Source: Nitrospira sp. | GTDB lineage: Bacteria > Nitrospirota > Nitrospiria > Nitrospirales > Nitrospiraceae | Direction: 5' to 3' | Assembly: GCA_030653545.1 (NCBI GenBank) | Contig: JAURZE010000028.1 | Span: 88,607-152,606 of the forward strand | DNA: 64,000 nucleotides | In this document: positions 1 to 64,000 of the stretch, one piece after another | Layout of the letters: every line of letters starts with the position of its first letter | How positions within the stretch are numbered: the first letter of the stretch is position 1 | The notes under the pieces: generated by a model | Database searches by the model: none | What the model saw: only the letters and a program-made list of their open reading frames with translations | Told to the model about the DNA's origin: nothing | Program-made: the position numbers and the translations under genes

Positions 1-536
1 CGTGCGGCCTCGCATGTTGAGGGGATCATCTCCATCAGTCGATACACCGGGTGCAGCGCCAGGGGCCACCAGTGGCCGGGGCCCAGGATATACCAGGGCC
101 TGAGGATTGTCGCGCGCAGGCGGCTGGCCCGCAGCCGGTCTTCGCACTCGCGCCGGACCGCAATGTAGTCTTTCATGATCGGCGCCGGCTGCGCGACGCT
201 GACATAGACGAAGTGATCGACAGGAGCCACCTGCGCGGCATCGATCGAGGCCCGGCCGGCCACCAGATCGACGGCCCTGAATTGCGGACCTTTCCACGGA
301 GCCGGCTTTGGCACACCCACAAGTTGCACGACCGTATCGCCGGCATGGAGATGGGGCTGAAGACAAGCCGCATCGAGTGGATCGGCTTGGACGATCCGAC
401 AACCCGTTAGCGTACGTGCGCGCGACCCGGGTCGCACAATGGCCGTGACGGGATGACCGCGTTCGATCAATTTCGGGATGAGCCGGGACCCCAGATAACC
501 CGTGCTCCCGATCACGACCACATGACGTGACGGCAT
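1..536 (-). CDS. NAD(P)-binding epimerase/SDR family protein (3' part beyond window)
   Basis: The minus strand is open from an ATG at 536 to the window edge, giving about 178 residues without a stop. The N-terminus reads MPSRHVVVIGSTGYLGSRL, a Rossmann fold with a GxxGxxG dinucleotide-binding motif typical of atypical/extended SDRs such as NAD-dependent epimerases. Further in are a VQLVG strand, a YVSVAQP segment and an LRPWYILGPG segment, matching the usual substrate-domain landmarks of the family. It starts only 4 bases after the stop of the patatin-like gene on the same strand, so the two are probably co-transcribed. Substrate unknown; the C-terminus is outside the window. Confidence 0.8.
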   Translation of the reverse strand, partial: MPSRHVVVIGSTGYLGSRLIPKLIERGHPVTAIVRPGSRARTLTGCRIVQADPLDAACLQPHLHAGDTVVQLVGVPKPAPWKGPQFRAVDLVAGRASIDAAQVAPVDHFVYVSVAQPAPIMKDYIAVRRECEDRLRASRLRATILRPWYILGPGHWWPLALHPVYRLMEMIPSTCEAA

Positions 537-540
537 GGTC

Positions 541-1770
541 CTACCGATTCGTCGCGGTTTGATTGCTGATATCGCGCAAGAATGCCGGACCAGCACCCTC
601 GTCATGGAGGGTCTGGATCCCTTGCTCGATCAGGTGATGGGCGGCACGGATGAGGGCGTCTCGATCCGTCGACTCCAATCCGAAACTCGTCTTAATTCTG
701 GTCACCCGGGCGCCCAGCGGATCGGTGTCCGGCAACTGCCGCAGCGCGAGATGCCAGAACGTGCAGGCGCTCTGGCTTCCATTCACAGGAAACGTGCTGA
801 ACATCCGGTGGTCCTGTTGAGCCGCAACGATCCCGACACCCTCCAACACTTCACGGCGCTGACTTTTCAGCAAAACGGTGGACGCGGACAAGGGTTGATC
901 CTGCTCGCCGGCGATGCGCGGTGTGGCATCCGCGGAAATGATCAGACAGCCCCCGGGAAATCTCGCGGCGATCGGCGCGCCCTGATCGGCGTTCCGCAGA
1001 AGGTTCACCAGCGTCTTCACCCCCAGATTGTCGACGGGACCGCCGTCATAGGCTAAGACGGCGGGACGCGTGGCCGAGTCGGACGAGGATGTATTGCCAT
1101 ACAACGGGACCGGATTGAACACGCCAGGATACGCGGCCGACATATATACCGCCCGAGCCACACTGAAGGACGGTAATGGTAACGCAAGCCCGGCAAAGCT
1201 CTCGTCGGAAATCACGAAGGGCTCGCCCGTGAGAGCATCGGTGGCATTCAGGAGGAGTTTCGGCCGAGCAGGATTCAAGTCGGCATAGGTCGCACCGTGA
1301 AACAGCTGGTCGTCCAGTACATGCACGACGGTGTCCGACTTTGTCGCATCCGTGAACCAGTATGCGAGCAGGTTACCCGGCGACAAGAAGCGACCGCGCA
1401 TTTCGCTCTGAAAGTCGTGCCCCATCCGCTCCAAAAAGCCGTTCGAAAAATCGACCGCGCGATAGCCATCGAGCGCATAGGAGGCCGCGGGCAGCGCCCC
1501 GCCGGAGACGGCGGAGAGCACATCGACCTGTTGCAACAACCCGATCCGGCGTAACTCCAGGAGCAGCGCCCCGCCGAACACGGCGGCCCGGCTGCCCCCG
1601 CCGGAAATGGCCAAGCCGACGAATCGCCCGTCACGCTGGGCTTCCTGGTCGAGTGTCTGATTGGCGTGGGTGGGTGAAGCAACCACCGGTACGGAGGGAC
1701 TTGGCATGACCGAAACACAACCCGCAAGTCCAAGGAGGAGAAGAGTGACAAAGGCCGACGGGGTATTCAT
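541..1770 (-). CDS. Patatin-like phospholipase lipoprotein
   Basis: 409 residues. The N-terminus has a hydrophobic stretch ending in a lipobox (GLAGC, lipidated Cys18), so the mature protein should be a lipoprotein. Patatin features follow in order: the glycine-rich oxyanion loop SGGGSRA (residues 56-62), the nucleophile elbow SAVSGGA with Ser89, and the DGG motif with catalytic Asp242 followed by PVDNLGV. Patatin enzymes use this Ser-Asp dyad to hydrolyse acyl esters of lipids; the exact lipid is not visible from sequence. The adjoining downstream gene is an NAD-dependent epimerase, 4 bases away on the same strand. Confidence 0.88.
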   Translation of the reverse strand: MNTPSAFVTLLLLGLAGCVSVMPSPSVPVVASPTHANQTLDQEAQRDGRFVGLAISGGGSRAAVFGGALLLELRRIGLLQQVDVLSAVSGGALPAASYALDGYRAVDFSNGFLERMGHDFQSEMRGRFLSPGNLLAYWFTDATKSDTVVHVLDDQLFHGATYADLNPARPKLLLNATDALTGEPFVISDESFAGLALPLPSFSVARAVYMSAAYPGVFNPVPLYGNTSSSDSATRPAVLAYDGGPVDNLGVKTLVNLLRNADQGAPIAARFPGGCLIISADATPRIAGEQDQPLSASTVLLKSQRREVLEGVGIVAAQQDHRMFSTFPVNGSQSACTFWHLALRQLPDTDPLGARVTRIKTSFGLESTDRDALIRAAHHLIEQGIQTLHDEGAGPAFLRDISNQTATNR

Positions 1771-1863
1771 CGCCCCGTCGACCTCAAGACCATATGATTG
1801 TGCGTAGAGCGAACCATCCTTCTAGCAATACGGACTCACCGGCCGTTCGGATGGGAGCCGAGA

Positions 1864-3549
<1,686 letters not shown>

Positions 3550-3761
3550 GGAACGTCCGTTCTCCTTCTAAATTGTCACGATGAAGCGTTCACGATAACA
3601 AAAGCGCGGCACCATGCACAACCGGGCCCCGATGTCCGCCTTGATGGAAGGCTCCTGTATCTGTTTGTATAGAACAACTATGCAACGCCGATCTCTGGTG
3701 GGCCAAGAGAGAATGGCTCCCGATAATCCTGGTGCATTCCTTTGAAGAAGGAGGTCCCGTC

Positions 3762-4487
3762 ATGAATGGTCGCGTTTCTCCCTCTGTGGCAAACAGTCAT
3801 CGACTTGTGGCCTTGCTGCTGCTCGTACTGTTGCCGCTCATCGCTCCAATCGCGAAGGCGGCGGATGACCGCGAGCCGCGGAACCTTGTGGATCAATCTC
3901 GAATAACCCTCGAAAATTTTGTCGCAGACTCCAACATGACCTGGTTTCGCGATCACGTCAAAGATGCGAAAGGGGTATTTATCGTGCCGCAGTTTCTGAA
4001 AGCCGCGTTCTTTCTCGGAGGAGCCGGAGGCAGCGGGGTCTTTCTGGCCAAAGACGGGAAAACCGGCGATTGGAGCGAACCCGCCTTCTTTACCATGGGA
4101 GCAGGCAGTTTCGGCTTTCAGTTCGGGGCGCAGGCGTCCGAAGTCGTGCTGCTGGTTCTGACCCAGCGAGGCGTCGATTCGCTCTTGAGCGGGACCTTCA
4201 AGCTCGGGGCGGACGGCTCGGTCGCGGTGGGGCCAGTAGGGGCCGGCGTAGCCGGCGCAACGACCCCCAATTTGAGCGCGGATCTCTTGTCCTTCGTACG
4301 GGCAAAAGGACTCTTCGCCGGGGTTTCATTAGAAGGCGCAGTCCTGACAGCCCGAGACGAATGGAGTAAGAACTATTACGACCGCCCTGTCAGCCCGACC
4401 GACATCGTCATCCGACATGAGGTCAAGAATCTCCACTCCGAGCCGCTGCGCGGAGCACTGCGCAAAGCCTCGGAAGGACCTCGTTAA
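3762..4487 (+). CDS. Secreted SYLF-domain (YSC84-like) lipid-binding protein
   Basis: About 241 residues from the ATG at 3762, which is preceded by a strong AAGGAGG ribosome site; an in-frame ATG at 3732 lacks one. A hydrophobic signal peptide ends near the AKAAD junction. The mature part contains the glycine-rich SYLF core: KGVFIVPQFLKAAFFLGGAGGSG, a GAGSFGFQFGAQ block, and later GPVGAGVAG and the KGLFAGVSLEGA block. SYLF proteins bind phosphoinositides in eukaryotes; in bacteria the role is unknown and the protein is probably periplasmic. It converges on a small minus-strand gene 29 bases downstream. Confidence 0.85.
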   Translation: MNGRVSPSVANSHRLVALLLLVLLPLIAPIAKAADDREPRNLVDQSRITLENFVADSNMTWFRDHVKDAKGVFIVPQFLKAAFFLGGAGGSGVFLAKDGKTGDWSEPAFFTMGAGSFGFQFGAQASEVVLLVLTQRGVDSLLSGTFKLGADGSVAVGPVGAGVAGATTPNLSADLLSFVRAKGLFAGVSLEGAVLTARDEWSKNYYDRPVSPTDIVIRHEVKNLHSEPLRGALRKASEGPR

Positions 4488-4516
4488 GTAATAGGTCGCG
4501 AATCAGGTTCATCGCT

Positions 4517-4684
4517 TCATATTCCCAGTTCTTGCGATAGCCGGACTTCCGATTCGTCGACGATTTCTTCCAGACAGGTAAAGCAGGGAAAGGGAAACTG
4601 ATTGACGGGGATCGCGCAGACTTCGCCGACGGGTGATTCATCCAGCGCCGGTCCGCCGCACTCTTTATGGATCAGGGTCAGCAT
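4517..4684 (-). CDS. Small four-cysteine protein (putative zinc-binding), 55 aa
   Basis: A 55-residue reading frame starts at an ATG at 4684, preceded at good distance by an AGGAGG ribosome site in the minus-strand leader. It holds four cysteines: Cys9 followed by GG, Cys23, and a PCFTC pair (Cys34, Cys37), then an acidic helix. The C-x2-C pair plus two isolated Cys would suit a small metal site. No family recognised. It lies between the convergent SYLF gene and the alpha/beta hydrolase, apparently as its own unit. The strong ribosome site and ordered Cys pattern are the only support for it being real. Confidence 0.55.
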   Translation of the reverse strand: MLTLIHKECGGPALDESPVGEVCAIPVNQFPFPCFTCLEEIVDESEVRLSQELGI

Positions 4685-4805
4685 GTCGTCCTCCTAGTTA
4701 GCGGCATGAACGTGCGAGACGGGCAGGTCTCGCGAGACGAGCAAAACCTGACTCAACTTGTCGCGCGTTTCCCGCAAGTCTCGCCCCTCGCGCGTGATGG
4801 TTCTC

Positions 4806-5561
4806 TTACGGGGCGCCCAATACAAGACGCCGGCACAGGTTCACATGCTCGGGGCTGCTCAGCCGATGGTCGCCGGGAATCAAGTTCAAGTCGATCGGAT
4901 AGGTCGGGGCTTTGGCCAACAGGAGACGGGCGAACTCCCGGCTCCCGTCTGGCAGGATCACCGTATCCTGTAATCCGTGCAGGATCGTCGTCTGTACCGG
5001 CCTGAGCCGGTTGAACGTGGTCCGCCAATAGGCTTCGCTTTCCTCGACCCACTTCCATGCCAGCGGCCAATCTTTGTGCAACGGATCATCATCCCAGGGC
5101 ATCCAGCCGGTGTTCTGCCAGGCCTGCCGTCGCTCCGGCGCAATCTGCGTGGCGCGAACACCCATCATATTGAACGCCGGGGCGATGAGAATGAGCCGGT
5201 CGACGAGTTCGAACTCTTGCGCAATCAGCCAGGCGATCCAGCTTCCCAGAGAATTGCCAACGATCGTAACGGGTGGACCGCCTTTGAGTGTAGTGAGAAT
5301 CGTCCGTGCATCGGCAACCCAATCGGACAGGGTGTAGTCCGTAAACGTTCCCTCCGAATCGCCGAATCCTCGCACATCGTAACAACAAAATCCCCAACCC
5401 TGTTCCTGACACCACTGCGCCAAAGCCTTGCTCTTGTTCCCCCAGCGCTTGGAGAGAAATCCCGTGATGAAGAGAATCTGCCGATCCTTCCCCATCGCGC
5501 GATCGCCGCGAATCAGCTTGCCGTCAGGGCCTGCAAGTTCGAACGAGTGTAGGCCGCTCAT
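4806..5561 (-). CDS. Alpha/beta hydrolase
   Basis: 251 residues with the alpha/beta hydrolase plan: an ILFITGFLSKRWGNKS oxyanion region, the CYDVRGFGDSEG strand-loop, a GNSLGS nucleophile elbow (Ser of GxSxG), a DTVILPDGS segment likely supplying the acid, and a late GDHRLS histidine. The pattern resembles serine hydrolases of the palmitoyl-thioesterase ABHD10 type, but substrate cannot be assigned. Its ATG overlaps the stop of the upstream hydrolase gene by four bases (ATGA), so the two hydrolases are translationally coupled. Confidence 0.85.
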   Translation of the reverse strand: MSGLHSFELAGPDGKLIRGDRAMGKDRQILFITGFLSKRWGNKSKALAQWCQEQGWGFCCYDVRGFGDSEGTFTDYTLSDWVADARTILTTLKGGPPVTIVGNSLGSWIAWLIAQEFELVDRLILIAPAFNMMGVRATQIAPERRQAWQNTGWMPWDDDPLHKDWPLAWKWVEESEAYWRTTFNRLRPVQTTILHGLQDTVILPDGSREFARLLLAKAPTYPIDLNLIPGDHRLSSPEHVNLCRRLVLGAP

Positions 5562-6277
5562 GAAGAAGTGACCGCCTTGGTGATGAAGAGCCCCAACCGT
5601 TGCAGCACTATTCTCGGAATCTCATGGCCTCCACGGAAATTGTGCCATTCAACAGACAGGCCCGCATGGGCCAGCTGGTCTCGCAATCGTTCCGCCCCAA
5701 CGTAGGGCAGAATCTCGTCCTGCACCCCGTGGCTTTGAAAGACCGGCAGGCCTTTGCGCTTCGGCAGGAGCGGCCCCCAGATCGGCTGTGCCAGGATGTT
5801 GCCGGACAGTTGGACAAGTCCGGCATAGGGCCGGTCGGTGTGAAGGATGAGGTCGCACGAGAGCATGGCACCTTGAGAGAATCCGCCGAGCACGGTCTTC
5901 TTCGGATCGGCGTCGAACTTTTGCTCGATCTCTTTCAAAAAACTCAGCATCGTCTCACGCACCGGCGCGAGGCCTTTGGGAATATCCTGCGACAGATCGC
6001 GCACCCGTCCGGCCGCTCGATCCTGGGCAATGCGCGCCATATCGATCAGCCACCAGGCTCGCGCATTGCCGGGTCCGAAGCTCAACGAGAGCGGGCCTTC
6101 GGGAAACACAAACCTCGTACCGGCCGGCACATTCAGGGCATCGGCCAACGGAACGAGGTCGTCCCCCGGCGCACCGAAGCCGTGCAATAAAATGACGACG
6201 GGCCCGCTGCCGCCGCCCTGCCCGTCGGGCCCGCCGGTGATACAGACATCCAATCCACCGATCTTGTCTCGTCGCAT
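5558..6277 (-). CDS. Phospholipase/carboxylesterase family alpha/beta hydrolase
   Basis: 239 residues from the ATG at 6277; a GTG three codons upstream (6286) is the alternative start. The order is VVILLHGFGAPGDDLVPLA near the N-terminus, the nucleophile elbow GGFSQGAM, a VFQSHGVQDEILPY segment with the acid, and GGHEIP with the catalytic His. This arrangement is that of the small carboxylesterase/acyl-protein thioesterase family (YpfH-like), which hydrolyses short acyl esters or thioesters. It is the first gene of a two-gene unit with the next hydrolase (4-base overlap). No signal peptide, so probably cytoplasmic. Confidence 0.85.
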   Translation of the reverse strand: MRRDKIGGLDVCITGGPDGQGGGSGPVVILLHGFGAPGDDLVPLADALNVPAGTRFVFPEGPLSLSFGPGNARAWWLIDMARIAQDRAAGRVRDLSQDIPKGLAPVRETMLSFLKEIEQKFDADPKKTVLGGFSQGAMLSCDLILHTDRPYAGLVQLSGNILAQPIWGPLLPKRKGLPVFQSHGVQDEILPYVGAERLRDQLAHAGLSVEWHNFRGGHEIPRIVLQRLGLFITKAVTSS

Positions 6278-6360
6278 GGGCGGCACTGTACACCAAGACC
6301 TGCCTCCGTGGGCAGACCCCTCGTGTGGCCGATGTTCGCGAGAAAGACTCGCGCGAAGGG

Positions 6361-7881
6361 TTATTGGGGAACGACTTTGAAGATGCCCCCGGCGTTGGAG
6401 ACGTAGACAGACCCGTCGGCCCCCAGCATCATGCTGAGGAGCCCACCCAGGCCGCCGTTGTAGGCCGTACTGGTGCTGCCCAACTGCGTGAGATCGGCCC
6501 CGCTCAAGACCACACGGCGGATCCGTCCATCATTCCAGGCAGTGAACAACAGATTATTCCTATAGGGCGCAGGATAGACTGTGGAGTCTTCGGGTATGGC
6601 GATGATCCCGGTCGGGGCGATCGTCGGTGTGTAGGCCAGGATCGGATTGAGGAAGCTCGGATTGTTGGCAATTCCTCCGACCGTCGGCCAGCCGAAGTTT
6701 CCCCCCGCCACGACGCGATTGATTTCGTCGTTATCACCGGGGCCGTTCTCGGTTTCCCACAGATGGCCGGTGTGGGGATGAAAGGTGAATCCGTAGCTAT
6801 TGCGATGACCGAGGCTGAAGACCTTCTTCGCATTGGCGTTCGGGTCTGAGAAGAACGGGTTGTCGGACGGAGCCGACCCGTCGGGGTTTACACGCAGAAC
6901 TTTTCCTGCCAGCGACGTCAGATTCGGAGCATTCGCCGTATTCTCCGCATCGCCGATGACCACGTAGAGCTTGCCATCCGGCCCGAACTGGATGATCCCG
7001 CCATTGTGATTCGTACTGGCCGGCAGATTGTCGAGAATGATCTGCTGATTCGTGCAGGATCCGGCGGACTCGGTGTAACGGACCACTCGATTGCGCAAAG
7101 GGCCGGAGACTGAATGATAAGCGTACACAAAATGGTTCGTCGCAAAGTCCGGATCGAGGGTCAGACCGAGCAGACCCTGCTCCCCGCTCGTGGTGATCGC
7201 GATCTGGCAAAACTCCGTCGGCACGAGCTGCCATTGCGGATTGATGATACGAATCTTCCCCGTCAGGCGTTCGTTGAAAAAGACCCGTCCGTCAGGAGCC
7301 AGCGAGAGGCCAACGGGAAAATTCAGCCCCGGCAGGACGGGCAGAAGAGTCAAATCACCGACCGGCGGTTGACTGACTGAGAAGGTGAGTGTTTTCGTCG
7401 CTTCGGCATTCGTCAGCTCACTGTTACTTGGATCGGCAAGGATGACCCGAACCGTATGGCTCGCCGAGGATAAGCCGAAGATCTCGAAAGACGTCGCTGA
7501 TTTCCAATGGACGAAGTGCGTATGGACCCCGTTGTAGAGCACGCCGTTGCCGTCATTGATCCCTGCACCGTCATAGAACCGGTAGGGCACCAGATCACTG
7601 TCGAGGTAGAAATGCAGATGGGTCTGACCGGGCGTGCCGATCATGAAGAACTGCGTCGCGAATGAGACGGTAACGGGACCGACCGGGACCGTGGCATTCT
7701 GCGCCGGACTCGCAAGCGTGACGGTTGCAGGATTCCCGGTTACGGGAGGCGGGGGAACCGAAGGAGCCGGTGAAGTTGAGCCGCCCCCGTCCTGCGCGCA
7801 GGCGGCGAGCACCATCAGGAACCAGACTGAGACGAGCAAGCTCCTGCTGATCTGTGACGTCGTCTGAAATTTCACGCTCAT
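6361..7881 (-). CDS. PQQ-dependent sugar dehydrogenase-like lipoprotein (glucose/sorbosone dehydrogenase family)
   Basis: 506 residues from the ATG at 7881, chosen because a signal sequence with a lipobox (LAAC) follows directly and an AAGGA site precedes it; an upstream in-frame start at 7953 would put 24 polar residues before the signal. After the lipid anchor comes a linker and a beta-rich domain of about 120 residues with many aromatic and His residues. A soluble glucose/sorbosone dehydrogenase beta-propeller follows (LPGLNFPVGLSLAPDGRVFF, GEQGLLGLTLDP, ASTNHNGGIIQFGPDGKLYV, NSYGFTFHPHTG). Family members oxidise sugars with PQQ; substrate and cofactor use are not proven here. Confidence 0.85.
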   Translation of the reverse strand: MSVKFQTTSQISRSLLVSVWFLMVLAACAQDGGGSTSPAPSVPPPPVTGNPATVTLASPAQNATVPVGPVTVSFATQFFMIGTPGQTHLHFYLDSDLVPYRFYDGAGINDGNGVLYNGVHTHFVHWKSATSFEIFGLSSASHTVRVILADPSNSELTNAEATKTLTFSVSQPPVGDLTLLPVLPGLNFPVGLSLAPDGRVFFNERLTGKIRIINPQWQLVPTEFCQIAITTSGEQGLLGLTLDPDFATNHFVYAYHSVSGPLRNRVVRYTESAGSCTNQQIILDNLPASTNHNGGIIQFGPDGKLYVVIGDAENTANAPNLTSLAGKVLRVNPDGSAPSDNPFFSDPNANAKKVFSLGHRNSYGFTFHPHTGHLWETENGPGDNDEINRVVAGGNFGWPTVGGIANNPSFLNPILAYTPTIAPTGIIAIPEDSTVYPAPYRNNLLFTAWNDGRIRRVVLSGADLTQLGSTSTAYNGGLGGLLSMMLGADGSVYVSNAGGIFKVVPQ

Positions 7882-7995
7882 GTTCCTTGCGCGGCGGGAG
7901 GCCGCCCTATGAACCCACCGGTCCAGTGAGTCGAGCAGCCCCCATTCGAACACAGCTTCTAGCTAGAGCATAAAGAGTGCCCCGGCAGCCCCCCC

Positions 7996-9471
7996 TCAGG
8001 ACGAGCAACTCACCGATAAATGCTTGCCCCAGTTGGGGGGCGCGGCGGCATAGGCGTCCATTCCGGGCTGGTCGCTGTAGGGATCTTGCAACAGCGCCAG
8101 CAGGCGATCGACTTCCGAATAGTCTTTCTGCTGCGCCTTCTCGATGGCGGTCTGGGCGAGATAGTTGCGCAGGATATATTTGGGATTGACCCGGTTCATC
8201 CGCGTGTGCCGCTCCTCGTCCCGGCTCTGCTCTATCCGCAACCGCCCGGCATAGCGCGCGGCCCAGGCATCGAAGGCCGCACGGTCCAGAAAGACATCGC
8301 GGAGCGGTTCGTTGAGCGAGCCCGCGGCCGATGAAAATGCACCCAGGGCACGGAAACAGTTGGTGTAATCGACATGACTCTGCTGCATGAGGCCCAGCAG
8401 ATCCTGAATCAAGGCCGCATCGTCGTCCTGCTCCTGGATCAATCCGACCTTCTGCTGCATCAGCTCCATATACCGGCGCTCGCAGAGCGGCGTGTAGGAG
8501 TCTAAGGCGGCTTTCAGCGCGTCCTTCCCGGCCAAGGGCAGCAACGCTTGCGCGAGACAGCTCAGATTCCAGAGACCGATATAGGGCTGTTGGTTGAACG
8601 CATAGCGGCCGTTGTGGTCGGAGTGGTTGCAGATGAAGCCGGGATCGTAGTCGTCGATAAAGCCGAAGGGTCCGTAGTCGAGCGTAATCCCGAGGATCGA
8701 CATGTTGTCGGTATTCATCACGCCATGAGCCCAGCCGACGGCCTGCCATTGGGCGATCAACCTTGCTGTCCGCTCGACCACCTCAGTAAAGAACCGCGCG
8801 TACTTGTCGGAAGCGTCGACCAGATGGGGATAGTGCTGGGCGATCACATAGTCGGCCAGGACTTTCAATTGCTCGTGCTGCTTCCGATAGTAAAAAACTT
8901 CGAACGAGCCGAACCGGACGTGCGAGGGCGCCATGCGCAGCACAATCGCGCCGGTCTCCACCTGTTCCCGATAGACCTGATGGTCGCTGCCGACGACGCA
9001 GAGCGCCCGCGTGGTCGGAATACCAAGCCCGTGCATGGCCTCGCTGCAGAGATATTCGCGAATCGTGGAACGCAGCACGGCGCGGCCGTCGCCGTCGCGT
9101 GAAAAGGGCGTCATCCCCGCGCCCTTGAGTTGCAGATCCCATTTCTCGCCCCGCTCATTCCGGACTTCGCCCAAGAGGATCGCGCGGCCGTCGCCGAGCT
9201 GCGGAACATAAGTGCCGAATTGATGGCCGGAATAGAGCATCGCCAACGGCTCCATCCCCGGTACCAGCAGGCTCCCGCCGAAGACCCCGGCGAATTCCGG
9301 ACGCAACGCCTCTGCCGGATCCAGGTCGATCAGTTCCGCTGCCGCACGATTGAAGCTGATGAGATAGGAAGCCGTCGAAAACGGCGTAGGGTTCAGTTTG
9401 GCATGGAACGATTCAGGCAGACGCGCATAGGAGTTATCGAACGAAAGGGTTTCCAACGCACGGCGAGCCAT
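7996..9471 (-). CDS. selO: Protein adenylyltransferase SelO (YdiU)
   Basis: 491 residues, the usual length for bacterial SelO pseudokinases, which transfer AMP from ATP to Ser/Thr/Tyr of redox proteins. Landmarks are QLGDGRAILLGEV, KGAGMTPFSRDGDGRAVLRS, SEAMHGLGIPTTRAL and the active-site HGVMNTDNMSILG followed by DYGPFGF. The C-terminus ends in SCSS, the position where animal SelO carries selenocysteine and bacterial forms carry a redox-active cysteine. Its ATG overlaps the stop of the upstream DUF2294 gene by one base (TAATG), so the pair is one operon. Confidence 0.93.
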   Translation of the reverse strand: MARRALETLSFDNSYARLPESFHAKLNPTPFSTASYLISFNRAAAELIDLDPAEALRPEFAGVFGGSLLVPGMEPLAMLYSGHQFGTYVPQLGDGRAILLGEVRNERGEKWDLQLKGAGMTPFSRDGDGRAVLRSTIREYLCSEAMHGLGIPTTRALCVVGSDHQVYREQVETGAIVLRMAPSHVRFGSFEVFYYRKQHEQLKVLADYVIAQHYPHLVDASDKYARFFTEVVERTARLIAQWQAVGWAHGVMNTDNMSILGITLDYGPFGFIDDYDPGFICNHSDHNGRYAFNQQPYIGLWNLSCLAQALLPLAGKDALKAALDSYTPLCERRYMELMQQKVGLIQEQDDDAALIQDLLGLMQQSHVDYTNCFRALGAFSSAAGSLNEPLRDVFLDRAAFDAWAARYAGRLRIEQSRDEERHTRMNRVNPKYILRNYLAQTAIEKAQQKDYSEVDRLLALLQDPYSDQPGMDAYAAAPPNWGKHLSVSCSS

Positions 9472-9842
9472 TACCGACCAAGACCTTCCAAGTCACGATC
9501 CACCGTAAAGACGAGGACTTTCTCACCGATCTGGACATCGATATCGGTAAAAAGTGCCAGCGCCTTCGCCCCGGTGATGTCGGTGACCTGCTCGACGAGC
9601 CGATCGCGGCCCTGGGCGATGAGCGTTTGTCTGATTCGTTTGACCATGTCGACGCCTTCTGCGCTTTTGGCAAGCTGCCGCTCGGCCGGCGTCAGGACGC
9701 CCTTCAGGCGAACGACAACGAGATCCCGCACGATATAGGCCCGCACATCCTCCGGACCGCGCCCCATGAAGTCCTGTTCGAACTTGATGATGGCATTACG
9801 GATCGCCGCTTCGATCTCGCCTTTGGTCAGTCCCTTGTTCAT
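9471..9842 (-). CDS. DUF2294 family protein
   Basis: 123 residues from the ATG at 9842 (MNKGLTKGEIEAAI). The upstream in-frame extension lies in the promoter region and is rejected. The protein matches the DUF2294 pattern: an N-terminal helix (EAAIRNAIIKFEQDFMGRGPEDVRAYIV), a central VVVRLKGVLTPAERQLA segment and a C-terminal VLVFTVDRDLE strand. The family's biochemical role is not established. A TATAAT box lies 34-39 bases upstream of the start and the gene is translationally coupled to selO, so it probably heads the operon. Confidence 0.75.
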   Translation of the reverse strand: MNKGLTKGEIEAAIRNAIIKFEQDFMGRGPEDVRAYIVRDLVVVRLKGVLTPAERQLAKSAEGVDMVKRIRQTLIAQGRDRLVEQVTDITGAKALALFTDIDVQIGEKVLVFTVDRDLEGLGR

Positions 9843-9875
9843 CACGCAGCCCTTCCAGCCAGATGGTAGAGACCG

Positions 9876-9905
9876 ATTATAGAGGGGCCGCTGAGGCGGC
9901 CACAA
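9876..9905 (-). promoter_or_regulatory. Candidate sigma-70 promoter with palindromic spacer for the DUF2294-selO operon
   Basis: Read on the minus strand: TTGTGG (9905-9900), an 18-base spacer, then a perfect TATAAT (9881-9876), about 35 bases upstream of the ATG at 9842. The spacer contains a perfect 6-bp inverted repeat, GGCCGC-4-GCGGCC (9886-9901), which could be an operator or simply a hairpin. Confidence 0.5.
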
Positions 9906-10140
9906 GGATAAAGCCGCCCCGTTGGGCCGAACGGCATGATGCGTAGGCCCGAAGGCCTAGGGTGGGGTGGACAATGTACCCGATGCCTTGACTACCCAGG
10001 GACAGATACCGGATAAAGGGGCAGGAATGCGTCCGATGGTGTTTCCTGTCGACCGCGTTGACCTGGGATAGGCCGGACCATCGCGTCGAAAAAGCAGAGG
10101 CGGTAGGGTGACCGGCACGTTTCGGGCCGGACGCAGTACA
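9906..10140. other. Intergenic leader region upstream of the DAB locus
   Basis: Together with the flanking promoter and hairpin, this is a gap of about 370 bases between divergent genes. I see no credible reading frame on either strand. It contains a short inverted repeat (AGGCCCGAAGGCCT, 9955 area) and, at about 10116-10140, a segment (TTTCGGGCCGGACGCAGTAC) that recurs in similar form upstream of the second DabB gene near 11973. A promoter for the carbon-uptake operon presumably lies here but I cannot place it confidently. Confidence 0.4.
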
Positions 10141-10189
10141 AGCCAACCGTGCAACGTCGACCGTTCGTCGAGGTGCGCGGTTGGCTTTT
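10141..10189 (+). terminator. Terminator-like hairpin in the leader of the DAB operon
   Basis: AGCCAACCG at 10141-10149 pairs perfectly with CGGTTGGCT at 10178-10186, with further partial pairing inside (CGTCGAC with GTCGAGG), followed by TTTTG. The fold looks like an intrinsic terminator, but it lies only about 27 bases before the first DabB start and downstream of where a promoter would be expected, so attenuation is possible. Confidence 0.55.
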
Positions 10190-10215
10190 GTGTTCTCTGA
10201 GCCCGTGAGGTCCAT

Positions 10216-11904
10216 GTGTATGCCTTATTGATCCCGCTGCTTCCGCTCCTCACGGCGCTGATCGTCGCCGTGGGTGATGACGCGTCGCGTCGTGCACGGA
10301 TCCAGCTCGCCATCTTCCCGATCGGTGCGGCATTTTGTGGCGCGGTCGCCACTCTCTACCTCGTGGCGACTCAGGGGCCGATCAGCGTCCGCTTCTACGA
10401 CCCCGCCTCTGTGGCTTCACTCACCTTTCCGATCGGTTTCTATATCGACCGGCTCAGCGCCGTCATGATGGTGCTGATCTCGGGCGTCGGCACGGTCATC
10501 TACGCCTATTCCATCGACTACATGTACCAGGACCCGCACGAACCGCGGTACCTGACCCTCATCGGTCTGGCGCTCTTCGTCCTGCTCTGCCTGGTCTCCA
10601 GCGCCAATCTCATGATGCTGTTTCTGTTCTGGCAACTCTTGAGTTACCTGCTGTATCTCCTGGCCCATAACCATACCCATCCGGGGACGTTGGAGGGCGC
10701 CTTCAAGACCTTCACGTTGTTACGGATCGGAGACGTGGCGTTTCTTGCGGGAATCGTCCTGGCCCATGCCCTCTATGGAACCCTGGAGTTCCCGGCGCTG
10801 TTCGCCAGAGCCGCCGAATCGGCCGTGATGCTCTCTCCCCTGCCGGGGCTCGACATAAGCGGCGCCACGGCGGTGACGCTGCTCCTGTTCATCGGCGGAA
10901 TGAGCAAATCCGCGCAATTCCCCCTGCATATCTGGCTGCCTCACTATCTCTATGCCCCCACGCCCGCGACGGCTCTGCTCCATGCCGGCATCATCAACGC
11001 CGGTGGCTTCCTGATCAACCGGCTGGCGCCCCTCTTCGGACTCAGTTCGCCAACGTTGCATGTGGCCTTCGTCGTGGGCACGCTGACCGCGGTGGTGGGT
11101 GCCACGATGATGCTGACGCAGAACGACATCAAGAAGACCCTCGGCTACTCGACGGTCGGTCAGATGGGCTACATGATCATGGAGTGCGGGCTGGGCGCAT
11201 TTTCACTCGCCGTCTTTCACCTGATCGCCCACGGCCTGTTCAAGGCCACGATGTTCCTCAATAGCGGCAACGTGATCCACAAAGCGAGGCAGGAAGCGCA
11301 TTTCCCGCATGCCGACCGGCAGGAGGAGGAACAGACGTTTTCTCCCCTTACCTGGTCGACCGGATTCCTGACCACGCTGATGATTCCCCTGTTGATTCTG
11401 CTTATCACCCACGGCGTCCTGCGCATTCCCTTGCTGGAATCCCAAGGCACGGTCATCTTCCTCTTCTTTATTTGGATCACCTCCTCGCAAGCCATTCTGA
11501 CGCTCACCCGCCTGCGCGCGGTGCCCTCCTGGGAAGTGTCGGCCGCCATGCTCGTCACGCTGCTCTTTGTGGTGTTCATATATCTCTTCGCCGTCGAGTC
11601 CTTCACGGCCTTCCTGTATCCGGATCCGAACGAGGTCGCATCGTATTTCAAAGCCGCCGCGCTGCCCGGCTGGCTCTTTGACCTCATGATCCTGCTGGCG
11701 ACGGTCATGACCGTCCTCAGCTGGTGCTATCTCTACCTGCAGGCCCATGGCCGATCGGTCTGGATGCCGCCCTGGATCGAAAACGTGCGAATCCGGCTGT
11801 ATGTCCTCTTCATGAATCGGCTGTACGTGGACGCGCTCTACGATCGCCTCGGCCTGACCATCGCACAGACCGCTCGCCGTCTCGACCATCGCTCGGAACG
11901 ATAG
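10216..11904 (+). CDS. dabB: DabB-like proton-translocating subunit 1 (NuoL/ND5 family)
   Basis: 562 residues starting at a GTG (10216); a nearby ATG at 10214 is in another frame and stops at once. It is a polytopic membrane protein of the NADH dehydrogenase subunit 5 / Mrp antiporter family: FYIDRLSAVMMVLISGVGT, SYLLYLLAHNHTHP, the channel segment KSAQFPLHIWLPHYLYAPTP, HAGIINAGGFLINRLAP and the QNDIKKTLGYSTVGQMGYM helix. In DAB systems this type of subunit couples an ion gradient to DabA, the carbonic-anhydrase-like subunit. It is the first of two adjacent, very similar copies, with DabA 3 kb downstream. Confidence 0.88.
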   Translation: MYALLIPLLPLLTALIVAVGDDASRRARIQLAIFPIGAAFCGAVATLYLVATQGPISVRFYDPASVASLTFPIGFYIDRLSAVMMVLISGVGTVIYAYSIDYMYQDPHEPRYLTLIGLALFVLLCLVSSANLMMLFLFWQLLSYLLYLLAHNHTHPGTLEGAFKTFTLLRIGDVAFLAGIVLAHALYGTLEFPALFARAAESAVMLSPLPGLDISGATAVTLLLFIGGMSKSAQFPLHIWLPHYLYAPTPATALLHAGIINAGGFLINRLAPLFGLSSPTLHVAFVVGTLTAVVGATMMLTQNDIKKTLGYSTVGQMGYMIMECGLGAFSLAVFHLIAHGLFKATMFLNSGNVIHKARQEAHFPHADRQEEEQTFSPLTWSTGFLTTLMIPLLILLITHGVLRIPLLESQGTVIFLFFIWITSSQAILTLTRLRAVPSWEVSAAMLVTLLFVVFIYLFAVESFTAFLYPDPNEVASYFKAAALPGWLFDLMILLATVMTVLSWCYLYLQAHGRSVWMPPWIENVRIRLYVLFMNRLYVDALYDRLGLTIAQTARRLDHRSER

Positions 11905-12116
11905 CGCCTTCGATACCCCGGAAGCGCCGCGGGAAGAACGCCTTCGAACGACGACCGGTCCGCCGAAAAGGATTCGGGCCGACGCAGTGCTTGACGATCG
12001 TCTAGACAACGTACTAATGATGAGCCCGCGCGAGAGCCGCTGAAACGATCTGTGACCGCCCGATAGCAGGTCGGCGCGGAGGCTGACCAGAAATCAACAC
12101 GTTCCGGTGTGAGGGA
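11905..12116. other. Gap between the two DabB paralogues
   Basis: About 210 bases without a credible gene. Near 11973-11990 it carries ATTCGGGCC followed by GACGCAGTGC, close to a segment found just upstream of the first DabB gene. A short palindrome GACGATCGTC lies at about 11993-12002. The similarity suggests the upstream flank was duplicated with the gene, or that both copies keep a shared control site. Confidence 0.4.
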
Positions 12117-13835
12117 GTGCCCGTGTCGTTCGTGCTTCTGATCCCATTGTTGTTGCTCGCGGCTGCGCTGATCGTGTTGATCGGTCCCGACGAGACGCGC
12201 GATCTGCGGGCGAAGATCGCCGCCTATCCGATCGGAGCGGCCTGTTGCGGCGCCATCGGAACCCTCTATGTCGTCGCCGTGCAGGGGCCCATTTCCATTC
12301 GATTCTACGATCCGGGGTCGATGGCCTCACTCATTTTCCCGATCGGTTTCTACATCGATCGGCTGAGCGCCATTATGATGACGTTGATCGCGGGCGTGAG
12401 CACCCTGATCTTTGTCTACTCGACCGGCTACATGTATCAGGATCGCCACATGCGCCGGTATCTGGCCCTGATCTGCTTCACGGATTTTGTGCTGATCTGC
12501 ATGGTTTCCAGCGCCAATCTGATGATGCTCTTTCTCTTTTGGCAGATCTTGAGCTATCTGCTCTATCTCCTCGCACACAATCATGAGCATGCGGCCACGC
12601 TCAAAGGCGCCTTCAACACGTTTACGCTGTTGCGCGTCGCCGATGCCGCCTTTCTGGCGGGAATCGTCCTGGCGTATCGCGTCTACGGCACGCTGGAATT
12701 TCAAGAACTCTTCGCGCGGGCCATTGAAAGGCCGGTCGCGCTCTCGCTCTGGCCCGGGATGGACATCAGCGCCGCGACGGCCGTCACCCTGCTCATCTTC
12801 GTCGGAGCCATGGGAAAATCCGCGCAGTTTCCGCTTCACTTCTGGCTGCCCCGATCGCTCTATGCGCCGACGCCCGTGCATGCCCTGCTCCACGCGGGGA
12901 TCATCAATGCGGGCGGCTTCCTGATCAACCGGCTGGCGCCGCTCTTCGGGCTCAGCTCGACGACGCTCCATGTGGCCTTCGTCGTGGGGACGCTGACCGC
13001 GGTGCTGGGCGCCACCATGATGCTGGCGCAGAACGACATCAAGAAGACGCTCGGCTTCTCGACCATCGGCCAGATGGGCTACATGATCATGGAGTGCGGA
13101 TTGGGCGCCTTCTCGCTGGCGGTGTTCCATCTGATCGCCCACGGGCTCTTCAAGGCGACGGTCTTCTTGAATTGCGGGAACGTCATTCATAAAGCCCGGC
13201 AGGAGCCGCACGTCCCCCATGTTGATCAGCAAGAGGAGGAAGAAAACTTCTCTCCGCTCACCTGGTCGACCGGATTCGTCACGACGCTCGTGATTCCCCT
13301 GGTCATTTTGCTGGTCACCCACGGAGTCCTGCGCATCCCGCTGCTCGAATCGCAGGGCACGGTCATCTTTCTCTTCTTCATTTGGCTGACCTCGTCACAG
13401 GCCATTTTGACGCTGACACGGTTACGCGCGATCGCCTCCTGGAAAGTGTCCTCGGCCATGCTCGTCACGCTGCTGTTCGTCGTCTTCGTCTATTTGTTTG
13501 CCGTCGAATCGTTCACCGCCTTCCTCTATCCCGATCCGGCCGAAGTCGCGTCCTACTTTCAAGCCGCCCATCTGCCCAAGTGGCTCTTCGAGAGCCTGGT
13601 GCTCATGGCGACGATCATGACCGTCCTCAGCTGGTGCTATCTCTACATGCAGGCTCACGGCCGGACGATCCGGATGCCGAAGTGGATTTCGCGCTGGAGT
13701 CAGGGCGGACGAAACGGATTGTATGTCCTGTTCATGAACCGCTTGTACGCCGACGAACTCTATCACCTGCTTGGACGGACGGTCATGCGCGTCGTCCATC
13801 GCTTCGACAAACGCGAACGCGGGTGGTCTCGATGA
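12117..13835 (+). CDS. dabB: DabB-like proton-translocating subunit 2 (NuoL/ND5 family)
   Basis: 572 residues from GTG at 12117; a second GTG two codons later (12123) is better spaced from the GAGGGA ribosome site and may be the true start. It is strongly similar over its full length to the preceding gene, including FYIDRLSA, the KSAQFPLHFWLP channel segment, INAGGFLINRLAPLFGLSS and the QNDIKKTLGFST helix. Differences concentrate at the N-terminus, in the loop after the fifth or sixth helix and at the C-terminus (KRERGWSR). The stop overlaps the next gene's ATG by four bases, tying it to the NuoM-like and DabA genes. Confidence 0.88.
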   Translation: MPVSFVLLIPLLLLAAALIVLIGPDETRDLRAKIAAYPIGAACCGAIGTLYVVAVQGPISIRFYDPGSMASLIFPIGFYIDRLSAIMMTLIAGVSTLIFVYSTGYMYQDRHMRRYLALICFTDFVLICMVSSANLMMLFLFWQILSYLLYLLAHNHEHAATLKGAFNTFTLLRVADAAFLAGIVLAYRVYGTLEFQELFARAIERPVALSLWPGMDISAATAVTLLIFVGAMGKSAQFPLHFWLPRSLYAPTPVHALLHAGIINAGGFLINRLAPLFGLSSTTLHVAFVVGTLTAVLGATMMLAQNDIKKTLGFSTIGQMGYMIMECGLGAFSLAVFHLIAHGLFKATVFLNCGNVIHKARQEPHVPHVDQQEEEENFSPLTWSTGFVTTLVIPLVILLVTHGVLRIPLLESQGTVIFLFFIWLTSSQAILTLTRLRAIASWKVSSAMLVTLLFVVFVYLFAVESFTAFLYPDPAEVASYFQAAHLPKWLFESLVLMATIMTVLSWCYLYMQAHGRTIRMPKWISRWSQGGRNGLYVLFMNRLYADELYHLLGRTVMRVVHRFDKRERGWSR

Positions 13836-15142
13836 TCGACGCGACCCTCATCCCTTGGATCGTGACGGGCGTCCCCCTGCTGGGCGCGGCATTGACCCCG
13901 GCGCTCTGGGCACACCCCCACCGGCTCATGGCCTGGTCGGTCGGCGTCTGCGCCGTCAGCCTGGCTTCCCTCGCGGGATTCGCCGGATTTCTGACCACCC
14001 CGCCCGAAGGCCTGCTCCTGCTTTTTTTGCTGCCGCTCGCCGCCGGGATGTCGCTCCTGGGCCAACCGCATCACCCGGACCATCGGACCTCCTGGGTCCT
14101 GACTCTGCTATTTCTGAGCCTGGGAATCGGCGCGCTGACCAGTCAGCCCGTCGTCGACAAACTGTTCCTGATGGCCATCCATGGCTTCGTCATTGTGTTG
14201 CTCTATCGCCATCACACGCCCCTCTGGCCCATCTCCTGGTGGGGCCTCGGGGCCTACACCCTCGGCGCCCTCTGCCTGTTGCTGACGCTGGTCGCCGCCC
14301 CGCCGCTGTCGTCGATGGCGGCGCTGCTGGCTTGTACGATTCTCCTGCCCGTCGTGCCCTTTCACGATGGACATCTCACCGCGCTGACCCGCCTGCCCGG
14401 CAATTTGCCGTCGTTCATGGTCCTGCTCTTCCCGGCACTCGGCCTACATAGCCTGGCCCCGCTTGCGGCGACCCTACCGGAGGCTGTCGTCTGGATGATG
14501 AGCTTCCTGGCCCTCGCCGGCACCCTCTATGGCGCGATCAAGGCGCTGGCTCAGTCGCGCGTACGACTCCTGCTGGCCTACAGCAGTCTCTCGTTCTTTT
14601 CGATGCTCTGGTGGTGTCTGGTGACCTCGCGCTCGGCCACGCCGCGCGCCGCGCTCTTCGTCGGCGCCGTCGGTCTCGTCATGTGCGGGCTCCTGGTTGC
14701 CTGGCAGATCATCCGCACGCGCTACGGCGACGACGTGGATCCGCAGGCCATCAGCGGACTGGCCTCGACCATGCCGCAATACGCCGTGCTGCTGTCGCTT
14801 CTGGCTCTCGCGGCCATGGGCTTGCCGCCGTTCGGCGTCTTCGCGGGCTTCATGGGCTTGCTGCTCTCGTCGACGGCGGCGTTTTCCGCCGGCATCATCG
14901 TCCTCATCTGTGCCTGGCTCGCGGCATCCTGGTACATCCTCGCTCTCGTGCAGGGGCTGCTGTTCGGAGCACGGCGGAGCGATTTACGGCATGCCGATTT
15001 ACTCCAGACCGAACTGGTGTCCCTGATCATTCTCGTCTTGACCCTGCTCGCCCTGGGCGTGATGCCGATCAGCCTCTTCGGACCGGACCGGACAACGCCT
15101 CCGGCCGGCGCCCACTCAGGATCGCTCGTATGGAACCGATAA
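13832..15142 (+). CDS. NuoM/ND4-like membrane subunit of the DAB locus
   Basis: 436 residues from the ATG at 13832, which overlaps the previous stop (ATGA). It is a polytopic membrane protein with many Leu-rich helices. The conserved HDGHLTALTRLPGN segment resembles the FHxWL region of proton-pumping subunits, and SRVRLLLAYSSLSFFSMLWW corresponds to the broken helix with the key Lys region; ALAAMGLPPFGVFAGFMGLL is typical of NuoM/NuoN/MrpD. Several normally conserved Lys/His residues are not obvious, so it may be a structural rather than pumping subunit. The next gene, dabA, starts 13 bases before its stop. Confidence 0.8.
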   Translation: MIDATLIPWIVTGVPLLGAALTPALWAHPHRLMAWSVGVCAVSLASLAGFAGFLTTPPEGLLLLFLLPLAAGMSLLGQPHHPDHRTSWVLTLLFLSLGIGALTSQPVVDKLFLMAIHGFVIVLLYRHHTPLWPISWWGLGAYTLGALCLLLTLVAAPPLSSMAALLACTILLPVVPFHDGHLTALTRLPGNLPSFMVLLFPALGLHSLAPLAATLPEAVVWMMSFLALAGTLYGAIKALAQSRVRLLLAYSSLSFFSMLWWCLVTSRSATPRAALFVGAVGLVMCGLLVAWQIIRTRYGDDVDPQAISGLASTMPQYAVLLSLLALAAMGLPPFGVFAGFMGLLLSSTAAFSAGIIVLICAWLAASWYILALVQGLLFGARRSDLRHADLLQTELVSLIILVLTLLALGVMPISLFGPDRTTPPAGAHSGSLVWNR

Positions 15143-18100
15143 ACCCGTCGATCGACATCGAATCCAAACGGATGGAGCTGCGCGGCGTGGTCCAGCTCGC
15201 TGGCGAAGTGATTGCGCAGTACTGGCCGATGCGGACCTTCGTCCACCACAATCCCCTCCATAGCCTCGAGTATCTCCCGTTTGAAGAGACCGCCCGGCGC
15301 GGCAAGCAATTCATGGGAGGACATAGTTATCTCCCCGGCACGCTCTATCGCGAGTATCTGAAATCGGGCCGGATCCAGCTCGCCCATCTCGACGCCGCCT
15401 TGCAGCCGCTCGTCTTGAACCGGGAGGTCACGATCGCCTCGCGCCCGATTACGCAGGGCGAGGTGCTGCGCGCCTGCCTGACGGAGGGACTCTGTGCGCC
15501 TGCGGCGGAACCGCTGGATGATCAGCTCCACGATCCGGCGCAAGCCGTGATCGACGTCGTCGCAGCCAGCCTGTCTTCCGAGTGGGCATTCCCCGATCTC
15601 CGCAAACGGATTCATCTCATCGTGGAGGGGGACCAGGCGGCGCTGGGCCGGTGGCTCACGCTGTCGCATTGGTGCGACGACACCTTCGGGACGCAGATCG
15701 TCCAGCAGATCAACCACGAACTCATAAAATGGTGCGAGGCCTTCCTGGACGAAGGCCATGCCACCTGGCCGATGCCGGGACGGGAGAAAGGGCTGTATCA
15801 CGCCTGGAAAGACCTGGCGGCGCAGGAGTGGTCGCCCTGCGGCATCGCGGACAGCCGCAGAAAGATCGCGCAACTGCCCGACTATCCCGAAGACGCGTTG
15901 CTCCAGAGTCTCGACCGGCTCGGCATTCCGTCAGCGCTGCGCCAGGATTATTTATCGCTGCAATTGACCGCGCTGCCGGGCTGGGCCGGCTTCATCAAGT
16001 GGCGCGCAGAAGAGCGGGATTATCCCTGGCAGAAAGCCTACCCGGTCGGCCTCGTAAAATTTCTCGCCATCCGCCTCTGGTACGCCAGCGAGCTGGTCCA
16101 GAAAACCTGCCGCGACGAACTCGGCATCGACGGCCGTTACGACGCCGTCGTCGCCTATATGCGCGAGCACCCCGACGAATACTACTTGCGCCGCCAGCGG
16201 GTCGCCGGCCGGCTGCCGGCCTTGTATGCGGAGGAAGTGGACCGGCTCCGGCATCACAAGGGCAACGGCTGGGGTCGTGTGATGGAGCGGTACGCGGTCG
16301 AGGTGGTCCCGCGGCAGGAAATTGCCGCGCGCCGCGGCGCCGCCAAGCGGCTCGTGGCGTTGGCGCGCGCGCTGGAACTGGATCCTTCCGTTCTGGCCGA
16401 GACGCCGCACGCCGCGCTGAAGCAGCTCTTCGACTGGATGGAGTCGTTTCCCGAAGCGAATCATGGACCGGTGTGGCTCACAGCGTTGGAAACCGCCTAC
16501 CAGCAGCGCCTGCTCGCCCAGTTGCGGACTCCGGCGCAGCAGCGCACCCTGCCGGCGGATCAGCCGGGCACGAGTCGCCCCTATTCGCAATCGGTCTATT
16601 GTATCGACGTGCGCTCCGAGCCGTTCCGCCGGCACCTGGAATCCACCGGCCCCCACGAGACCTACGGCTTCGCCGGATTCTTCGCGGCCTTCATTCGCTA
16701 TCGCGCCTGGGGAAAGGAACACGACACCGAACAGTTCCCCGTCATCATGCGCGCGAAGAACGAGGTGCGGGAGATTCCCCGGAGTTACCTCGACCACAAG
16801 GTCTCGAAGCACGAAGCCCGCACCAAGTGGGTCCATGCGGGCCATACGCTGCTGCACGACTTGAAAGAAAACGTCGTGACCCCCTACGTCATGGTGGAAT
16901 CGCTCGGCTGGTTCTACGGCCTCCCGATCTTCGGCAAGACCCTCCTGCCGTCGCTCTATCAGCGCTGGACCTCCTGGTTGCGGCGCCTGTTTGTGCCGGC
17001 CATCGCCACGACGCTGACCGTGGACAAGATGGCCCCGGCCGAGACCGCGGAAATGCTGGCGGCCGAGCACCACGCCGTCGTCAGAAAAGTGCTGCATGAG
17101 CATGCAGGATTGCGCAGCTCGCGCATCACCCCGGCTCTTGTCGAAGCCCTGCGCCAACAAGCGCTGAACGGCCAGGCCGACCTGGACTCGGCCCTCGTGG
17201 ACGCGGCGAAGCCCGCCGACCTGACACCCGAGCTGCTGCGTCCCCTCGTCGACATCCTGCGCCGCCAATACGACCTCACCGCGCGCGCAGCCTCCCGTCA
17301 AAAAGAACGGATCACCCGGACCGGGTTTACCCTCGACGAACAGGCGCTCACCGTCGACACGGCGCTCCGGATGATGGGCCTGACGACCAACCTGGCCCGG
17401 CTGGTTATGATCTGCGCGCACGGCAGCACGTCCGAGAACAATCCCTATGAGTCGGCGCTGGATTGCGGCGCCTGCGGCGGCAACGAAGGAAAGCCCAATG
17501 CCCGGGTCCTGGCGATGATGGCGAACAACCCGCGCGTGCGCGAGCGGCTGGTCAAAATTAAACTGGTGATTCCGTCCGACACGCACTTTCTGGCCGGCCA
17601 GATGGATACGACAACGGATGAGGTCCGACTGTTCGATCTGGAAGATGTGCCTCCCACGCATCGCGCCGACCTGGCCCGGTTGCAGGAAGATCTCAAGGAA
17701 GCCTCCATCCTCACGAGTCAGGAACGCTGTGCGCGTTTCCCCGAGAATCAGCAACCGCTGGACGAGCAGGCTGCTGAATCGCACGTACGGAAACGGAGCG
17801 TGGACTGGAGTCAGGTCCGGCCCGAATGGGGCCTCTCCAGCAACACCGCGTTTGTGATCGGACGACGGGAATTGACCAAGGGGCTCAATCTCGAAGGGCG
17901 GGTGTTCCTGCAATCCTACGATGCGCGTCAGGATTCGAACGGCCGTCTCCTAGAAGTGTTGATGACCGGCCCGCAAGTCGTGGCGCAATGGATCAACATG
18001 GAGCATTATTTTTCCGCGGTGGACAACGACGTGTACGGCAGCGGCAGCAAGATCTACCATAACGTCGTGGGGCGGATCGGGATCATGTCGGGCCCCTGGA

Positions 18101-18351
18101 GCGACCTCCGTCTTGGATTGGCCAGACAAACCGTGATGAACGGCGATGTGCCCTACCACGAACCGATGCGGCTCCTGAGCATCGTAGAGGCGCCCCGCGA
18201 ACGCATCGACAAGCTGATCGAGCGGCACGAAATTCTGCGGCACTATTATCATAACGAGTGGGTGCATCTTGTCGCCCTCGACCCCGATGACCAACTATGG
18301 TATCGGTATCGCCCCACGGGCGAATGGGTTCGACTCGACGGCGATCAGTAA
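15130..18351 (+). CDS. dabA: DabA, beta-carbonic-anhydrase-like inorganic carbon uptake subunit (DUF2309)
   Basis: 1073 residues from the ATG at 15130; the longer upstream in-frame extension overlaps the NuoM-like gene and is rejected. The N-terminal FVHHNPLHSLEYLPFEE motif is diagnostic of DUF2309/UPF0753. The zinc-site residues of DabA are visible as Cys491-x-Asp493 in VYCIDVRSEPFRRH, with His764 (CAHGSTSENNP) and Cys779 (DCGACGG). The 15-residue His-Cys spacing is the one I recall for characterised DabA. DabA hydrates CO2 vectorially in complex with DabB. At this length it belongs to the long form of the family; the C-terminal part is soluble in character. Confidence 0.93.
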   Translation: MEPINPSIDIESKRMELRGVVQLAGEVIAQYWPMRTFVHHNPLHSLEYLPFEETARRGKQFMGGHSYLPGTLYREYLKSGRIQLAHLDAALQPLVLNREVTIASRPITQGEVLRACLTEGLCAPAAEPLDDQLHDPAQAVIDVVAASLSSEWAFPDLRKRIHLIVEGDQAALGRWLTLSHWCDDTFGTQIVQQINHELIKWCEAFLDEGHATWPMPGREKGLYHAWKDLAAQEWSPCGIADSRRKIAQLPDYPEDALLQSLDRLGIPSALRQDYLSLQLTALPGWAGFIKWRAEERDYPWQKAYPVGLVKFLAIRLWYASELVQKTCRDELGIDGRYDAVVAYMREHPDEYYLRRQRVAGRLPALYAEEVDRLRHHKGNGWGRVMERYAVEVVPRQEIAARRGAAKRLVALARALELDPSVLAETPHAALKQLFDWMESFPEANHGPVWLTALETAYQQRLLAQLRTPAQQRTLPADQPGTSRPYSQSVYCIDVRSEPFRRHLESTGPHETYGFAGFFAAFIRYRAWGKEHDTEQFPVIMRAKNEVREIPRSYLDHKVSKHEARTKWVHAGHTLLHDLKENVVTPYVMVESLGWFYGLPIFGKTLLPSLYQRWTSWLRRLFVPAIATTLTVDKMAPAETAEMLAAEHHAVVRKVLHEHAGLRSSRITPALVEALRQQALNGQADLDSALVDAAKPADLTPELLRPLVDILRRQYDLTARAASRQKERITRTGFTLDEQALTVDTALRMMGLTTNLARLVMICAHGSTSENNPYESALDCGACGGNEGKPNARVLAMMANNPRVRERLVKIKLVIPSDTHFLAGQMDTTTDEVRLFDLEDVPPTHRADLARLQEDLKEASILTSQERCARFPENQQPLDEQAAESHVRKRSVDWSQVRPEWGLSSNTAFVIGRRELTKGLNLEGRVFLQSYDARQDSNGRLLEVLMTGPQVVAQWINMEHYFSAVDNDVYGSGSKIYHNVVGRIGIMSGPWSDLRLGLARQTVMNGDVPYHEPMRLLSIVEAPRERIDKLIERHEILRHYYHNEWVHLVALDPDDQLWYRYRPTGEWVRLDGDQ

Positions 18352-18393
18352 CGGACGAATTCACATGGACAGAGCCAGGAAAGGAGTGCACAG

Positions 18394-18735
18394 ATGGGCG
18401 CGTTGACATTGCATCCGATGAAGGAAATCCGCGTGATCGTCGCGGGAGAACACGAGGCCTTCGTGACCGAGTTGCTGGATCGCGTCAAAGCGTCCGGCTA
18501 TACCATCATCGGCAATTTGTCCGGCAAGGGGCATCACGGCATCCGTGAAGCCCATTTCATGTTCAGTGAGCAGGAAAGTCTTGAGATGATCATGACCGTC
18601 GTCCCCGAAGACAAGGTCGAGCCGATCCTCTCCGGCCTCCGGCCGCTGTTTGAAAAGCACTCCGGCGTGATGTTCGTCACGGACGTGTCGGTGAGCCGCC
18701 AGGAATACTTCGGGAAGAAGGCCAAAAGCGCCTAG
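18394..18735 (+). CDS. PII-like regulatory protein of the DAB locus
   Basis: 113 residues, preceded by AAAGGAG eight bases from the ATG. The sequence has the ferredoxin-like PII pattern: KEIRVIVAGEHEAFVTELLDRVKASGYTIIGNLSGKGHHGIREAHF, then SLEMIMTVVPEDKVEPILSGL and a closing GVMFVTDVSVSRQEYF strand. Canonical PII uridylylation Tyr and T-loop sequence are absent, so it belongs to the divergent PII-like group often found next to bicarbonate transporters. Such proteins sense nucleotides or bicarbonate and may gate DabA/B. It lies 42 bases after dabA on the same strand. Confidence 0.8.
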   Translation: MGALTLHPMKEIRVIVAGEHEAFVTELLDRVKASGYTIIGNLSGKGHHGIREAHFMFSEQESLEMIMTVVPEDKVEPILSGLRPLFEKHSGVMFVTDVSVSRQEYFGKKAKSA

Positions 18736-18817
18736 CTGGAAAGGCAGCGCCTACCCTTGTCTTCCACGCCTCGACTTGTCTAGAATGGGCCCCTCGCATG
18801 AGGGAAGGGAAACGGCA

Positions 18818-19087
18818 ATGAAGGGCTTACGCTTCGAACGCATCGGCAAAAATCGTTACTACAACGTGGTCTTCCACATCGGAAGCACCTACATTCCGGT
18901 CAGCGACGATACGGTCGAAGAACTCCGGACCCAGAGCCTGCTGCCCGCCGAGCGCTTCCTCGATCTCCTCGTCGACCGCGTCGGCTATTCCTCATACCTC
19001 AAAGATCAGATCCGCACTGAACTGAAATCCTCCGGCGATCCGGTCACCCAGATCACAGTCCTGCAGGGCGCCATCCGCGAACTCTAA
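18818..19087 (+). CDS. Hypothetical protein at the end of the DAB locus, 89 aa
   Basis: The ATG at 18818 has a GGGAAGGGAA purine tract before it; an in-frame upstream start at 18776 lacks one. The product is hydrophilic with no membrane segment, beginning MKGLRFERIGKNRYYNVVF and containing YIPVSDDTVEEL and LLVDRVGYSSYLKDQI. No family recognised. It follows the PII-like gene by about 80 bases in the same direction and is immediately followed by a copy of the dispersed repeat, so it may be the last gene of the carbon-uptake unit. Confidence 0.6.
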   Translation: MKGLRFERIGKNRYYNVVFHIGSTYIPVSDDTVEELRTQSLLPAERFLDLLVDRVGYSSYLKDQIRTELKSSGDPVTQITVLQGAIREL

Positions 19088-19090
19088 GTC

Positions 19091-19209
19091 GGTTGCTGAA
19101 ACAGGCGCCCAACTTCGTTCTCATCTCGAAAAATCCTCAACGTACCCCTGAGGGTACGCCTCCGGTATTTTCTCGCCTGCGGCCTCGTTGACCACCTGTT
19201 TGAGCAACC
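19091..19209 (+). repeat. Dispersed structured repeat, copy R1
   Basis: Begins GGTTGCTGAAACAGG and ends CCTGTTTGAGCAACC, which pair along 15 positions with one mismatch. The centre is a hairpin, GTACCC-CTGA-GGGTAC, inside a conserved CTCAACGTAC context. It is related to the elements at 21.1, 29.0, 50.9 and 53.4 kb. The first bases lie just after the stop of the 89-aa gene, so it could also serve as its 3' end structure. Confidence 0.75.
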
Positions 19210-19297
19210 GCAAACTAACCGATAGTTCTTTGCGGTCTTGCTGGCGGAAATTTTGAGCAGCCGCTGGAATTCAGAAAGAAGAACAGACCACCCAGAT

Positions 19298-19540
19298 TTA
19301 CTTCGGGTTATTGATGTATGTGTAGCCCATGCGTTGCATGCAATTCTTTTCGATGATCGGTCCCTTGAAGGGCTCGTCACTCTTGTTGCGTTGGGAGTCC
19401 AAATAAGCCACTTGTTCGCAATGGGCAAAGTCGGCCTGGGTTTCCGCCTCAGTTCGCCCCGCCTGTTCCCAATGCCCGGAAGGGGTCGTCGCACAGCCCG
19501 ACAACATGCCCATCAACATTGCAACATATACTGCCTTCAT
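19298..19540 (-). CDS. Small lipoprotein, 80 aa
   Basis: The ATG at 19540 is preceded by a very strong GGAGGAGGAG ribosome site. The protein opens with MKAVYVAMLMGMLSGC, a lipoprotein signal with LSGC lipobox. The mature part is hydrophilic, with two more cysteines (AHCEQVA and EKNCMQRMGY) that could form a disulfide. The CMQRMGY ending recalls small proteins in which a C-terminal Cys-Met-x-x-x-Gly-Tyr motif recurs. Function unknown; outer-membrane or periplasmic location is inferred. It stands alone between repeat R1 and an esterase fragment. Confidence 0.75.
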   Translation of the reverse strand: MKAVYVAMLMGMLSGCATTPSGHWEQAGRTEAETQADFAHCEQVAYLDSQRNKSDEPFKGPIIEKNCMQRMGYTYINNPK

Positions 19541-19586
19541 GATGTCTCCTCCTCCTGCTGCGACCATTGAGAGCCCTTAATAACTG

Positions 19587-20054
19587 ATGGGTGCTACTCT
19601 ATCTCCCTTAAGGGTACGACGCAACCTCTGGCACCTGAGTCCCTTGATGCAGCGCCGGATCATCGACGACAAAGGCGCATCGTGCGGCGGCGCAGCCTGG
19701 CTTGGTACTATCATGCTCGACAGCGCCGTCTTCGACCTCGTCGAGATCATGCAGGGAAAACATCACAGGATTTATGATCGTGCATTCGGCAAGGACAGCA
19801 AGTTCTGGAGTGAGGCGTCGCCCTACCACCGGCTGACGACCGCACCAGCGCCGATGTTGCTGGTCTGCCCCACACAGCGCAGCGACGCCTGCCCACAAGC
19901 CCAACCATTTGCGTCGAAGGTCGTCAAATTAGGCGGGCGAGTCGTGGTGCTACCGGTGGATATGAAGCACGGCGAGCTGAATAAAGAGCTGGGCCTCCCC
20001 AGCGACTACACCACCACGGTCGAAGGGTTCATGCGCTCGCTCGGCCTGGCCTGA
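19587..20054 (+). pseudogene. C-terminal remnant of an alpha/beta hydrolase (esterase)
   Basis: The frame codes for a recognisable C-terminal half of an esterase: LDSAVFDLVEIMQ, FWSEASPYHRL, APMLLVCPTQRSDACPQAQPFA and a final VLPVDMKHGELNKELGLPSDY with the catalytic His and likely acid region. The N-terminal half with the HGG oxyanion motif and GHSAG nucleophile elbow is absent, and the first 35 residues do not resemble the family. There is only a 46-base gap to the divergent lipoprotein, so the missing half is not nearby in another frame. I call it a 5'-truncated gene. Confidence 0.6.
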
Positions 20055-20130
20055 AAACGGGCCCGACTGGCAGGGATGTCGAAGATCTTAAAAGCAATTT
20101 TTGGCGTAGGCACAAGACCCCGCATTTAAT

Positions 20131-21027
20131 TTATTCTTCCGTAAAATAATCTGAGTCGATCCGTTTTATTTCGAAAGTCGCAGTCGTAGTTGTTCCCAAT
20201 CCTTGATCAATCATCAATTCCGCAAGCATCCGTCCATCGATCAAAATGACTTTGGGATCTATAGTTTCAACATATCGCTTGGCGTCATCTGAAAACTTGC
20301 TAGTCGTTATAAATACACCCTTCTTTGCCCGCTTGCCGTGAAGTGCTCCGACAAACCTCTGTACTTCTGGCCTTCCAACCGAACCTTCCCAACGCTTGGC
20401 TTGAAGGTACACCAAGTCAAGCCCAAGTCGGTCTTCCTTAATGATTCCGTCAATGCCTTCATCTCCGCTACCACCGATAGACCTCCCGGCATCGGCACGA
20501 GATCCCCCATAGCCCATTGCAACCATCAGATCGACGACAAGCCTCTCAAAGAACTGTGGTGAGTTACTCGCAATTCTCTGGACGATCTGACTGGCTAGGT
20601 CACTCCGAATACTTTCGTAGGACTTTTGGAGCGTTTCTTCTGGTGTCTCACTAGTTGGCTCTACCTCTTCTTCCTTTGCCGCCCTGGGTTTATGAAATTC
20701 AACAAACTCCGGGTACTGGTTGAGAATCCTTATGTCTATTCTTTTATGCCCTACCTTATGAAGATCCAGTCCACGCTGAGTCACTTTGAAATACCCTCGG
20801 CGAGATGAATCGAGAACCTTGGCCTGCACAAAATAGCTCTTTGCCCAGGCGACACGATTATCGAACTTCCTTTGAGTTCCGCTTGGAAGTAACTCGTTCA
20901 GGTCTTCCTCTGAAAGAGCCATAATTTTAGCAATATACTCGCGAGCCTCCTGAATCGAGTGCTCCTTCCCATCCGCAGCAAGATCCAGCATTGGTCTGAA
21001 AAAGCTCTGGAAATCTGGTACAGGCAT
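20131..21027 (-). CDS. mrr: Mrr-type restriction endonuclease
   Basis: 298 residues. The N-terminal half is the winged-helix Mrr_N domain (PDFQSFFRPMLDLAADGKEHS... and the LLPSGTQRKFDNRVAWAKSYFVQAKVL block). The C-terminal half is the PD-(D/E)xK nuclease: GGSGDEGIDGIIKED, LVYLQAKRWEGSVGRPEVQRFVGAL and GVFITTSKFSDDAKRY, with catalytic Asp and QAK. Mrr is a type IV enzyme that cuts methylated DNA. No methylase or partner is present. Codon use and base composition are visibly AT-richer than in neighbours, which with the flanking repeats and esterase remnant suggests horizontal acquisition. Confidence 0.9.
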   Translation of the reverse strand: MPVPDFQSFFRPMLDLAADGKEHSIQEAREYIAKIMALSEEDLNELLPSGTQRKFDNRVAWAKSYFVQAKVLDSSRRGYFKVTQRGLDLHKVGHKRIDIRILNQYPEFVEFHKPRAAKEEEVEPTSETPEETLQKSYESIRSDLASQIVQRIASNSPQFFERLVVDLMVAMGYGGSRADAGRSIGGSGDEGIDGIIKEDRLGLDLVYLQAKRWEGSVGRPEVQRFVGALHGKRAKKGVFITTSKFSDDAKRYVETIDPKVILIDGRMLAELMIDQGLGTTTTATFEIKRIDSDYFTEE

Positions 21028-21059
21028 AAGACGTATCCTTTCGCTGAGGAGACTCTATG

Positions 21060-21141
21060 CTGCGACCCTGGGGTTGAGGAGGAAGCTACGTAGAGAATGC
21101 TTTCGATGCGAGAACGCAGCTGGCGGTCTTTTTCAGCGTCC
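21060..21141 (-). repeat. Dispersed structured repeat, copy R4 (partial, inverted)
   Basis: Read on the minus strand it starts GGACGCTGAAAAAGACCGCC, continues with AGCTGCGTTCTCGCATCG and a CTACGTAG core, and then decays. The first 38 bases match copy R3 with about six differences. The distal arm is missing. It overlaps the 5' flank of mrr and ends two bases before the TPR gene's stop. Confidence 0.6.
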
Positions 21142-21143
21142 TG

Positions 21144-22181
21144 CTAATCCGGAACCTGCCCTTCCTGGAACAGCTGATTCATGATGGCATTGCGCATTTC
21201 TGGGTCGCGGTAGTGCTTCACGGCTTTGGTGTAGTTTTCCATCGCGCTCTGGCGCTTGCCGCGGATGGCGTAGAGTTCGGCGATGCCGTGGTAGGCCCGG
21301 GGGTCTTCGTCGTTGCACTTCAGAGCGCGGCTGAATAATTCCTGCGCGTCCTGGAACTGCCGCTTTCTGAGCGCGAGCCAGCCGAGCGCCGAATGCGCCG
21401 AACCGAACTCGGGATTGGCTTCCTGCGCGTCACGATAAGACCGTTCGGCCAAATCCAACCGCCCGCGCGTTTCATACAACCCGCCCAACGCGAAGTGCAC
21501 TTCGGCATCTTTCGGATTCAGTTTCAACGCCGTCTTATACGACTGCACGGCCGGTTCCATCTTGCCTTGTTCCGCCAGAGCGCAGGCGAGATTGGCGTGG
21601 GCGATATGATCTTCTGGATTGAGCTTGATGACTTCGCGATATTGCGGGATGGCCATTTCGAGCCGGCCCTGCTCCTGATAGGCCACGCCGAGATTGGTGC
21701 GGGCCGGGGCGTATTCCGGAGCGAGCCGCACGGCTTCGCGATATTCTTTGATCGCCATTTCGAGATGATTCGCCCGCTCATGGATCTGCGCGAGAAAGTA
21801 ATGCGGGTAGGCGGACTCAGGGGTGAGCTTCGCCGCTTCTTTGTAGGACTTCATGGATTGTTCCGACTCGCCGGATTGAGCGAGGAACAGGCCCATGATC
21901 AGATGGGCGTGGGCATTCTCCTGCTGCCGCCCGACGAAGGCTTCCACCCACCGCTTGACCTCGGCAATGTCATCGGCTTCGTGCAGACAGCGCGCATGCG
22001 CCTGCCAGGCCTCGGCAAACTGTCCGCGCACGAGATGCACGGCGTTCATCGCAAAATGCGGGCGGGGATCTTTTTCCACCCCCGTCGGAAGATGGCGGGC
22101 CCAGGCCAGGGCCTCTTGCTCGGCGACGTCCCATTGCCCGGCGAGGAGCGCTGTTTCACATGGTGTTTGATGATCGGGCAT
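21144..22181 (-). CDS. Tetratricopeptide repeat protein
   Basis: 345 residues. From about residue 95 to 330 it consists of roughly seven 34-residue TPR units with the family spacing of Gly8, Ala20 and Pro32, for example YPHYFLAQIHERANHLEMAI, APARTNLGVAYQEQGRLEMA and AHANLACALAEQGKMEPAVQ. The first 90 residues are not repeats and contain several His and Trp. There is no signal peptide, so it is probably a cytoplasmic scaffold. It follows the ThyX-like gene by 13 bases on the same strand, so the two are likely co-transcribed. Confidence 0.85.
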   Translation of the reverse strand: MPDHQTPCETALLAGQWDVAEQEALAWARHLPTGVEKDPRPHFAMNAVHLVRGQFAEAWQAHARCLHEADDIAEVKRWVEAFVGRQQENAHAHLIMGLFLAQSGESEQSMKSYKEAAKLTPESAYPHYFLAQIHERANHLEMAIKEYREAVRLAPEYAPARTNLGVAYQEQGRLEMAIPQYREVIKLNPEDHIAHANLACALAEQGKMEPAVQSYKTALKLNPKDAEVHFALGGLYETRGRLDLAERSYRDAQEANPEFGSAHSALGWLALRKRQFQDAQELFSRALKCNDEDPRAYHGIAELYAIRGKRQSAMENYTKAVKHYRDPEMRNAIMNQLFQEGQVPD

Positions 22182-22194
22182 GGCGTATCGGAAT

Positions 22195-23682
22195 CTATCT
22201 GGTCAAGGTGTCTTCGATATCGGGGGATGTGGCCTGGATACGGTCTCCGAGCATCGGATACCGCGCGGCCAGCTTCTGTTTCATCAGCCAGGCGACGGTG
22301 CGATAGGACCAGTGGCCCTTCACGCCTGAGCGAAGCTTGGCGATGTATTCGGCCTCGGCATAGTCCATCTTGAAGAGGCAGCGGACTTTGAACCCGAAGG
22401 GGATGGCATAGAGCGACCCTTCAGCGCTGGTCTTCTTGAGCTGTTCGATGTCGATGCGGACGGCATCCATGGCCTGCCGGTATTCTGAATCCAGGCCCGC
22501 CTGCACCAACGGCGGCGGCACGTCGTAGCCGTGGATCGTCGTGAAGTTCTGCTGGATCTGCTGGCAGCGCCGGTGCCGGTGCATGTCGCGCCAGCCGCCG
22601 ATGTCCATCAGGATGTCGAAGGTGAAGGCGTAGCCGCTGCGGAATTCCTTGATCAGTTCGTCGTAGGGACCCCGTGCACTCATGCCGACGTCGATGGCAT
22701 CCTGCTTCTGCTTGTCGGTCCAGTCGCGAACGACGGCGAGGATCTTGCGATACGGCGCGTGCGTCGCGCGATAGAGTAATGTCGTGACGATTTCATCGAT
22801 CGGGTCGTGGCCTTCGATCAGCTCGACCGATTCCTGTTCGCCCCAGGTTGACGGTTGATCCAGGCCCGTTCCCTTGAGGGCCCCTTTCGCGTACCGGCCC
22901 AGCTCCTGATACACCGAGGATTGATAGTCGTTCGGCTTGGCATGGCGCGCGAGAGTCGGAGCCATCGGCTCGGTCATGCCCGCCGCCTGGCCGCTCAACT
23001 CGCCCCACACGTTCATGGGGGCGCGCTGGCAGGCATCCTTGAGGTCGTCGGCAATGAGGCGCAGCTCCGGCAATTGCGAAGAGAGCAGGCGCGTGATCTG
23101 CTTTTCCAACGTCCTGATGCTCACGACCTGCCCGACGTTGGTCTTCGCCGCCAACGGCAGGAGATAGCGCGTGACGTCGAACGCCCGCGCAGCAATCGTG
23201 CGTTGGTAATCGGCCGGCTTCATCGATTCGGGGCGCGGTTCGCGCTCGGTGAGAAACTGGGTCAGCTGTGGATGCAGGAGACGATAGACCTCGGACAGGC
23301 TCCGCAAGATCCCTTCGTAGGTGCCTTCGGTCTCCGTCCCGCGCAGGGAGTCCGGGATATACCAGCTGCCCGAGGCAAAATTTTGATAGCGGCTCGATTT
23401 CGCCTGCCCGTCCCACAACGGTTCGTCTTCGAGGCGGATGGCGGCGAGTTCGGAAATGTTTTCAAAACAGATGATGACGTGGCCGAGGTCGGCGATCGAC
23501 GCATGGCCGTAATCGAAATAAAACTGGTCCCAGAATTTTTCCGACGAGTGGCCGTGGACCCACTTGATGCTGCTCTCGATGGAGTCGGGCGAGCGGCTGT
23601 ACCGCGCCAGGGCATAGGCGGATTTCTCCGGTGGCATGGGCGCCACGGCGATCACGCGCCGGCTGGATTGATCCTGACTCAT
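22195..23682 (-). CDS. Double-length ThyX-like protein (tandem FAD-dependent thymidylate synthase fold)
   Basis: 495 residues, about twice a normal ThyX. The first half contains the ThyX-like YDYGHAS-type segment (YFDYGHASIADLGHVIICFENIS), KSSRYQNFA and ARAFDVTRYLLPLAAKTNVGQVVSIRTLEKQI. The second half again has LLYRATHAPYRKI and the RHR segment DMHRHRRCQQIQQNF, then AEYIAKLRSGVKGHWSYR. The canonical ThyX signature RHRxxSxNxxSxR is not intact in either half: the second keeps RHR but lacks the serines. ThyX makes dTMP using FAD and methylenetetrahydrofolate; whether this protein does so is uncertain. Confidence 0.7.
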   Translation of the reverse strand: MSQDQSSRRVIAVAPMPPEKSAYALARYSRSPDSIESSIKWVHGHSSEKFWDQFYFDYGHASIADLGHVIICFENISELAAIRLEDEPLWDGQAKSSRYQNFASGSWYIPDSLRGTETEGTYEGILRSLSEVYRLLHPQLTQFLTEREPRPESMKPADYQRTIAARAFDVTRYLLPLAAKTNVGQVVSIRTLEKQITRLLSSQLPELRLIADDLKDACQRAPMNVWGELSGQAAGMTEPMAPTLARHAKPNDYQSSVYQELGRYAKGALKGTGLDQPSTWGEQESVELIEGHDPIDEIVTTLLYRATHAPYRKILAVVRDWTDKQKQDAIDVGMSARGPYDELIKEFRSGYAFTFDILMDIGGWRDMHRHRRCQQIQQNFTTIHGYDVPPPLVQAGLDSEYRQAMDAVRIDIEQLKKTSAEGSLYAIPFGFKVRCLFKMDYAEAEYIAKLRSGVKGHWSYRTVAWLMKQKLAARYPMLGDRIQATSPDIEDTLTR

Positions 23683-23826
23683 CGACCCGAAGACCTCACG
23701 AGGCTGCTGACAATCACGAGGGCCGAACTATACCCCCCGACTGTCTGAGGCGCAAGGCCGCTCCGTTGACTTGGCTCAGAATGCGCCGCTATAGTCCCGA
23801 CGTTTTGCGTATGGTGAGGATCGACG

Positions 23827-25089
23827 ATGATCAAAGGCATCAAGGGCGTCAAAGATCTGCTTCCGGAAGAGACCCCGCGCTGGCGCCTCATCGAAGAGAA
23901 GGCGCGGTTCTGGGCCTCGACGTTCGGCTTTCACGAAATCCGTGTGCCGATTTTCGAAGTGACAACGCTCTTTGCCCGCAGTATCGGGGCGTCGACGGAC
24001 ATCGTCGAAAAAGAAATGTATACGTTTCAGGACCGGGACGGCACGTCGCTGACCTTGCGCCCCGAGGGAACGGCCGGAACGGTCCGGGCCTACATCGAAC
24101 ATAATCGCGCGGCCGATCCGCTCCCCCAGAAATATTGTTACCTCGGGCCGATGTTCCGCCACGAGCGGCCGCAAGCCGGGCGTTTGCGGCAATTTCATCA
24201 GTTCGGCGTGGAATCCTTCGGCATGGCCGATCCGCGGGCGGATGTTGAAACGATCGCCTTGCTCTGGCAGTTGCTTTCCGATCTGCAACTCCCCGCGCTG
24301 ACCCTGGAAATCAATAATCTCGGGTACACGAGCGACCGGGAGGCCTATCGACCGGTTCTGGTGGCTTATCTCCGCCAACAGGAAAGCCAGCTCTGTGCCA
24401 ATTGCGTCCGGCGCATTGAGACGAATCCCTTGCGCGTGCTGGATTGCAAGGTGCCGGCCTGTCGAACCGCCACAGATGCTGCGCCGACGCTGGCCGGTTC
24501 GATGGCGGAACCGGCCACGACCTATTTTACGAAGGTGCTGGAGGGGCTTCAGGCGATCGGCATTCCCTATCAGTTGAATCATCGACTGGTCAGGGGATTG
24601 GATTATTACTGCCTGACGACGTTTGAAGTCACGACCACCAGTTTAGGAGCTCAGAACGCGGTCGGCGCCGGTGGGCGCTATGATGGTCTGGTTGAGACCT
24701 TGGATGGCCCTAAGACGCCGGCTGTCGGCTTCGCGGTGGGAATTGAGCGTATCTCTATGATGCTGCCGGAAACCGTTACTCCGCCCTCTGTCGGAGATAA
24801 GACGGTCTATGTAGCGGCTTTCGGCGACCGTGCCGCCCTTGAAGGATTGAAGATTCTCCAAGACCTCCGTCTGGCCGGTATTCGAGCGGTGACGGATTTC
24901 CGTTCAGCGACCTTGAAAGCTCACCTCCGCCAGGCGGATCGTTTTACTTGTCGCTATACCCTTATTCTCGGTGATGACGAACTCGATAAAGGTTCAGCCA
25001 TTCTCAGAAATATGGAAACGAAAGATCAACAAGATCTTCCTCTTCCAACGATTGTCGCCGCTCTTTCCGCACGAGTTCTGACCTCCTAA
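23827..25089 (+). CDS. hisS: Histidyl-tRNA synthetase
   Basis: 420 residues, class II synthetase. Motif 1 lies in the N-terminal GIKGVKDLLPEETPRW region; motif 2 is the FRHERPQAGRLRQFHQFGVE block; the two HisA signatures are LVRGLDYYCLTTFEV and GAGGRYDGLVE; motif 3 is AVGFAVGIERI. The C-terminal anticodon domain follows from about residue 330. It charges tRNA-His in the cytoplasm. It is the first plus-strand gene after a run of minus-strand genes, so gene direction switches at about 23.75 kb, close to the origin. Confidence 0.96.
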   Translation: MIKGIKGVKDLLPEETPRWRLIEEKARFWASTFGFHEIRVPIFEVTTLFARSIGASTDIVEKEMYTFQDRDGTSLTLRPEGTAGTVRAYIEHNRAADPLPQKYCYLGPMFRHERPQAGRLRQFHQFGVESFGMADPRADVETIALLWQLLSDLQLPALTLEINNLGYTSDREAYRPVLVAYLRQQESQLCANCVRRIETNPLRVLDCKVPACRTATDAAPTLAGSMAEPATTYFTKVLEGLQAIGIPYQLNHRLVRGLDYYCLTTFEVTTTSLGAQNAVGAGGRYDGLVETLDGPKTPAVGFAVGIERISMMLPETVTPPSVGDKTVYVAAFGDRAALEGLKILQDLRLAGIRAVTDFRSATLKAHLRQADRFTCRYTLILGDDELDKGSAILRNMETKDQQDLPLPTIVAALSARVLTS

Positions 25090-25196
25090 TTCACCAGTTT
25101 TTGCGGTTGACTTTCCCTTCAAAAATTCGTAGGCTCACCCTCTGGATAATTATTATAAGTCGTTGATTATTTAATATAAATATCTGTGAATTACCT
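25090..25196. other. AT-rich spacer before the DsrE-like genes
   Basis: This 107-base gap is markedly AT-rich in its second half (about 25145-25185), unlike the GC-rich surroundings. It has a DnaA-box-like TTATCCAGA on the minus strand (about 25142-25150) and a TTGACT at about 25108. It may be the promoter region of the three small genes that follow, or an auxiliary part of the replication origin. Confidence 0.35.
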
Positions 25197-25517
25197 ATGA
25201 ATTCAAAGAAGCTCGGACTGCTTCTTTCAGTCCCTCCGACACATAGAAGCGTGGAGACGGTCTATCGTCTGTCACGCGCGGCTCTTGAGCGCAAGACCGA
25301 GGTGTATTTGTACCTCATCGACGAAGGGGTAAAGAATATTTCCGACGCCCGGTATCAGGAACTGGCGACGGATGGTGTGAAGCTCTTTGCCTGCGCCTAT
25401 GGATGCCAACAGCATCATGTCTCGACCGATGGGATCCATTCCAAGATCTCGTTATGCGGACTGGTTGTCCTCTCCGGGATTATCGATGCCTGTGATCAAT
25501 TTTTAGCCTTTACCTGA
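25197..25517 (+). CDS. DsrE/TusD-like small sulfur-relay protein
   Basis: 106 residues with the DsrE-fold alternation: KLGLLLSVPPTHRSVETVYRLSRAALERKTEVYLYLIDEGV, then VKLFACAYGCQQHHVS and a SLCGLVVLSGIIDACDQFLAF end. The FACAYGC segment is at the place where the active Cys of TusD/DsrE sits. TusBCD proteins relay sulfur to tRNA thiolation, and DsrEFH serves sulfur oxidation. Two further family-like genes follow at once, so this is a three-gene DsrEFH/TusBCD-type set. Its role in this organism is unknown. Confidence 0.7.
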   Translation: MNSKKLGLLLSVPPTHRSVETVYRLSRAALERKTEVYLYLIDEGVKNISDARYQELATDGVKLFACAYGCQQHHVSTDGIHSKISLCGLVVLSGIIDACDQFLAFT

Positions 25518-25538
25518 TTTGAAGGTCTCTACCCGACG

Positions 25539-25880
25539 ATGGCGAAGAAAATTGCTGTGGTGATCAGAGAAGATCCCCGTCAAACCCACCGGCCAGTGGA
25601 AGCCCTGCGTATTGCGCTCGGACTTGTCGCCGGGACCCATGACACGACTGTGGTACTTCTCAATGAGGCAGTTCGACTGCTTTCAGACGATCTCGACGAT
25701 GTGATTGATATGGAGATTCTAGAAAAGTACCTCCCGTCAATTGAACATCTTGAGATGCCATTTATCGTGCAATCGGATGCCGATCGATCGTTGATACAAA
25801 GTCAGTTTGCTGTCCAATATCAGACGGCTGACTCTATTCGACACTTTTTGACGGACGTCGATCGAACTCTGGTGTTTTGA
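25539..25880 (+). CDS. DsrE-fold protein (TusC/DsrF-like), cysteine-free
   Basis: 113 residues. The N-terminus (KKIAVVIREDPRQTHRPVEALRIALGLVAGTHDTTVVLLNEAV) is a clear DsrE-like alpha/beta unit; it resembles TusC/DsrF in size and gene order. It contains no cysteine, so it cannot carry a persulfide and would be a structural partner of its neighbours. It lies 21 bases after the preceding gene and 22 bases before the next. Confidence 0.65.
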   Translation: MAKKIAVVIREDPRQTHRPVEALRIALGLVAGTHDTTVVLLNEAVRLLSDDLDDVIDMEILEKYLPSIEHLEMPFIVQSDADRSLIQSQFAVQYQTADSIRHFLTDVDRTLVF

Positions 25881-25902
25881 TCTTCACTGTAAGGGGAACG
25901 CT

Positions 25903-26136
25903 GTGGCAGCCTGTCTGTATCTTCTCCGGGAGCCTGTAACGGGGATCGAATCCAGTCTTTTCACCTCTCAGGAGTCCGGATATGTACTTCTAGAAGAAGG
26001 ATTGCCTGCTTCTTCTACCAGCTTTGCCGAGCATGTGCGGAAAGACGGTCGAAACGACTCTTTAACTTCCGTCAAGGTAGCGGACCAAGATCTCTTGGAT
26101 TTGGTGTTTGCCCATACGAAGGTTATTCTGCTCTGA
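25903..26136 (+). CDS. TusB/DsrH-like small protein
   Basis: 77 residues from a GTG at 25903 with AAGGGG upstream. The sequence MAACLYLLREPVTGIESSLF and YVLLEEGLPAS, ending VADQDLLDLVFAHTKVILL, has the size and secondary structure order of DsrH/TusB. The only cysteine is Cys4. Assignment leans on position as the third gene of a DsrE-F-H-like set and is tentative. It is the last gene before the origin region. Confidence 0.55.
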   Translation: MAACLYLLREPVTGIESSLFTSQESGYVLLEEGLPASSTSFAEHVRKDGRNDSLTSVKVADQDLLDLVFAHTKVILL

Positions 26137-26474
26137 CTTCTTATTATCTTTACCAAGATAAGAAACTCGTAGGAGTAGTCGGAGTCGTAGTAGTAAGAAG
26201 AATAGTGGGAATAGCTCGTACGTTGTTGGAAAGATAGAACAATAGAGACAGACTCCTGTCTGATGAGTTTGTGGATTTCCTCTGTATGAACCGCCTGAGT
26301 TGGGTGGTATAGGGTGTGTGTAGAAGTGGATAAGGAAAATCCAACTCGACAATATACGGGGGTACGTGGTAATCAGCGATTCCTTTCAGGTCAGAAATTA
26401 CTCGGAATTTTGAAGAGGGATGCCAGGTTGTCCACAGGTGTGTATAAGCCTGTGTATAGGAATTTTAAAGGGTT
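26137..26474. other. oriC: Probable chromosomal origin of replication (oriC)
   Basis: A gene-free, AT-richer gap directly upstream of dnaA. DnaA-box-like 9-mers are at 26325-26333 (TTATCCACT, minus), 26428-26436 (TTGTCCACA, plus), 26439-26447 (TTATACACA, minus) and 26451-26459 (CTATACACA, minus). An AT-rich stretch lies at about 26134-26166. From 26170 to 26214 runs a register of triplets mostly of the form TAG/GAG/TAA/GAA, resembling a DnaA-trio element. The dnaA start is preceded by AAAGGG, and the promoter probably overlaps the proximal boxes, which would allow autorepression. Confidence 0.75.
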
Positions 26475-27815
26475 ATGAGTATCGACACGGTTTGGCAAGA
26501 GGCGCTTCACTTTATCCAAGGGAAGGTACCGAAGCAGGTGTACGACACCTGGTTCACTCCGGTACACCTGGATCGGATTGAGGACTCGACAGCCCATATT
26601 GGTGTTCCGAATAAGTTCTTTGGCGATTGGCTGGGCACCCACTATGGTCCGCTTCTCGCCGAAGCGGTCTCGGCTGCGCGTGGAGGTGGAGATGTCGCCG
26701 TCTCTTTCCTGGTCGATCAGAAATCGGCCAAGCAGCAGGATCAGGCTGCGGTCGCGACGGCTGCCAAGACCGTCACCCAGCCTAAGCCGCGGCGGGGGAT
26801 TCAGCTCAACCCCAAGTACATTTTTAAGAATTTTGTCGTCGGCGCCGGGAACCAGTTCGCGCATGCCGCCTGTATGGCGGTTGCTGAACAGCCGGGGAAA
26901 GCGTACAACCCCCTCTTTATCTATGGGGGGGTGGGGCTTGGAAAGACGCACTTGCTGAATGCGATCGGCAATCATGTGGCGGAACGAACCGATCTCCGGA
27001 TCGCCTATCTGACGACCGAGCAATTCACCAACGAGGTCATCAACTCGATCCGCTACGACAAGATGATGGACTTGCGGAAGCGCTATCGGCATATCGACAT
27101 GCTGATGATCGACGACATCCAGTTTTTGGCCGGCAAAGAGCGGACGCAGGAAGAGTTCTTTCATACGTTCAATGCGTTGTACGAAGGACACAAACAGATC
27201 GTCCTCTCCAGCGACCGGTTTCCGAAAGACATGCCGGATATCGAAGAGCGGCTCCGGTCCCGCTTCGAATGGGGGCTCATCGCCGACCTGCAGCCGCCCG
27301 ATGTTGAAACGCGGATCGCCATCTTGCGGAAGAAGTCCGAGGATGAGGGGATCCAGCTTCCCGAGGATGTGATCCAGTATCTTTCGACCACGCTGAAGAG
27401 CAATATTCGTGAGCTCGAAGGCAGCCTGGTGCGATTGGGAGCCTTTGCGTCGCTCACGGGGCAGAAGATTACGCTGGAGATGGCCAAGACGGTCCTGCGC
27501 GATCTCATCGGCGACAAGAAGAAGATCGTGGCGATGGAAGATATCCAGGATGTGGTCTGCACCCAGTTTCACGTGAAGATCAACGAGCTGAAGTCCCGCC
27601 GTCGAAGCAAGACGCTGGTCCATCCGCGGCAGATCGCCATGTATCTCTGCCGCGAACTGACCGATGCCTCGTATCCGGAGATCGGCCGTCATTTCGGCGG
27701 CAAGGACCATACGACGATTATCCATGCCTGCCGCCAGGTGGCGAAGGCGAAGGACGCGGATCCGGCCATGCAGACGACGTTGGAAAAACTGAAGGAACAG
27801 ATCCTACGGGGTTGA
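26475..27815 (+). CDS. dnaA: Chromosomal replication initiator DnaA
   Basis: 446 residues with the standard four domains. Domain I begins VWQEALHFIQGKVPKQVYDTWF. A variable linker extends to about residue 110. The AAA+ domain has NPKYIFKNFVVGAGNQFAHAA, Walker A GGVGLGKTHL, Walker B MLMIDDIQFLAGKERTQEEFF and sensor regions. Domain IV has RRRSKTLVHPRQIAMYL and the DnaA-box-binding signature GGKDHTTIIHACRQV. It opens the origin and recruits the helicase. The DnaA-box cluster immediately upstream supports both the call and the origin assignment. dnaN follows after 27 bases. Confidence 0.97.
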   Translation: MSIDTVWQEALHFIQGKVPKQVYDTWFTPVHLDRIEDSTAHIGVPNKFFGDWLGTHYGPLLAEAVSAARGGGDVAVSFLVDQKSAKQQDQAAVATAAKTVTQPKPRRGIQLNPKYIFKNFVVGAGNQFAHAACMAVAEQPGKAYNPLFIYGGVGLGKTHLLNAIGNHVAERTDLRIAYLTTEQFTNEVINSIRYDKMMDLRKRYRHIDMLMIDDIQFLAGKERTQEEFFHTFNALYEGHKQIVLSSDRFPKDMPDIEERLRSRFEWGLIADLQPPDVETRIAILRKKSEDEGIQLPEDVIQYLSTTLKSNIRELEGSLVRLGAFASLTGQKITLEMAKTVLRDLIGDKKKIVAMEDIQDVVCTQFHVKINELKSRRRSKTLVHPRQIAMYLCRELTDASYPEIGRHFGGKDHTTIIHACRQVAKAKDADPAMQTTLEKLKEQILRG

Positions 27816-27842
27816 GGTCGTCCTGTTGAGGGAGAAGACACT

Positions 27843-28967
27843 ATGAAGGTACGCATCGGGCGCGATGAACTGTTGACGGGTCTCCAGCGTGTGCAAGGCG
27901 TGGTGGAGAAACGGAACACCATGCCGATTCTCTCCAACATTCTGCTGGAAGCCAAACAGGACGGGGTTGAGATTGTCGCGACAGACCTGGAAATCGGCAT
28001 GCGCGGACTCTATAAGGCCACGGTGCTGCAACCGGGCGGTGTGACCGTCTCGGCGCGCAAACTGTATGAAATCATCAAGGAGTTGAAGGCCGGCGAGATC
28101 GAGTTGACCTCGGGCGACAACAATTGGACGACGATTCAAGCGGGCAAGAGCCAGTTCAAGATCGTCGGGCTGCCCAGTTCCGAGTACCCTGCCCTGCCGG
28201 TGATCGATCGCGAGGGCTTGATTCCGCTCTCCGGCGCCGGGCTGTTGGAACTGATCCGGAAAACGTTGTTTGCCGCAGGGGACAATGATGCGCGCTATAT
28301 TCTGAACGGCCTGCTCGTGACCCTGGTCGTCACGGACAAGAAGACCTCGCTCCGGCTTGTGGGTACCGACGGCCATCGTCTGGCCGTGACGGAACAGGAA
28401 GTGGGCAAAGCCGGCAAGGGCGGGCCTCAGGAAATTAAAGCCATTGTTCCGAAGAAAGCGGCGCAGGAAATGCGACGGCTGTTGGAAGAGGGGGGCGAAG
28501 GCGAACCGCTGATCGGGTTTACCAAGAACCTCATGATCTTCCGGAAAAGCGGCCTGCTCATGACCTCGCGCTTGATGGAAGGGAACTATCCCAACTATCA
28601 GCAGGTCATCCCCAAAGAGGGCGGCAAGAAGATCAGTGTGAACCGCCTCGAATTGGAAAGCGCGTTGCGGCGTGTGTCGGTCCTGTCGAAAGACAAGGCG
28701 AACGCCGTGAAACTCTCTTTTGCGCCGGGCCATATGGTCCTGTTTTCGAGCAACCCGGACTACGGAGAAGCGACCGAGGAGTTGCCGGCGACCTATGACG
28801 GTGAGGCGCTGCAGACCGGATTCAACGCCCGGTATCTCCTGGACGTCTTCAGTGTGATGGACAGCGAAACCATCACGTTGCAGATGGACACGCCGCTCAG
28901 CCCGTGCTTGATTCAGGAAGCCGAGAATCCTGGGTTCAAGTGTGTCGTGATGCCGATTAAAATCTAA
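27843..28967 (+). CDS. dnaN: DNA polymerase III beta sliding clamp
   Basis: 374 residues, the normal clamp length, comprising three repeated clamp folds. Typical landmarks are the N-terminal MKVRIGRDELLTGLQRVQGVVEKRNTMPILSNILLEA, the middle FAAGDNDARYILNGLLV block with the GTDGHRLAV motif, and the C-terminal NARYLLDVFSVMDSETITLQMDTPLSPCLI ending in VVMPIKI. It forms a ring that tethers polymerase III to DNA. It lies 27 bases after dnaA. A copy of the dispersed repeat starts directly after the stop, where many genomes carry recF. Confidence 0.97.
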   Translation: MKVRIGRDELLTGLQRVQGVVEKRNTMPILSNILLEAKQDGVEIVATDLEIGMRGLYKATVLQPGGVTVSARKLYEIIKELKAGEIELTSGDNNWTTIQAGKSQFKIVGLPSSEYPALPVIDREGLIPLSGAGLLELIRKTLFAAGDNDARYILNGLLVTLVVTDKKTSLRLVGTDGHRLAVTEQEVGKAGKGGPQEIKAIVPKKAAQEMRRLLEEGGEGEPLIGFTKNLMIFRKSGLLMTSRLMEGNYPNYQQVIPKEGGKKISVNRLELESALRRVSVLSKDKANAVKLSFAPGHMVLFSSNPDYGEATEELPATYDGEALQTGFNARYLLDVFSVMDSETITLQMDTPLSPCLIQEAENPGFKCVVMPIKI

Positions 28968-28969
28968 TT

Positions 28970-31588
<2,619 letters not shown>

Positions 31589-31629
31589 TGATGTGACGCA
31601 CTCGCGTCATTTGTTACGAGGAGTTCTGA

Positions 31630-34098
31630 ATGCCCGCAGATGAACGGCTCGGTTATATAGCGATCGAAGATGAAATGAAGTCGTCGTACCTCGACTACGC
31701 CATGAGCGTGATCGTAGGGCGGGCGCTTCCGGATGTGCGCGACGGGCTCAAGCCGGTCCATCGCCGGATTCTCTTCGGCATGAACGAAATGGGCCTGGCC
31801 CACAATCGCGCTTATCGCAAGTCGGCCAAGATCGTCGGCGAGATCATGGGTAACTACCATCCCCATGGCGACTCGGCGATCTACGACACGCTGGTGCGCA
31901 TGGCGCAGGACTTCAACATGCGCTATCCGCTGGTCGACGGCCAGGGGAACTACGGGTCGATGGACGGCGATTCTGCCGCCGCTATGCGGTACACCGAAGC
32001 GCGCATGACGAAGCTAGCCGAGGAGCTACTCGCCGATATCGACAAGGAGACAGTCGATTTCGGTCCCAACTACGATGAGTCCTTGCAAGAACCGCTTGTG
32101 CTTCCGACGCGAGTCCCGAATCTGCTGATCAACGGGGCCGGCGGGATTGCGGTCGGCTACGCGACCAACATTCCCACGCATAATCTGGGCGAAGTCATCG
32201 ACGGGTTGTTGCTCTTGATCGAGAACCCCGATGTGACCATCGCTCAATTGATGAAGAAGATTCCCGGCCCCGACTTCCCCACCGCGGGATTCATTTATGG
32301 GATGAGCGGGATCAAGGATGCATACGAGACCGGCCGCGGGCTGTTGAAGGTACGCGCCAAGGTCAACGTGGAGTCGGATGAGCGTACCGACCGTGAACGG
32401 CTGATCGTTACGGAGGTGCCTTACCAGGTCAACAAGGCCAAGCTCATCGAGAAGATTGCCGAGCTCGTGCAGGATGAACGGATCAAGGGCATTGCCGACC
32501 TGCGGGATGAATCGTCGGACCGCGAAGGAGTGCGTGTTGTCATTGAACTCAAGCGTGGCGAAATCCCGCTGATCGTCTTGAACAATCTCTTCAAGCACAC
32601 GCAGCTGGAAACGACCTTCGGCGTGATCATGCTCGCGCTGGTCAATAACCGTCCGGAGGTGCTGAACCTCAAACAGATTCTGTCCCATTTCCTGGATCAC
32701 CGGCGCGAAGTGATTGTGCGCCGGACCGCGTACGAACTCCGAAAGGCCGAGGAGCGCGCCCATATTCTCGAAGGGCTGAAGATTGCCCTCGACAATCTGG
32801 ATGCGGTGATCGCTCTCATTCGCCGCGCGCAGTCGCCCGACGAAGCCCGCGCGGGATTGATGAGCCAGTTCGGGTTGAGCGAGATCCAGGCTTCCGCCAT
32901 TCTGGAAATGCGGCTGCAGCGCCTCACGCAGCTGGAGCGCCAGAAGTTGATCGAGGAATACAAAGACGTGCTGAAGCAGATCGAGTATCTGAAGTCCATT
33001 CTGGCGAGCCCGGCCCTGGTGCGGAAGATCATTCAGGACGAGCTTGCGGAAGTCCGCGAGGCCTATAAAGATGAGCGGCGGACCCAGATTGTCAAAGAAG
33101 AAGCGGAGATCAGCCTCGAAGATCTGATCGCCGAAGAAGAAGTCGTCGTCACGATCTCCCATACCGGCTACATCAAGCGGAATGCCGTCTCGCTCTACCG
33201 CGCGCAACGCCGGGGCGGAAAAGGCAAGATCGGGATGGGGATCAAAGACGAAGACTTCGTCGAGACGCTGTTCACGGCGTCGACGCACGACTCTCTGCTC
33301 TTCTTTACCGATGCCGGGAAAGTGTTCTGGCTCAAGGTGCACGAGATTCCCGAAGCCAGCCGCGGCGCCAAGGGCAAGGCCCTGGTGAATTTGCTGGCGC
33401 TGTCGAAAGATGAAAAGGTGACAGCCACGATGCCCGTGAAGGAGTATCGAGACGATCGCTTCGTAGTCATGGCGACGAAGCAGGGCGTGATCAAGAAGAC
33501 GGAATTGTCGGCCTACAGCAATCCGCGCCAGGGAGGCATCATTGCCCTATCGCTGGATCAGGGCGATAAGCTCATTGCGGTGCATGTGACGGACGGGTCG
33601 CGCGAAATGCTGCTGGGTACGAAGCAAGGCATCACGATCCGCTTTAAAGAAGAAGATGTCCGGTCGATGGGCCGGACCGCCCACGGCGTCAAGGGTATTA
33701 CGCTGGAACCAGGCGACGAAGTGATCGGTATGGAAACGATTACACCCGATTCGACGACCGCGATTTTGACCGTCACGGAAGGCGGGTATGGGAAGCGCAC
33801 GCCGGTGAATGATTACCGAGTCCAAGGTCGCGGCGGAAAAGGCATCATCAGCGTCAAGACCACGGAGCGGAACGGCTTGGCGGTCGGCTTCCTCCAAGTG
33901 CGCGAAGGCGACGAAATCATGTTGATGGCGGCGAAGGGCAAGTTGCTGCGCTGTAAAGTCGACGACATTCGAGAAGTCGGCCGGAATACCCAAGGTGTAC
34001 GGGTGCTGGACCTCGACGGCGATGATGATCGCGTCGTGGGGGTGGCCCGGTTGGCAGAAGTGGTAGAGGCGATCCCCGAGGATCAACCGGAGGCCTAG
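31630..34098 (+). CDS. gyrA: DNA gyrase subunit A
   Basis: 822 residues. The breakage-reunion domain begins SSYLDYAMSVIVGRALPDVRDGLKPVHRR; the quinolone-resistance region HPHGDSAIYDTLVRMAQ retains Ser and Asp at the positions corresponding to E. coli 83 and 87, and the active Tyr is in AMRYTEAR. The C-terminal beta-pinwheel carries the GyrA box QRRGGKG, which separates gyrase from topoisomerase IV. It is encoded 41 bases after gyrB. Expected product is a normal supercoiling gyrase. Confidence 0.97.
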   Translation: MPADERLGYIAIEDEMKSSYLDYAMSVIVGRALPDVRDGLKPVHRRILFGMNEMGLAHNRAYRKSAKIVGEIMGNYHPHGDSAIYDTLVRMAQDFNMRYPLVDGQGNYGSMDGDSAAAMRYTEARMTKLAEELLADIDKETVDFGPNYDESLQEPLVLPTRVPNLLINGAGGIAVGYATNIPTHNLGEVIDGLLLLIENPDVTIAQLMKKIPGPDFPTAGFIYGMSGIKDAYETGRGLLKVRAKVNVESDERTDRERLIVTEVPYQVNKAKLIEKIAELVQDERIKGIADLRDESSDREGVRVVIELKRGEIPLIVLNNLFKHTQLETTFGVIMLALVNNRPEVLNLKQILSHFLDHRREVIVRRTAYELRKAEERAHILEGLKIALDNLDAVIALIRRAQSPDEARAGLMSQFGLSEIQASAILEMRLQRLTQLERQKLIEEYKDVLKQIEYLKSILASPALVRKIIQDELAEVREAYKDERRTQIVKEEAEISLEDLIAEEEVVVTISHTGYIKRNAVSLYRAQRRGGKGKIGMGIKDEDFVETLFTASTHDSLLFFTDAGKVFWLKVHEIPEASRGAKGKALVNLLALSKDEKVTATMPVKEYRDDRFVVMATKQGVIKKTELSAYSNPRQGGIIALSLDQGDKLIAVHVTDGSREMLLGTKQGITIRFKEEDVRSMGRTAHGVKGITLEPGDEVIGMETITPDSTTAILTVTEGGYGKRTPVNDYRVQGRGGKGIISVKTTERNGLAVGFLQVREGDEIMLMAAKGKLLRCKVDDIREVGRNTQGVRVLDLDGDDDRVVGVARLAEVVEAIPEDQPEA

Positions 34099-34130
34099 CC
34101 CAGCGGCCTGTCTCGCCGCACAAGTCTTTC

Positions 34131-34745
34131 ATGCACGAGCAGGCACCTTTCTCAACGCTCCCTGCCGGTCCCAAGGCCAAAAAGCCGTTGGATACGGTCG
34201 TGAAACTGGCGCTCGCGGTCTTCGTCGGGTCGTTCGCGCTCATTTGGGGCGGCATGTATCTCAGTCGCCCGGACCGGTCGATTCCTCCCTATAGCGTCGG
34301 ATCGCAAAACGGCCATCTTGTCGCGACGCATGTGCCTCCGGGAACCACCGACCAGCAGATCGAGACCTTGTTGAACCGGTTTCGAAAGGTGGGGCACCAG
34401 ACCCACGATTTCGGCCCTATGAAGATCCGGCCCACGACGCCGGACGATGCCGGCAGCCGGTATCGGCGCATGCTCGTGTATGTGTTCGATGATGACGGGT
34501 GGACCGATCCCGAGATGCTCGCGAAATATGTGGCCGGCGACGCCACGATCGCCAAAGAGTTCGAGAAGTCCGTTCGCGGATATTATCGACTGCACGATGA
34601 GGAGGAGGAGGGTGGCGTCGGCCCTCTGCCCAAGGCGGGCGAACTCTCGGCGGCCACGCGCGTGCTGTTCAAGGGACGCGTGACGGATCCCCTTCCGGTG
34701 GAAGCGGAATCGCCAGAGAAGGATAATTCGATATCACCTCTCTAA
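34131..34745 (+). CDS. Membrane-anchored hypothetical protein, 204 aa
   Basis: Residues 1-23 are cytoplasmic in character, followed by one transmembrane helix (about 24-44, KLALAVFVGSFALIWGGMYL). The remaining 160 residues include THVPPGTTDQQIETLLNRFRKVG, suggesting a small alpha/beta fold, a MLVYVFDDDGWTDPEMLAKYV block and an acidic EEEE stretch. No family recognised. It starts 32 bases after gyrA. The last 77 bases overlap the convergent DciA-like gene on the other strand. Confidence 0.65.
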   Translation: MHEQAPFSTLPAGPKAKKPLDTVVKLALAVFVGSFALIWGGMYLSRPDRSIPPYSVGSQNGHLVATHVPPGTTDQQIETLLNRFRKVGHQTHDFGPMKIRPTTPDDAGSRYRRMLVYVFDDDGWTDPEMLAKYVAGDATIAKEFEKSVRGYYRLHDEEEEGGVGPLPKAGELSAATRVLFKGRVTDPLPVEAESPEKDNSISPL

Positions 34746-35175
34746 AGCGCTGGCGGATACCGGGGTCCTGAATGGCAGAGGCATGGGCTGCGAACTCGGC
34801 CAGCTCTTGGTCGGACGCACCGGTGTTTTGAGGGGTCGGAGCCGCCGGAGCGGGCTCCGGTTGCTGCGAAGGAATCTCGCCTACGCGCAGCACAATGTCC
34901 GTCAGAAGTTCCGATCCGGCCTCGGTATTTAGTTTGGCTAAGAGGGCGGGCTTAAGGAACGTCAGTTGCTGGAGCCACACGGAATTTTCGACGAGCAGAT
35001 AGAGTTTGTGGAAGCGGATCTGGACGGGCCAGGTATGCGAGCCGATCGGTTCTCCGACGAGGGCCGGCCACTGTTGCTGGATGCGTACCTCGATGAGCCG
35101 CGTTTCCAAGCCGAGTTGTTTGGCCACGCTGGAGAGGATCGTACCGAACGAGACGAGAGGACCGGAGCTAACCAT
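34669..35175 (-). CDS. dciA: DUF721/DciA-like protein
   Basis: 168 residues. The N-terminal 95 residues match DUF721: an amphipathic start, IEVRIQQQWPALVGEPIGSHTWPVQIRFHKLYLLVENSVWLQQLTFLKPALLAKLN. In many bacteria without DnaC this family (DciA) helps load the replicative helicase DnaB, and its genes often lie near the origin, as here. The C-terminal 70 residues are Pro/Ala-rich and probably disordered. The gene reads toward and overlaps the preceding hypothetical gene. Confidence 0.75.
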   Translation of the reverse strand: MVSSGPLVSFGTILSSVAKQLGLETRLIEVRIQQQWPALVGEPIGSHTWPVQIRFHKLYLLVENSVWLQQLTFLKPALLAKLNTEAGSELLTDIVLRVGEIPSQQPEPAPAAPTPQNTGASDQELAEFAAHASAIQDPGIRQRFREVISNYPSLAIPLPPEGDPSRVP

Positions 35176-35233
35176 AGGCCATCTTAGGCTTGGAGCGCGA
35201 AGAGGGTCAAGGCATCGAACGAGTCAGAGCGAT

Positions 35234-35707
35234 ATGTCGAAAGAAAAAGAGGATCAATACAAAGCCGTCGTCACGAACCGGAAAGCGTATCACGACTATT
35301 TCATCGAAGAGAAGTTCGAAGTCGGGATTGTGCTGTTAGGCACCGAGGTCAAGTCTCTTCGGGACGGACGCGTGAATCTGCTGGACAGCTATGCGTCGGT
35401 GCGCGACGGAGAGGTCTTTCTGCACCATTGCCATATCAGCCCCTATAGTCATGGCAATATGATGAATCACGATCCGATGCGGGTGCGGAAGCTGCTCCTG
35501 CACAAGAAAGAGATCAACAAGCTGCTCGGCAAGACGCAACAGAAAGGGCTGACGCTCATCCCTCTCCGCCTGTACTTCAACGACCGAGGTCGCGCGAAGC
35601 TGGAACTTGGATTGGCAAAAGGGAAGAAGCTCTACGATCGACGAGAAACCATCAAGACGCGCGAAGCCGGACGCGAGGTCGAACGGGCCATCAAAGACCG
35701 GAAGTAG
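35234..35707 (+). CDS. smpB: SsrA-binding protein SmpB
   Basis: 157 residues from the ATG at 35234; a longer in-frame extension overlaps the divergent DciA-like gene and is rejected. The family signature is intact: VVTNRKAYHDYFIEEKFEVGIVLLGTEVKSLRDGRVNLLDSY, then HHCHISPYSHG, and a basic C-terminal tail beginning KGKKLYDRRETIK that inserts in the ribosomal A site. SmpB works with tmRNA, found in this window at 54.4 kb, to rescue stalled ribosomes. Confidence 0.95.
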   Translation: MSKEKEDQYKAVVTNRKAYHDYFIEEKFEVGIVLLGTEVKSLRDGRVNLLDSYASVRDGEVFLHHCHISPYSHGNMMNHDPMRVRKLLLHKKEINKLLGKTQQKGLTLIPLRLYFNDRGRAKLELGLAKGKKLYDRRETIKTREAGREVERAIKDRK

Positions 35708-35890
35708 GTTTTCGCCCCGATTCCCCACGGCTCACGGCGCATGCAGAGCCATTTCCATCGATCATAAGCATTGGATTCAGTGTGAGTAATTGGCCTTAAC
35801 GGCACGGGTATTTTTGCGACTTGACTTTAGTCCTAGTTAGAACTATCTTCCTGGGGTGACCGTTCAGCTAACTCACTTTGGGGGTGCCAT

Positions 35891-36334
35891 ATGAAGGCGT
35901 TCTTTCGAACAGATGATGGGTGGTCCGGTATGATCCTGCGGCTCACGTTGGGTCTGGTGATGTTCCCGCACGGAGCGCAGAAACTGCTTGGCTGGTATGG
36001 TGGATTCGGTTTCGACGGCACGATGGGGTTCTTTACCCAGAAGCTGGGTTTGCCCTGGATCATTGCTCTCCTGGTCATCATTGGAGAGTTTTTCGGAAGC
36101 CTCGGTCTGGTAAGTGGATTCCTGACGAGGTTCAGTGCGGGTTCTCTCATCGTCATCATGCTCGGGGCCGTCACGATGGCCCATCTGCCCCACGGGTTTT
36201 TTATGAACTGGTTCGGGCAGCAACAGGGTGAAGGCTACGAGTATCATCTCTTAGTGATCGGCATTGCAGCGGCGCTGCTGGTAACCGGGGGCGGGAAATG
36301 GTCGGTGGACGGGAAGCTGGCGGAACGGTTCTGA
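35891..36334 (+). CDS. DoxX family membrane protein
   Basis: 147 residues with about four hydrophobic helices. The family pattern is visible in ILRLTLGLVMFPHGAQKLLGWYGGFGF, PWIIALLVIIGEFFGSLGLVSG and a LLVIGIAAALLVTGGGKWSVDGKL end. DoxX proteins are inner-membrane proteins linked to redox or thiosulfate metabolism, but individual roles are mostly unknown. It starts a same-strand run of redox genes: the NmrA-type gene follows after 25 bases. Confidence 0.85.
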   Translation: MKAFFRTDDGWSGMILRLTLGLVMFPHGAQKLLGWYGGFGFDGTMGFFTQKLGLPWIIALLVIIGEFFGSLGLVSGFLTRFSAGSLIVIMLGAVTMAHLPHGFFMNWFGQQQGEGYEYHLLVIGIAAALLVTGGGKWSVDGKLAERF

Positions 36335-36359
36335 CGCACACACGAAAGGAGTAACGGCG

Positions 36360-37217
36360 ATGTTTGTCGTACTTGGTGCTACCGGACACACAGGATCGGC
36401 GGTTGTGGAAACGTTACTGGCGCGCAAGCAGCCGGTGCGGGTCGTTGTGCGCTCAGTGGATAAAGGTGCCGCATGGAAAGCGAAGGGGGCGGACGTTGCG
36501 GTTGCGTCGCTGGAAGATATCTCCGCGATGACCAAAGCCTTGGCGGGCGCGAACGACGTCTACCTGCTGGTTCCACCGAACTACGGGGCAACGGCCTGGC
36601 TCTCCGAACAACGGCAACGGATGGATCAGGCCGCGGAAGCTGTGAAGACCAGCGGAGTCCCGCACGTCGTCTTTCTATCATCTGTCGGCGGCCACATTGC
36701 GGGGGGCACCGGGCCGATCCGGGCCGCTCGTTACGGAGAACAGGCACTGGGAGCCGTCGCGAAGAATCTGACCATCCTGCGCCCCTGTTATTTTATGGAG
36801 AACTGGGCGCCGGGAATCGGCATGGCGAAGGGCCAGGGTCTGCTGCCGACCTTCATCGCACCGACAGCCAGGGTGCCGATGATTTCGACCAGGGATATCG
36901 GCCGCACGGGAGCGGAACAGTTGATTGCGGGCGGCCGGGGTAAACAGGTTATAGAGCTGGCAGGACCGGAAGAGTACAGTCCCAATGATGTGGCAGCCGC
37001 ACTCGGACAGATTTTGGGGAAGTCGGTGTCGGCGCAACATGCGCCGCTCAACGCGGTGGTGCCGATGTTCACGTCGTTCGGGTTCTCCATGGAAGCGGCT
37101 ACCTTATTCGAAGAGATGTACGCAGCCTTTGCGAAGGGCGCGATCGGGTATGAACATCCCGAGCGACTCGTGCGGGGCACCGTCACGCTTGCCGAGGCTT
37201 TGCGAAGCCTGGCGTAA
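36360..37217 (+). CDS. NmrA family NAD(P)-binding protein
   Basis: 285 residues. It begins MFVVLGATGHTGSAVVETLL, the GxxGxxG Rossmann motif of atypical SDRs, followed by VRVVVRSVDKG. The conserved FLSSVGGHIAGGTG and LRPCYFMENWAP segments are typical of NmrA/YtfG-like quinone- or NADP-sensing proteins. It has AAAGGAG 8-9 bases before the ATG. The adjacent pirin gene follows 14 bases later. A substrate or sensing role cannot be decided from sequence. Confidence 0.85.
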   Translation: MFVVLGATGHTGSAVVETLLARKQPVRVVVRSVDKGAAWKAKGADVAVASLEDISAMTKALAGANDVYLLVPPNYGATAWLSEQRQRMDQAAEAVKTSGVPHVVFLSSVGGHIAGGTGPIRAARYGEQALGAVAKNLTILRPCYFMENWAPGIGMAKGQGLLPTFIAPTARVPMISTRDIGRTGAEQLIAGGRGKQVIELAGPEEYSPNDVAAALGQILGKSVSAQHAPLNAVVPMFTSFGFSMEAATLFEEMYAAFAKGAIGYEHPERLVRGTVTLAEALRSLA

Positions 37218-37231
37218 GAAAGGAGGCCATC

Positions 37232-38113
37232 ATGGCCACAGACACGACAAAGACAAAGACTGTGCTCGGTGTCTATCAGCCCGGATCTGCACACATGGTC
37301 GGCGATGGATTTCCTGTGCGGAATCTCTTCCCGAGTAACGATCTCGATCGGGCGGTCGATCCGTTTCTCATGCTCGACTACGCGGGGCCGCAGTACTTCC
37401 CCCCCACAGACCATCCGCGCGGCGTGGGAGAACATCCGCATCGGGGATTTGAAACCGTGACGATCGTCTATGAAGGCGTGCTGGCGCATCGTGACTCGAC
37501 CGGCAGCGGCGGCGTCATTGGTCCTGGCGATGTCCAATGGATGACGGCGGCATCCGGAATCGTCCATGAGGAGTTTCACGAGAAGGCCTTTGCGAAGAAG
37601 GGCGGCACGCTCCATGCCATTCAGTTATGGGTGAATCTGCCGCGTGCGTCGAAAATGTCGGCACCGGGCTACCAGACGATTCTGAACGCGGATATTCCGG
37701 TCGTCGATCTGGATGGTCGCGGGACGTTGCGCGTGATCGCCGGATCCAATGGGGGACAGAAGGGCCCGGCGCGCACGTTCACGGCGATTCAATTGTATGA
37801 CGTGCAGGTGAACGCGGGCGGTCGTGCCTCGTTGACGGTGCCTGATGGGGACAACAGCTCGATCTTCGTGTTGCAGGGCCGTGTTTCGGTGAACGGGTCA
37901 CGCGAGGCCGGCGAAGCCGAACTCATCGTCTGTGAGCGGAACGGTTCGCAGATCACGGTCGACGCGAGCGCGGAAAGTCGGCTGCTGGTGATGAGCGGTA
38001 CCCCGATCGATGAACCGATTGCTCGCTATGGTCCTTTTGTCATGAATACCCGTGAAGAGTTGGTGCAGGCGGCGAGGGATTATCAGGCCGGCAAGATGGG
38101 ACATTTATCGTGA
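37232..38113 (+). CDS. Pirin family protein
   Basis: 293 residues with two cupin domains. The metal site of pirin is visible in the N-terminal cupin as HPRGVGEHPHRGFETVTIVYEG, followed by GDVQWMTAASGIVHEE; the second cupin lies at about residues 180-280. Some bacterial pirins have quercetinase activity and others bind partner enzymes. A strong AAAGGAGG precedes the ATG. The stop overlaps the GTG start of the DsbA-like gene by four bases. Confidence 0.9.
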   Translation: MATDTTKTKTVLGVYQPGSAHMVGDGFPVRNLFPSNDLDRAVDPFLMLDYAGPQYFPPTDHPRGVGEHPHRGFETVTIVYEGVLAHRDSTGSGGVIGPGDVQWMTAASGIVHEEFHEKAFAKKGGTLHAIQLWVNLPRASKMSAPGYQTILNADIPVVDLDGRGTLRVIAGSNGGQKGPARTFTAIQLYDVQVNAGGRASLTVPDGDNSSIFVLQGRVSVNGSREAGEAELIVCERNGSQITVDASAESRLLVMSGTPIDEPIARYGPFVMNTREELVQAARDYQAGKMGHLS

Positions 38114-38772
38114 CGGAGAAGGGGCTTCACATTGAGGTGTATTCGGACGTCGTCTGTCCCTGGTGTTATGTCGGGAAGCGGCGACTGGAACGAGCGCTGA
38201 CGGAGTTCGGCGGAGCCGCACGAATAGCCTGGCGACCGTTCCAGCTGAATCCGACGATGCCGAAGGACGGGATGGATCGAACGGCCTATCTCGAAGCCAA
38301 GTTCGGGAGCCTGGATTCATTCCGGCAACTGGAGGAGCATGTGCTGGCCGCCGGAGCATCGGAGCGGATTGCTTTCGCATTTGAGAAGATCGCGCGGGCC
38401 CCGAACACCTTCCTGGCGCATCGACTGATTTGGTTAGCCGAACGGGAAGGATGCCAGGACGCGGTTGTCGATTCGCTGTTCCGTGGTTACTTCGAGGAGG
38501 GAGCGGAGATCGGATCGAGCGCGACGCTGATCCGACTGGCTGAGCGTGCCGGGTTGAGCAAGGAGGTCGCGGAACGTGTACTCCAGAGTGAGGAGGGCAC
38601 GGCGGAGGTGAAGGCTGAAGAAGCCGCCGGTCATGCGCTCGGGATTCGCGGAGTTCCCTACTTCTTCGTGAACGGGACGTATGCGATTTCGGGTGCCCAA
38701 CCGGTGGAGACATTTGTATCGGCGCTCAAGCGAGTGGCGGTGGACCATACTGAACGAAAGGCAGGTGTGTAA
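38110..38772 (+). CDS. DsbA family oxidoreductase (FrnE-like)
   Basis: 220 residues beginning with a GTG that overlaps the pirin stop (GTGA). The thioredoxin-fold active site is Cys16-Pro-Trp-Cys19 in YSDVVCPWCYVGKRRLERAL. An alpha-helical insertion follows and the cis-Pro region GIRGVPYFFVNGTYAISGAQP closes the fold. No signal peptide, so this is the cytoplasmic FrnE/2-hydroxychromene isomerase-like branch rather than periplasmic DsbA. The stop shares one base with the next start. Confidence 0.9.
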   Translation: MTEKGLHIEVYSDVVCPWCYVGKRRLERALTEFGGAARIAWRPFQLNPTMPKDGMDRTAYLEAKFGSLDSFRQLEEHVLAAGASERIAFAFEKIARAPNTFLAHRLIWLAEREGCQDAVVDSLFRGYFEEGAEIGSSATLIRLAERAGLSKEVAERVLQSEEGTAEVKAEEAAGHALGIRGVPYFFVNGTYAISGAQPVETFVSALKRVAVDHTERKAGV

Positions 38773-39206
38773 TGGCCGTGCAAGTCTACGGATGCAACCA
38801 CATCGTGATCGAAGTCACCGATGCCAGGAAGGCCGTGAAGTTCTATTCGGATGTCTTTGGCTTGAAGATGTTGCGTGGGGGTGAAGGCGCGGCCTGGTGC
38901 AAGCTGGGCGAGCATCAGTTCATGGCGATCTTCGAAGTGGACACGTTGCAGCCGGATCGCATGAAGCATTTCGGCCTCATGGTTCGGGACGAGCAACAGA
39001 TCAAGGACGTGCGGAAGAAGCTCATCAACAAGTACAAGCTGAAGCCAGCGTCCGGCTTGCGGTGCGATTTCCGCGACCCCTGGGGCAATCGTTTTCAAGT
39101 CGGCGATCTGAGTGATGAGTCGTTGGTCTGGCTCCTCCCCTATCAGGAAGTGCAGAAGGCCGGGATTACATTCACGGGGAAGCCGTACAAGGAGAAACGG
39201 TCGTGA
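38772..39206 (+). CDS. VOC superfamily (glyoxalase/dioxygenase-like) protein
   Basis: 144 residues. The paired beta-alpha-beta-beta-beta units of the vicinal oxygen chelate fold are seen: NHIVIEVTDARKAVKFYSDVFGLKML with the metal-type His, then KHFGLMVRDEQQIKDVRKKL, and CDFRDPWGNRFQVGDLS. Substrate unknown; possible roles include fosfomycin or glyoxal type detoxification. It is translationally coupled to the DsbA-like gene (TAATG). Confidence 0.8.
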   Translation: MAVQVYGCNHIVIEVTDARKAVKFYSDVFGLKMLRGGEGAAWCKLGEHQFMAIFEVDTLQPDRMKHFGLMVRDEQQIKDVRKKLINKYKLKPASGLRCDFRDPWGNRFQVGDLSDESLVWLLPYQEVQKAGITFTGKPYKEKRS

Positions 39207-39299
39207 GCACGAGAGTCGACAAGCGACGCTGACTGACCTATTTGCCCATATCTGTGAGGGCAAGGTCGTCAGCGAGACTTCACACTAGAGGAGCCTGTT

Positions 39300-40406
39300 A
39301 TGGCAGACCCGCAATGGACGGACATTGGCAGCGTCGATGAGTTGAAGCAGAAGCCTCTGCAAGAGGTTTCCTCCGGGAAGACGACGATCGCACTGACGTA
39401 TAAAGATGGGGCGTTTTCCGCAATCTCAGGAATTTGCAATCATGTCGGTGGTCCGTTGGGCGACGGCGCCCTTGACGGCGACTATGTCGTCTGTCCCTGG
39501 CACTACTGGAAGTTCCATCGCCAAACCGGGCAAGGAGAGCCGGGGTACGAGCAGGATCAGGTTCCGGCCTATGCGACCAAAGTGGAGAACGGCCGGCTCT
39601 ACGTGGATCTTGCTTCGGCGACGAAACGAAAGAAGCAGAAACACGAGCCTCATCTGCTCGCCCGCCCGGTGGTGCGCCAGGCCGGCCCGATCCGCGTCGT
39701 GGGGATCTCGACGACGGTTATGACCCTGGAACATCCGCGGTACAGCACGTCCGACGCGATGTTGGACGTCGCGCTTGAGCATGCCTCAAAAGCGCTGCAA
39801 CTTGAGACACAATGCATCAAGCTCCGCGAGCTGACCTTTCGTGCCTGCGAGGGGTTCTATTCGAAATCCGCTTCTGCCTGCACCTGGCCCTGCTCGATCA
39901 CGCAGATGGATCCGACGGACCAGCTTGACCGCGTGTACGAAGCGATCGTGCATTGGGCCGATGTCATTCTCATTTCAACCCCGATCCGCTGGGGCAACGC
40001 CAGCAGCCTGTATTACAAGATGGTCGAGCGGATGAACTGCATCCAGAATCAGGAGACCATCGCGAATAAACACCTGCTCAAAAACAAAGTGGCGGCATTC
40101 ATCATCATGGGCGGCCAAGACAATGTCCAAGGTGTGGCGGGACAACTTATGACCTTTTTCGCCGAAGTTGGCTGCCAGTTCCCGCAGTTCCCGTTTATCG
40201 CCCATTCCAGAGGCTGGAGTGCCGAGGACATGGAACGGAATGTCAAAGAAGTACAGGACAGCCAGGAACTTCTGAAGGGGGCGCAAGAACTCGTCGTCCG
40301 CGCGGCGGATTTGGCGAAACTCATGATCGGCGGTCAGCTCCCTGACCATCCGCTTGCCCGCGGCGGACGCAAGGCGCATCAGCTCGATAGTGAGCCGATG
40401 GGATAG
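39300..40406 (+). CDS. Rieske [2Fe-2S] - NADPH-dependent FMN reductase fusion protein
   Basis: 368 residues. Residues 1-105 are a ferredoxin-type Rieske domain with ligands Cys46-x-His48 (CNHVGGPLG) and Cys65-x-x-His68 (CPWHYWKF). After a basic linker (KRKKQKHE), residues about 125-330 are a flavodoxin-like FMN reductase domain: RVVGISTTVMTLEHPRYSTSDAMLDVALEHA, then DVILISTPIRWGNASSLYYKMVERMN and KVAAFIIMGGQDNVQGVAG. The arrangement suggests electron flow between the iron-sulfur centre and FMN inside one soluble protein. Electron donor and substrate are unknown. A 93-base gap with a GAGGAG site separates it from the VOC gene. Confidence 0.85.
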   Translation: MADPQWTDIGSVDELKQKPLQEVSSGKTTIALTYKDGAFSAISGICNHVGGPLGDGALDGDYVVCPWHYWKFHRQTGQGEPGYEQDQVPAYATKVENGRLYVDLASATKRKKQKHEPHLLARPVVRQAGPIRVVGISTTVMTLEHPRYSTSDAMLDVALEHASKALQLETQCIKLRELTFRACEGFYSKSASACTWPCSITQMDPTDQLDRVYEAIVHWADVILISTPIRWGNASSLYYKMVERMNCIQNQETIANKHLLKNKVAAFIIMGGQDNVQGVAGQLMTFFAEVGCQFPQFPFIAHSRGWSAEDMERNVKEVQDSQELLKGAQELVVRAADLAKLMIGGQLPDHPLARGGRKAHQLDSEPMG

Positions 40407-40461
40407 GTCATTAGCAGAAGCAGTGTTTACGAATCGTGTCTCCTATCTGTGGGGTGCAGGA

Positions 40462-40908
40462 ATGAAAGCGCACTATCTCGGCCATGTCGTGTTTTATGTG
40501 AAGGATCTTGAGCGATCGCTCGGCTTCTATCGCGATCTCTTGGGCTTCAAAGAGGTGGGCCGGATCTTCAACGGTGCGGCGGCGGCGTTGACGTCCGGCC
40601 GGACGCATCATGAGTTGCTATTGATCCAGGTCGGTGACGCGCCCGGCCCGTCGACCGGCCGGCGTCGGGGCCTCTATCACATCGGCATTAAGGTGGGAGA
40701 CAGCCTGGAGGAATTGCGTGCCGCGAAGCAGGAATTGGAGCAGGCGGGTGTGACTATAGACGGGATGAGCGACCACACGGTGAGCCAGAGTTTGTACCTG
40801 CGTGATCCCGATGGGAATGAAGTCGAAGTGTATGTCGATGCGGATGAATCGTTGTGGAAGAACAATCCGGCGGCGGTTGTGTCGCCGATCAAGCCGCTTT
40901 ATTTATAA
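40462..40908 (+). CDS. VOC superfamily protein (catechol dioxygenase/glyoxalase-like)
   Basis: 148 residues from the ATG at 40462 (MKAHYLGHVVFYV); an upstream in-frame extension overlaps the preceding gene and is rejected. Two VOC half-domains: LGHVVFYVKDLERSLGFYRDLLGFKEVGR and YHIGIKVGDSLEELRAAKQEL, ending with YLRDPDGNEVEVYVD, a typical metal-ligand Glu strand. His8, His in LYHIGI and Glu near the end are the likely metal ligands. Substrate unknown. It lies between the Rieske-flavin gene and the CDGSH gene on the same strand. Confidence 0.85.
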   Translation: MKAHYLGHVVFYVKDLERSLGFYRDLLGFKEVGRIFNGAAAALTSGRTHHELLLIQVGDAPGPSTGRRRGLYHIGIKVGDSLEELRAAKQELEQAGVTIDGMSDHTVSQSLYLRDPDGNEVEVYVDADESLWKNNPAAVVSPIKPLYL

Positions 40909-40929
40909 CCTCACAAGGAAGGACAACAC

Positions 40930-41166
40930 ATGGAAAAGCCGGTCATCGCAGCCAAGCAACCCGCAGTCTTGTCGTTGGAGCCGGGCACCTATTATTGGTG
41001 CCGCTGCGGACGCTCGAAGAGCCAGCCGTTTTGCGACGGGGCGCACAAGGGCACGGATTTCACCCCCATGGAGTTTACGACGACCGAAAAGAAGCAGGTG
41101 GCGTTGTGCCAGTGCAAGCAGACCAAGAATCCGCCGTTCTGCGACGGAGCCCATAAAGCGCTGTAA
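40930..41166 (+). CDS. Twin CDGSH iron-sulfur domain protein
   Basis: 78 residues with two CDGSH (mitoNEET-type) motifs. Ligands are Cys24, Cys26, Cys35, His39 and Cys60, Cys62, Cys71, His75, each in C-x-C-x8-C-x3-H with FCDGAH. Each motif binds a [2Fe-2S] cluster through three Cys and one His. Such short tandem proteins are known in bacteria. AAGGA precedes the ATG. It ends a run of redox genes and converges on the acyltransferase gene with a 22-base gap. Confidence 0.92.
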   Translation: MEKPVIAAKQPAVLSLEPGTYYWCRCGRSKSQPFCDGAHKGTDFTPMEFTTTEKKQVALCQCKQTKNPPFCDGAHKAL

Positions 41167-41188
41167 CGTGTTTCAGGGAGTGTGAGTC

Positions 41189-42064
41189 CTACGTCGTTTC
41201 CGGCTGTCGTTTCCAGCGATTGTGCAGCCAAAGCCAGCTTTCGGGGTGGCGACGGATCACTTGTTCGAATTGCGTGCTCATGACCTGGGTATAGATCTGG
41301 ATCCGTGCTGCGGGATCCTCGACCGGTGGGAAGACGACGGGCTCAAACACGAGTCGGAAGCGCTCCCCGTTACGGACAAGATAGGCAAACATGACTGGCG
41401 CGCCGGTGCGGATGTGTAGCAGTGCCGGCAGTGTGGTCGAGGAGGCCGGGCGGCCGAAGAAGTCGACGAAGACGCCGCCGCTCGACAAGCTCTGATCGAT
41501 CATCATGCCGATGATGCCCCGGCTCTTGAGACATTTGAGCGAGGCCTTCACGGCGTCTTTGGGGAGGATGATAGTCAGCCCGCTGGCGGTGCGTTTCTCA
41601 TAGACCCAGCGATCGACCAACGGATTGCGGACGGTCCGGGCGATGACGGTCATGTTCCCAAAGGCGCGCTGCACCAGTGCGCCGGTCAGTTCCCAGTTGG
41701 TGAAATGCGCGGTCAGGCCGACGATGCCCTTGCCCTCCTTGAGGGCGGAGTCCACATGCTCGCGGCCTTCGATCTCCACCAACCGGTCGATCGACCCGTC
41801 GGTAAAGTCGGCCACGCGGGAGAATTCAACGGCCAGCCGGCCGAGATTGCGCCAGACCTCCCGGGCAATGTGCGCGCGCTCGGCCTCAGACTTTTCGGGA
41901 AACGACAGGGCCAGATTGTGCAGGACGAGATCGCGCCGTTTGGTGATGATGTGCGCGATGCCCAGACTGAGCTGTTCGCCCAGCCCGATGGCCCATGAGC
42001 GTGGCAACACCTGGAACAGCAGATCGGCGAAACGGACAAGGGCATACTCAAAGGCATGTTTCAT
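41189..42064 (-). CDS. LpxL/HtrB-type lysophospholipid/lipid A acyltransferase
   Basis: 291 residues from the ATG at 42064; an upstream in-frame extension begins with a poorly supported start. The LPLAT signature H-x4-E is in TAHFTNWELTG; other family blocks are RRDLVLHNLALSFPEKS, GMMIDQSLSSGGVFVDFFGRPASS and the C-terminal HPESWLWLHNRWK. Enzymes of this family add secondary acyl chains to lipid A in the inner membrane, which supports a Gram-negative envelope. The hydrophobic N-terminal segment would anchor it. It is divergent from the RND operon. Confidence 0.88.
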   Translation of the reverse strand: MKHAFEYALVRFADLLFQVLPRSWAIGLGEQLSLGIAHIITKRRDLVLHNLALSFPEKSEAERAHIAREVWRNLGRLAVEFSRVADFTDGSIDRLVEIEGREHVDSALKEGKGIVGLTAHFTNWELTGALVQRAFGNMTVIARTVRNPLVDRWVYEKRTASGLTIILPKDAVKASLKCLKSRGIIGMMIDQSLSSGGVFVDFFGRPASSTTLPALLHIRTGAPVMFAYLVRNGERFRLVFEPVVFPPVEDPAARIQIYTQVMSTQFEQVIRRHPESWLWLHNRWKRQPETT

Positions 42065-42259
42065 TGTACGAGCGTACCTACTCCCTGCGGGGCGGCCGGT
42101 AAAGCGGGTCGATTGCCCGAGGGCCAAGAATATGTGAGTCTAAGGGCTTCCGCAATCGTAAAGATCGCATGCCGACCTACGGCATTGAGGTGGTAGAGAA
42201 ACAGGAGAGGGAACAGGTAGACTGACTCCCAGCGACTCTGTAGGTAGGGGATCTTCAAT

Positions 42260-43456
42260 ATGAATGTTTCTGCTCCATCACCCATATTTGTCCGATTCAT
42301 CGTCCTGGCGGTCATCTCATCGTGGATCATGGTTTCCGGCTGCAAGCAGGACGCCGGTTCAGCGCCGGCGCCGCCGGTGGCTCAGGTCGAGGTCATCACC
42401 GTGATGACACAAACCATTCCCGATGAGCCGGAATTCATCGGCCAGGCGGAAGCCTCCCGCCCGGTCGAGATCCGCTCTCAGGTTACCGGCTTGCTCAAAG
42501 CGGTGCTCTACCCCGAAGGTCGGGACGTTAAAAAAGGGAGTCGGCTGTATCAGATCGATCCGGTGCCGTTCCAGGCTGCTGCCGCCAGCGCGAAGGCGAA
42601 GATTGCCCAGGCGGAAGCTAAGCTGGTGCAGGCCAAGCAGGATCTGGAACGAGTAAAGCCGCTGCTTGCCGAACAAGCCGTGAGCCAGAAGGATGTCGAT
42701 GATGCCGTGGCGCAAGAGCTTTCTGCGAAAGCCGCCCTCCAGGGGGCCAAGGCGGATCTCATCAAGTCCCAATTCGATTTGGACAACACGCTCATCACGG
42801 CGCCTATCAGCGGACTGATTGAGCGGAGCCGTTACTACGAGGGACGGCTCGTGTCGGCGCAAACCGATTTGCTGACGGTGGTCCATCGCGTCGATCCGAT
42901 GTTTGTAGTCGTGAATGTGCCGGAAAGCTTTATTCTGAAGCGGCGGCGCGACATCGAGTCGAAGAAAATTCACCATCCGGGCGTCTATCAATTGCGGGGC
43001 CGCCTCACAATGATGGATGACACGGCCTATCCGCATGAAGGCGTGCTGGATCTGCTTGAGCCGGGGTTGCGAAGCGAGACCGGCTCCCGCCAGACCCGGA
43101 TCACCTTTCCCAATCCGGATCGTTCCCTGCTGCCAGGGCAGTTCGTAAAGGTTCGCTTTACGGGAGACACGAAGACAGATGCCATCCTGATCCCGCAACG
43201 AGCCGTGCTGCAGGGGCCACAAGGGCCCTTCGTGTATGTGGTTGGTCCGGATGAGAAGGTCCAGATCCGCGACGTCGTCGCTTCCACGTGGAAGGGCGAT
43301 CAATGGATGATCGACGGCGGGTTGAAAGCCGGAGACCGTGTTGTGGTCAACGGGTTGATGACCATCGGTCCGGGCGCTCCGGTGAAGGCCGTGCCGTGGA
43401 AATCGACGGCGGTGCCGGCGGCGGATCCCGTGCCCCCCACTCCCAAGCAAGGATAG
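42260..43456 (+). CDS. RND efflux periplasmic adaptor lipoprotein (AcrA/MexA family)
   Basis: 398 residues. A signal peptide ends in a VSGC lipobox (about residue 33), so the adaptor is anchored to the inner membrane. The membrane-fusion pattern follows: VEIRSQVTGLLKAVLYPEGRDVKKGSRLYQIDP lipoyl half, an alpha-hairpin KIAQAEAKLVQAKQDLERVKPLLAEQAVSQKDVD, then LDNTLITAPISGLIERS and a beta-barrel. It links the inner-membrane pump to the outer-membrane factor encoded just downstream, three bases separate it from the pump gene. Confidence 0.94.
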   Translation: MNVSAPSPIFVRFIVLAVISSWIMVSGCKQDAGSAPAPPVAQVEVITVMTQTIPDEPEFIGQAEASRPVEIRSQVTGLLKAVLYPEGRDVKKGSRLYQIDPVPFQAAAASAKAKIAQAEAKLVQAKQDLERVKPLLAEQAVSQKDVDDAVAQELSAKAALQGAKADLIKSQFDLDNTLITAPISGLIERSRYYEGRLVSAQTDLLTVVHRVDPMFVVVNVPESFILKRRRDIESKKIHHPGVYQLRGRLTMMDDTAYPHEGVLDLLEPGLRSETGSRQTRITFPNPDRSLLPGQFVKVRFTGDTKTDAILIPQRAVLQGPQGPFVYVVGPDEKVQIRDVVASTWKGDQWMIDGGLKAGDRVVVNGLMTIGPGAPVKAVPWKSTAVPAADPVPPTPKQG

Positions 43457-43459
43457 ATT

Positions 43460-46400
43460 GTGACGTCGCACGTCTTTATCGACCGGCCGATTCTCGCGTC
43501 GGTGGTCTCCATCATCATTGTCGTGATGGGCCTCCTCGCCCTGCAGTTCCTGCCGGTCGCGCAGTTTCCTGAAATCACGCCGCCGGTCGTCCAGATCGAT
43601 GCCGACTATCCGGGTGCCAGCGCGGAAGTCGCCGCCGAGGCGGTGGCCAGGCCGATCGAAGTGACGCTTCCCGGCATCGACAATCTGCTCTATTTCGAGT
43701 CGACCAGCAGCAACGACGGGCATGTGACCATCAAGCTGACGTTCGAGATCGGGACGGATCCCGACATCGCCCAGGTGCAAACTCAGAACCGTGAAAAGCT
43801 GGCGGAGCCGCAGCTGCCGACGGAAGTGATCCGGCAGGGCGTGTCCGTCAAGAAGATGTCTCCCGACCTCGTGGCGGTCATCGTGCTGAAGTCCACCGAC
43901 CCCCGCCACGACGCGGTGTTTCTCTCGAATTATGCGACGTTGCGTGTGGTCGATGATTTGAAGCGGGTCAAGGGTGTGGGCGACGCGCTGGTCTTCGGCC
44001 AGCAGAATTACAGTATGCGGGTCATTCTCAATCCTCCGCAGATGGCGAAACTGGGCCTGATCCCGAGCGATATCGCCGCGATCATCCGCGAACAGAATCG
44101 CGACTATCCAGCCGGAACCATCGGGCGGGAACCGGCGCCGAAGGGTACCGAGCTGACGATCCCGATCATCTCGAAAGGCCGGCTGACCGATGTGAAGGAT
44201 TTCGAGGAGTTGATCGTGCGCGCGCTGCCGGACGGCTCCACGGTGCGGCTCAAGGACGTCGCCCGCATCGAGCTGGGCGCGCAGTCCTATTCGCTGGAGG
44301 GCCGCTGGAACAGCACCCCCACGACTTTCATTCTGACGTTTCTCTCGCCGGGAGCCAACGCGCTTGATACGGTGCGGCGGACGCGCGCCCAGATGGACGA
44401 GTTGACTAAAAACTTCCCGCCCGGCGTGTCCTACGACATTCCCTATGACACGACGCGGTTCATCGAGGTCTCGATCAAAGAAGTGGTCAAGACGCTGGCT
44501 GAGGCCATGGTGCTGGTCGTACTCGTGGTCTATGTGTTTCTCCAGAGCTGGCGGGCGACGATCATCCCGACGGTCGCCGTGCCGGTGTCGTTGATCGGCA
44601 CCTTTATCGGGCTCTATGCGCTGGGCTTCTCGATCAATACCATCACGCTCTTCGGAATGGTGCTGGCCATCGGGATCGTGGTGGATGATGCGATCGTCGT
44701 GGTCGAAAACGTCGAGCGCCACATGCGCGAAGACCGTGTCTCGGCGAAGGTTGCTGCCAAGCGGGCGATGAGCGAGGTCACCTCCCCGATTATTGCGATC
44801 GTACTGGTGTTGGTGTCGGTCTTTGTGCCGGTTGGATTTGTCGGCGGGATCACCGGCGCGCTCTACAAACAGTTCGCCGCGACGATCGCCATCTCGGTGA
44901 CGGTGTCGGGGTTCGTGGCGCTGACGTTGAGCCCGGCTTTGTGCGCCATGGTGCTTCTCCCGCAGCATGAGGCGCGCGGCGGATTCTGGGCCTTCTTCGA
45001 TCGAAACTTCGGGCGTACGCAACAGGGATTTTCCCGGATTGTGGGTTCGTTTCTGGCGAGACCGGTCCTTGTTATGCTGCTCTTCGGCGTGCTGCTGGTC
45101 GTCTCGACGGGTCTGTTCAAGGCCCTGCCGAAAAGCTTTCTTCCGGAGGAAGACCAGGGTTATTTCATTGTGGTGGCGCAATTGCCGGACGGTGCGTCGA
45201 AGCAGCGAACCGACGCGGTGCTCGAACGGATCGAGCGCTATTTCCAGGCGAATCCGGCGGTGCATTCGACCGACGCGCTGTCCGGCCAGAACTTTGTGTT
45301 CGGCACGCGCGGGCCGAATGCGGCGACGATGTTTGTGCCGCTCGTGCTCTGGGACGAGCGCCCCGAGCCGCAGAATCATGCGAAGGCGCTGGTGGGTGCG
45401 GCCTACGCGGAGTTCGCGAAAATTCCTGAAGCGTTGATCCTGGCCTTCAATGCGCCGGCTATTCGCGGCGTGGGGGCGGTCGGGGGATTCTCCGCGCAGC
45501 TACAAGACCCTAACAGCGGGGACTTTAAGAAGTTCGCCGCGGTGGCCCAGCAGTTCGTCGAACGGGCGCAGAAGGAGCCGGCGATCGGCCGGGTCGGGAC
45601 GAATTTCCGTGTCTCCTCTCCCCGGCTGTATGTGAATGTGAACCGGGAACGGGCGAAGGCCCTGGGGATTCCGATCTCCGACATCTTCGATACGCTGCAG
45701 GCCTACTTCGGCAATTTCTATATCAACGACTTCGTGAAATTCGGTCGCGTCTATCATGTGCAGACCGAAGCCGAAGCGGAATACCGGGCCACCCCTCAAG
45801 ATTTGGCGAAGATCTACGTGCGCGCGCAAACACCGCAAGGCACGAATATGATCACGCTCGATACGGTCGTGACGACGGAGTATCAGAGCGGGCCGGATCC
45901 GGTGAATCACTTCAACGGCTACAATACGGCGCTGGTGCTGGGTGCGGCGGCGCCGGGTTTCAGCTCGGGACAGGCCCTCGAAGCCCTGGATCGGGTCGGG
46001 AAAGAGGTCCTTGTGCCCCAGGGCTATTCGATCGATTACAGCAATATTTCGTTTCAGGAGCGGCGGGTGGGAGGACAGTCCGGCGTGGTCTTTGCCGTCG
46101 GGCTTCTGATGGTGTTTCTCGTCTTGGCCGCGCAGTTCGAGAGCTGGGTCGTCCCCTTTGCCGTGATTCTGGCCGTGCCCTTCGCAATCTTCGGCGCCCT
46201 CACCGCCGTCTTCCTGCGCGGGTTTGAAAACGACATCTATTTCCAGATCGGACTGGTGACGTTGATTGGTCTCTCGGCCAAAAACGCGATCCTGATCGTC
46301 GAGTTTGCCAATACGCGCTATGAAGCGGGCCGCCCGCTGATCGAGGCGGCGATGGAAGCGGCGAAGCTCAGGTTCCGTCCCATCATCATGACCTCGATGG

Positions 46401-46639
46401 CGTTTATCTTTGGAATGATTCCCCTGGTCGTGGCGCGAGGCGCCGGTGCGTCGAGCCGCCAGTCGATCGGCACAGGTGTCATGGGAGGCATGCTTGCGGC
46501 GACGTTCCTGGCGATCTTCTTCGTGCCTCTTTTTTACGTGGTGACCCGGCGGTTGACTCAACGTCGGACATCCGAATCCGCCCTCCTTGAGGAACCCCCC
46601 ACGCCGCTTTCATCGGAGGATGAGTCCCATCATGCGTAA
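43460..46639 (+). CDS. RND multidrug efflux permease (AcrB/HAE1 family)
   Basis: 1059 residues beginning at a GTG. Features of HAE1 pumps are the N-terminal FIDRPILASVVSIIIVVMGLLAL helix, QFPEITPPVVQIDADYPGAS porter entry, two large periplasmic loops, and the transmembrane proton relay GMVLAIGIVVDDAIVVVENVERHM with the two adjacent Asp. The C-terminal half has LTLIGLSAKNAILIVEFAN. It would export hydrophobic compounds using the proton gradient. Its stop lies 8 bases inside the next gene, the outer-membrane factor, giving a complete tripartite operon. Confidence 0.96.
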   Translation: MTSHVFIDRPILASVVSIIIVVMGLLALQFLPVAQFPEITPPVVQIDADYPGASAEVAAEAVARPIEVTLPGIDNLLYFESTSSNDGHVTIKLTFEIGTDPDIAQVQTQNREKLAEPQLPTEVIRQGVSVKKMSPDLVAVIVLKSTDPRHDAVFLSNYATLRVVDDLKRVKGVGDALVFGQQNYSMRVILNPPQMAKLGLIPSDIAAIIREQNRDYPAGTIGREPAPKGTELTIPIISKGRLTDVKDFEELIVRALPDGSTVRLKDVARIELGAQSYSLEGRWNSTPTTFILTFLSPGANALDTVRRTRAQMDELTKNFPPGVSYDIPYDTTRFIEVSIKEVVKTLAEAMVLVVLVVYVFLQSWRATIIPTVAVPVSLIGTFIGLYALGFSINTITLFGMVLAIGIVVDDAIVVVENVERHMREDRVSAKVAAKRAMSEVTSPIIAIVLVLVSVFVPVGFVGGITGALYKQFAATIAISVTVSGFVALTLSPALCAMVLLPQHEARGGFWAFFDRNFGRTQQGFSRIVGSFLARPVLVMLLFGVLLVVSTGLFKALPKSFLPEEDQGYFIVVAQLPDGASKQRTDAVLERIERYFQANPAVHSTDALSGQNFVFGTRGPNAATMFVPLVLWDERPEPQNHAKALVGAAYAEFAKIPEALILAFNAPAIRGVGAVGGFSAQLQDPNSGDFKKFAAVAQQFVERAQKEPAIGRVGTNFRVSSPRLYVNVNRERAKALGIPISDIFDTLQAYFGNFYINDFVKFGRVYHVQTEAEAEYRATPQDLAKIYVRAQTPQGTNMITLDTVVTTEYQSGPDPVNHFNGYNTALVLGAAAPGFSSGQALEALDRVGKEVLVPQGYSIDYSNISFQERRVGGQSGVVFAVGLLMVFLVLAAQFESWVVPFAVILAVPFAIFGALTAVFLRGFENDIYFQIGLVTLIGLSAKNAILIVEFANTRYEAGRPLIEAAMEAAKLRFRPIIMTSMAFIFGMIPLVVARGAGASSRQSIGTGVMGGMLAATFLAIFFVPLFYVVTRRLTQRRTSESALLEEPPTPLSSEDESHHA

Positions 46640-48047
46640 GCCATTGGCTCTCGGACTTTCGTTGTTGTTCGCTTCCTGCGCGGTGGGACCGGATTATGAG
46701 CGGCCCAAGACGGATGCGGGCGATACCTTTCGGATGGCGGAAACTCCGGCCGATGCGCCATCGTTGGCGAACCTGCCCTGGTGGGAACTCTTGAAGGACG
46801 ACCAGCTGCAGACGCTGATCAAGATGGCGCTGGCCGAAAACAAGGATCTACAAAAAGCCGTGGCCACCGTCGAAGAGTTTCAAGCACGCGCGCTGATCGC
46901 CAGGTCCGATTGGCTGCCGGGCATCACCGCGTCAGGCAATGCCCCTAACCTCGGCCGCAAAACAATCTTTCTGTTCCCCGGCTTTGCCAATCCGTTCAAC
47001 TATTATCTTCAAGGCAACCTTTCGTGGGAGCTCGATATCTGGGGTCGGATCCGTCGATCGAATGAAGCAGCCCGCGCGGACCTGCTGTCAAAAGAGGAAA
47101 ACCGGCGAGCGGTGGTTTTGCAGCTGGTGAGCGGCGTGGCCGAGAGCTATTTCAATCTGCTGCAGTTCGACGATCAGCTCGATATCGCTAAGCGGACCCT
47201 GCATTCATGGGAAGAGTCGGTGCGCATCGCCCAGGCCCGGCTCAAGCAGGGGATGACGTCCCGGTTGGATACGGATCAATTCGAAGCGGAGCGGGCCAAC
47301 GCGGCGGCGCGGGCGGCAGAACTCGAACGGCAGATGGTGCAGGCGGAAAACCAGCTGAGTGTGCTGCTCGGCCGGAAGCCGTTTGCGATTCCTCGCGGCC
47401 GTTTGTTGAATGACCAGATGGTGCCGCCTGCTGTGCCTGCCGGGCTTCCATCCGATCTGCTGCAGCGACGTCCGGATCTGCTCGACGCGGAACAGCAACT
47501 GGCGGCGGCGACCGCCCGTATCGGTGCGGCGAAGGCCGAACGATTTCCGAAAATCTCTTTGACGGGACTGCTCGGTGCTGCGAGCCCCCAGCTTTCGAAG
47601 CTCTTTACCGATCCGGCCTCCTTCGGGGTCGGAGGGATGGGGTTTGCGGCGCCGCTATTGAGTGGGCCGGTGCTCGGGTTTCAGCAGGAAGCGATCGAGG
47701 CGCAGGCGAAGCAAGCCTTGGCCCAGTATGAGAAGACGGTGCTCACGGCGTTTCGTGAAGTGGAGGACTCGCTCGTCGCGGTGCGCACGACACGGGTGCA
47801 GAGTGAAGCCCAGATGCAGCAAGTCGCGGCGCTCCAGTCGGCGCTGAAGCTGGCGGAGCTGCGCTATAAAGGGGGCCTGGCCAACTATCTCGATGTGCTG
47901 GTATCCAGAAGAAATCTATTCGAGGCCGAGCTGGCCTTGACCGGAACGCGCCGGTTACATGTCGTGTCCGTCGTTCAGTTGTATAAAGCGTTGGGCGGCG
48001 GATGGTCACCGGAGATGGACCGCAAGACCGAACCTCGCAAAGGATAG
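46632..48047 (+). CDS. RND outer-membrane factor lipoprotein (NodT/OprM family)
   Basis: 471 residues from the ATG at 46632, chosen because a lipoprotein signal with FASC lipobox follows directly and GGAGG lies upstream; earlier in-frame starts would add basic residues. After the anchor comes CAVGPDYERP, the hallmark of this family. Two TolC-like repeats follow, with LIKMALAENKDLQKAVATVEEFQARALIARSDWLPGI and the second copy DLLQRRPDLLDAEQQLAAATARIGAAKAERFPKISLTG. It forms the trimeric outer-membrane channel of the pump. Confidence 0.94.
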   Translation: MRKPLALGLSLLFASCAVGPDYERPKTDAGDTFRMAETPADAPSLANLPWWELLKDDQLQTLIKMALAENKDLQKAVATVEEFQARALIARSDWLPGITASGNAPNLGRKTIFLFPGFANPFNYYLQGNLSWELDIWGRIRRSNEAARADLLSKEENRRAVVLQLVSGVAESYFNLLQFDDQLDIAKRTLHSWEESVRIAQARLKQGMTSRLDTDQFEAERANAAARAAELERQMVQAENQLSVLLGRKPFAIPRGRLLNDQMVPPAVPAGLPSDLLQRRPDLLDAEQQLAAATARIGAAKAERFPKISLTGLLGAASPQLSKLFTDPASFGVGGMGFAAPLLSGPVLGFQQEAIEAQAKQALAQYEKTVLTAFREVEDSLVAVRTTRVQSEAQMQQVAALQSALKLAELRYKGGLANYLDVLVSRRNLFEAELALTGTRRLHVVSVVQLYKALGGGWSPEMDRKTEPRKG

Positions 48048-48051
48048 CGTG

Positions 48052-48657
48052 ATGAATAAGCCGGCTGATACGCAATTCCCCCTCCATGACCTGCTGACAC
48101 AGCGCTGGAGCCCGCGCGCATTTTCTGAACAGGCGGTGGGGCAGGAAAAGCTTCACGTGCTTCTTGAAGCGGCCCGCTGGGCGCCGTCATCCAGCAATGA
48201 ACAGCCCTGGCGATTCATCGTGGCGACCAAGGAGGAACCGGCGGACTATGACCGGCTTCTGGCCTGTCTGTTGGAGGGTAATCGCAAATGGGCCTATCGC
48301 GCTCCGGTGCTGATTCTATCTGTGGCGCGCATGGATTTTGAGGAGGATAGCCGACCGAATCGCCATGCCTTCCACGATGTCGGGGTGGCGACGGAGAATC
48401 TTCTGTTGCAAGTGAGCGCGCTCGGGCTCGTCGCGCATCCCATGGCGGGTTTCGATATCGAGAAGGCGCGGGACGACCTCAGGATTCCGTCCGGCTACGA
48501 GCCGGTCGCTATGATTGCGGTGGGCTACCCCGGCGAGCTGAGCGTACTGCCCGACTATCTGCAACAGCGCGAATTGAAGCCGAGAGAACGGAAGCCGCTG
48601 ACCGAGATCGCCTTTTCAGGGCAGTGGGGCCATTCCCTTCCATCCCCGTTGGTGTGA
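48052..48657 (+). CDS. Nitroreductase family flavoprotein
   Basis: 201 residues from the ATG at 48052 with AAAGGA upstream, only four bases after the outer-membrane factor gene. The FMN-binding pattern is present: QRWSPRAFSEQAVGQEKLHVLLEAARWAPSSSNEQPWRFIVAT, with central DVGVATENLLLQVSALGLVAHPMAGFD and a late AVGYPGEL. Family members reduce nitro compounds or quinones with NAD(P)H. Its close position after the pump genes suggests co-transcription in a detoxification operon. Confidence 0.9.
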   Translation: MNKPADTQFPLHDLLTQRWSPRAFSEQAVGQEKLHVLLEAARWAPSSSNEQPWRFIVATKEEPADYDRLLACLLEGNRKWAYRAPVLILSVARMDFEEDSRPNRHAFHDVGVATENLLLQVSALGLVAHPMAGFDIEKARDDLRIPSGYEPVAMIAVGYPGELSVLPDYLQQRELKPRERKPLTEIAFSGQWGHSLPSPLV

Positions 48658-48669
48658 GAGAGCGAATCG

Positions 48670-49401
48670 ATGACCTCCCTGAATGGAAAGGTGGCGATCG
48701 TCACCGGCGCATCGAGCGGAATCGGGCAGGCCGTTGCAGAGCGACTTGCGGCGGACGGGGCGATCGTCGTGGTGAACTATCTCCGGAGCGAGGGCAAGGC
48801 CCGTGGAGTGGTGGCCGGTATCCAGGGCAAGGGTGGGAAAGCAGTGGCTGTGCAAGCCGACATGAGTGTGGCGGCTGATGCACGGCGGTTAGTCGTCGAT
48901 ACGTCGGCGCAGTTCGGTCGCTTGGATATTCTGGTCAACAATGCCGGGAAGTTCGTGCCGAAATCCTTCTTCGAGACATCGGAAGCGGACTTCGACGCGC
49001 AGATCGCCTTGCATGCGAAGGGCCCCTACTTTGCGATGCAGGAAGCGGGGAAGGTCATGCGCGATCAGGGGCGTATCGTGAATATTTCCAGTGCGGGGAC
49101 GAAGCTGCACTACTACGGAGCCACAGCCTATCTCGGAAGCCGGGGTGCCCTGGAGCAATTTACCATGGGAATTGCTCAGGAGCTGGCCCCGCGCGGGATC
49201 ACGGTGAATACGGTGGCGCCTGGTTTCACGGACACGGGGATCTTGACCGAACCCTATCGGCAGATGGGGATACAGCTATCGCCGTTCAAGCGATTAGGCA
49301 CGCCTGAGGATATTGCCGAGGTCGTCGCATTTCTCGTCAGTGAGCAGGCCCGATGGATAACCGGACAGACGATTCAAGCCGGCGGCGGCATTGTGATGTA
49401 A
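48670..49401 (+). CDS. SDR family oxidoreductase (FabG-like)
   Basis: 243 residues, classical short-chain dehydrogenase. Cofactor motif GASSGIGQAVAERLA near the N-terminus, NNAG (residues about 90-93), catalytic Ser in NISSAGTK, and Y-x3-K equivalent region replaced: the sequence reads GATAYLGSRGALEQFT, so the usual Lys four residues after Tyr is Arg (YLGSR). Most classical SDRs need Lys here, so activity should not be assumed. It lies 12 bases after the nitroreductase, and a strong terminator follows. Confidence 0.85.
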   Translation: MTSLNGKVAIVTGASSGIGQAVAERLAADGAIVVVNYLRSEGKARGVVAGIQGKGGKAVAVQADMSVAADARRLVVDTSAQFGRLDILVNNAGKFVPKSFFETSEADFDAQIALHAKGPYFAMQEAGKVMRDQGRIVNISSAGTKLHYYGATAYLGSRGALEQFTMGIAQELAPRGITVNTVAPGFTDTGILTEPYRQMGIQLSPFKRLGTPEDIAEVVAFLVSEQARWITGQTIQAGGGIVM

Positions 49402-49402
49402 T

Positions 49403-49440
49403 GGGGACTGCCACCCTTCCGGTTGGTGGCTGTCCCCTTT
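49403..49440 (+). terminator. Rho-independent terminator after the efflux/nitroreductase/SDR operon
   Basis: GGGGAC-T-GCCACC at 49403-49415 pairs with GGTGGC-T-GTCCCC at 49425-49437 around a 9-base loop, followed by TTT. It starts two bases after the SDR stop codon and separates that operon from the NmrA-RidA pair. Confidence 0.85.
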
Positions 49441-49459
49441 GTGGTCTAGGAGGTGAATC

Positions 49460-50410
49460 ATGGCCGATAAGAAAATCATCGCAGTGGTTGGTGCGACTGG
49501 TGCACAGGGTGGCGGGTTGGTGAGAGCGATCGTGAAGGATCCGGGCAGCGGATTCGTGGCTCGTGCCATCACGCGCGATGTGAATTCGGATAAGGCCAAG
49601 GCCTTGGCGAAGCTCGGGGCTGACGTGGTGGCGGCGAATCTCGACGATGCGGACAGCCTGGCACGCGCCTTTGCCGGCGCTTATGGCGTGTTCTGCCTGA
49701 CGAATTTCTGGGAGCACTTCTCGCCGGAAAAAGAGTATGCCCAGGTCAAGGCGCAGGCGACGGCGGCCAAGAAGGCGGGCGTGCAACATGCCGTCTGGTC
49801 GACGCTGGAGGATACACGCAAGTGGGTGCCGCTGACGGACAACCGGATGCCCACGCTGATGGGCAAGTATAAGGTCCCGCATTTCGATGCGAAGGGGGAA
49901 GCGGATCAGGAGTTTACGAAGCTCGGCGTGCCGACCACGTTTCTCCTCACGTCGTTCTACTGGGACAATATGATTTCGTTCGGGATGGGTCCTAAGAAGG
50001 GACCGGATGGCACGCTGGCCTTTACGCTTCCAATGGGCGATAAAATGTTGCCCGGCATCGCAGCAGAAGACATCGGCAAGTGCGCGTTCGGGATTTTCAA
50101 GAAGGGCCGTGAGCATATCGGTAAGACCGTGGCCATTGCTGGTGAGCACTTGACCGGAGCCGAGATGGCTGCAGCTATGACCAAGTCGTTCGGTCAGCCG
50201 GTGCGGTACAACGCGGTGACGCCCGAGCAGTATCGGGCGTTCGGATTTCCCGGCGCCGACGATCTCGGCAACATGTTTCAGTTTAAGCACGATTTTAACG
50301 AGGCGTTTTGTGGCCCGCGAAACCCATCCATCGCGCGCGGCCTCAATCCCGCCCTGCTGACGTTTGAGGCGTGGCTCGCACACAACAAGAACCGCATTCC
50401 CCTAACCTAA
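49460..50410 (+). CDS. NmrA/HSCARG-like NAD(P)-binding protein
   Basis: 316 residues. The start MADKKIIAVVGATGAQGGGLVRAIV carries the GxxGxxG motif, and the later VWSTLEDTRKW, PTTFLLTSFYWDNMI and AAEDIGKCAFGIFKKG segments match the NmrA-like family that includes the NADPH sensor HSCARG. An AGGAGGTGAATC leader gives an excellent ribosome site. It belongs to the same broad family as the 36.4-kb gene but is only distantly similar. The RidA gene follows after 24 bases. Confidence 0.88.
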   Translation: MADKKIIAVVGATGAQGGGLVRAIVKDPGSGFVARAITRDVNSDKAKALAKLGADVVAANLDDADSLARAFAGAYGVFCLTNFWEHFSPEKEYAQVKAQATAAKKAGVQHAVWSTLEDTRKWVPLTDNRMPTLMGKYKVPHFDAKGEADQEFTKLGVPTTFLLTSFYWDNMISFGMGPKKGPDGTLAFTLPMGDKMLPGIAAEDIGKCAFGIFKKGREHIGKTVAIAGEHLTGAEMAAAMTKSFGQPVRYNAVTPEQYRAFGFPGADDLGNMFQFKHDFNEAFCGPRNPSIARGLNPALLTFEAWLAHNKNRIPLT

Positions 50411-50434
50411 CGACGATCTGACAAAGGAGTGAGC

Positions 50435-50821
50435 ATGGCGCGGCAGAATGTTTCTACCGGCGGTCCCTGGGAAGCCACGATCGGGTATTCACGCGCCGTG
50501 CGTGTCGGCGACCATGTGCAGGTGTCGGGAACGACGGCGATGACGCCCGGCGGCCTGGTGGGCAAAGGTGATCCCTATGCGCAGACGATTCAGACGCTCA
50601 AGACCATCGAGGCGGCGTTGCGCCAAGCCGGGGTGTCGCTCGCCGATGTCGTGCGGACCAGAATTTATATGGCCAATATCGATCAGTGGCAGGCGGTCGG
50701 CCGGGCGCACGGAGAAGTCTTCGGGAATATCCGGCCCGCGACGACCATGGTGGAAGTGAAGCGGTTGATCGATCCGGACATGTTAGTCGAGATCGAAGCG
50801 GATGCGATCGCACCGCACTAG
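50435..50821 (+). CDS. RidA family protein (reactive intermediate deaminase)
   Basis: 128 residues from the ATG at 50435 (AAAGGAG upstream; a GTG at 50429 in frame is the weaker alternative). The YjgF/RidA pattern is visible: PWEATIGYSRAVRVGDHVQVSGTTAM, QTIQTLKTIEAALRQAGVSLADVVRTRIYM and the closing RPATTMVEVKRLIDPDMLVEIEADAI, which carries the conserved Arg of RidA enzymes. RidA hydrolyses reactive enamine/imine metabolites. It shares a unit with the NmrA gene and is followed directly by repeat R3. Confidence 0.9.
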   Translation: MARQNVSTGGPWEATIGYSRAVRVGDHVQVSGTTAMTPGGLVGKGDPYAQTIQTLKTIEAALRQAGVSLADVVRTRIYMANIDQWQAVGRAHGEVFGNIRPATTMVEVKRLIDPDMLVEIEADAIAPH

Positions 50822-50823
50822 CA

Positions 50824-50988
50824 GGATGCTGAAACAGGCCGCCAGCGGCGTTCTCGCGTCGCTCGGAGGCTCAACGTACAGCAGCGAGTACGTCTCGCCT
50901 CTTCGCTCGCTGCGGCCTTGCCCGCGGAACGGCGCGTCTCGGCGCGCCGGGGTTGGGCGGGTGAGAACCGTGGCCTGTTTGAGCATCC
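50824..50988 (+). repeat. Dispersed structured repeat, copy R3 (longest)
   Basis: Starts GGATGCTGAAACAGG and ends CCTGTTTGAGCATCC: the same one-mismatch terminal inverted repeat as R1, but with the AT/TA changes paired. The central core is CGTAC-8-GTACG. It extends to 165 bases because of an extra GC-rich segment (about 50925-50965) that also has inverted-repeat character (GGCGCGTCTCGGCGCGCC area). It lies directly after the RidA gene. Confidence 0.75.
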
Positions 50989-51024
50989 TGTAGCACTGTC
51001 TACGAGGCAGGTGCTTGGTCTAGG

Positions 51025-51660
51025 ATGAAATATTCTCCGCAAACTCGACACTTGGCCAGGGTGGATCCGGTGATGCGCCGGTTGATCCGCGACGTGGGGC
51101 CGTTTGCTCTGATTCCGAGAGTACGGCGTACTCCCTTTGAGTCCCTGGCCCGGGCGATTGCGTTTCAACAGCTTCATGAAAAGGCGGCCGAAAGCATTCT
51201 GAAGCGGTTCATCGCACTCTTTCCCGGCCGGCGGTTTCCCCGGCCAGCCGAACTGCTCACGGCCCATGCCGACGCCATTCGCGGCGCGGGATTTTCGGGC
51301 GCAAAAGTTCTGGCACTGCGTGATCTGGCGGCCAGGACACTCGATGGGACGGTCCCGACCGGCCGTGAGATCAAGGCGCTCGACGATAATGCGATTATCG
51401 AACGGCTTGTCGAAGTGCGAGGGATCGGACGCTGGACGGTCGAGATGCTGCTGATCTTCCAGCTGGGCCGGCCGGATGTCTTGCCGGTCGACGACTTTGG
51501 TGTGCGCAACGGGTTTCGTGTCGCCTATCGCCGCCGTACGATGCCGTCGCCGAAAGAGGTGTTGCGTTATGGCGAGCGATGGAGGCCGTATCGCACAGCG
51601 GCGGCCTGGTATTTGTGGCGCGCTGCCGATCGGACGAAACAGGAGACGACGGTACTGTGA
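51025..51660 (+). CDS. DNA-3-methyladenine glycosylase II-type enzyme (HhH-GPD family)
   Basis: 211 residues. The helix-hairpin-helix segment EVRGIGRWTVEMLLIFQLGRPDVLPVDDFGVRNGF is intact, with the catalytic Asp in PVDDFGV. The upstream FESLARAIAFQQLHEKAAESILKRF matches the AlkA-type helical domain. It removes alkylated bases such as 3-methyladenine. No N-terminal AlkA beta domain is present, so it resembles the shorter archaeal/bacterial AlkA-like proteins. The transporter gene follows after 9 bases. Confidence 0.92.
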   Translation: MKYSPQTRHLARVDPVMRRLIRDVGPFALIPRVRRTPFESLARAIAFQQLHEKAAESILKRFIALFPGRRFPRPAELLTAHADAIRGAGFSGAKVLALRDLAARTLDGTVPTGREIKALDDNAIIERLVEVRGIGRWTVEMLLIFQLGRPDVLPVDDFGVRNGFRVAYRRRTMPSPKEVLRYGERWRPYRTAAAWYLWRAADRTKQETTVL

Positions 51661-51669
51661 AGGGAGCTC

Positions 51670-53307
51670 ATGAAATTGACCGGCATCTACGAGTGGATTG
51701 ATCGCAACATTCTTTCCCTGGGTCGTGAGATGCGGCTGTCCTATCTTCCGCCGCTCATGGTCTATATGGCGTACGGGATCTCCGGTCTGACGGGGATCGT
51801 CGGCACGTTCTTTGTCAAAGACTACTTAGGGCTGTCGGCGTCGTTTCTCGCTGCGCTCGGATTCTGGGCCGGTATTCCCTGGGCGCTCAAGATGCCCATC
51901 GGGCACACGGTGGATCTCTTGTGGCGCTGGAAGAGCTGGCTCGTCGGTCTCGGGGCGGGCTTGCTGGCCGCCAGCCTCGGCATCATGGCCGCGCTAATCG
52001 GCAATCGCGAGGCGATGACGGCGATGCTCCCGGCGGAAGTCTGGTTTGTGATCAGTGCGCTTCTTTCGCCCATCGGATATGTCGTCCAGGATGCAGTCGC
52101 CGATGCGATGACGGTCGAGGCGGTGCCGCGCGTCGATGAGAAGGGCCAGCTGTTTGACGAACCGACGCGCAAGCTCATGCATACGACGATGCAGACGCTC
52201 GGGCGCGTGGCTATTGTGGGCGGCGGCATTCTGGTGGCGATGATCAACGTCTATGTATTCAGCGGCACCGAGGGGTTGCCGCAGGCGGAGCTGGTTCGGC
52301 TGTACAAGCAAGTGTATCTGATGGCGTTGGCGATTCCCTTCGTGTCTGTGCTCGGCGTGGGCGTCGCCTGGATGTTGCAGCGACGGCATAAGGCCGCGCT
52401 GATTCAGCAGGGCTTCTCGCCCACGCAGGCCAAAGAGATGGTGAATGTCCGGGGTGACGGCAGTGAGGCGACGACGCCCAATTGGTGGATTCTCGGCGGG
52501 AGCCTGGTCTTCGCACTATTTACCGTCACGGTCGGATTGGGCGGATTTCCCTACAGTGAGGAAATCGTATTTGCCGGTTCCCTGGCCATCGTGCTGTTCC
52601 TGATGGCGAGGCTGGTGCGTGAGCTGGAGCCGGACAAGCGATTTACGTTGGTCGGGACTGCGGTGGTCGTATTCATCTTCCGCGCGATTCCGGGGACCGG
52701 TCCCGGCGCGACCTGGTGGATGATCGATCACCTGAAGTTCGATCAGCAGTTTCTGTCGATCCTCTCGCTGATCGGGAGTACGTTGACGCTGGCCGGCATG
52801 TTTATTTTTCGCCGGTTCATGGCCGAGCGGTCCATCGCCTACGTGGTGGGTTTTCTGACGGTGATTGGGACAGTCCTGACGTTGCCGGTGGTGAGTATGT
52901 ATTACGGTTTGCACGAATGGACCGCACGAATGACGGGCGGGTTTGTCGATGCGCGGTTTATTGCCTTGATCGATACGGCGTTGGAATCGCCGCTCGGGCA
53001 GATTTCTATGATTCCGATGTTGGCATGGATTGCCAACTCAGCGCCGGCGAACTTGAAAGCCACCTTCTTCGCCGTCATGGCCTCGTTCACCAACCTGGCG
53101 CTGTCCTTGAGCCAGCTCGGGACCAAATATTTGAATGATGTCTACGTGGTGACGCGGGAGGTGAAAGATGTGGCTACCGGTGCGATCCAAACACCTGCGG
53201 ACTATAGTCACCTCGGTTCATTGCTGATTGTGCAGCTGTTGTTAGGATTAGCCCTGCCTTTGGCCGCGATCGTTTTTGCGAAGGTGACGCGATTCAAGAG
53301 CGCGTAG
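51670..53307 (+). CDS. BT1-like major facilitator membrane transporter
   Basis: 545 residues with about a dozen hydrophobic segments. The block ALLSPIGYVVQDAVADAMTVEAVPR resembles the conserved region of the BT1 folate/biopterin transporter family, and the start MAYGISGLTGIVGTFFVKDYLGLSASFLAALGFWAGIPWALKMPIGHTVD fits the family's first helices. The substrate is unknown. It lies nine bases after the glycosylase gene, possibly co-transcribed by chance of proximity. Repeat R5 follows the stop. Confidence 0.75.
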   Translation: MKLTGIYEWIDRNILSLGREMRLSYLPPLMVYMAYGISGLTGIVGTFFVKDYLGLSASFLAALGFWAGIPWALKMPIGHTVDLLWRWKSWLVGLGAGLLAASLGIMAALIGNREAMTAMLPAEVWFVISALLSPIGYVVQDAVADAMTVEAVPRVDEKGQLFDEPTRKLMHTTMQTLGRVAIVGGGILVAMINVYVFSGTEGLPQAELVRLYKQVYLMALAIPFVSVLGVGVAWMLQRRHKAALIQQGFSPTQAKEMVNVRGDGSEATTPNWWILGGSLVFALFTVTVGLGGFPYSEEIVFAGSLAIVLFLMARLVRELEPDKRFTLVGTAVVVFIFRAIPGTGPGATWWMIDHLKFDQQFLSILSLIGSTLTLAGMFIFRRFMAERSIAYVVGFLTVIGTVLTLPVVSMYYGLHEWTARMTGGFVDARFIALIDTALESPLGQISMIPMLAWIANSAPANLKATFFAVMASFTNLALSLSQLGTKYLNDVYVVTREVKDVATGAIQTPADYSHLGSLLIVQLLLGLALPLAAIVFAKVTRFKSA

Positions 53308-53344
53308 TGGTTCGGCCGAGATCGCAGATCCGCTGCTACGACAA

Positions 53345-53463
53345 GCCTGGTCATAGCTGAAATGACCAGGCCGACGGGCTCGTCGCTCAGTCTCTCAACG
53401 TACTATGAGTACGCCTCGTTCCCTCGCGCCTCCGCGCGTCGGTCTCGCGACGCGGCTTTGCGA
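53345..53463 (+). repeat. Dispersed structured repeat, copy R5 (divergent)
   Basis: Contains GCTGAAATGACCAGGCCG, a CTCGTCGCTC segment and the core CGTACT-ATG-AGTACG, which is a perfect 6-bp hairpin in the same CTCAACGTAC context as the other copies. Its first part also folds locally (CCTGGTCAT with ATGACCAGG). The outer distal arm is not recognisable. Confidence 0.6.
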
Positions 53464-53494
53464 TTTCGCCACGAACCGGAAGAATTACTATCGA

Positions 53495-54166
53495 CTATGC
53501 GGTGGCGCGGACGAAGCTGAAGAGGCGTCCGGGGAAGAACGGCGTGTTTCTCTCCGGTAGGCGGAGGCGTGACTCGGTGCGTGCGTAGCCTTGAGCTGCC
53601 ATGAGGCTGCTGAATTGGCTGCACTGGCTGCGGCCTGGATCGACCAGAAGCACTTGGCAAGCCGGGTTGGCATGGGCTGCGATGAATCCGGCGAGTAAAG
53701 CGGGATGGTCCTGCTCGTAGAGCAGGTCGCTGCCGATAATCAGATCGAATCGGCCGCTATTGAGATGCGGCTCCATCCACGCCGCTTTGAAAAAAGGGAT
53801 CGGCGCGAGTGCATTCAGGTCGGTGTTGTGCCGTAAAAAATCTTCCGCCAGCGGATGATAGTCGGTCGCGGTGATGGTGGCGCCGCGTTGCTGCAGAACG
53901 AGACTCGGAAGGCCGATGCCGCACCCGACTTCCAGGATACTCTTGCCTTCGACGGGGAACCGGCTCATCTCTTCTGCCAGTGCCAGCCCGGCTGGCCACA
54001 CCGTGCCGAAGTTCGGCCAGGAGGTTGCGGAAATGCCCGCCCGTTCCGCCGATCCGTCAGGGTCTGAGAACTGCCGCTGATCCAGCAGGGTCCGAATCTG
54101 AAAGGTCGTTGTGCCCACGCGGTAGCCGGTGGTCTTAACGTCGTAACCTGGCGAGTGTGTTTCCAT
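53495..54166 (-). CDS. SAM-dependent methyltransferase (METTL21/protein-lysine type)
   Basis: 223 residues. The SAM motif I is VEGKSILEVGCGIGLPSLVLQQRGATITATDYHP; then FDLIIGSDLLYEQDHPALLAGFI corresponds to the motif with DLLY typical of METTL21-like protein methyltransferases, which methylate lysine or histidine side chains. The protein starts with METHSPGYDV and an N-terminal beta-hairpin TTTFQIRTLLD. The substrate is unknown. The gene is convergent with the transporter, with R5 in the gap. Confidence 0.8.
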   Translation of the reverse strand: METHSPGYDVKTTGYRVGTTTFQIRTLLDQRQFSDPDGSAERAGISATSWPNFGTVWPAGLALAEEMSRFPVEGKSILEVGCGIGLPSLVLQQRGATITATDYHPLAEDFLRHNTDLNALAPIPFFKAAWMEPHLNSGRFDLIIGSDLLYEQDHPALLAGFIAAHANPACQVLLVDPGRSQCSQFSSLMAAQGYARTESRLRLPERNTPFFPGRLFSFVRATA

Positions 54167-54366
54167 TCACTTGTCAGCATAAACCCTTCTGCATCGCGGA
54201 GCTATGGTAATCATCGTCGAGAGGAGAGCCGGAGTCATTTCACGTGGTCCTAGTATCCCCTTGACCTGTGCGGTATGATGAGCATCTCTTAGGAAGGCCT
54301 AGATTGAGGTCGAGGCTGAGGAAGCAGCTCAACTTGAACCTTGGCCTTAACCTTGTAGCGAAGAAA

Positions 54367-54716
54367 GGGGGCGACCGGTTTCGACGGGGATACTAAAGTC
54401 AGCGGTGCATGTCGAGCTCTCGGGGTCTCGTAAATCCTCCGGGAAAATGTAACTGCCAATCAAGAACTGGCACTCGCAGCTTAATTAACTGCGACGTTCC
54501 TCCACCTGAGGCCCGCGGGGGTGGTCGGAGCGCGATACAGCGGGCTGGTCCAACGCTGGTGCTCAGCGGCCGAGGACGAGACAATACTGGGCTAGTGGCC
54601 AGTCTAAGCCAGCCGGTGGGCGTGGGTGGCTGCGAAACTAAAACGATCGGCTAAACATGTAGATCCGTTGCGCTGAAGGTCTTCGGACAGGGGTTCAACT
54701 CCCCTCGCCTCCACCA
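54367..54716 (+). ncRNA. ssrA: Transfer-messenger RNA (tmRNA)
   Basis: The 5' end GGGGGCGACCGGTTTCGACG and the 3' end ending TCGCCTCCACCA pair to form the tRNA-like acceptor stem, and a T-arm GGGGTTCAACTCCCC lies just before. The tag frame after the resume position reads GCC-AAT-CAA-GAA-CTG-GCA-CTC-GCA-GCT followed by TAA, encoding the degradation tag ANQELALAA. It frees stalled ribosomes with SmpB (35.2 kb). The CCA end is genome-encoded. Length is about 350 nt, in the usual one-piece range. Confidence 0.96.
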
Positions 54717-55115
54717 AACCGCACTTTGTGCGACCCGGCGCCTCTTTTGCGATTTAACGTGATCGAAGGCGCCGGAGAAACCCCACCAGTGAGTTTCCTG
54801 TCTTTGCAACACCCCGCTCGACCCGGAGCCAATATAAATGGTTCCGGGCGACGGGAGGACCCCCTTCGGCAGTTCATCGTGTAATACCGCACTAGGTGCG
54901 ACCCGCCGGCTGTCTATTTCAATAGAGGCCAGCGGATCAGTTCCCTCCAGGGTTTTTCCGATCTTGACCGACATCCGAAGTCTTCTCGTCATCTCCTCCC
55001 CCCGTTGCTGCAAATTGATTCTCTTTGCCTGACTTTGCTAGAAGTCTGTCATCTATCTCCCATGTTTCGATAGTTGGACAACGTGGAGACCTTCTGACGG
55101 TGACAAAGGAGCGCT
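54717..55115. other. Intergenic region downstream of tmRNA
   Basis: About 400 bases without a convincing gene. A 20-base sequence is repeated with two differences at 54718-54737 and 54886-54905; each copy contains the small hairpin CGCAC-3-GTGCG. A longer inverted repeat CGGCGCCT (54736-54743) pairs with AGGCGCCG (54767-54774). No integrase gene or clear attachment site accompanies them. Confidence 0.45.
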
Positions 55116-55679
55116 ATGAATACTGATCTTGTGAAATATCTCGGCCCTCTGGCTTCGCTCGCCGGTGTGTGGGAGGGTGATAAGGGGGCAGACGTGGCTC
55201 CTTCAGACGATCGAGGCACGGAGCGGAATGCGTATCGAGAGCGGCTGTCGTTCGAGCCGTTTGGCCCAGTGAAGAATCATGAGCAGGAACTCTATGGGCT
55301 GCGGTATTCGACTATGGCCTGGCGACTCGGTGAAGACGCGCCGTTTCACGAGGACACCGGCTATTGGCTCTGGGATGCCACTGCCAAGCAGGTACTGCGT
55401 TGTTTCGTCGTTCCGCGTGGGGTGACGGTGCTGGCCGGGGGAACAGTCGACACCAATGCGACGGATTTTGAGATTTCTGCGGATGCGGGGTCGGATACCT
55501 ATGGAATCTGCTCCAATAAGTTTCTCGACCGGGAGTTCAAGACCGTTCGGTATGAACTCAAGATCACCGTGCATGGCCCTGAAAGTTTCAGTTATAGAGA
55601 GGACACGCAATTGAAGATCAAAGGGCAGAAGGAGATTTTTCACCATACTGATGCCAACACAGTGAAACGAGTCGGATAG
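55116..55679 (+). CDS. Nitrobindin/FABP-like heme-binding beta-barrel protein
   Basis: 187 residues. The N-terminus LVKYLGPLASLAGVWEGDKG is the hallmark of the nitrobindin (DUF1794) family, followed by a barrel of beta strands including RERLSFEPFGPVKNHEQELYGLRY, HEDTGYWLWDATAKQVLRCFVVPRG and TVLAGGTVD. Nitrobindins bind heme and can react with NO or peroxynitrite; the usual axial His near the C-terminus could be one of HHTD (residues about 176-177). No signal peptide. A GGAG site precedes the ATG. Confidence 0.75.
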   Translation: MNTDLVKYLGPLASLAGVWEGDKGADVAPSDDRGTERNAYRERLSFEPFGPVKNHEQELYGLRYSTMAWRLGEDAPFHEDTGYWLWDATAKQVLRCFVVPRGVTVLAGGTVDTNATDFEISADAGSDTYGICSNKFLDREFKTVRYELKITVHGPESFSYREDTQLKIKGQKEIFHHTDANTVKRVG

Positions 55680-55925
55680 ATCTGCGGTTGTCGATCTGAT
55701 GGAATGATGGCTGGTTTTCATTACTCGAGCCTGTCGTGGTGTCTTTGAATGAGGTTGTTTTGTCTGTAGGCAGGTGCGTCCCCGCCTGTGACATGACCGT
55801 CAATATTTAGTGGTGATGGTGGATGCCCTAGATTTGCCCGCCTTTTTTCGGTACGTTGAAAGGCATATGTGAGGCAATTGAGCAGCCTCATCGCCGGGTC
55901 GTTGAAATCCAAGAGAGGTTGGTGG

Positions 55926-57158
55926 ATGGACATTCGATCAACGATTACCACGTTCATGGTGATGATGATGGGAATGTCTTGTGCCACTGCCCCCGTATGG
56001 GCGGATGAGACTGTGGTTCCCAAGTCAGAATCGACTCCAACACCGGCTCCCGCGACTCCCCCTGTATCAGGGCCCAACCCAACCCTGCCAAAATCCCATG
56101 CGCAGGACACTGAGGGAAGACCTCCGGTCAAGACTCAGATTCCTGGATCCTCGCCGGAAAGTACCGGTAAAGAACCGGCTCCAGGGAAAATAGAATCTAC
56201 TCCAACGCCATCCAAGCCCAAGTTACAAGAAGGCGAGCAGAAGCCTCCGGTGAAGGCGCCGGCTGCTAGTGGCCCGGTAGATAACGTGGGGAAGGAATCT
56301 GGTCCAACAAAGCTGGACCCCGTGTCATCGCCGCCCAAACCTAAAGGGCAGGAAAGCGAGATCAAACTTCCGGCGAAGGGTCCGCATCCAGCCAATGGTG
56401 TGGTGGCCTCCAAGCCTGTGGTTCAGCCGCCTATGGACATCACCGGGAAGGATGGGGCTCCCATGGTGTTGGTACCGGCCAGTGAGTTTACGATGGGCAA
56501 CGACAAAGGTGATGATGACGAGTCCCCTGTACATCGCGTGTATGTCGACACCTTTTATCTCGACAAGTTTGAAGTCACGAACGGGCGGTTCGCCAAGTTT
56601 GTCGAGGCCATCCAGAGTGAACCGCCGTGGGGGTTTTCGGATAAGGATACGCCGGTGACTCATGCGGATCGGCCGGTACGCTGGGTGAGCTGGATGGATG
56701 CGATGGGGTATTGTCTCTGGGCCGGCAAGCGGTTGCCTACGGAAGCAGAATGGGAGAAAGCGGCCCGCGGGACGGATGGGCGTATCTATCCCTGGGGAAA
56801 CGAGGCTCCGACGCCGGCCCATGCGGTGTTTGGTTTGAAGGAAGGCGGTGGCGAGACGGTCTCTCCCATCGGCAATCGTGACAAAGGGAGGAGCGCGTAC
56901 GGCGCCCACGATCTGGCGGGCAATCTCTATGAATGGGTGATGGATTGGTACGCGGAGGATTTCTATACCAACTTTGCCAAGAATCCGGCCATTAATCCCC
57001 GAGGGCCGAGCGAAGGGACATCGAAGGTTCAGCGCGGAGGATCGTATATCAACAACCCCTATCGGCTACGGTCATCGTTTCGGACAAAGGGCGATCCGAC
57101 AGAGCAAGATCCGAATGTCGGGTTTCGCTGTGCGCAGGAGGTGCCCAAACTGCCGTAA
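55926..57158 (+). CDS. Secreted formylglycine-generating-enzyme-like (SUMF1) protein with Pro-rich linker
   Basis: 410 residues from the ATG at 55926, chosen for the following signal peptide (TFMVMMMGMSCATAPVWA). Residues about 27-165 are a low-complexity, Pro/Lys-rich linker with repeated PPVKxPxxSxP-like units. The last 230 residues are an FGE/SUMF1 domain: MVLVPASEFTMGNDKGDDDESPVHRVYVDTFYLDKFEVTN, then PVRWVSWMDAMGYCLWAGKRLPTEAEWEKAARG, NLYEWVMDWY and SKVQRGGSYINNPYRLRSSFR. The catalytic Cys pair of true FGE is not evident, so it is probably a non-catalytic relative. Location is periplasmic. Confidence 0.82.
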   Translation: MDIRSTITTFMVMMMGMSCATAPVWADETVVPKSESTPTPAPATPPVSGPNPTLPKSHAQDTEGRPPVKTQIPGSSPESTGKEPAPGKIESTPTPSKPKLQEGEQKPPVKAPAASGPVDNVGKESGPTKLDPVSSPPKPKGQESEIKLPAKGPHPANGVVASKPVVQPPMDITGKDGAPMVLVPASEFTMGNDKGDDDESPVHRVYVDTFYLDKFEVTNGRFAKFVEAIQSEPPWGFSDKDTPVTHADRPVRWVSWMDAMGYCLWAGKRLPTEAEWEKAARGTDGRIYPWGNEAPTPAHAVFGLKEGGGETVSPIGNRDKGRSAYGAHDLAGNLYEWVMDWYAEDFYTNFAKNPAINPRGPSEGTSKVQRGGSYINNPYRLRSSFRTKGDPTEQDPNVGFRCAQEVPKLP

Positions 57159-57204
57159 GGCAGCTCAGGCACCTTCCGATCGCAAATCGGGAACCGTTCT
57201 CTCC

Positions 57205-57690
57205 CTACTCGCCTGCGGCCACGCCTTTCTTATACGTCGTATACACGTAGACTGGAATCCCGGCATCCTTCAGTGTGGCCTGAATTAACGGCTGCACCTC
57301 GTCCCAGGTGAGTCCTCCTACGCCGGTGGCTAAGCGCGGCAAGGCCAGGCTCGTGACTTTCTGATCCTGGATTTCTTTCTTCAGCGCATGCAGGACGTGA
57401 TTGATATTGGGCACCGTCGCTTTCCCTGGCCTGCTCTGATGGCCGTCCGGCGCTTCTTGCGTAAACAGGTTGATGATAACGGGCGATCCCGGCCCTTTCC
57501 AGCTCCACAGGCTTCCAGGCTTGGGATTGTAGGTCTGACAATAGTGGCGGAAGTCTTTGTACATGGCTGGCCATTGTTCCCGGAGGGCTAATGCGAGCCC
57601 TTGCTTAAAGTCGTCGTTGGGAGCAATGCCATGCGCGACCGCGCCAGCTTTGGAGAGGAGGATGTCACCGGTGACTTCTTTGATCATCAT
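57205..57690 (-). CDS. Macro-domain protein (ADP-ribose binding)
   Basis: 161 residues. The macro fold is visible: IKEVTGDILLSKAGAVAHGIAPNDDFKQGLALAL, SPVIINLFTQEA, and the C-terminal SLALPRLATGVGGLTWDEVQPLIQATL, which has the ADP-ribose binding loop GVGG. This branch resembles DarG/TARG1-like hydrolases that remove ADP-ribose from protein or DNA. No DarT-like toxin gene lies beside it: the neighbours are the FGE-like gene and a small membrane protein. It converges on the FGE-like gene. Confidence 0.88.
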   Translation of the reverse strand: MMIKEVTGDILLSKAGAVAHGIAPNDDFKQGLALALREQWPAMYKDFRHYCQTYNPKPGSLWSWKGPGSPVIINLFTQEAPDGHQSRPGKATVPNINHVLHALKKEIQDQKVTSLALPRLATGVGGLTWDEVQPLIQATLKDAGIPVYVYTTYKKGVAAGE

Positions 57691-57942
57691 GAGCCCTTTC
57701 TGTAGTGAAGGATGAATCCTGCAAGTGTCATAGATAACAGATAAGTCGTCGATGCGACGAGGTCAATCGCAAAGGCGTGGAAAATCTTGCACGTAGAAAT
57801 CGTCGATAGGACTACCTGTCCATTGTACAGGCTCGCGAGTGGGGTTACGCGGGCGGTACATGGCGAAACGTGTTTTCCCTTCGCGATGGCGCGGATTATG
57901 CGTACCATTATGGTGCGGGATCACGGTTATGGAGGGGGAACC

Positions 57943-58290
57943 ATGAACATCCTTATCATCGGTGCGGTGCTCGGTCTGCTGATTTGGGGTCTGGTGTGCG
58001 GGAACGGCGTGATCCGAGTCATGACTCGGATCATCACCGGTGGTCTGACGCTGCTCTCTTTGGCTGGGATGATCTTTCTCTTCGGTGTGGGGCAGAAGGC
58101 GCATTGGACCAGCGACGGACCCGGCATGTTGCTGATCATGATCGGTGTCGCGGCCTCCGGCTTCTTCGCCTTTCTCTTCGGGAGCCTGACATTCCTGCCC
58201 TCTTCACCTCAGCCCTCTCAACCGTCTGTAAATTTCAGCGAACTGATAGCGATGCTTTCGGAAAAAGGAAAAGGCCGCCCCTCAGAATAG
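57943..58290 (+). CDS. Small membrane protein, 115 aa
   Basis: The ATG at 57943 has GGAGGGGGAAC upstream. The product has three likely transmembrane helices (MNILIIGAVLGLLIWGLVCG, GGLTLLSLAGMIFLFGVG, LLIMIGVAASGFFAFLFGSLTF) and a short cytoplasmic Ser/Pro-rich tail. No family recognised. An in-frame start at 57787 would add 52 residues but lacks a ribosome site and overlaps a region without similarity. It stands alone between the macro gene (divergent) and ppk2. Confidence 0.6.
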   Translation: MNILIIGAVLGLLIWGLVCGNGVIRVMTRIITGGLTLLSLAGMIFLFGVGQKAHWTSDGPGMLLIMIGVAASGFFAFLFGSLTFLPSSPQPSQPSVNFSELIAMLSEKGKGRPSE

Positions 58291-58414
58291 AGCTCTTTCG
58301 GCCCCGGTTCTATCCCCCCGTTCCATCTTTTAAGCTGTCGGCGTATGGTAGTGGCGCGTAGCTAAGGGCGAAGCTTTAGCTATCCTCCTGGTCATGTCGT
58401 GGAAAGGGCCCAGA

Positions 58415-59233
58415 ATGAAACAGTATCAAGTGACATCTGCTGGGAAGTGTAAGCTGAAGGCCTACGATCCAGATGAGACCGGTGAGTACAAGAAAACGGA
58501 TCAGGGCAAGGACAAGGCCAAAGCCGATACGGCAAGACTTATCGCTCGGCTCGCAGGATTGCAGGAGCGTCTCTATGCCAATGCCACACGATCGGTGCTC
58601 ATCGTGTTGCAAGGCATGGACACGAGCGGCAAAGACGGGACGATTCGGAATGTGATGTCCGGCGTGAATCCCCAGGGCTGCAAGGTTGTGGCCTTTAAGG
58701 CGCCGTCCCAAGACGAACTGGCGCGCGACTTTCTCTGGCGTGTGCACAGGGAAGCGCCGCCCAAGGGACATATCGGCATCTTCAACCGATCCCATTACGA
58801 AGATGTGCTCATCACGCGGGTGCATGGATGGGTGCCTGATGCCGTCGTGAAACGGCGCTTCAATCAGATCAAGGAGTTCGAAGAGCTGCTGCACGAAAAC
58901 GGCACGGTGATCCTGAAGTTCTTTCTCCATATTTCGAAAGCCGAACAGAAGGTACGACTCGAAGCCCGCATCGCCGATCCGGAAAAGCGCTGGAAGTGGA
59001 ATTCCGGCGACTTGGAGGAACGGAAATTGTGGGGCGGATACATGCAGGCCTTCGAAGATGTGATCTCGGCGACCAGCACCAAGCATGCGCCCTGGTACAT
59101 CGTGCCGGCGAACCGAAAGTGGTACCGCAATCTGGTTGTGGCGGAGCGCATCGTTGAGGCGCTCGAAGGCTTGAAGCTCAAGACGCCACCAGGGCCCGAA
59201 GGCGTCGATTTTTCGACGCTCAATATCGTCTAA
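58415..59233 (+). CDS. ppk2: Polyphosphate kinase 2 family protein
   Basis: 272 residues from the ATG at 58415 (AAAGGG upstream); the alternative ATG at 58394 has no clear site. Walker A VLQGMDTSGKDGTIRN and Walker B FNRSHYEDVLITRVHG surround the PPK2 core, with a lid of RWKWNSGDLEERKLWGGY. PPK2 enzymes transfer phosphate from polyphosphate to nucleotides; this shape fits the one-domain ADP/AMP-using class, but subclass is not decidable by eye. A short in-frame gap follows the previous gene; likely independent. Confidence 0.9.
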   Translation: MKQYQVTSAGKCKLKAYDPDETGEYKKTDQGKDKAKADTARLIARLAGLQERLYANATRSVLIVLQGMDTSGKDGTIRNVMSGVNPQGCKVVAFKAPSQDELARDFLWRVHREAPPKGHIGIFNRSHYEDVLITRVHGWVPDAVVKRRFNQIKEFEELLHENGTVILKFFLHISKAEQKVRLEARIADPEKRWKWNSGDLEERKLWGGYMQAFEDVISATSTKHAPWYIVPANRKWYRNLVVAERIVEALEGLKLKTPPGPEGVDFSTLNIV

Positions 59234-59382
59234 TACGACAAGGAAATGAAGTAGCCTGAAGTAGATATTGGTGAGATAGAGTTATTCGAAAGGTAGGGTC
59301 TTGAATGTACGTAAATTGTTCGGTACGCTGCTTCAAACTGCGAGCTCGCTCTACCTACAATCTCTTGAGAAGGAGTCTTCAG

Positions 59383-59685
59383 ATGCGACAGGCCATTCTT
59401 GTTTCTCTCACTCTTTGTACTCTAGTTATCGGGTCCGCGTTCGTAGCGTCTGCCCAGGTGCCCTCGGCTGGTGATATGCAGCAGAAGCTTGACCAGGAGA
59501 TGGCGAATGCGAAACGCTCTGCCACCGAATCTTCGTCCAGCGCCCGGCAGGGGGCAAGTAACGTGAAGACCGAGGCTGAGCGGAAGATGGAGGAGACAGC
59601 GGCCCAACACAAGGGTCAGGCCGAGGGGAAAATGACGGAAGAAATCGAGAAGGCAAAGCGGAAAGCTCAAGGGTCAGGCTACTAA
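59383..59685 (+). CDS. Secreted Ala/Glu/Lys-rich helical protein, 100 aa
   Basis: The ATG at 59383 is preceded by GAAGGAG. A signal peptide (ILVSLTLCTLVIGSAFVASAQ) ends near residue 24. The rest is hydrophilic and likely a single amphipathic helix, with repeated KxxAxE-like spacing (MQQKLDQEMANAKRSATES, NVKTEAERKMEETAAQHKG, KMTEEIEKAKRKA), similar in style to LEA or apolipoprotein-like stress proteins. Function unknown; periplasmic location inferred. A terminator follows 27 bases after the stop. Confidence 0.7.
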   Translation: MRQAILVSLTLCTLVIGSAFVASAQVPSAGDMQQKLDQEMANAKRSATESSSSARQGASNVKTEAERKMEETAAQHKGQAEGKMTEEIEKAKRKAQGSGY

Positions 59686-59711
59686 AAGAGTCAGACGGTC
59701 ACGTCGAGGAT

Positions 59712-59743
59712 GGGGGAATAGCTGTCAGGCTGTTCCCCCTTTT
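59712..59743 (+). terminator. Rho-independent terminator
   Basis: GGGGGAA at 59712-59718 pairs with TTCCCCC at 59733-59739, with an additional GC/GC pairing inside, followed by TTTT. It ends transcription of the helical secreted-protein gene. Confidence 0.85.
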
Positions 59744-59979
59744 CATTTGCTGCGATAGAAGCGAACCTCTGACTGGGGCGACATATTGCGAAGCGTCTCC
59801 GGGCACAGGTTATGCTTTGTTGTCTCGAGTAAACATTCGTGCTTTCCCCATTGACATGGTTTTCTAATGGGCGTAGATCGGAATTGCGGCCTGTGATTTT
59901 CGGAAGTGCGGGAGATCGGGCAGACCGCGCGGCTGCTATCCAGGTTTCTCGCTGACTTTATCAGAGAGGAGGGGTGGAT

Positions 59980-60051
59980 ATGAGCGATGCAACGCCACCT
60001 GGTCCGTCAGGCCCGCCGATGCGAAGGCGGGTTTCTCGTCGGTCGTTCTAG
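59980..60051 (+). pseudogene. Truncated twin-arginine leader-like reading frame (23 aa)
   Basis: The ATG at 59980 follows GAGAGGAGGGG at good distance. The encoded peptide is Pro-rich and then basic, ending in MRRRVSRRSF before a TAG. SRRSF is the start of a twin-arginine export signal, as at the N-terminus of Rieske proteins and other Tat substrates, but no hydrophobic region follows the stop in any frame. It could be the 5' relic of a lost gene or a short leader peptide. Confidence 0.35.
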
Positions 60052-60257
60052 TCGATTCTCTCCAGGCCGTGCCGTAGAGGCACGAATGACCAATCGGGTG
60101 TCGGCCTGATCAGGCTAGAGAGTCTGTGCTAGAGCGGGGAATAACAGTACCTGGGATTGACGAGGTCTCCCCCGACTAGAAACTCAACGCATGTCTCATC
60201 GTACGGGTCTTTCGGGCCGTGACATAAGAAAGATTACTTGGCGTCCTAAGCGCCGCT

Positions 60258-60295
60258 CACGGGCGACCTCCCACCATAGTGCAAGGTCGCCCGTG
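60258..60295 (+). terminator. Perfect 12-bp stem-loop
   Basis: CACGGGCGACCT (60258-60269) and AGGTCGCCCGTG (60284-60295) are perfectly complementary around a 14-base loop, followed by CTGTTTCTC. It may be a bidirectional terminator facing the APC permease gene or the 3' hairpin of an unrecognised RNA. Confidence 0.5.
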
Positions 60296-60433
60296 CTGTT
60301 TCTCATCTCGTGAAAATATCCTCCAACGTCGTTGTCGCATCGCTCAATGCTTCGCCGTACACCAAGAGCACAGCTCAGTATTTCGTTCGCTGCCGCCTAG
60401 TTGAAGAATATTTTGACGAGCGAGTCAGGGTGA

Positions 60434-61798
60434 TTACCCCTGAAGATTCTGAGGTCTACGCCAGACGTAGTAGAGCGGGATGCCGCTCAGGACGGTGGCC
60501 GCGCCGTACAGCGATTCTGTCGGTCGTTCGAGCACACTGGAGATAACCAGGGCGGCAGCTCCGCAGACGAGGGTGATCGGTAAGATCGGATACAGAGGCG
60601 CTCGAAAATGTTGTGGATGGATGGAACGTGTCTGACGAAGGCGGAAGATCGTAGAGAGAGTCAGGGCCATGAAGAGCGAGAGGACCAAGCCGCTATAGAC
60701 AAGTAGTTGTTCGAACGTACCACTGATGATCAGCAGTGAGGCCCAGAGGCTTTGGAAGACGATTGCGCGGGCCGGCACATTGGTTCGAGGGTGCACCTGG
60801 GCGAGCCAGGGGCTGATCATGCCGTCGCGCGCCATGGCCCAATAGACACGGGGTCCGGCCCAGGTCATGGCGCTGACTGCTCCTGCGATGGAAAGACAGA
60901 GAATGGCGGCAACCAGCTGCCCGCTTTGCCGCCCCCACAAAGCCGCGGCGACTTTCTCCGCCACCGGCACAATGGGTTCCTGTGCCAGTTCTGTGATGGA
61001 CAAGGCTGAGAGGTAGACGACATTCAGCAAGAGATAGATGACGGCGACGAACGCTGTTCCTCCGATCATGATTCTGGGCAGGGTCTTCTGGGGATTTACG
61101 ATATCCGTGGCAATGTAGCCGGCGACGTTCCAGCCGAGGTAGCAGTAGGTCACGATGACGAGGGCGATGGCGGCGGTTCCAATCGTGGGGGCTTGCGCGA
61201 TGGGTGGGGTGAGGAAAGGACGCCCCTGCCCGATCACGGCCGACAGTCCGCCGAGAATCAGTCCTCCGATGGCCACGACTTTAGTGGTGGTGAGTATCAG
61301 CTGCAGGCGGCCGCCCGTTTGGACGCCTCGACAATGGATGAAGGTCGCGCTCCAAAGAAGCATAAGCGAGAGGCCTTTCGCGATCCACCCTGATTCATCC
61401 GGTATCAGAACGACGCGCAGCGCATAAGACGAGAAGCTGATGGCCGAGGCTGCCACGGCGGCGCCGAATCCGATGGTGAACGATGTCCAGCCGCTGAGGA
61501 AGGCCAAGAGCGGTCCGTAGGCTTCTTTCAGGTAGACATAGTCCCCGCCAGCGTGCGGCAGTCGTGAGCCCAGCTCGCCATAGATCATCGCGCCGCCGAT
61601 AGCGAAGAGCGCTCCCATGAACCACAAGAGGAGAATCAACAGCGGATCGCCGAGATCCCGGGCCATAATGCCGGTCGTCGTGAAGATACCGCCTCCGATG
61701 ATATTGCTGACGAGGACACAGGAGGCGGTGAACCAGCCGACGCGCAGAGGCGTGGACTGATCCGGTTGCGACGAGGTAGATGGCATAGTTGCCGGCAT
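60434..61798 (-). CDS. APC superfamily amino acid permease
   Basis: 454 residues from the ATG at 61798; an ATG upstream at 61876 and one at 61786 are alternatives. About 12 transmembrane helices. The substrate-binding first helix has FTASCVLVSNIIGGGIFTTTGIMARDLGDP, with the GGGIF unwound segment of the amino acid-polyamine-organocation superfamily. SRLPHAGGDYVYLKEAYGPLLAFLSGW is the conserved helix 3 start. It imports or exchanges amino acids; specificity not assignable. It is divergent from the pterin dehydratase gene. Confidence 0.9.
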   Translation of the reverse strand: MPATMPSTSSQPDQSTPLRVGWFTASCVLVSNIIGGGIFTTTGIMARDLGDPLLILLLWFMGALFAIGGAMIYGELGSRLPHAGGDYVYLKEAYGPLLAFLSGWTSFTIGFGAAVAASAISFSSYALRVVLIPDESGWIAKGLSLMLLWSATFIHCRGVQTGGRLQLILTTTKVVAIGGLILGGLSAVIGQGRPFLTPPIAQAPTIGTAAIALVIVTYCYLGWNVAGYIATDIVNPQKTLPRIMIGGTAFVAVIYLLLNVVYLSALSITELAQEPIVPVAEKVAAALWGRQSGQLVAAILCLSIAGAVSAMTWAGPRVYWAMARDGMISPWLAQVHPRTNVPARAIVFQSLWASLLIISGTFEQLLVYSGLVLSLFMALTLSTIFRLRQTRSIHPQHFRAPLYPILPITLVCGAAALVISSVLERPTESLYGAATVLSGIPLYYVWRRPQNLQG

Positions 61799-61961
61799 GA
61801 TGCGCGGAAATGGTTTGTGAGGCAAGGTGAAGTTAGTCAACTGCCTGGTGTTTTGTGCTGTGCAGGCCTCTTCCATTTGTGTCCGATCTAACGCTGCCCC
61901 CGCCTTGTTTCTCCGCTCATGGCCCCTTTACAATACTTCTCTCTCACCAAAGGAGGCCGAC

Positions 61962-62312
61962 ATGGGTCTTGCCGACAATAAGTGCATTCCCTGTCGGGGC
62001 GGTGTGCCGCCGGTTCCCGCTGATCGTGCGCAGGCTCTGCTGGAAGAATTGGGACGAGGTTGGACGCTGAACGGATCGGGGCATCTTGAACGGCTCTATA
62101 CGTTCAAGGATTTTGCTCAGGCTTTGGCCTTTGTGAATAAAGTGAGCGCGATCGCCGAGGCCGAAGGCCATCATCCTGACCTCTACCTGGCTTGGGGGAA
62201 GTGCAAGGTGGAGATCTGGACGCACAAGATCAACGGTTTGACGGAGAGCGATTTCTATCTCGCGGCAAAAGCCGACCGGGAGTTCGAGCCATTCCGAGCT
62301 GCAGCATCCTAA
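61962..62312 (+). CDS. phhB: 4a-hydroxytetrahydrobiopterin dehydratase (PCD)
   Basis: 116 residues from the ATG at 61962, which has AAAGGAGG upstream. The protein opens CIPCRGGVPPVPADRAQALL and contains the pterin site AEGHHPDLYLAWGKCKVEIWTHKINGLTESDFYLAAKAD, with the two adjacent His and the following Asp typical of PCD. It dehydrates the carbinolamine formed in aromatic amino-acid hydroxylation; no hydroxylase lies here, so its role may be in pterin or molybdopterin metabolism. The radical SAM gene starts 40 bases after its stop. Confidence 0.93.
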   Translation: MGLADNKCIPCRGGVPPVPADRAQALLEELGRGWTLNGSGHLERLYTFKDFAQALAFVNKVSAIAEAEGHHPDLYLAWGKCKVEIWTHKINGLTESDFYLAAKADREFEPFRAAAS

Positions 62313-62351
62313 TTTTAGCAATCTTGCCATGCTGAACGTACGAGGCAACAG

Positions 62352-64000
62352 ATGAGCGATCAGGCGCAGGTGGCGCTCGTCAATATGCCGTTCAGTTATT
62401 CGAAGTACCCGTCGATCCAACTGGGCACCCTCTCGGCGCTACTCAAGTCGAAGGGGGTCCCGGTCGACTGCCACCATTTGAATGTTCGTTTCGCCCACAA
62501 GATCGGTGTCCCTCTCTATGAAATGATCTGCGAAAAGCGGGCGCTCTTCGGCGAGTGGCTCTTTTCCTATCTCCTGTTTCGTGACAACCCCAAGCGCGCG
62601 GAATATCCGCGGGTCTTTAAGCCGGTCTTCGAGCAAGTGGCTCAGGAGAGCGGGCAGCCGATCTCATTTTTTGAAGACATGGCGATGAGGACGGCGCCGC
62701 AGTTTCTCACCTGGGCGATGACGGCGATCGATTGGGGGCAGTACAAGCTCGTCGGCTTTACCTCGACATTCGATCAGAATGTCGCGAGCCTGACCTTGGC
62801 AAAGATGATCAAAGATCTGTATCCGGAGGTGAAGATCGTCTTCGGCGGGGCGAACTATGACGGCGAGATGGGGATGGAATACTTCCGGGCGTTCCCCTTT
62901 ATCGACTATGTCGTGGTGGGTGAAGGAGAGGAGGTGGTGCCTTCCCTCGTGCGCCATGTCCTAGAGGGGACGTCTGACGCGGTTCCGAATGGAGTGATCT
63001 TCCGAGAGCAGGATCAGATTCGGTTTACGCCGAATCCGGCGCTGTTTGCCGATTTCGCGAAGACCGGGCCTCCGGACTACGATGACTATTACCATCTGCT
63101 GGCCGAGCTCGGTGATGCGGCGCAGGGCCTGGACCGCATTCTCCTCTACGAAGGCTCGCGCGGTTGTTGGTGGGGGGAGAAGCACCATTGCACGTTCTGC
63201 GGCCTCAATGCTCAGAGTATGAAGTTCCGGGCGAAAGCGGCGGATCAGGCGGCGCGCGAGATGACGGCGCTCTCCAGCCGGTACGACACGACTCGGTTCA
63301 GGCTGGTTGATAACATCATCGACATGAAGTATGTCGAGAATCTGTTCGGGGAGTTTGCCGCGGCGCATTGCGATCTCGATGTGTTCATCGAAACTAAGAG
63401 TAATCTTCAGAAGAGTCAGATCCGCACGCTCGCGGTCGGGGGCGTGAAGTGCATGCAGCCGGGGCTGGAGAGTCTCAGTCTGTCGCAGCTCAAGGCGATG
63501 GACAAGGGCGTGACGCCCATGCAGAACATCCTGTGCCTGAAGTGGAGTAGCTACTACCGTGTTGCGGTGTCCTGGAATATTCTGCTCGGATTTCCAGGCG
63601 AGACGAACGAGGATTATCGGCGACAGATTGATCTGCTTCCCTCGCTCTTCCATTTGCAGGCGCCGGAGGCGACTGGGAAGTTCTGGCTGCAGCGGTTCAG
63701 CCCCTACTTTACGCGTCCGCATGATTATGGTGTGCGGATTACGGGGCCGGGGATGGCCTATGAGTATGTGTATGATGCGGCGCGCCTTGATTTGCTGAAG
63801 ATCGCCTATGATTTCGAGTATGAGCTGGATCACTGGCCGGTGGATCCGCATCTCTATCAGGAACTGGTCGGTCTCGTGGAGGAATGGCAGCGGCGGGCGC
63901 GCGGCAGCGACCGGCCGTTTTTGTATTATTCCAAATCGATGGATTATGTGACGGTCTACGACGGGCGGGATCCTCAGGTGCCGACGAGGCAGCGGTTTGA
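62352..64000 (+). CDS. Cobalamin-binding radical SAM protein, RiPP-maturation type (C-terminus beyond window)
   Basis: Open from the ATG at 62352 to the window end (549 codons). The first 200 residues are a B12-binding-like domain (MPFSYSKYPSIQLGTLSALLK, FTSTFDQNVASLTLAKMIK, IVFGGANYDGEMG, YVVVGEGEEV). The radical SAM cluster is Cys272-x7-Cys280-x2-Cys283 within EGSRGCWWGEKHHCTFCGLN, an unusual spacing shared with the RiPP maturation radical SAM protein 1 group (C-methyltransferases of ribosomal peptides). Downstream GVKCMQPGLESLS and SWNILLGFPGETNEDY fit the TIM barrel. No precursor peptide gene is visible upstream; partners, if any, would be past the window. Confidence 0.82.
   Translation, partial: MSDQAQVALVNMPFSYSKYPSIQLGTLSALLKSKGVPVDCHHLNVRFAHKIGVPLYEMICEKRALFGEWLFSYLLFRDNPKRAEYPRVFKPVFEQVAQESGQPISFFEDMAMRTAPQFLTWAMTAIDWGQYKLVGFTSTFDQNVASLTLAKMIKDLYPEVKIVFGGANYDGEMGMEYFRAFPFIDYVVVGEGEEVVPSLVRHVLEGTSDAVPNGVIFREQDQIRFTPNPALFADFAKTGPPDYDDYYHLLAELGDAAQGLDRILLYEGSRGCWWGEKHHCTFCGLNAQSMKFRAKAADQAAREMTALSSRYDTTRFRLVDNIIDMKYVENLFGEFAAAHCDLDVFIETKSNLQKSQIRTLAVGGVKCMQPGLESLSLSQLKAMDKGVTPMQNILCLKWSSYYRVAVSWNILLGFPGETNEDYRRQIDLLPSLFHLQAPEATGKFWLQRFSPYFTRPHDYGVRITGPGMAYEYVYDAARLDLLKIAYDFEYELDHWPVDPHLYQELVGLVEEWQRRARGSDRPFLYYSKSMDYVTVYDGRDPQVPTRQRF

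What the first reader, a model, noticed from the sequence alone, without database searches (positions are those of the whole stretch)
22195..23682. Double-length ThyX-like protein without the canonical serine motif
The 495-aa protein contains two segments reminiscent of ThyX, but the hallmark RHRxxSxNxxSxR is reduced to RHRRCQQIQQNF in the second and missing in the first. Either it is a divergent thymidylate synthase working as a pseudo-dimer, or a flavin or pyrimidine enzyme with new chemistry. It is followed by a TPR protein gene in the same transcript.
Basis: partly seen in the sequence, partly recalled or inferred. Interest (0 to 1): 0.6.

Follow-up and report, generated by a model that had tools for sequence, protein, structure and literature searches.

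The report
Double ThyX with a split active site
Nitrospira bacteria seem to make the DNA building block dTMP with a fused double enzyme in which each half has lost a different part of the usual active site, so the halves can probably work only together; this is their only visible thymidylate synthase.

Summary
The 495-aa gene is real, on the minus strand, in a Nitrospira genome. Both halves are ThyX-like (Pfam Thy1 E 2e-10 and 2e-11; profile-profile E 5e-18 and 1e-16 against single-domain ThyX). It is in fact divided: the N half keeps the catalytic S-x-R-Y (S96, R98, Y99) and lacks RHR; the C half keeps RHR (369-371) and the dUMP-activating Arg (R451) and lacks S-x-R-Y. The same split holds in all 128 double proteins checked, from Nitrospirota, phages and plasmids of several phyla, down to 20-40% identity. 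All 18 single ThyX in hand carry the motif in one piece. The split matches the subunit roles seen in ThyX crystals. In Nitrospirales, 96 of 98 genomes have Thy1 matches and none has thyA; 0 of 59 have thymidine kinase or DHFR (PF00186). Best reading: an obligately asymmetric, pseudo-dimeric flavin-dependent thymidylate synthase, the only visible dTMP source. Double ThyX was noted for Chloroflexi in 2009 as uncharacterised; I found no published account of the split site. Activity and assembly are inferred, not shown.

The parts
22195..23682 (-). double-length ThyX-like protein, 495 aa (stop at 22195-22197)
23008..23682 (-). N half (residues 1-225), Thy1 fold; predicted to supply S-x-R-Y (subunit C role) and S62/R190 (subunit B role)
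22198..22830 (-). C half (residues 285-495), Thy1-like; predicted FAD-binding RHR and dUMP-activating Arg (subunit A role)
23386..23397 (-). S96-S97-R98-Y99, equivalent to T. maritima S88-x-R90-Y91; invariant
22570..22578 (-). R369-H370-R371, equivalent to T. maritima R78-H79-R80; invariant in Nitrospirales
22330..22332 (-). R451, equivalent to T. maritima R174 (activates dUMP); invariant
23497..23499 (-). S62, equivalent to T. maritima T55 / M. tuberculosis Ser71 (subunit B contact to FAD)
23113..23115 (-). R190, equivalent to T. maritima R165 / M. tuberculosis Arg190; invariant in the 44 Nitrospirales rows, Q/E in some distant doubles
23167..23169 (-). R172, equivalent to T. maritima R147; invariant in the double family
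21144..22181 (-). TPR-repeat protein gene, 13 bases downstream, same strand; conserved linkage
23827..25089 (+). gene taken as hisS (named from its sequence, not scanned), divergent neighbour; conserved linkage, no functional tie implied

Best explanation
The gene encodes a flavin-dependent thymidylate synthase of the ThyX fold, made of two fused ThyX domains that degenerated in complementary ways. Each working site is most likely built from one C half (RHR holding FAD, R451 activating dUMP) plus N halves (S96, R98, Y99 for dUMP and methylene transfer; S62 and R190 for FAD), so that two chains would form a pseudo-tetramer with two live and two dead sites instead of four. It would convert dUMP to dTMP with methylene-tetrahydrofolate and reduced FAD, and be the only de novo thymidylate source in Nitrospirales. 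Shown: both domains, the split and its conservation, the absence of thyA, thymidine kinase and DHFR by Pfam search. Inferred: assembly, which halves meet in a site, and catalysis.
For: (1) Both halves match Thy1 and single-domain ThyX profiles (E 5.5e-18 over 190 columns; 1.1e-16 over 131 columns). A model at pLDDT 85 and pTM 0.85 matches solved ThyX structures over its N half: Z 11.6, 204 residues, rmsd 4.0 on 2af6; all rows with Z above 8 are ThyX or its relative PolB. (2) Split: SxR[YF] in the N half and RH[RN] plus the R174 equivalent in the C half in 128 of 128 doubles; the reverse never at the motif positions; 18 of 18 singles have RHRx7SxR[YF] (first R is K in two) in one piece. (3) Subunit roles: in M. 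tuberculosis ThyX, RHR and R199 (= R174) come from subunit A, S71 and R190 from B, S105, R107 and Y108 from C (PMC6514825); in a viral ThyX, Q75 and R182 from monomer A and S88 from B (PMC3498832). S88, R90, Y91 and R174 are catalytic (PMC8316439). (4) Sole candidate: no thyA, no second Thy1, no dNK in this 99.9% complete genome; thymidine kinase and DHFR 0 of 59 relatives; dTMP kinase and a dUMP source present. (5) A phage double follows a dCMP deaminase gene; a plasmid double lies near a dCTP deaminase gene. (6) In a sister family with the related type I double, three genomes have thyA and no Thy1; in the one examined, DHFR follows thyA directly.
Against: No activity, flavin content or oligomeric state is known. 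The NCBIfam thyX equivalog model scores 19.9 bits against an 87.9-bit cut-off. Q75 is Asp in this branch and the Arg at M. tuberculosis position 87 is Glu. The R165 equivalent is not kept in all doubles, so the subunit B role is the weakest part. The C half was not matched to ThyX structures on its own. The displacement by thyA concerns type I, not this type. Two of 98 Nitrospirales genomes lack any Thy1 match; draft gaps are assumed.
Confidence: 0.8

Rival explanations
1. A ThyX-fold enzyme that methylates or hydroxymethylates another pyrimidine nucleotide (like PolB, a UMP/dUMP methylase of Streptomyces), while dTMP comes from an enzyme not yet recognised.
For: PolB is a ThyX relative with another main substrate (in the structure list); Q75 and the M. 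tuberculosis R87 equivalent are changed in this branch; phages also carry the double.
Against: All dUMP and FAD catalytic residues of ThyX are kept; no other thymidylate synthase or thymidine kinase in 59 relatives; near-universal in the order.
Confidence: 0.08
2. A standard four-site ThyX whose two fused halves are each complete, the missing motifs being an alignment error.
For: Both halves have the Thy1 fold by profile.
Against: RHR never occurs in the N half at the motif position and S-x-R-Y never follows RHR in the C half in 128 sequences (three stray KHN/KHR tripeptides lie elsewhere).
Confidence: 0.04
3. A pseudoenzyme: a regulatory or nucleotide-binding protein without catalysis, in organisms that live on imported thymidine.
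For: Hallmark motif degenerate in each half; the TPR gene is linked. C. glutamicum has an atypical ThyX not required for thymidylate synthesis (title).
Against: Catalytic residues are invariant at 20-40% identity; no thymidine kinase, dNK or other route.
Confidence: 0.05

Closest known systems
Canonical ThyX / FDTS (Pfam PF02511, NCBIfam TIGR02170; T. maritima TM0449, M. tuberculosis ThyX)
   Same: Thy1 fold; R78-H79-R80, S88, R90, Y91, R147 and R174 equivalents present; found in genomes without thyA, DHFR (PF00186) or thymidine kinase
   Different: two fused domains; the motif is split between them, so a homotetramer with four equal sites is impossible; far under the TIGR02170 cut-off
Duplicated ThyX of Chloroflexi, noted as uncharacterised (PMC3224940, 2009); here type I, e.g. 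Thermomicrobium roseum plasmid NC_011961
   Same: double length; same N/C split of catalytic residues in the Nitrospirota type I relatives
   Different: type I keeps more ThyX sequence (Q75 in the C half, N half HSHPFYNSEQVSQRY); this protein is type II, only remotely alike; relatedness half by half suggests one ancestral fusion but is not proven
Thymidylate synthase of Microcystis phage LMM01 (A0A7D4, phrog_36506) and Tunturiibacter phage Tunturi_5 gp50
   Same: full-length type II doubles, 27% and 40% identical, same split
   Different: phage genes; no biochemistry found in the papers searched
Chlamydia trachomatis ThyX (Griffin et al. 2005, cited in PMC8316439)
   Same: studied enzyme; from memory it is also about double length (not verified here; the paper is not held)
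   Different: type and residue split not checked

Membership tests
Thy1 superfamily (Pfam PF02511) | score over Pfam's curated cut-off | tested here: met
   86.7 bits against 24.8; both halves over the cut-off on their own
Canonical ThyX (TIGR02170 equivalog) | score over NCBIfam cut-off | tested here: not met
   19.9 bits against 87.9
Canonical ThyX | RHRx7SxR[YF] motif in one domain | tested here: not met
   RHR only in the C half, SxRY only in the N half; 18 of 18 singles have it whole (first R is K in two)
Canonical ThyX | catalytic residues R78, H79, R80, R174, S88, R90, Y91 all present in the protein | tested here: met
   R369 H370 R371, R451, S96, R98, Y99, invariant
Canonical ThyX | ThyX fold | tested here: met
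   N half Z 11.6 to 2af6; C half by profile only
Canonical ThyX | homotetramer with active sites at three-subunit interfaces, one FAD per site | not testable with these tools
   single chains only can be modelled; no experiment
Canonical ThyX | genome lacks thyA and usually DHFR | tested here: met
Canonical ThyX | thymidylate synthase activity | not testable with these tools
   no biochemistry available
Double-length ThyX with split motif (defined here; types I and II) | two Thy1 halves, SxR[YF] in the N half, RH[RN] and R174 equivalent in the C half | tested here: met
   128 of 128 doubles, this protein among them
ThyA (PF00303) | Thymidylat_synt domain | tested here: not met
   the protein has no PF00303 match; none in the genome

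The most novel reading that the evidence does not exclude
The two degenerate sites of the pseudo-tetramer have acquired a new role (for example binding a nucleotide that regulates the live sites), or the enzyme, with Q75 and the M. tuberculosis Arg87 equivalent replaced, uses a modified methylene-transfer chemistry, giving an asymmetric thymidylate synthase unlike any studied.
Probability: 0.12. Interest if true: 0.8.

Novelty: new variant of a known kind. Interest (0 to 1): 0.6.

Why it matters
Which residues of which ThyX subunit do what has been worked out in homotetramers, where one mutation hits all four subunits at once. Here evolution has done the separation: A-role and C-role residues sit in different halves of one chain, so each can be mutated on its own. 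It names the apparent sole thymidylate synthase of Nitrospira, a major group of nitrite oxidisers and comammox bacteria (from general knowledge), which the thyX equivalog model misses. It also suggests how a double ThyX noted in 2009 and left uncharacterised works, and shows the same design in phages.

Tried and rejected
Sequence search of solved structures with the whole protein gave only chance matches. The first structure model, from 44 Nitrospirales sequences only, was poor (pLDDT 48.8) and was not used. A scan of viral contigs with the Nitrospirales alignment gave no relative; one with a wider alignment gave 30 loci. Foldseek's matches to the whole 495-residue model are weak by TM-score because single ThyX chains cover half of it. 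The tree of halves puts I-N, I-C, II-N and II-C each in one clade but cannot say whether types I and II share one fusion, because long branches meet; profile comparison favours one (I-N/II-N E 4e-16, I-C/II-C E 4e-12, N against C no better than about 1e-5). The Griffin 2005 and Leduc 2004 papers were not held. A chance argument on the split alone is weak (three linked residue groups, about 1 in 4); the weight lies in conservation over great divergence and the match to crystal roles.

Full report
What is there. The gene lies on the minus strand at 22195-23682 and encodes 495 aa. The window belongs to a Nitrospira genome: contig C28 of a 3.94 Mb assembly, 99.9% complete; the closest named relatives are Nitrospira, including N. 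moscoviensis and Ca. N. defluvii. Pfam finds only Thy1 above its cut-off, in two stretches, 86.7 bits against a cut-off of 24.8. In the genome scan the two stretches stand separately at 1.8e-11 and 2.1e-10. NCBIfam's thyX equivalog model sees it far under its cut-off (19.9 against 87.9 bits). Profile comparison of each half of the type II family with single-domain ThyX gives E 5.5e-18 over 190 columns (N half) and 1.1e-16 over 131 columns (C half).

The hallmark is split, not lost. On an alignment anchored by T. maritima ThyX (sequence checked against 1kq4), the N half has S96-S-R98-Y99 at S88-x-R90-Y91, R172 at R147 and S62 at T55, but D-E-P where RHR should be. The C half has R369-H370-R371 at R78-H79-R80 and R451 at R174, but no S, R or Y after it. 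These residues are invariant in 44 Nitrospirales sequences and in 41 sequences including distant viral ones. Relatives from phages (Tunturiibacter, Microcystis, Microcoleus, Vibrio) and plasmids (Miltoncostaea, Euzebya, Paenibacillus, Bacillus, Parabacteroides) at 20-40% identity show the same split; only the last R of RHR becomes N in the Bacillus/Paenibacillus branch, and the Y becomes F in the Microcoleus phage. A second, more ThyX-like type of double protein (type I), found in other Nitrospirota and in Thermomicrobium, shows it too in the 18 Nitrospirota sequences read. Count: 128 of 128 doubles have SxR[YF] in the N half and RH[RN] plus the R174 equivalent in the C half, against 18 of 18 singles with both in one motif.

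Why the split makes sense. ThyX active sites lie between three subunits. A review of the crystal structures assigns RHR and the dUMP-contacting Arg199 (T. maritima R174) of M. tuberculosis ThyX to subunit A, Ser71 and Arg190 (T55 and R165) to subunit B, and Ser105, Arg107 and Tyr108 (S88, R90 and Y91) to subunit C (PMC6514825). In the chlorella-virus enzyme Gln75 and Arg182 come from one monomer and Ser88 from another (PMC3498832). R174 activates dUMP; S88 and Y91 assist the transfer, and mutants of S88, R90 and Y91 are slow (PMC8316439). Here everything of role A is in the C half and S, R and Y of role C are in the N half; S62 and, in Nitrospira, R190 of role B are in the N half too. The simplest assembly is therefore two chains forming a pseudo-tetramer with two complete sites, each from one C half and two N halves, and two dead ones. 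This is inference; single-chain modelling cannot show it. In this branch Q75 is D366 and the M. tuberculosis R87 equivalent is E78, both invariant in Nitrospirales, so contacts to dUMP must differ in detail.

Structure. With Nitrospirales sequences alone the model was poor. With ten viral doubles in the alignment it reached pLDDT 85.2 and pTM 0.85. The N half matches solved ThyX chains at Z 8 to 11.6 (2af6: 204 residues, rmsd 4.0), and all rows above Z 8 are ThyX or PolB. In the viral library the phage LMM01 thymidylate synthase matches over the full length (TM 0.78). The C half did not get its own row, as one domain fills the list, so its fold rests on profile comparison and on a similar order of strands and helices.

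Is it the thymidylate synthase? Of 98 Nitrospirales genomes sampled, 96 have Thy1 matches and none has thyA (counted; two drafts have neither). No thymidine kinase and no DHFR family member is found in 59 relatives, while both searches find known genes in control genomes. This genome has no deoxynucleoside kinase, but has dTMP kinase and a dCTP deaminase-like gene that could supply dUMP. Elsewhere in the class, Thy1 and full-length thyA are mutually exclusive: 12 genomes with Thy1 only, 3 with thyA only; in one of the three, DHFR follows thyA directly, and its genus also has a member with the double and no thyA. That exchange concerns type I. A phage double follows a dCMP deaminase gene and a plasmid double lies near a dCTP deaminase gene. 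So the function is well supported, but indirectly.

Neighbourhood. The TPR gene starts 13 bases downstream and is in place in 77 of 80 Nitrospirales loci; the divergent gene taken as hisS in 73 of 80. Co-transcription is likely; a functional tie of the TPR protein is unknown.

Novelty. [quoted passage not shown] Doubles are annotated as thymidylate synthase in phages and plasmids. I found no account of the complementary split, but subscription literature is not covered, and C. trachomatis ThyX, studied in 2005, may be of this length (memory only). I therefore call it a new variant of a known kind: it works like ThyX, but does not meet the one-domain motif that defines canonical ThyX.

Noticed in passing
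L247:1441-2631 (G000:C33, about 97596-98636): The dCTP deaminase-like protein of the same genome also has two DCD matches in one frame, a second fused pseudo-dimer in the dUMP route; double-length DCD proteins may be a known kind (memory).
   Followed up: partly
Nitrospirota genomes G062, G090, G098, G120, G139 and others: Genomes without Thy1 have ORFs, many of about 240-270 aa, with only a partial PF00303 match (profile positions about 95-220, E mostly 1e-8 to 1e-14): perhaps an archaeal-like thymidylate synthase.
   Followed up: no
L164:4833-6193 (genome G286): thyA and DHFR overlap by four bases in a genome without Thy1, while genus-mate G187 has the double ThyX and no thyA: non-homologous displacement within one genus.
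   Followed up: partly
G170 contigs C9 and C13 (L167, L161): One genome with both a single-domain ThyX and a type I double.
   Followed up: no
G007:C31:110621-112081: A genome placed in the same genus has a double ThyX only 44% identical to this one, against 74-98% in the other same-genus copies: perhaps a transferred copy.
   Followed up: no
window 20131-21027 (-): Mrr-type restriction endonuclease gene downstream of the TPR gene; found near the double ThyX in only 1 of 80 loci (flanks of at most 3 kb).
   Followed up: no
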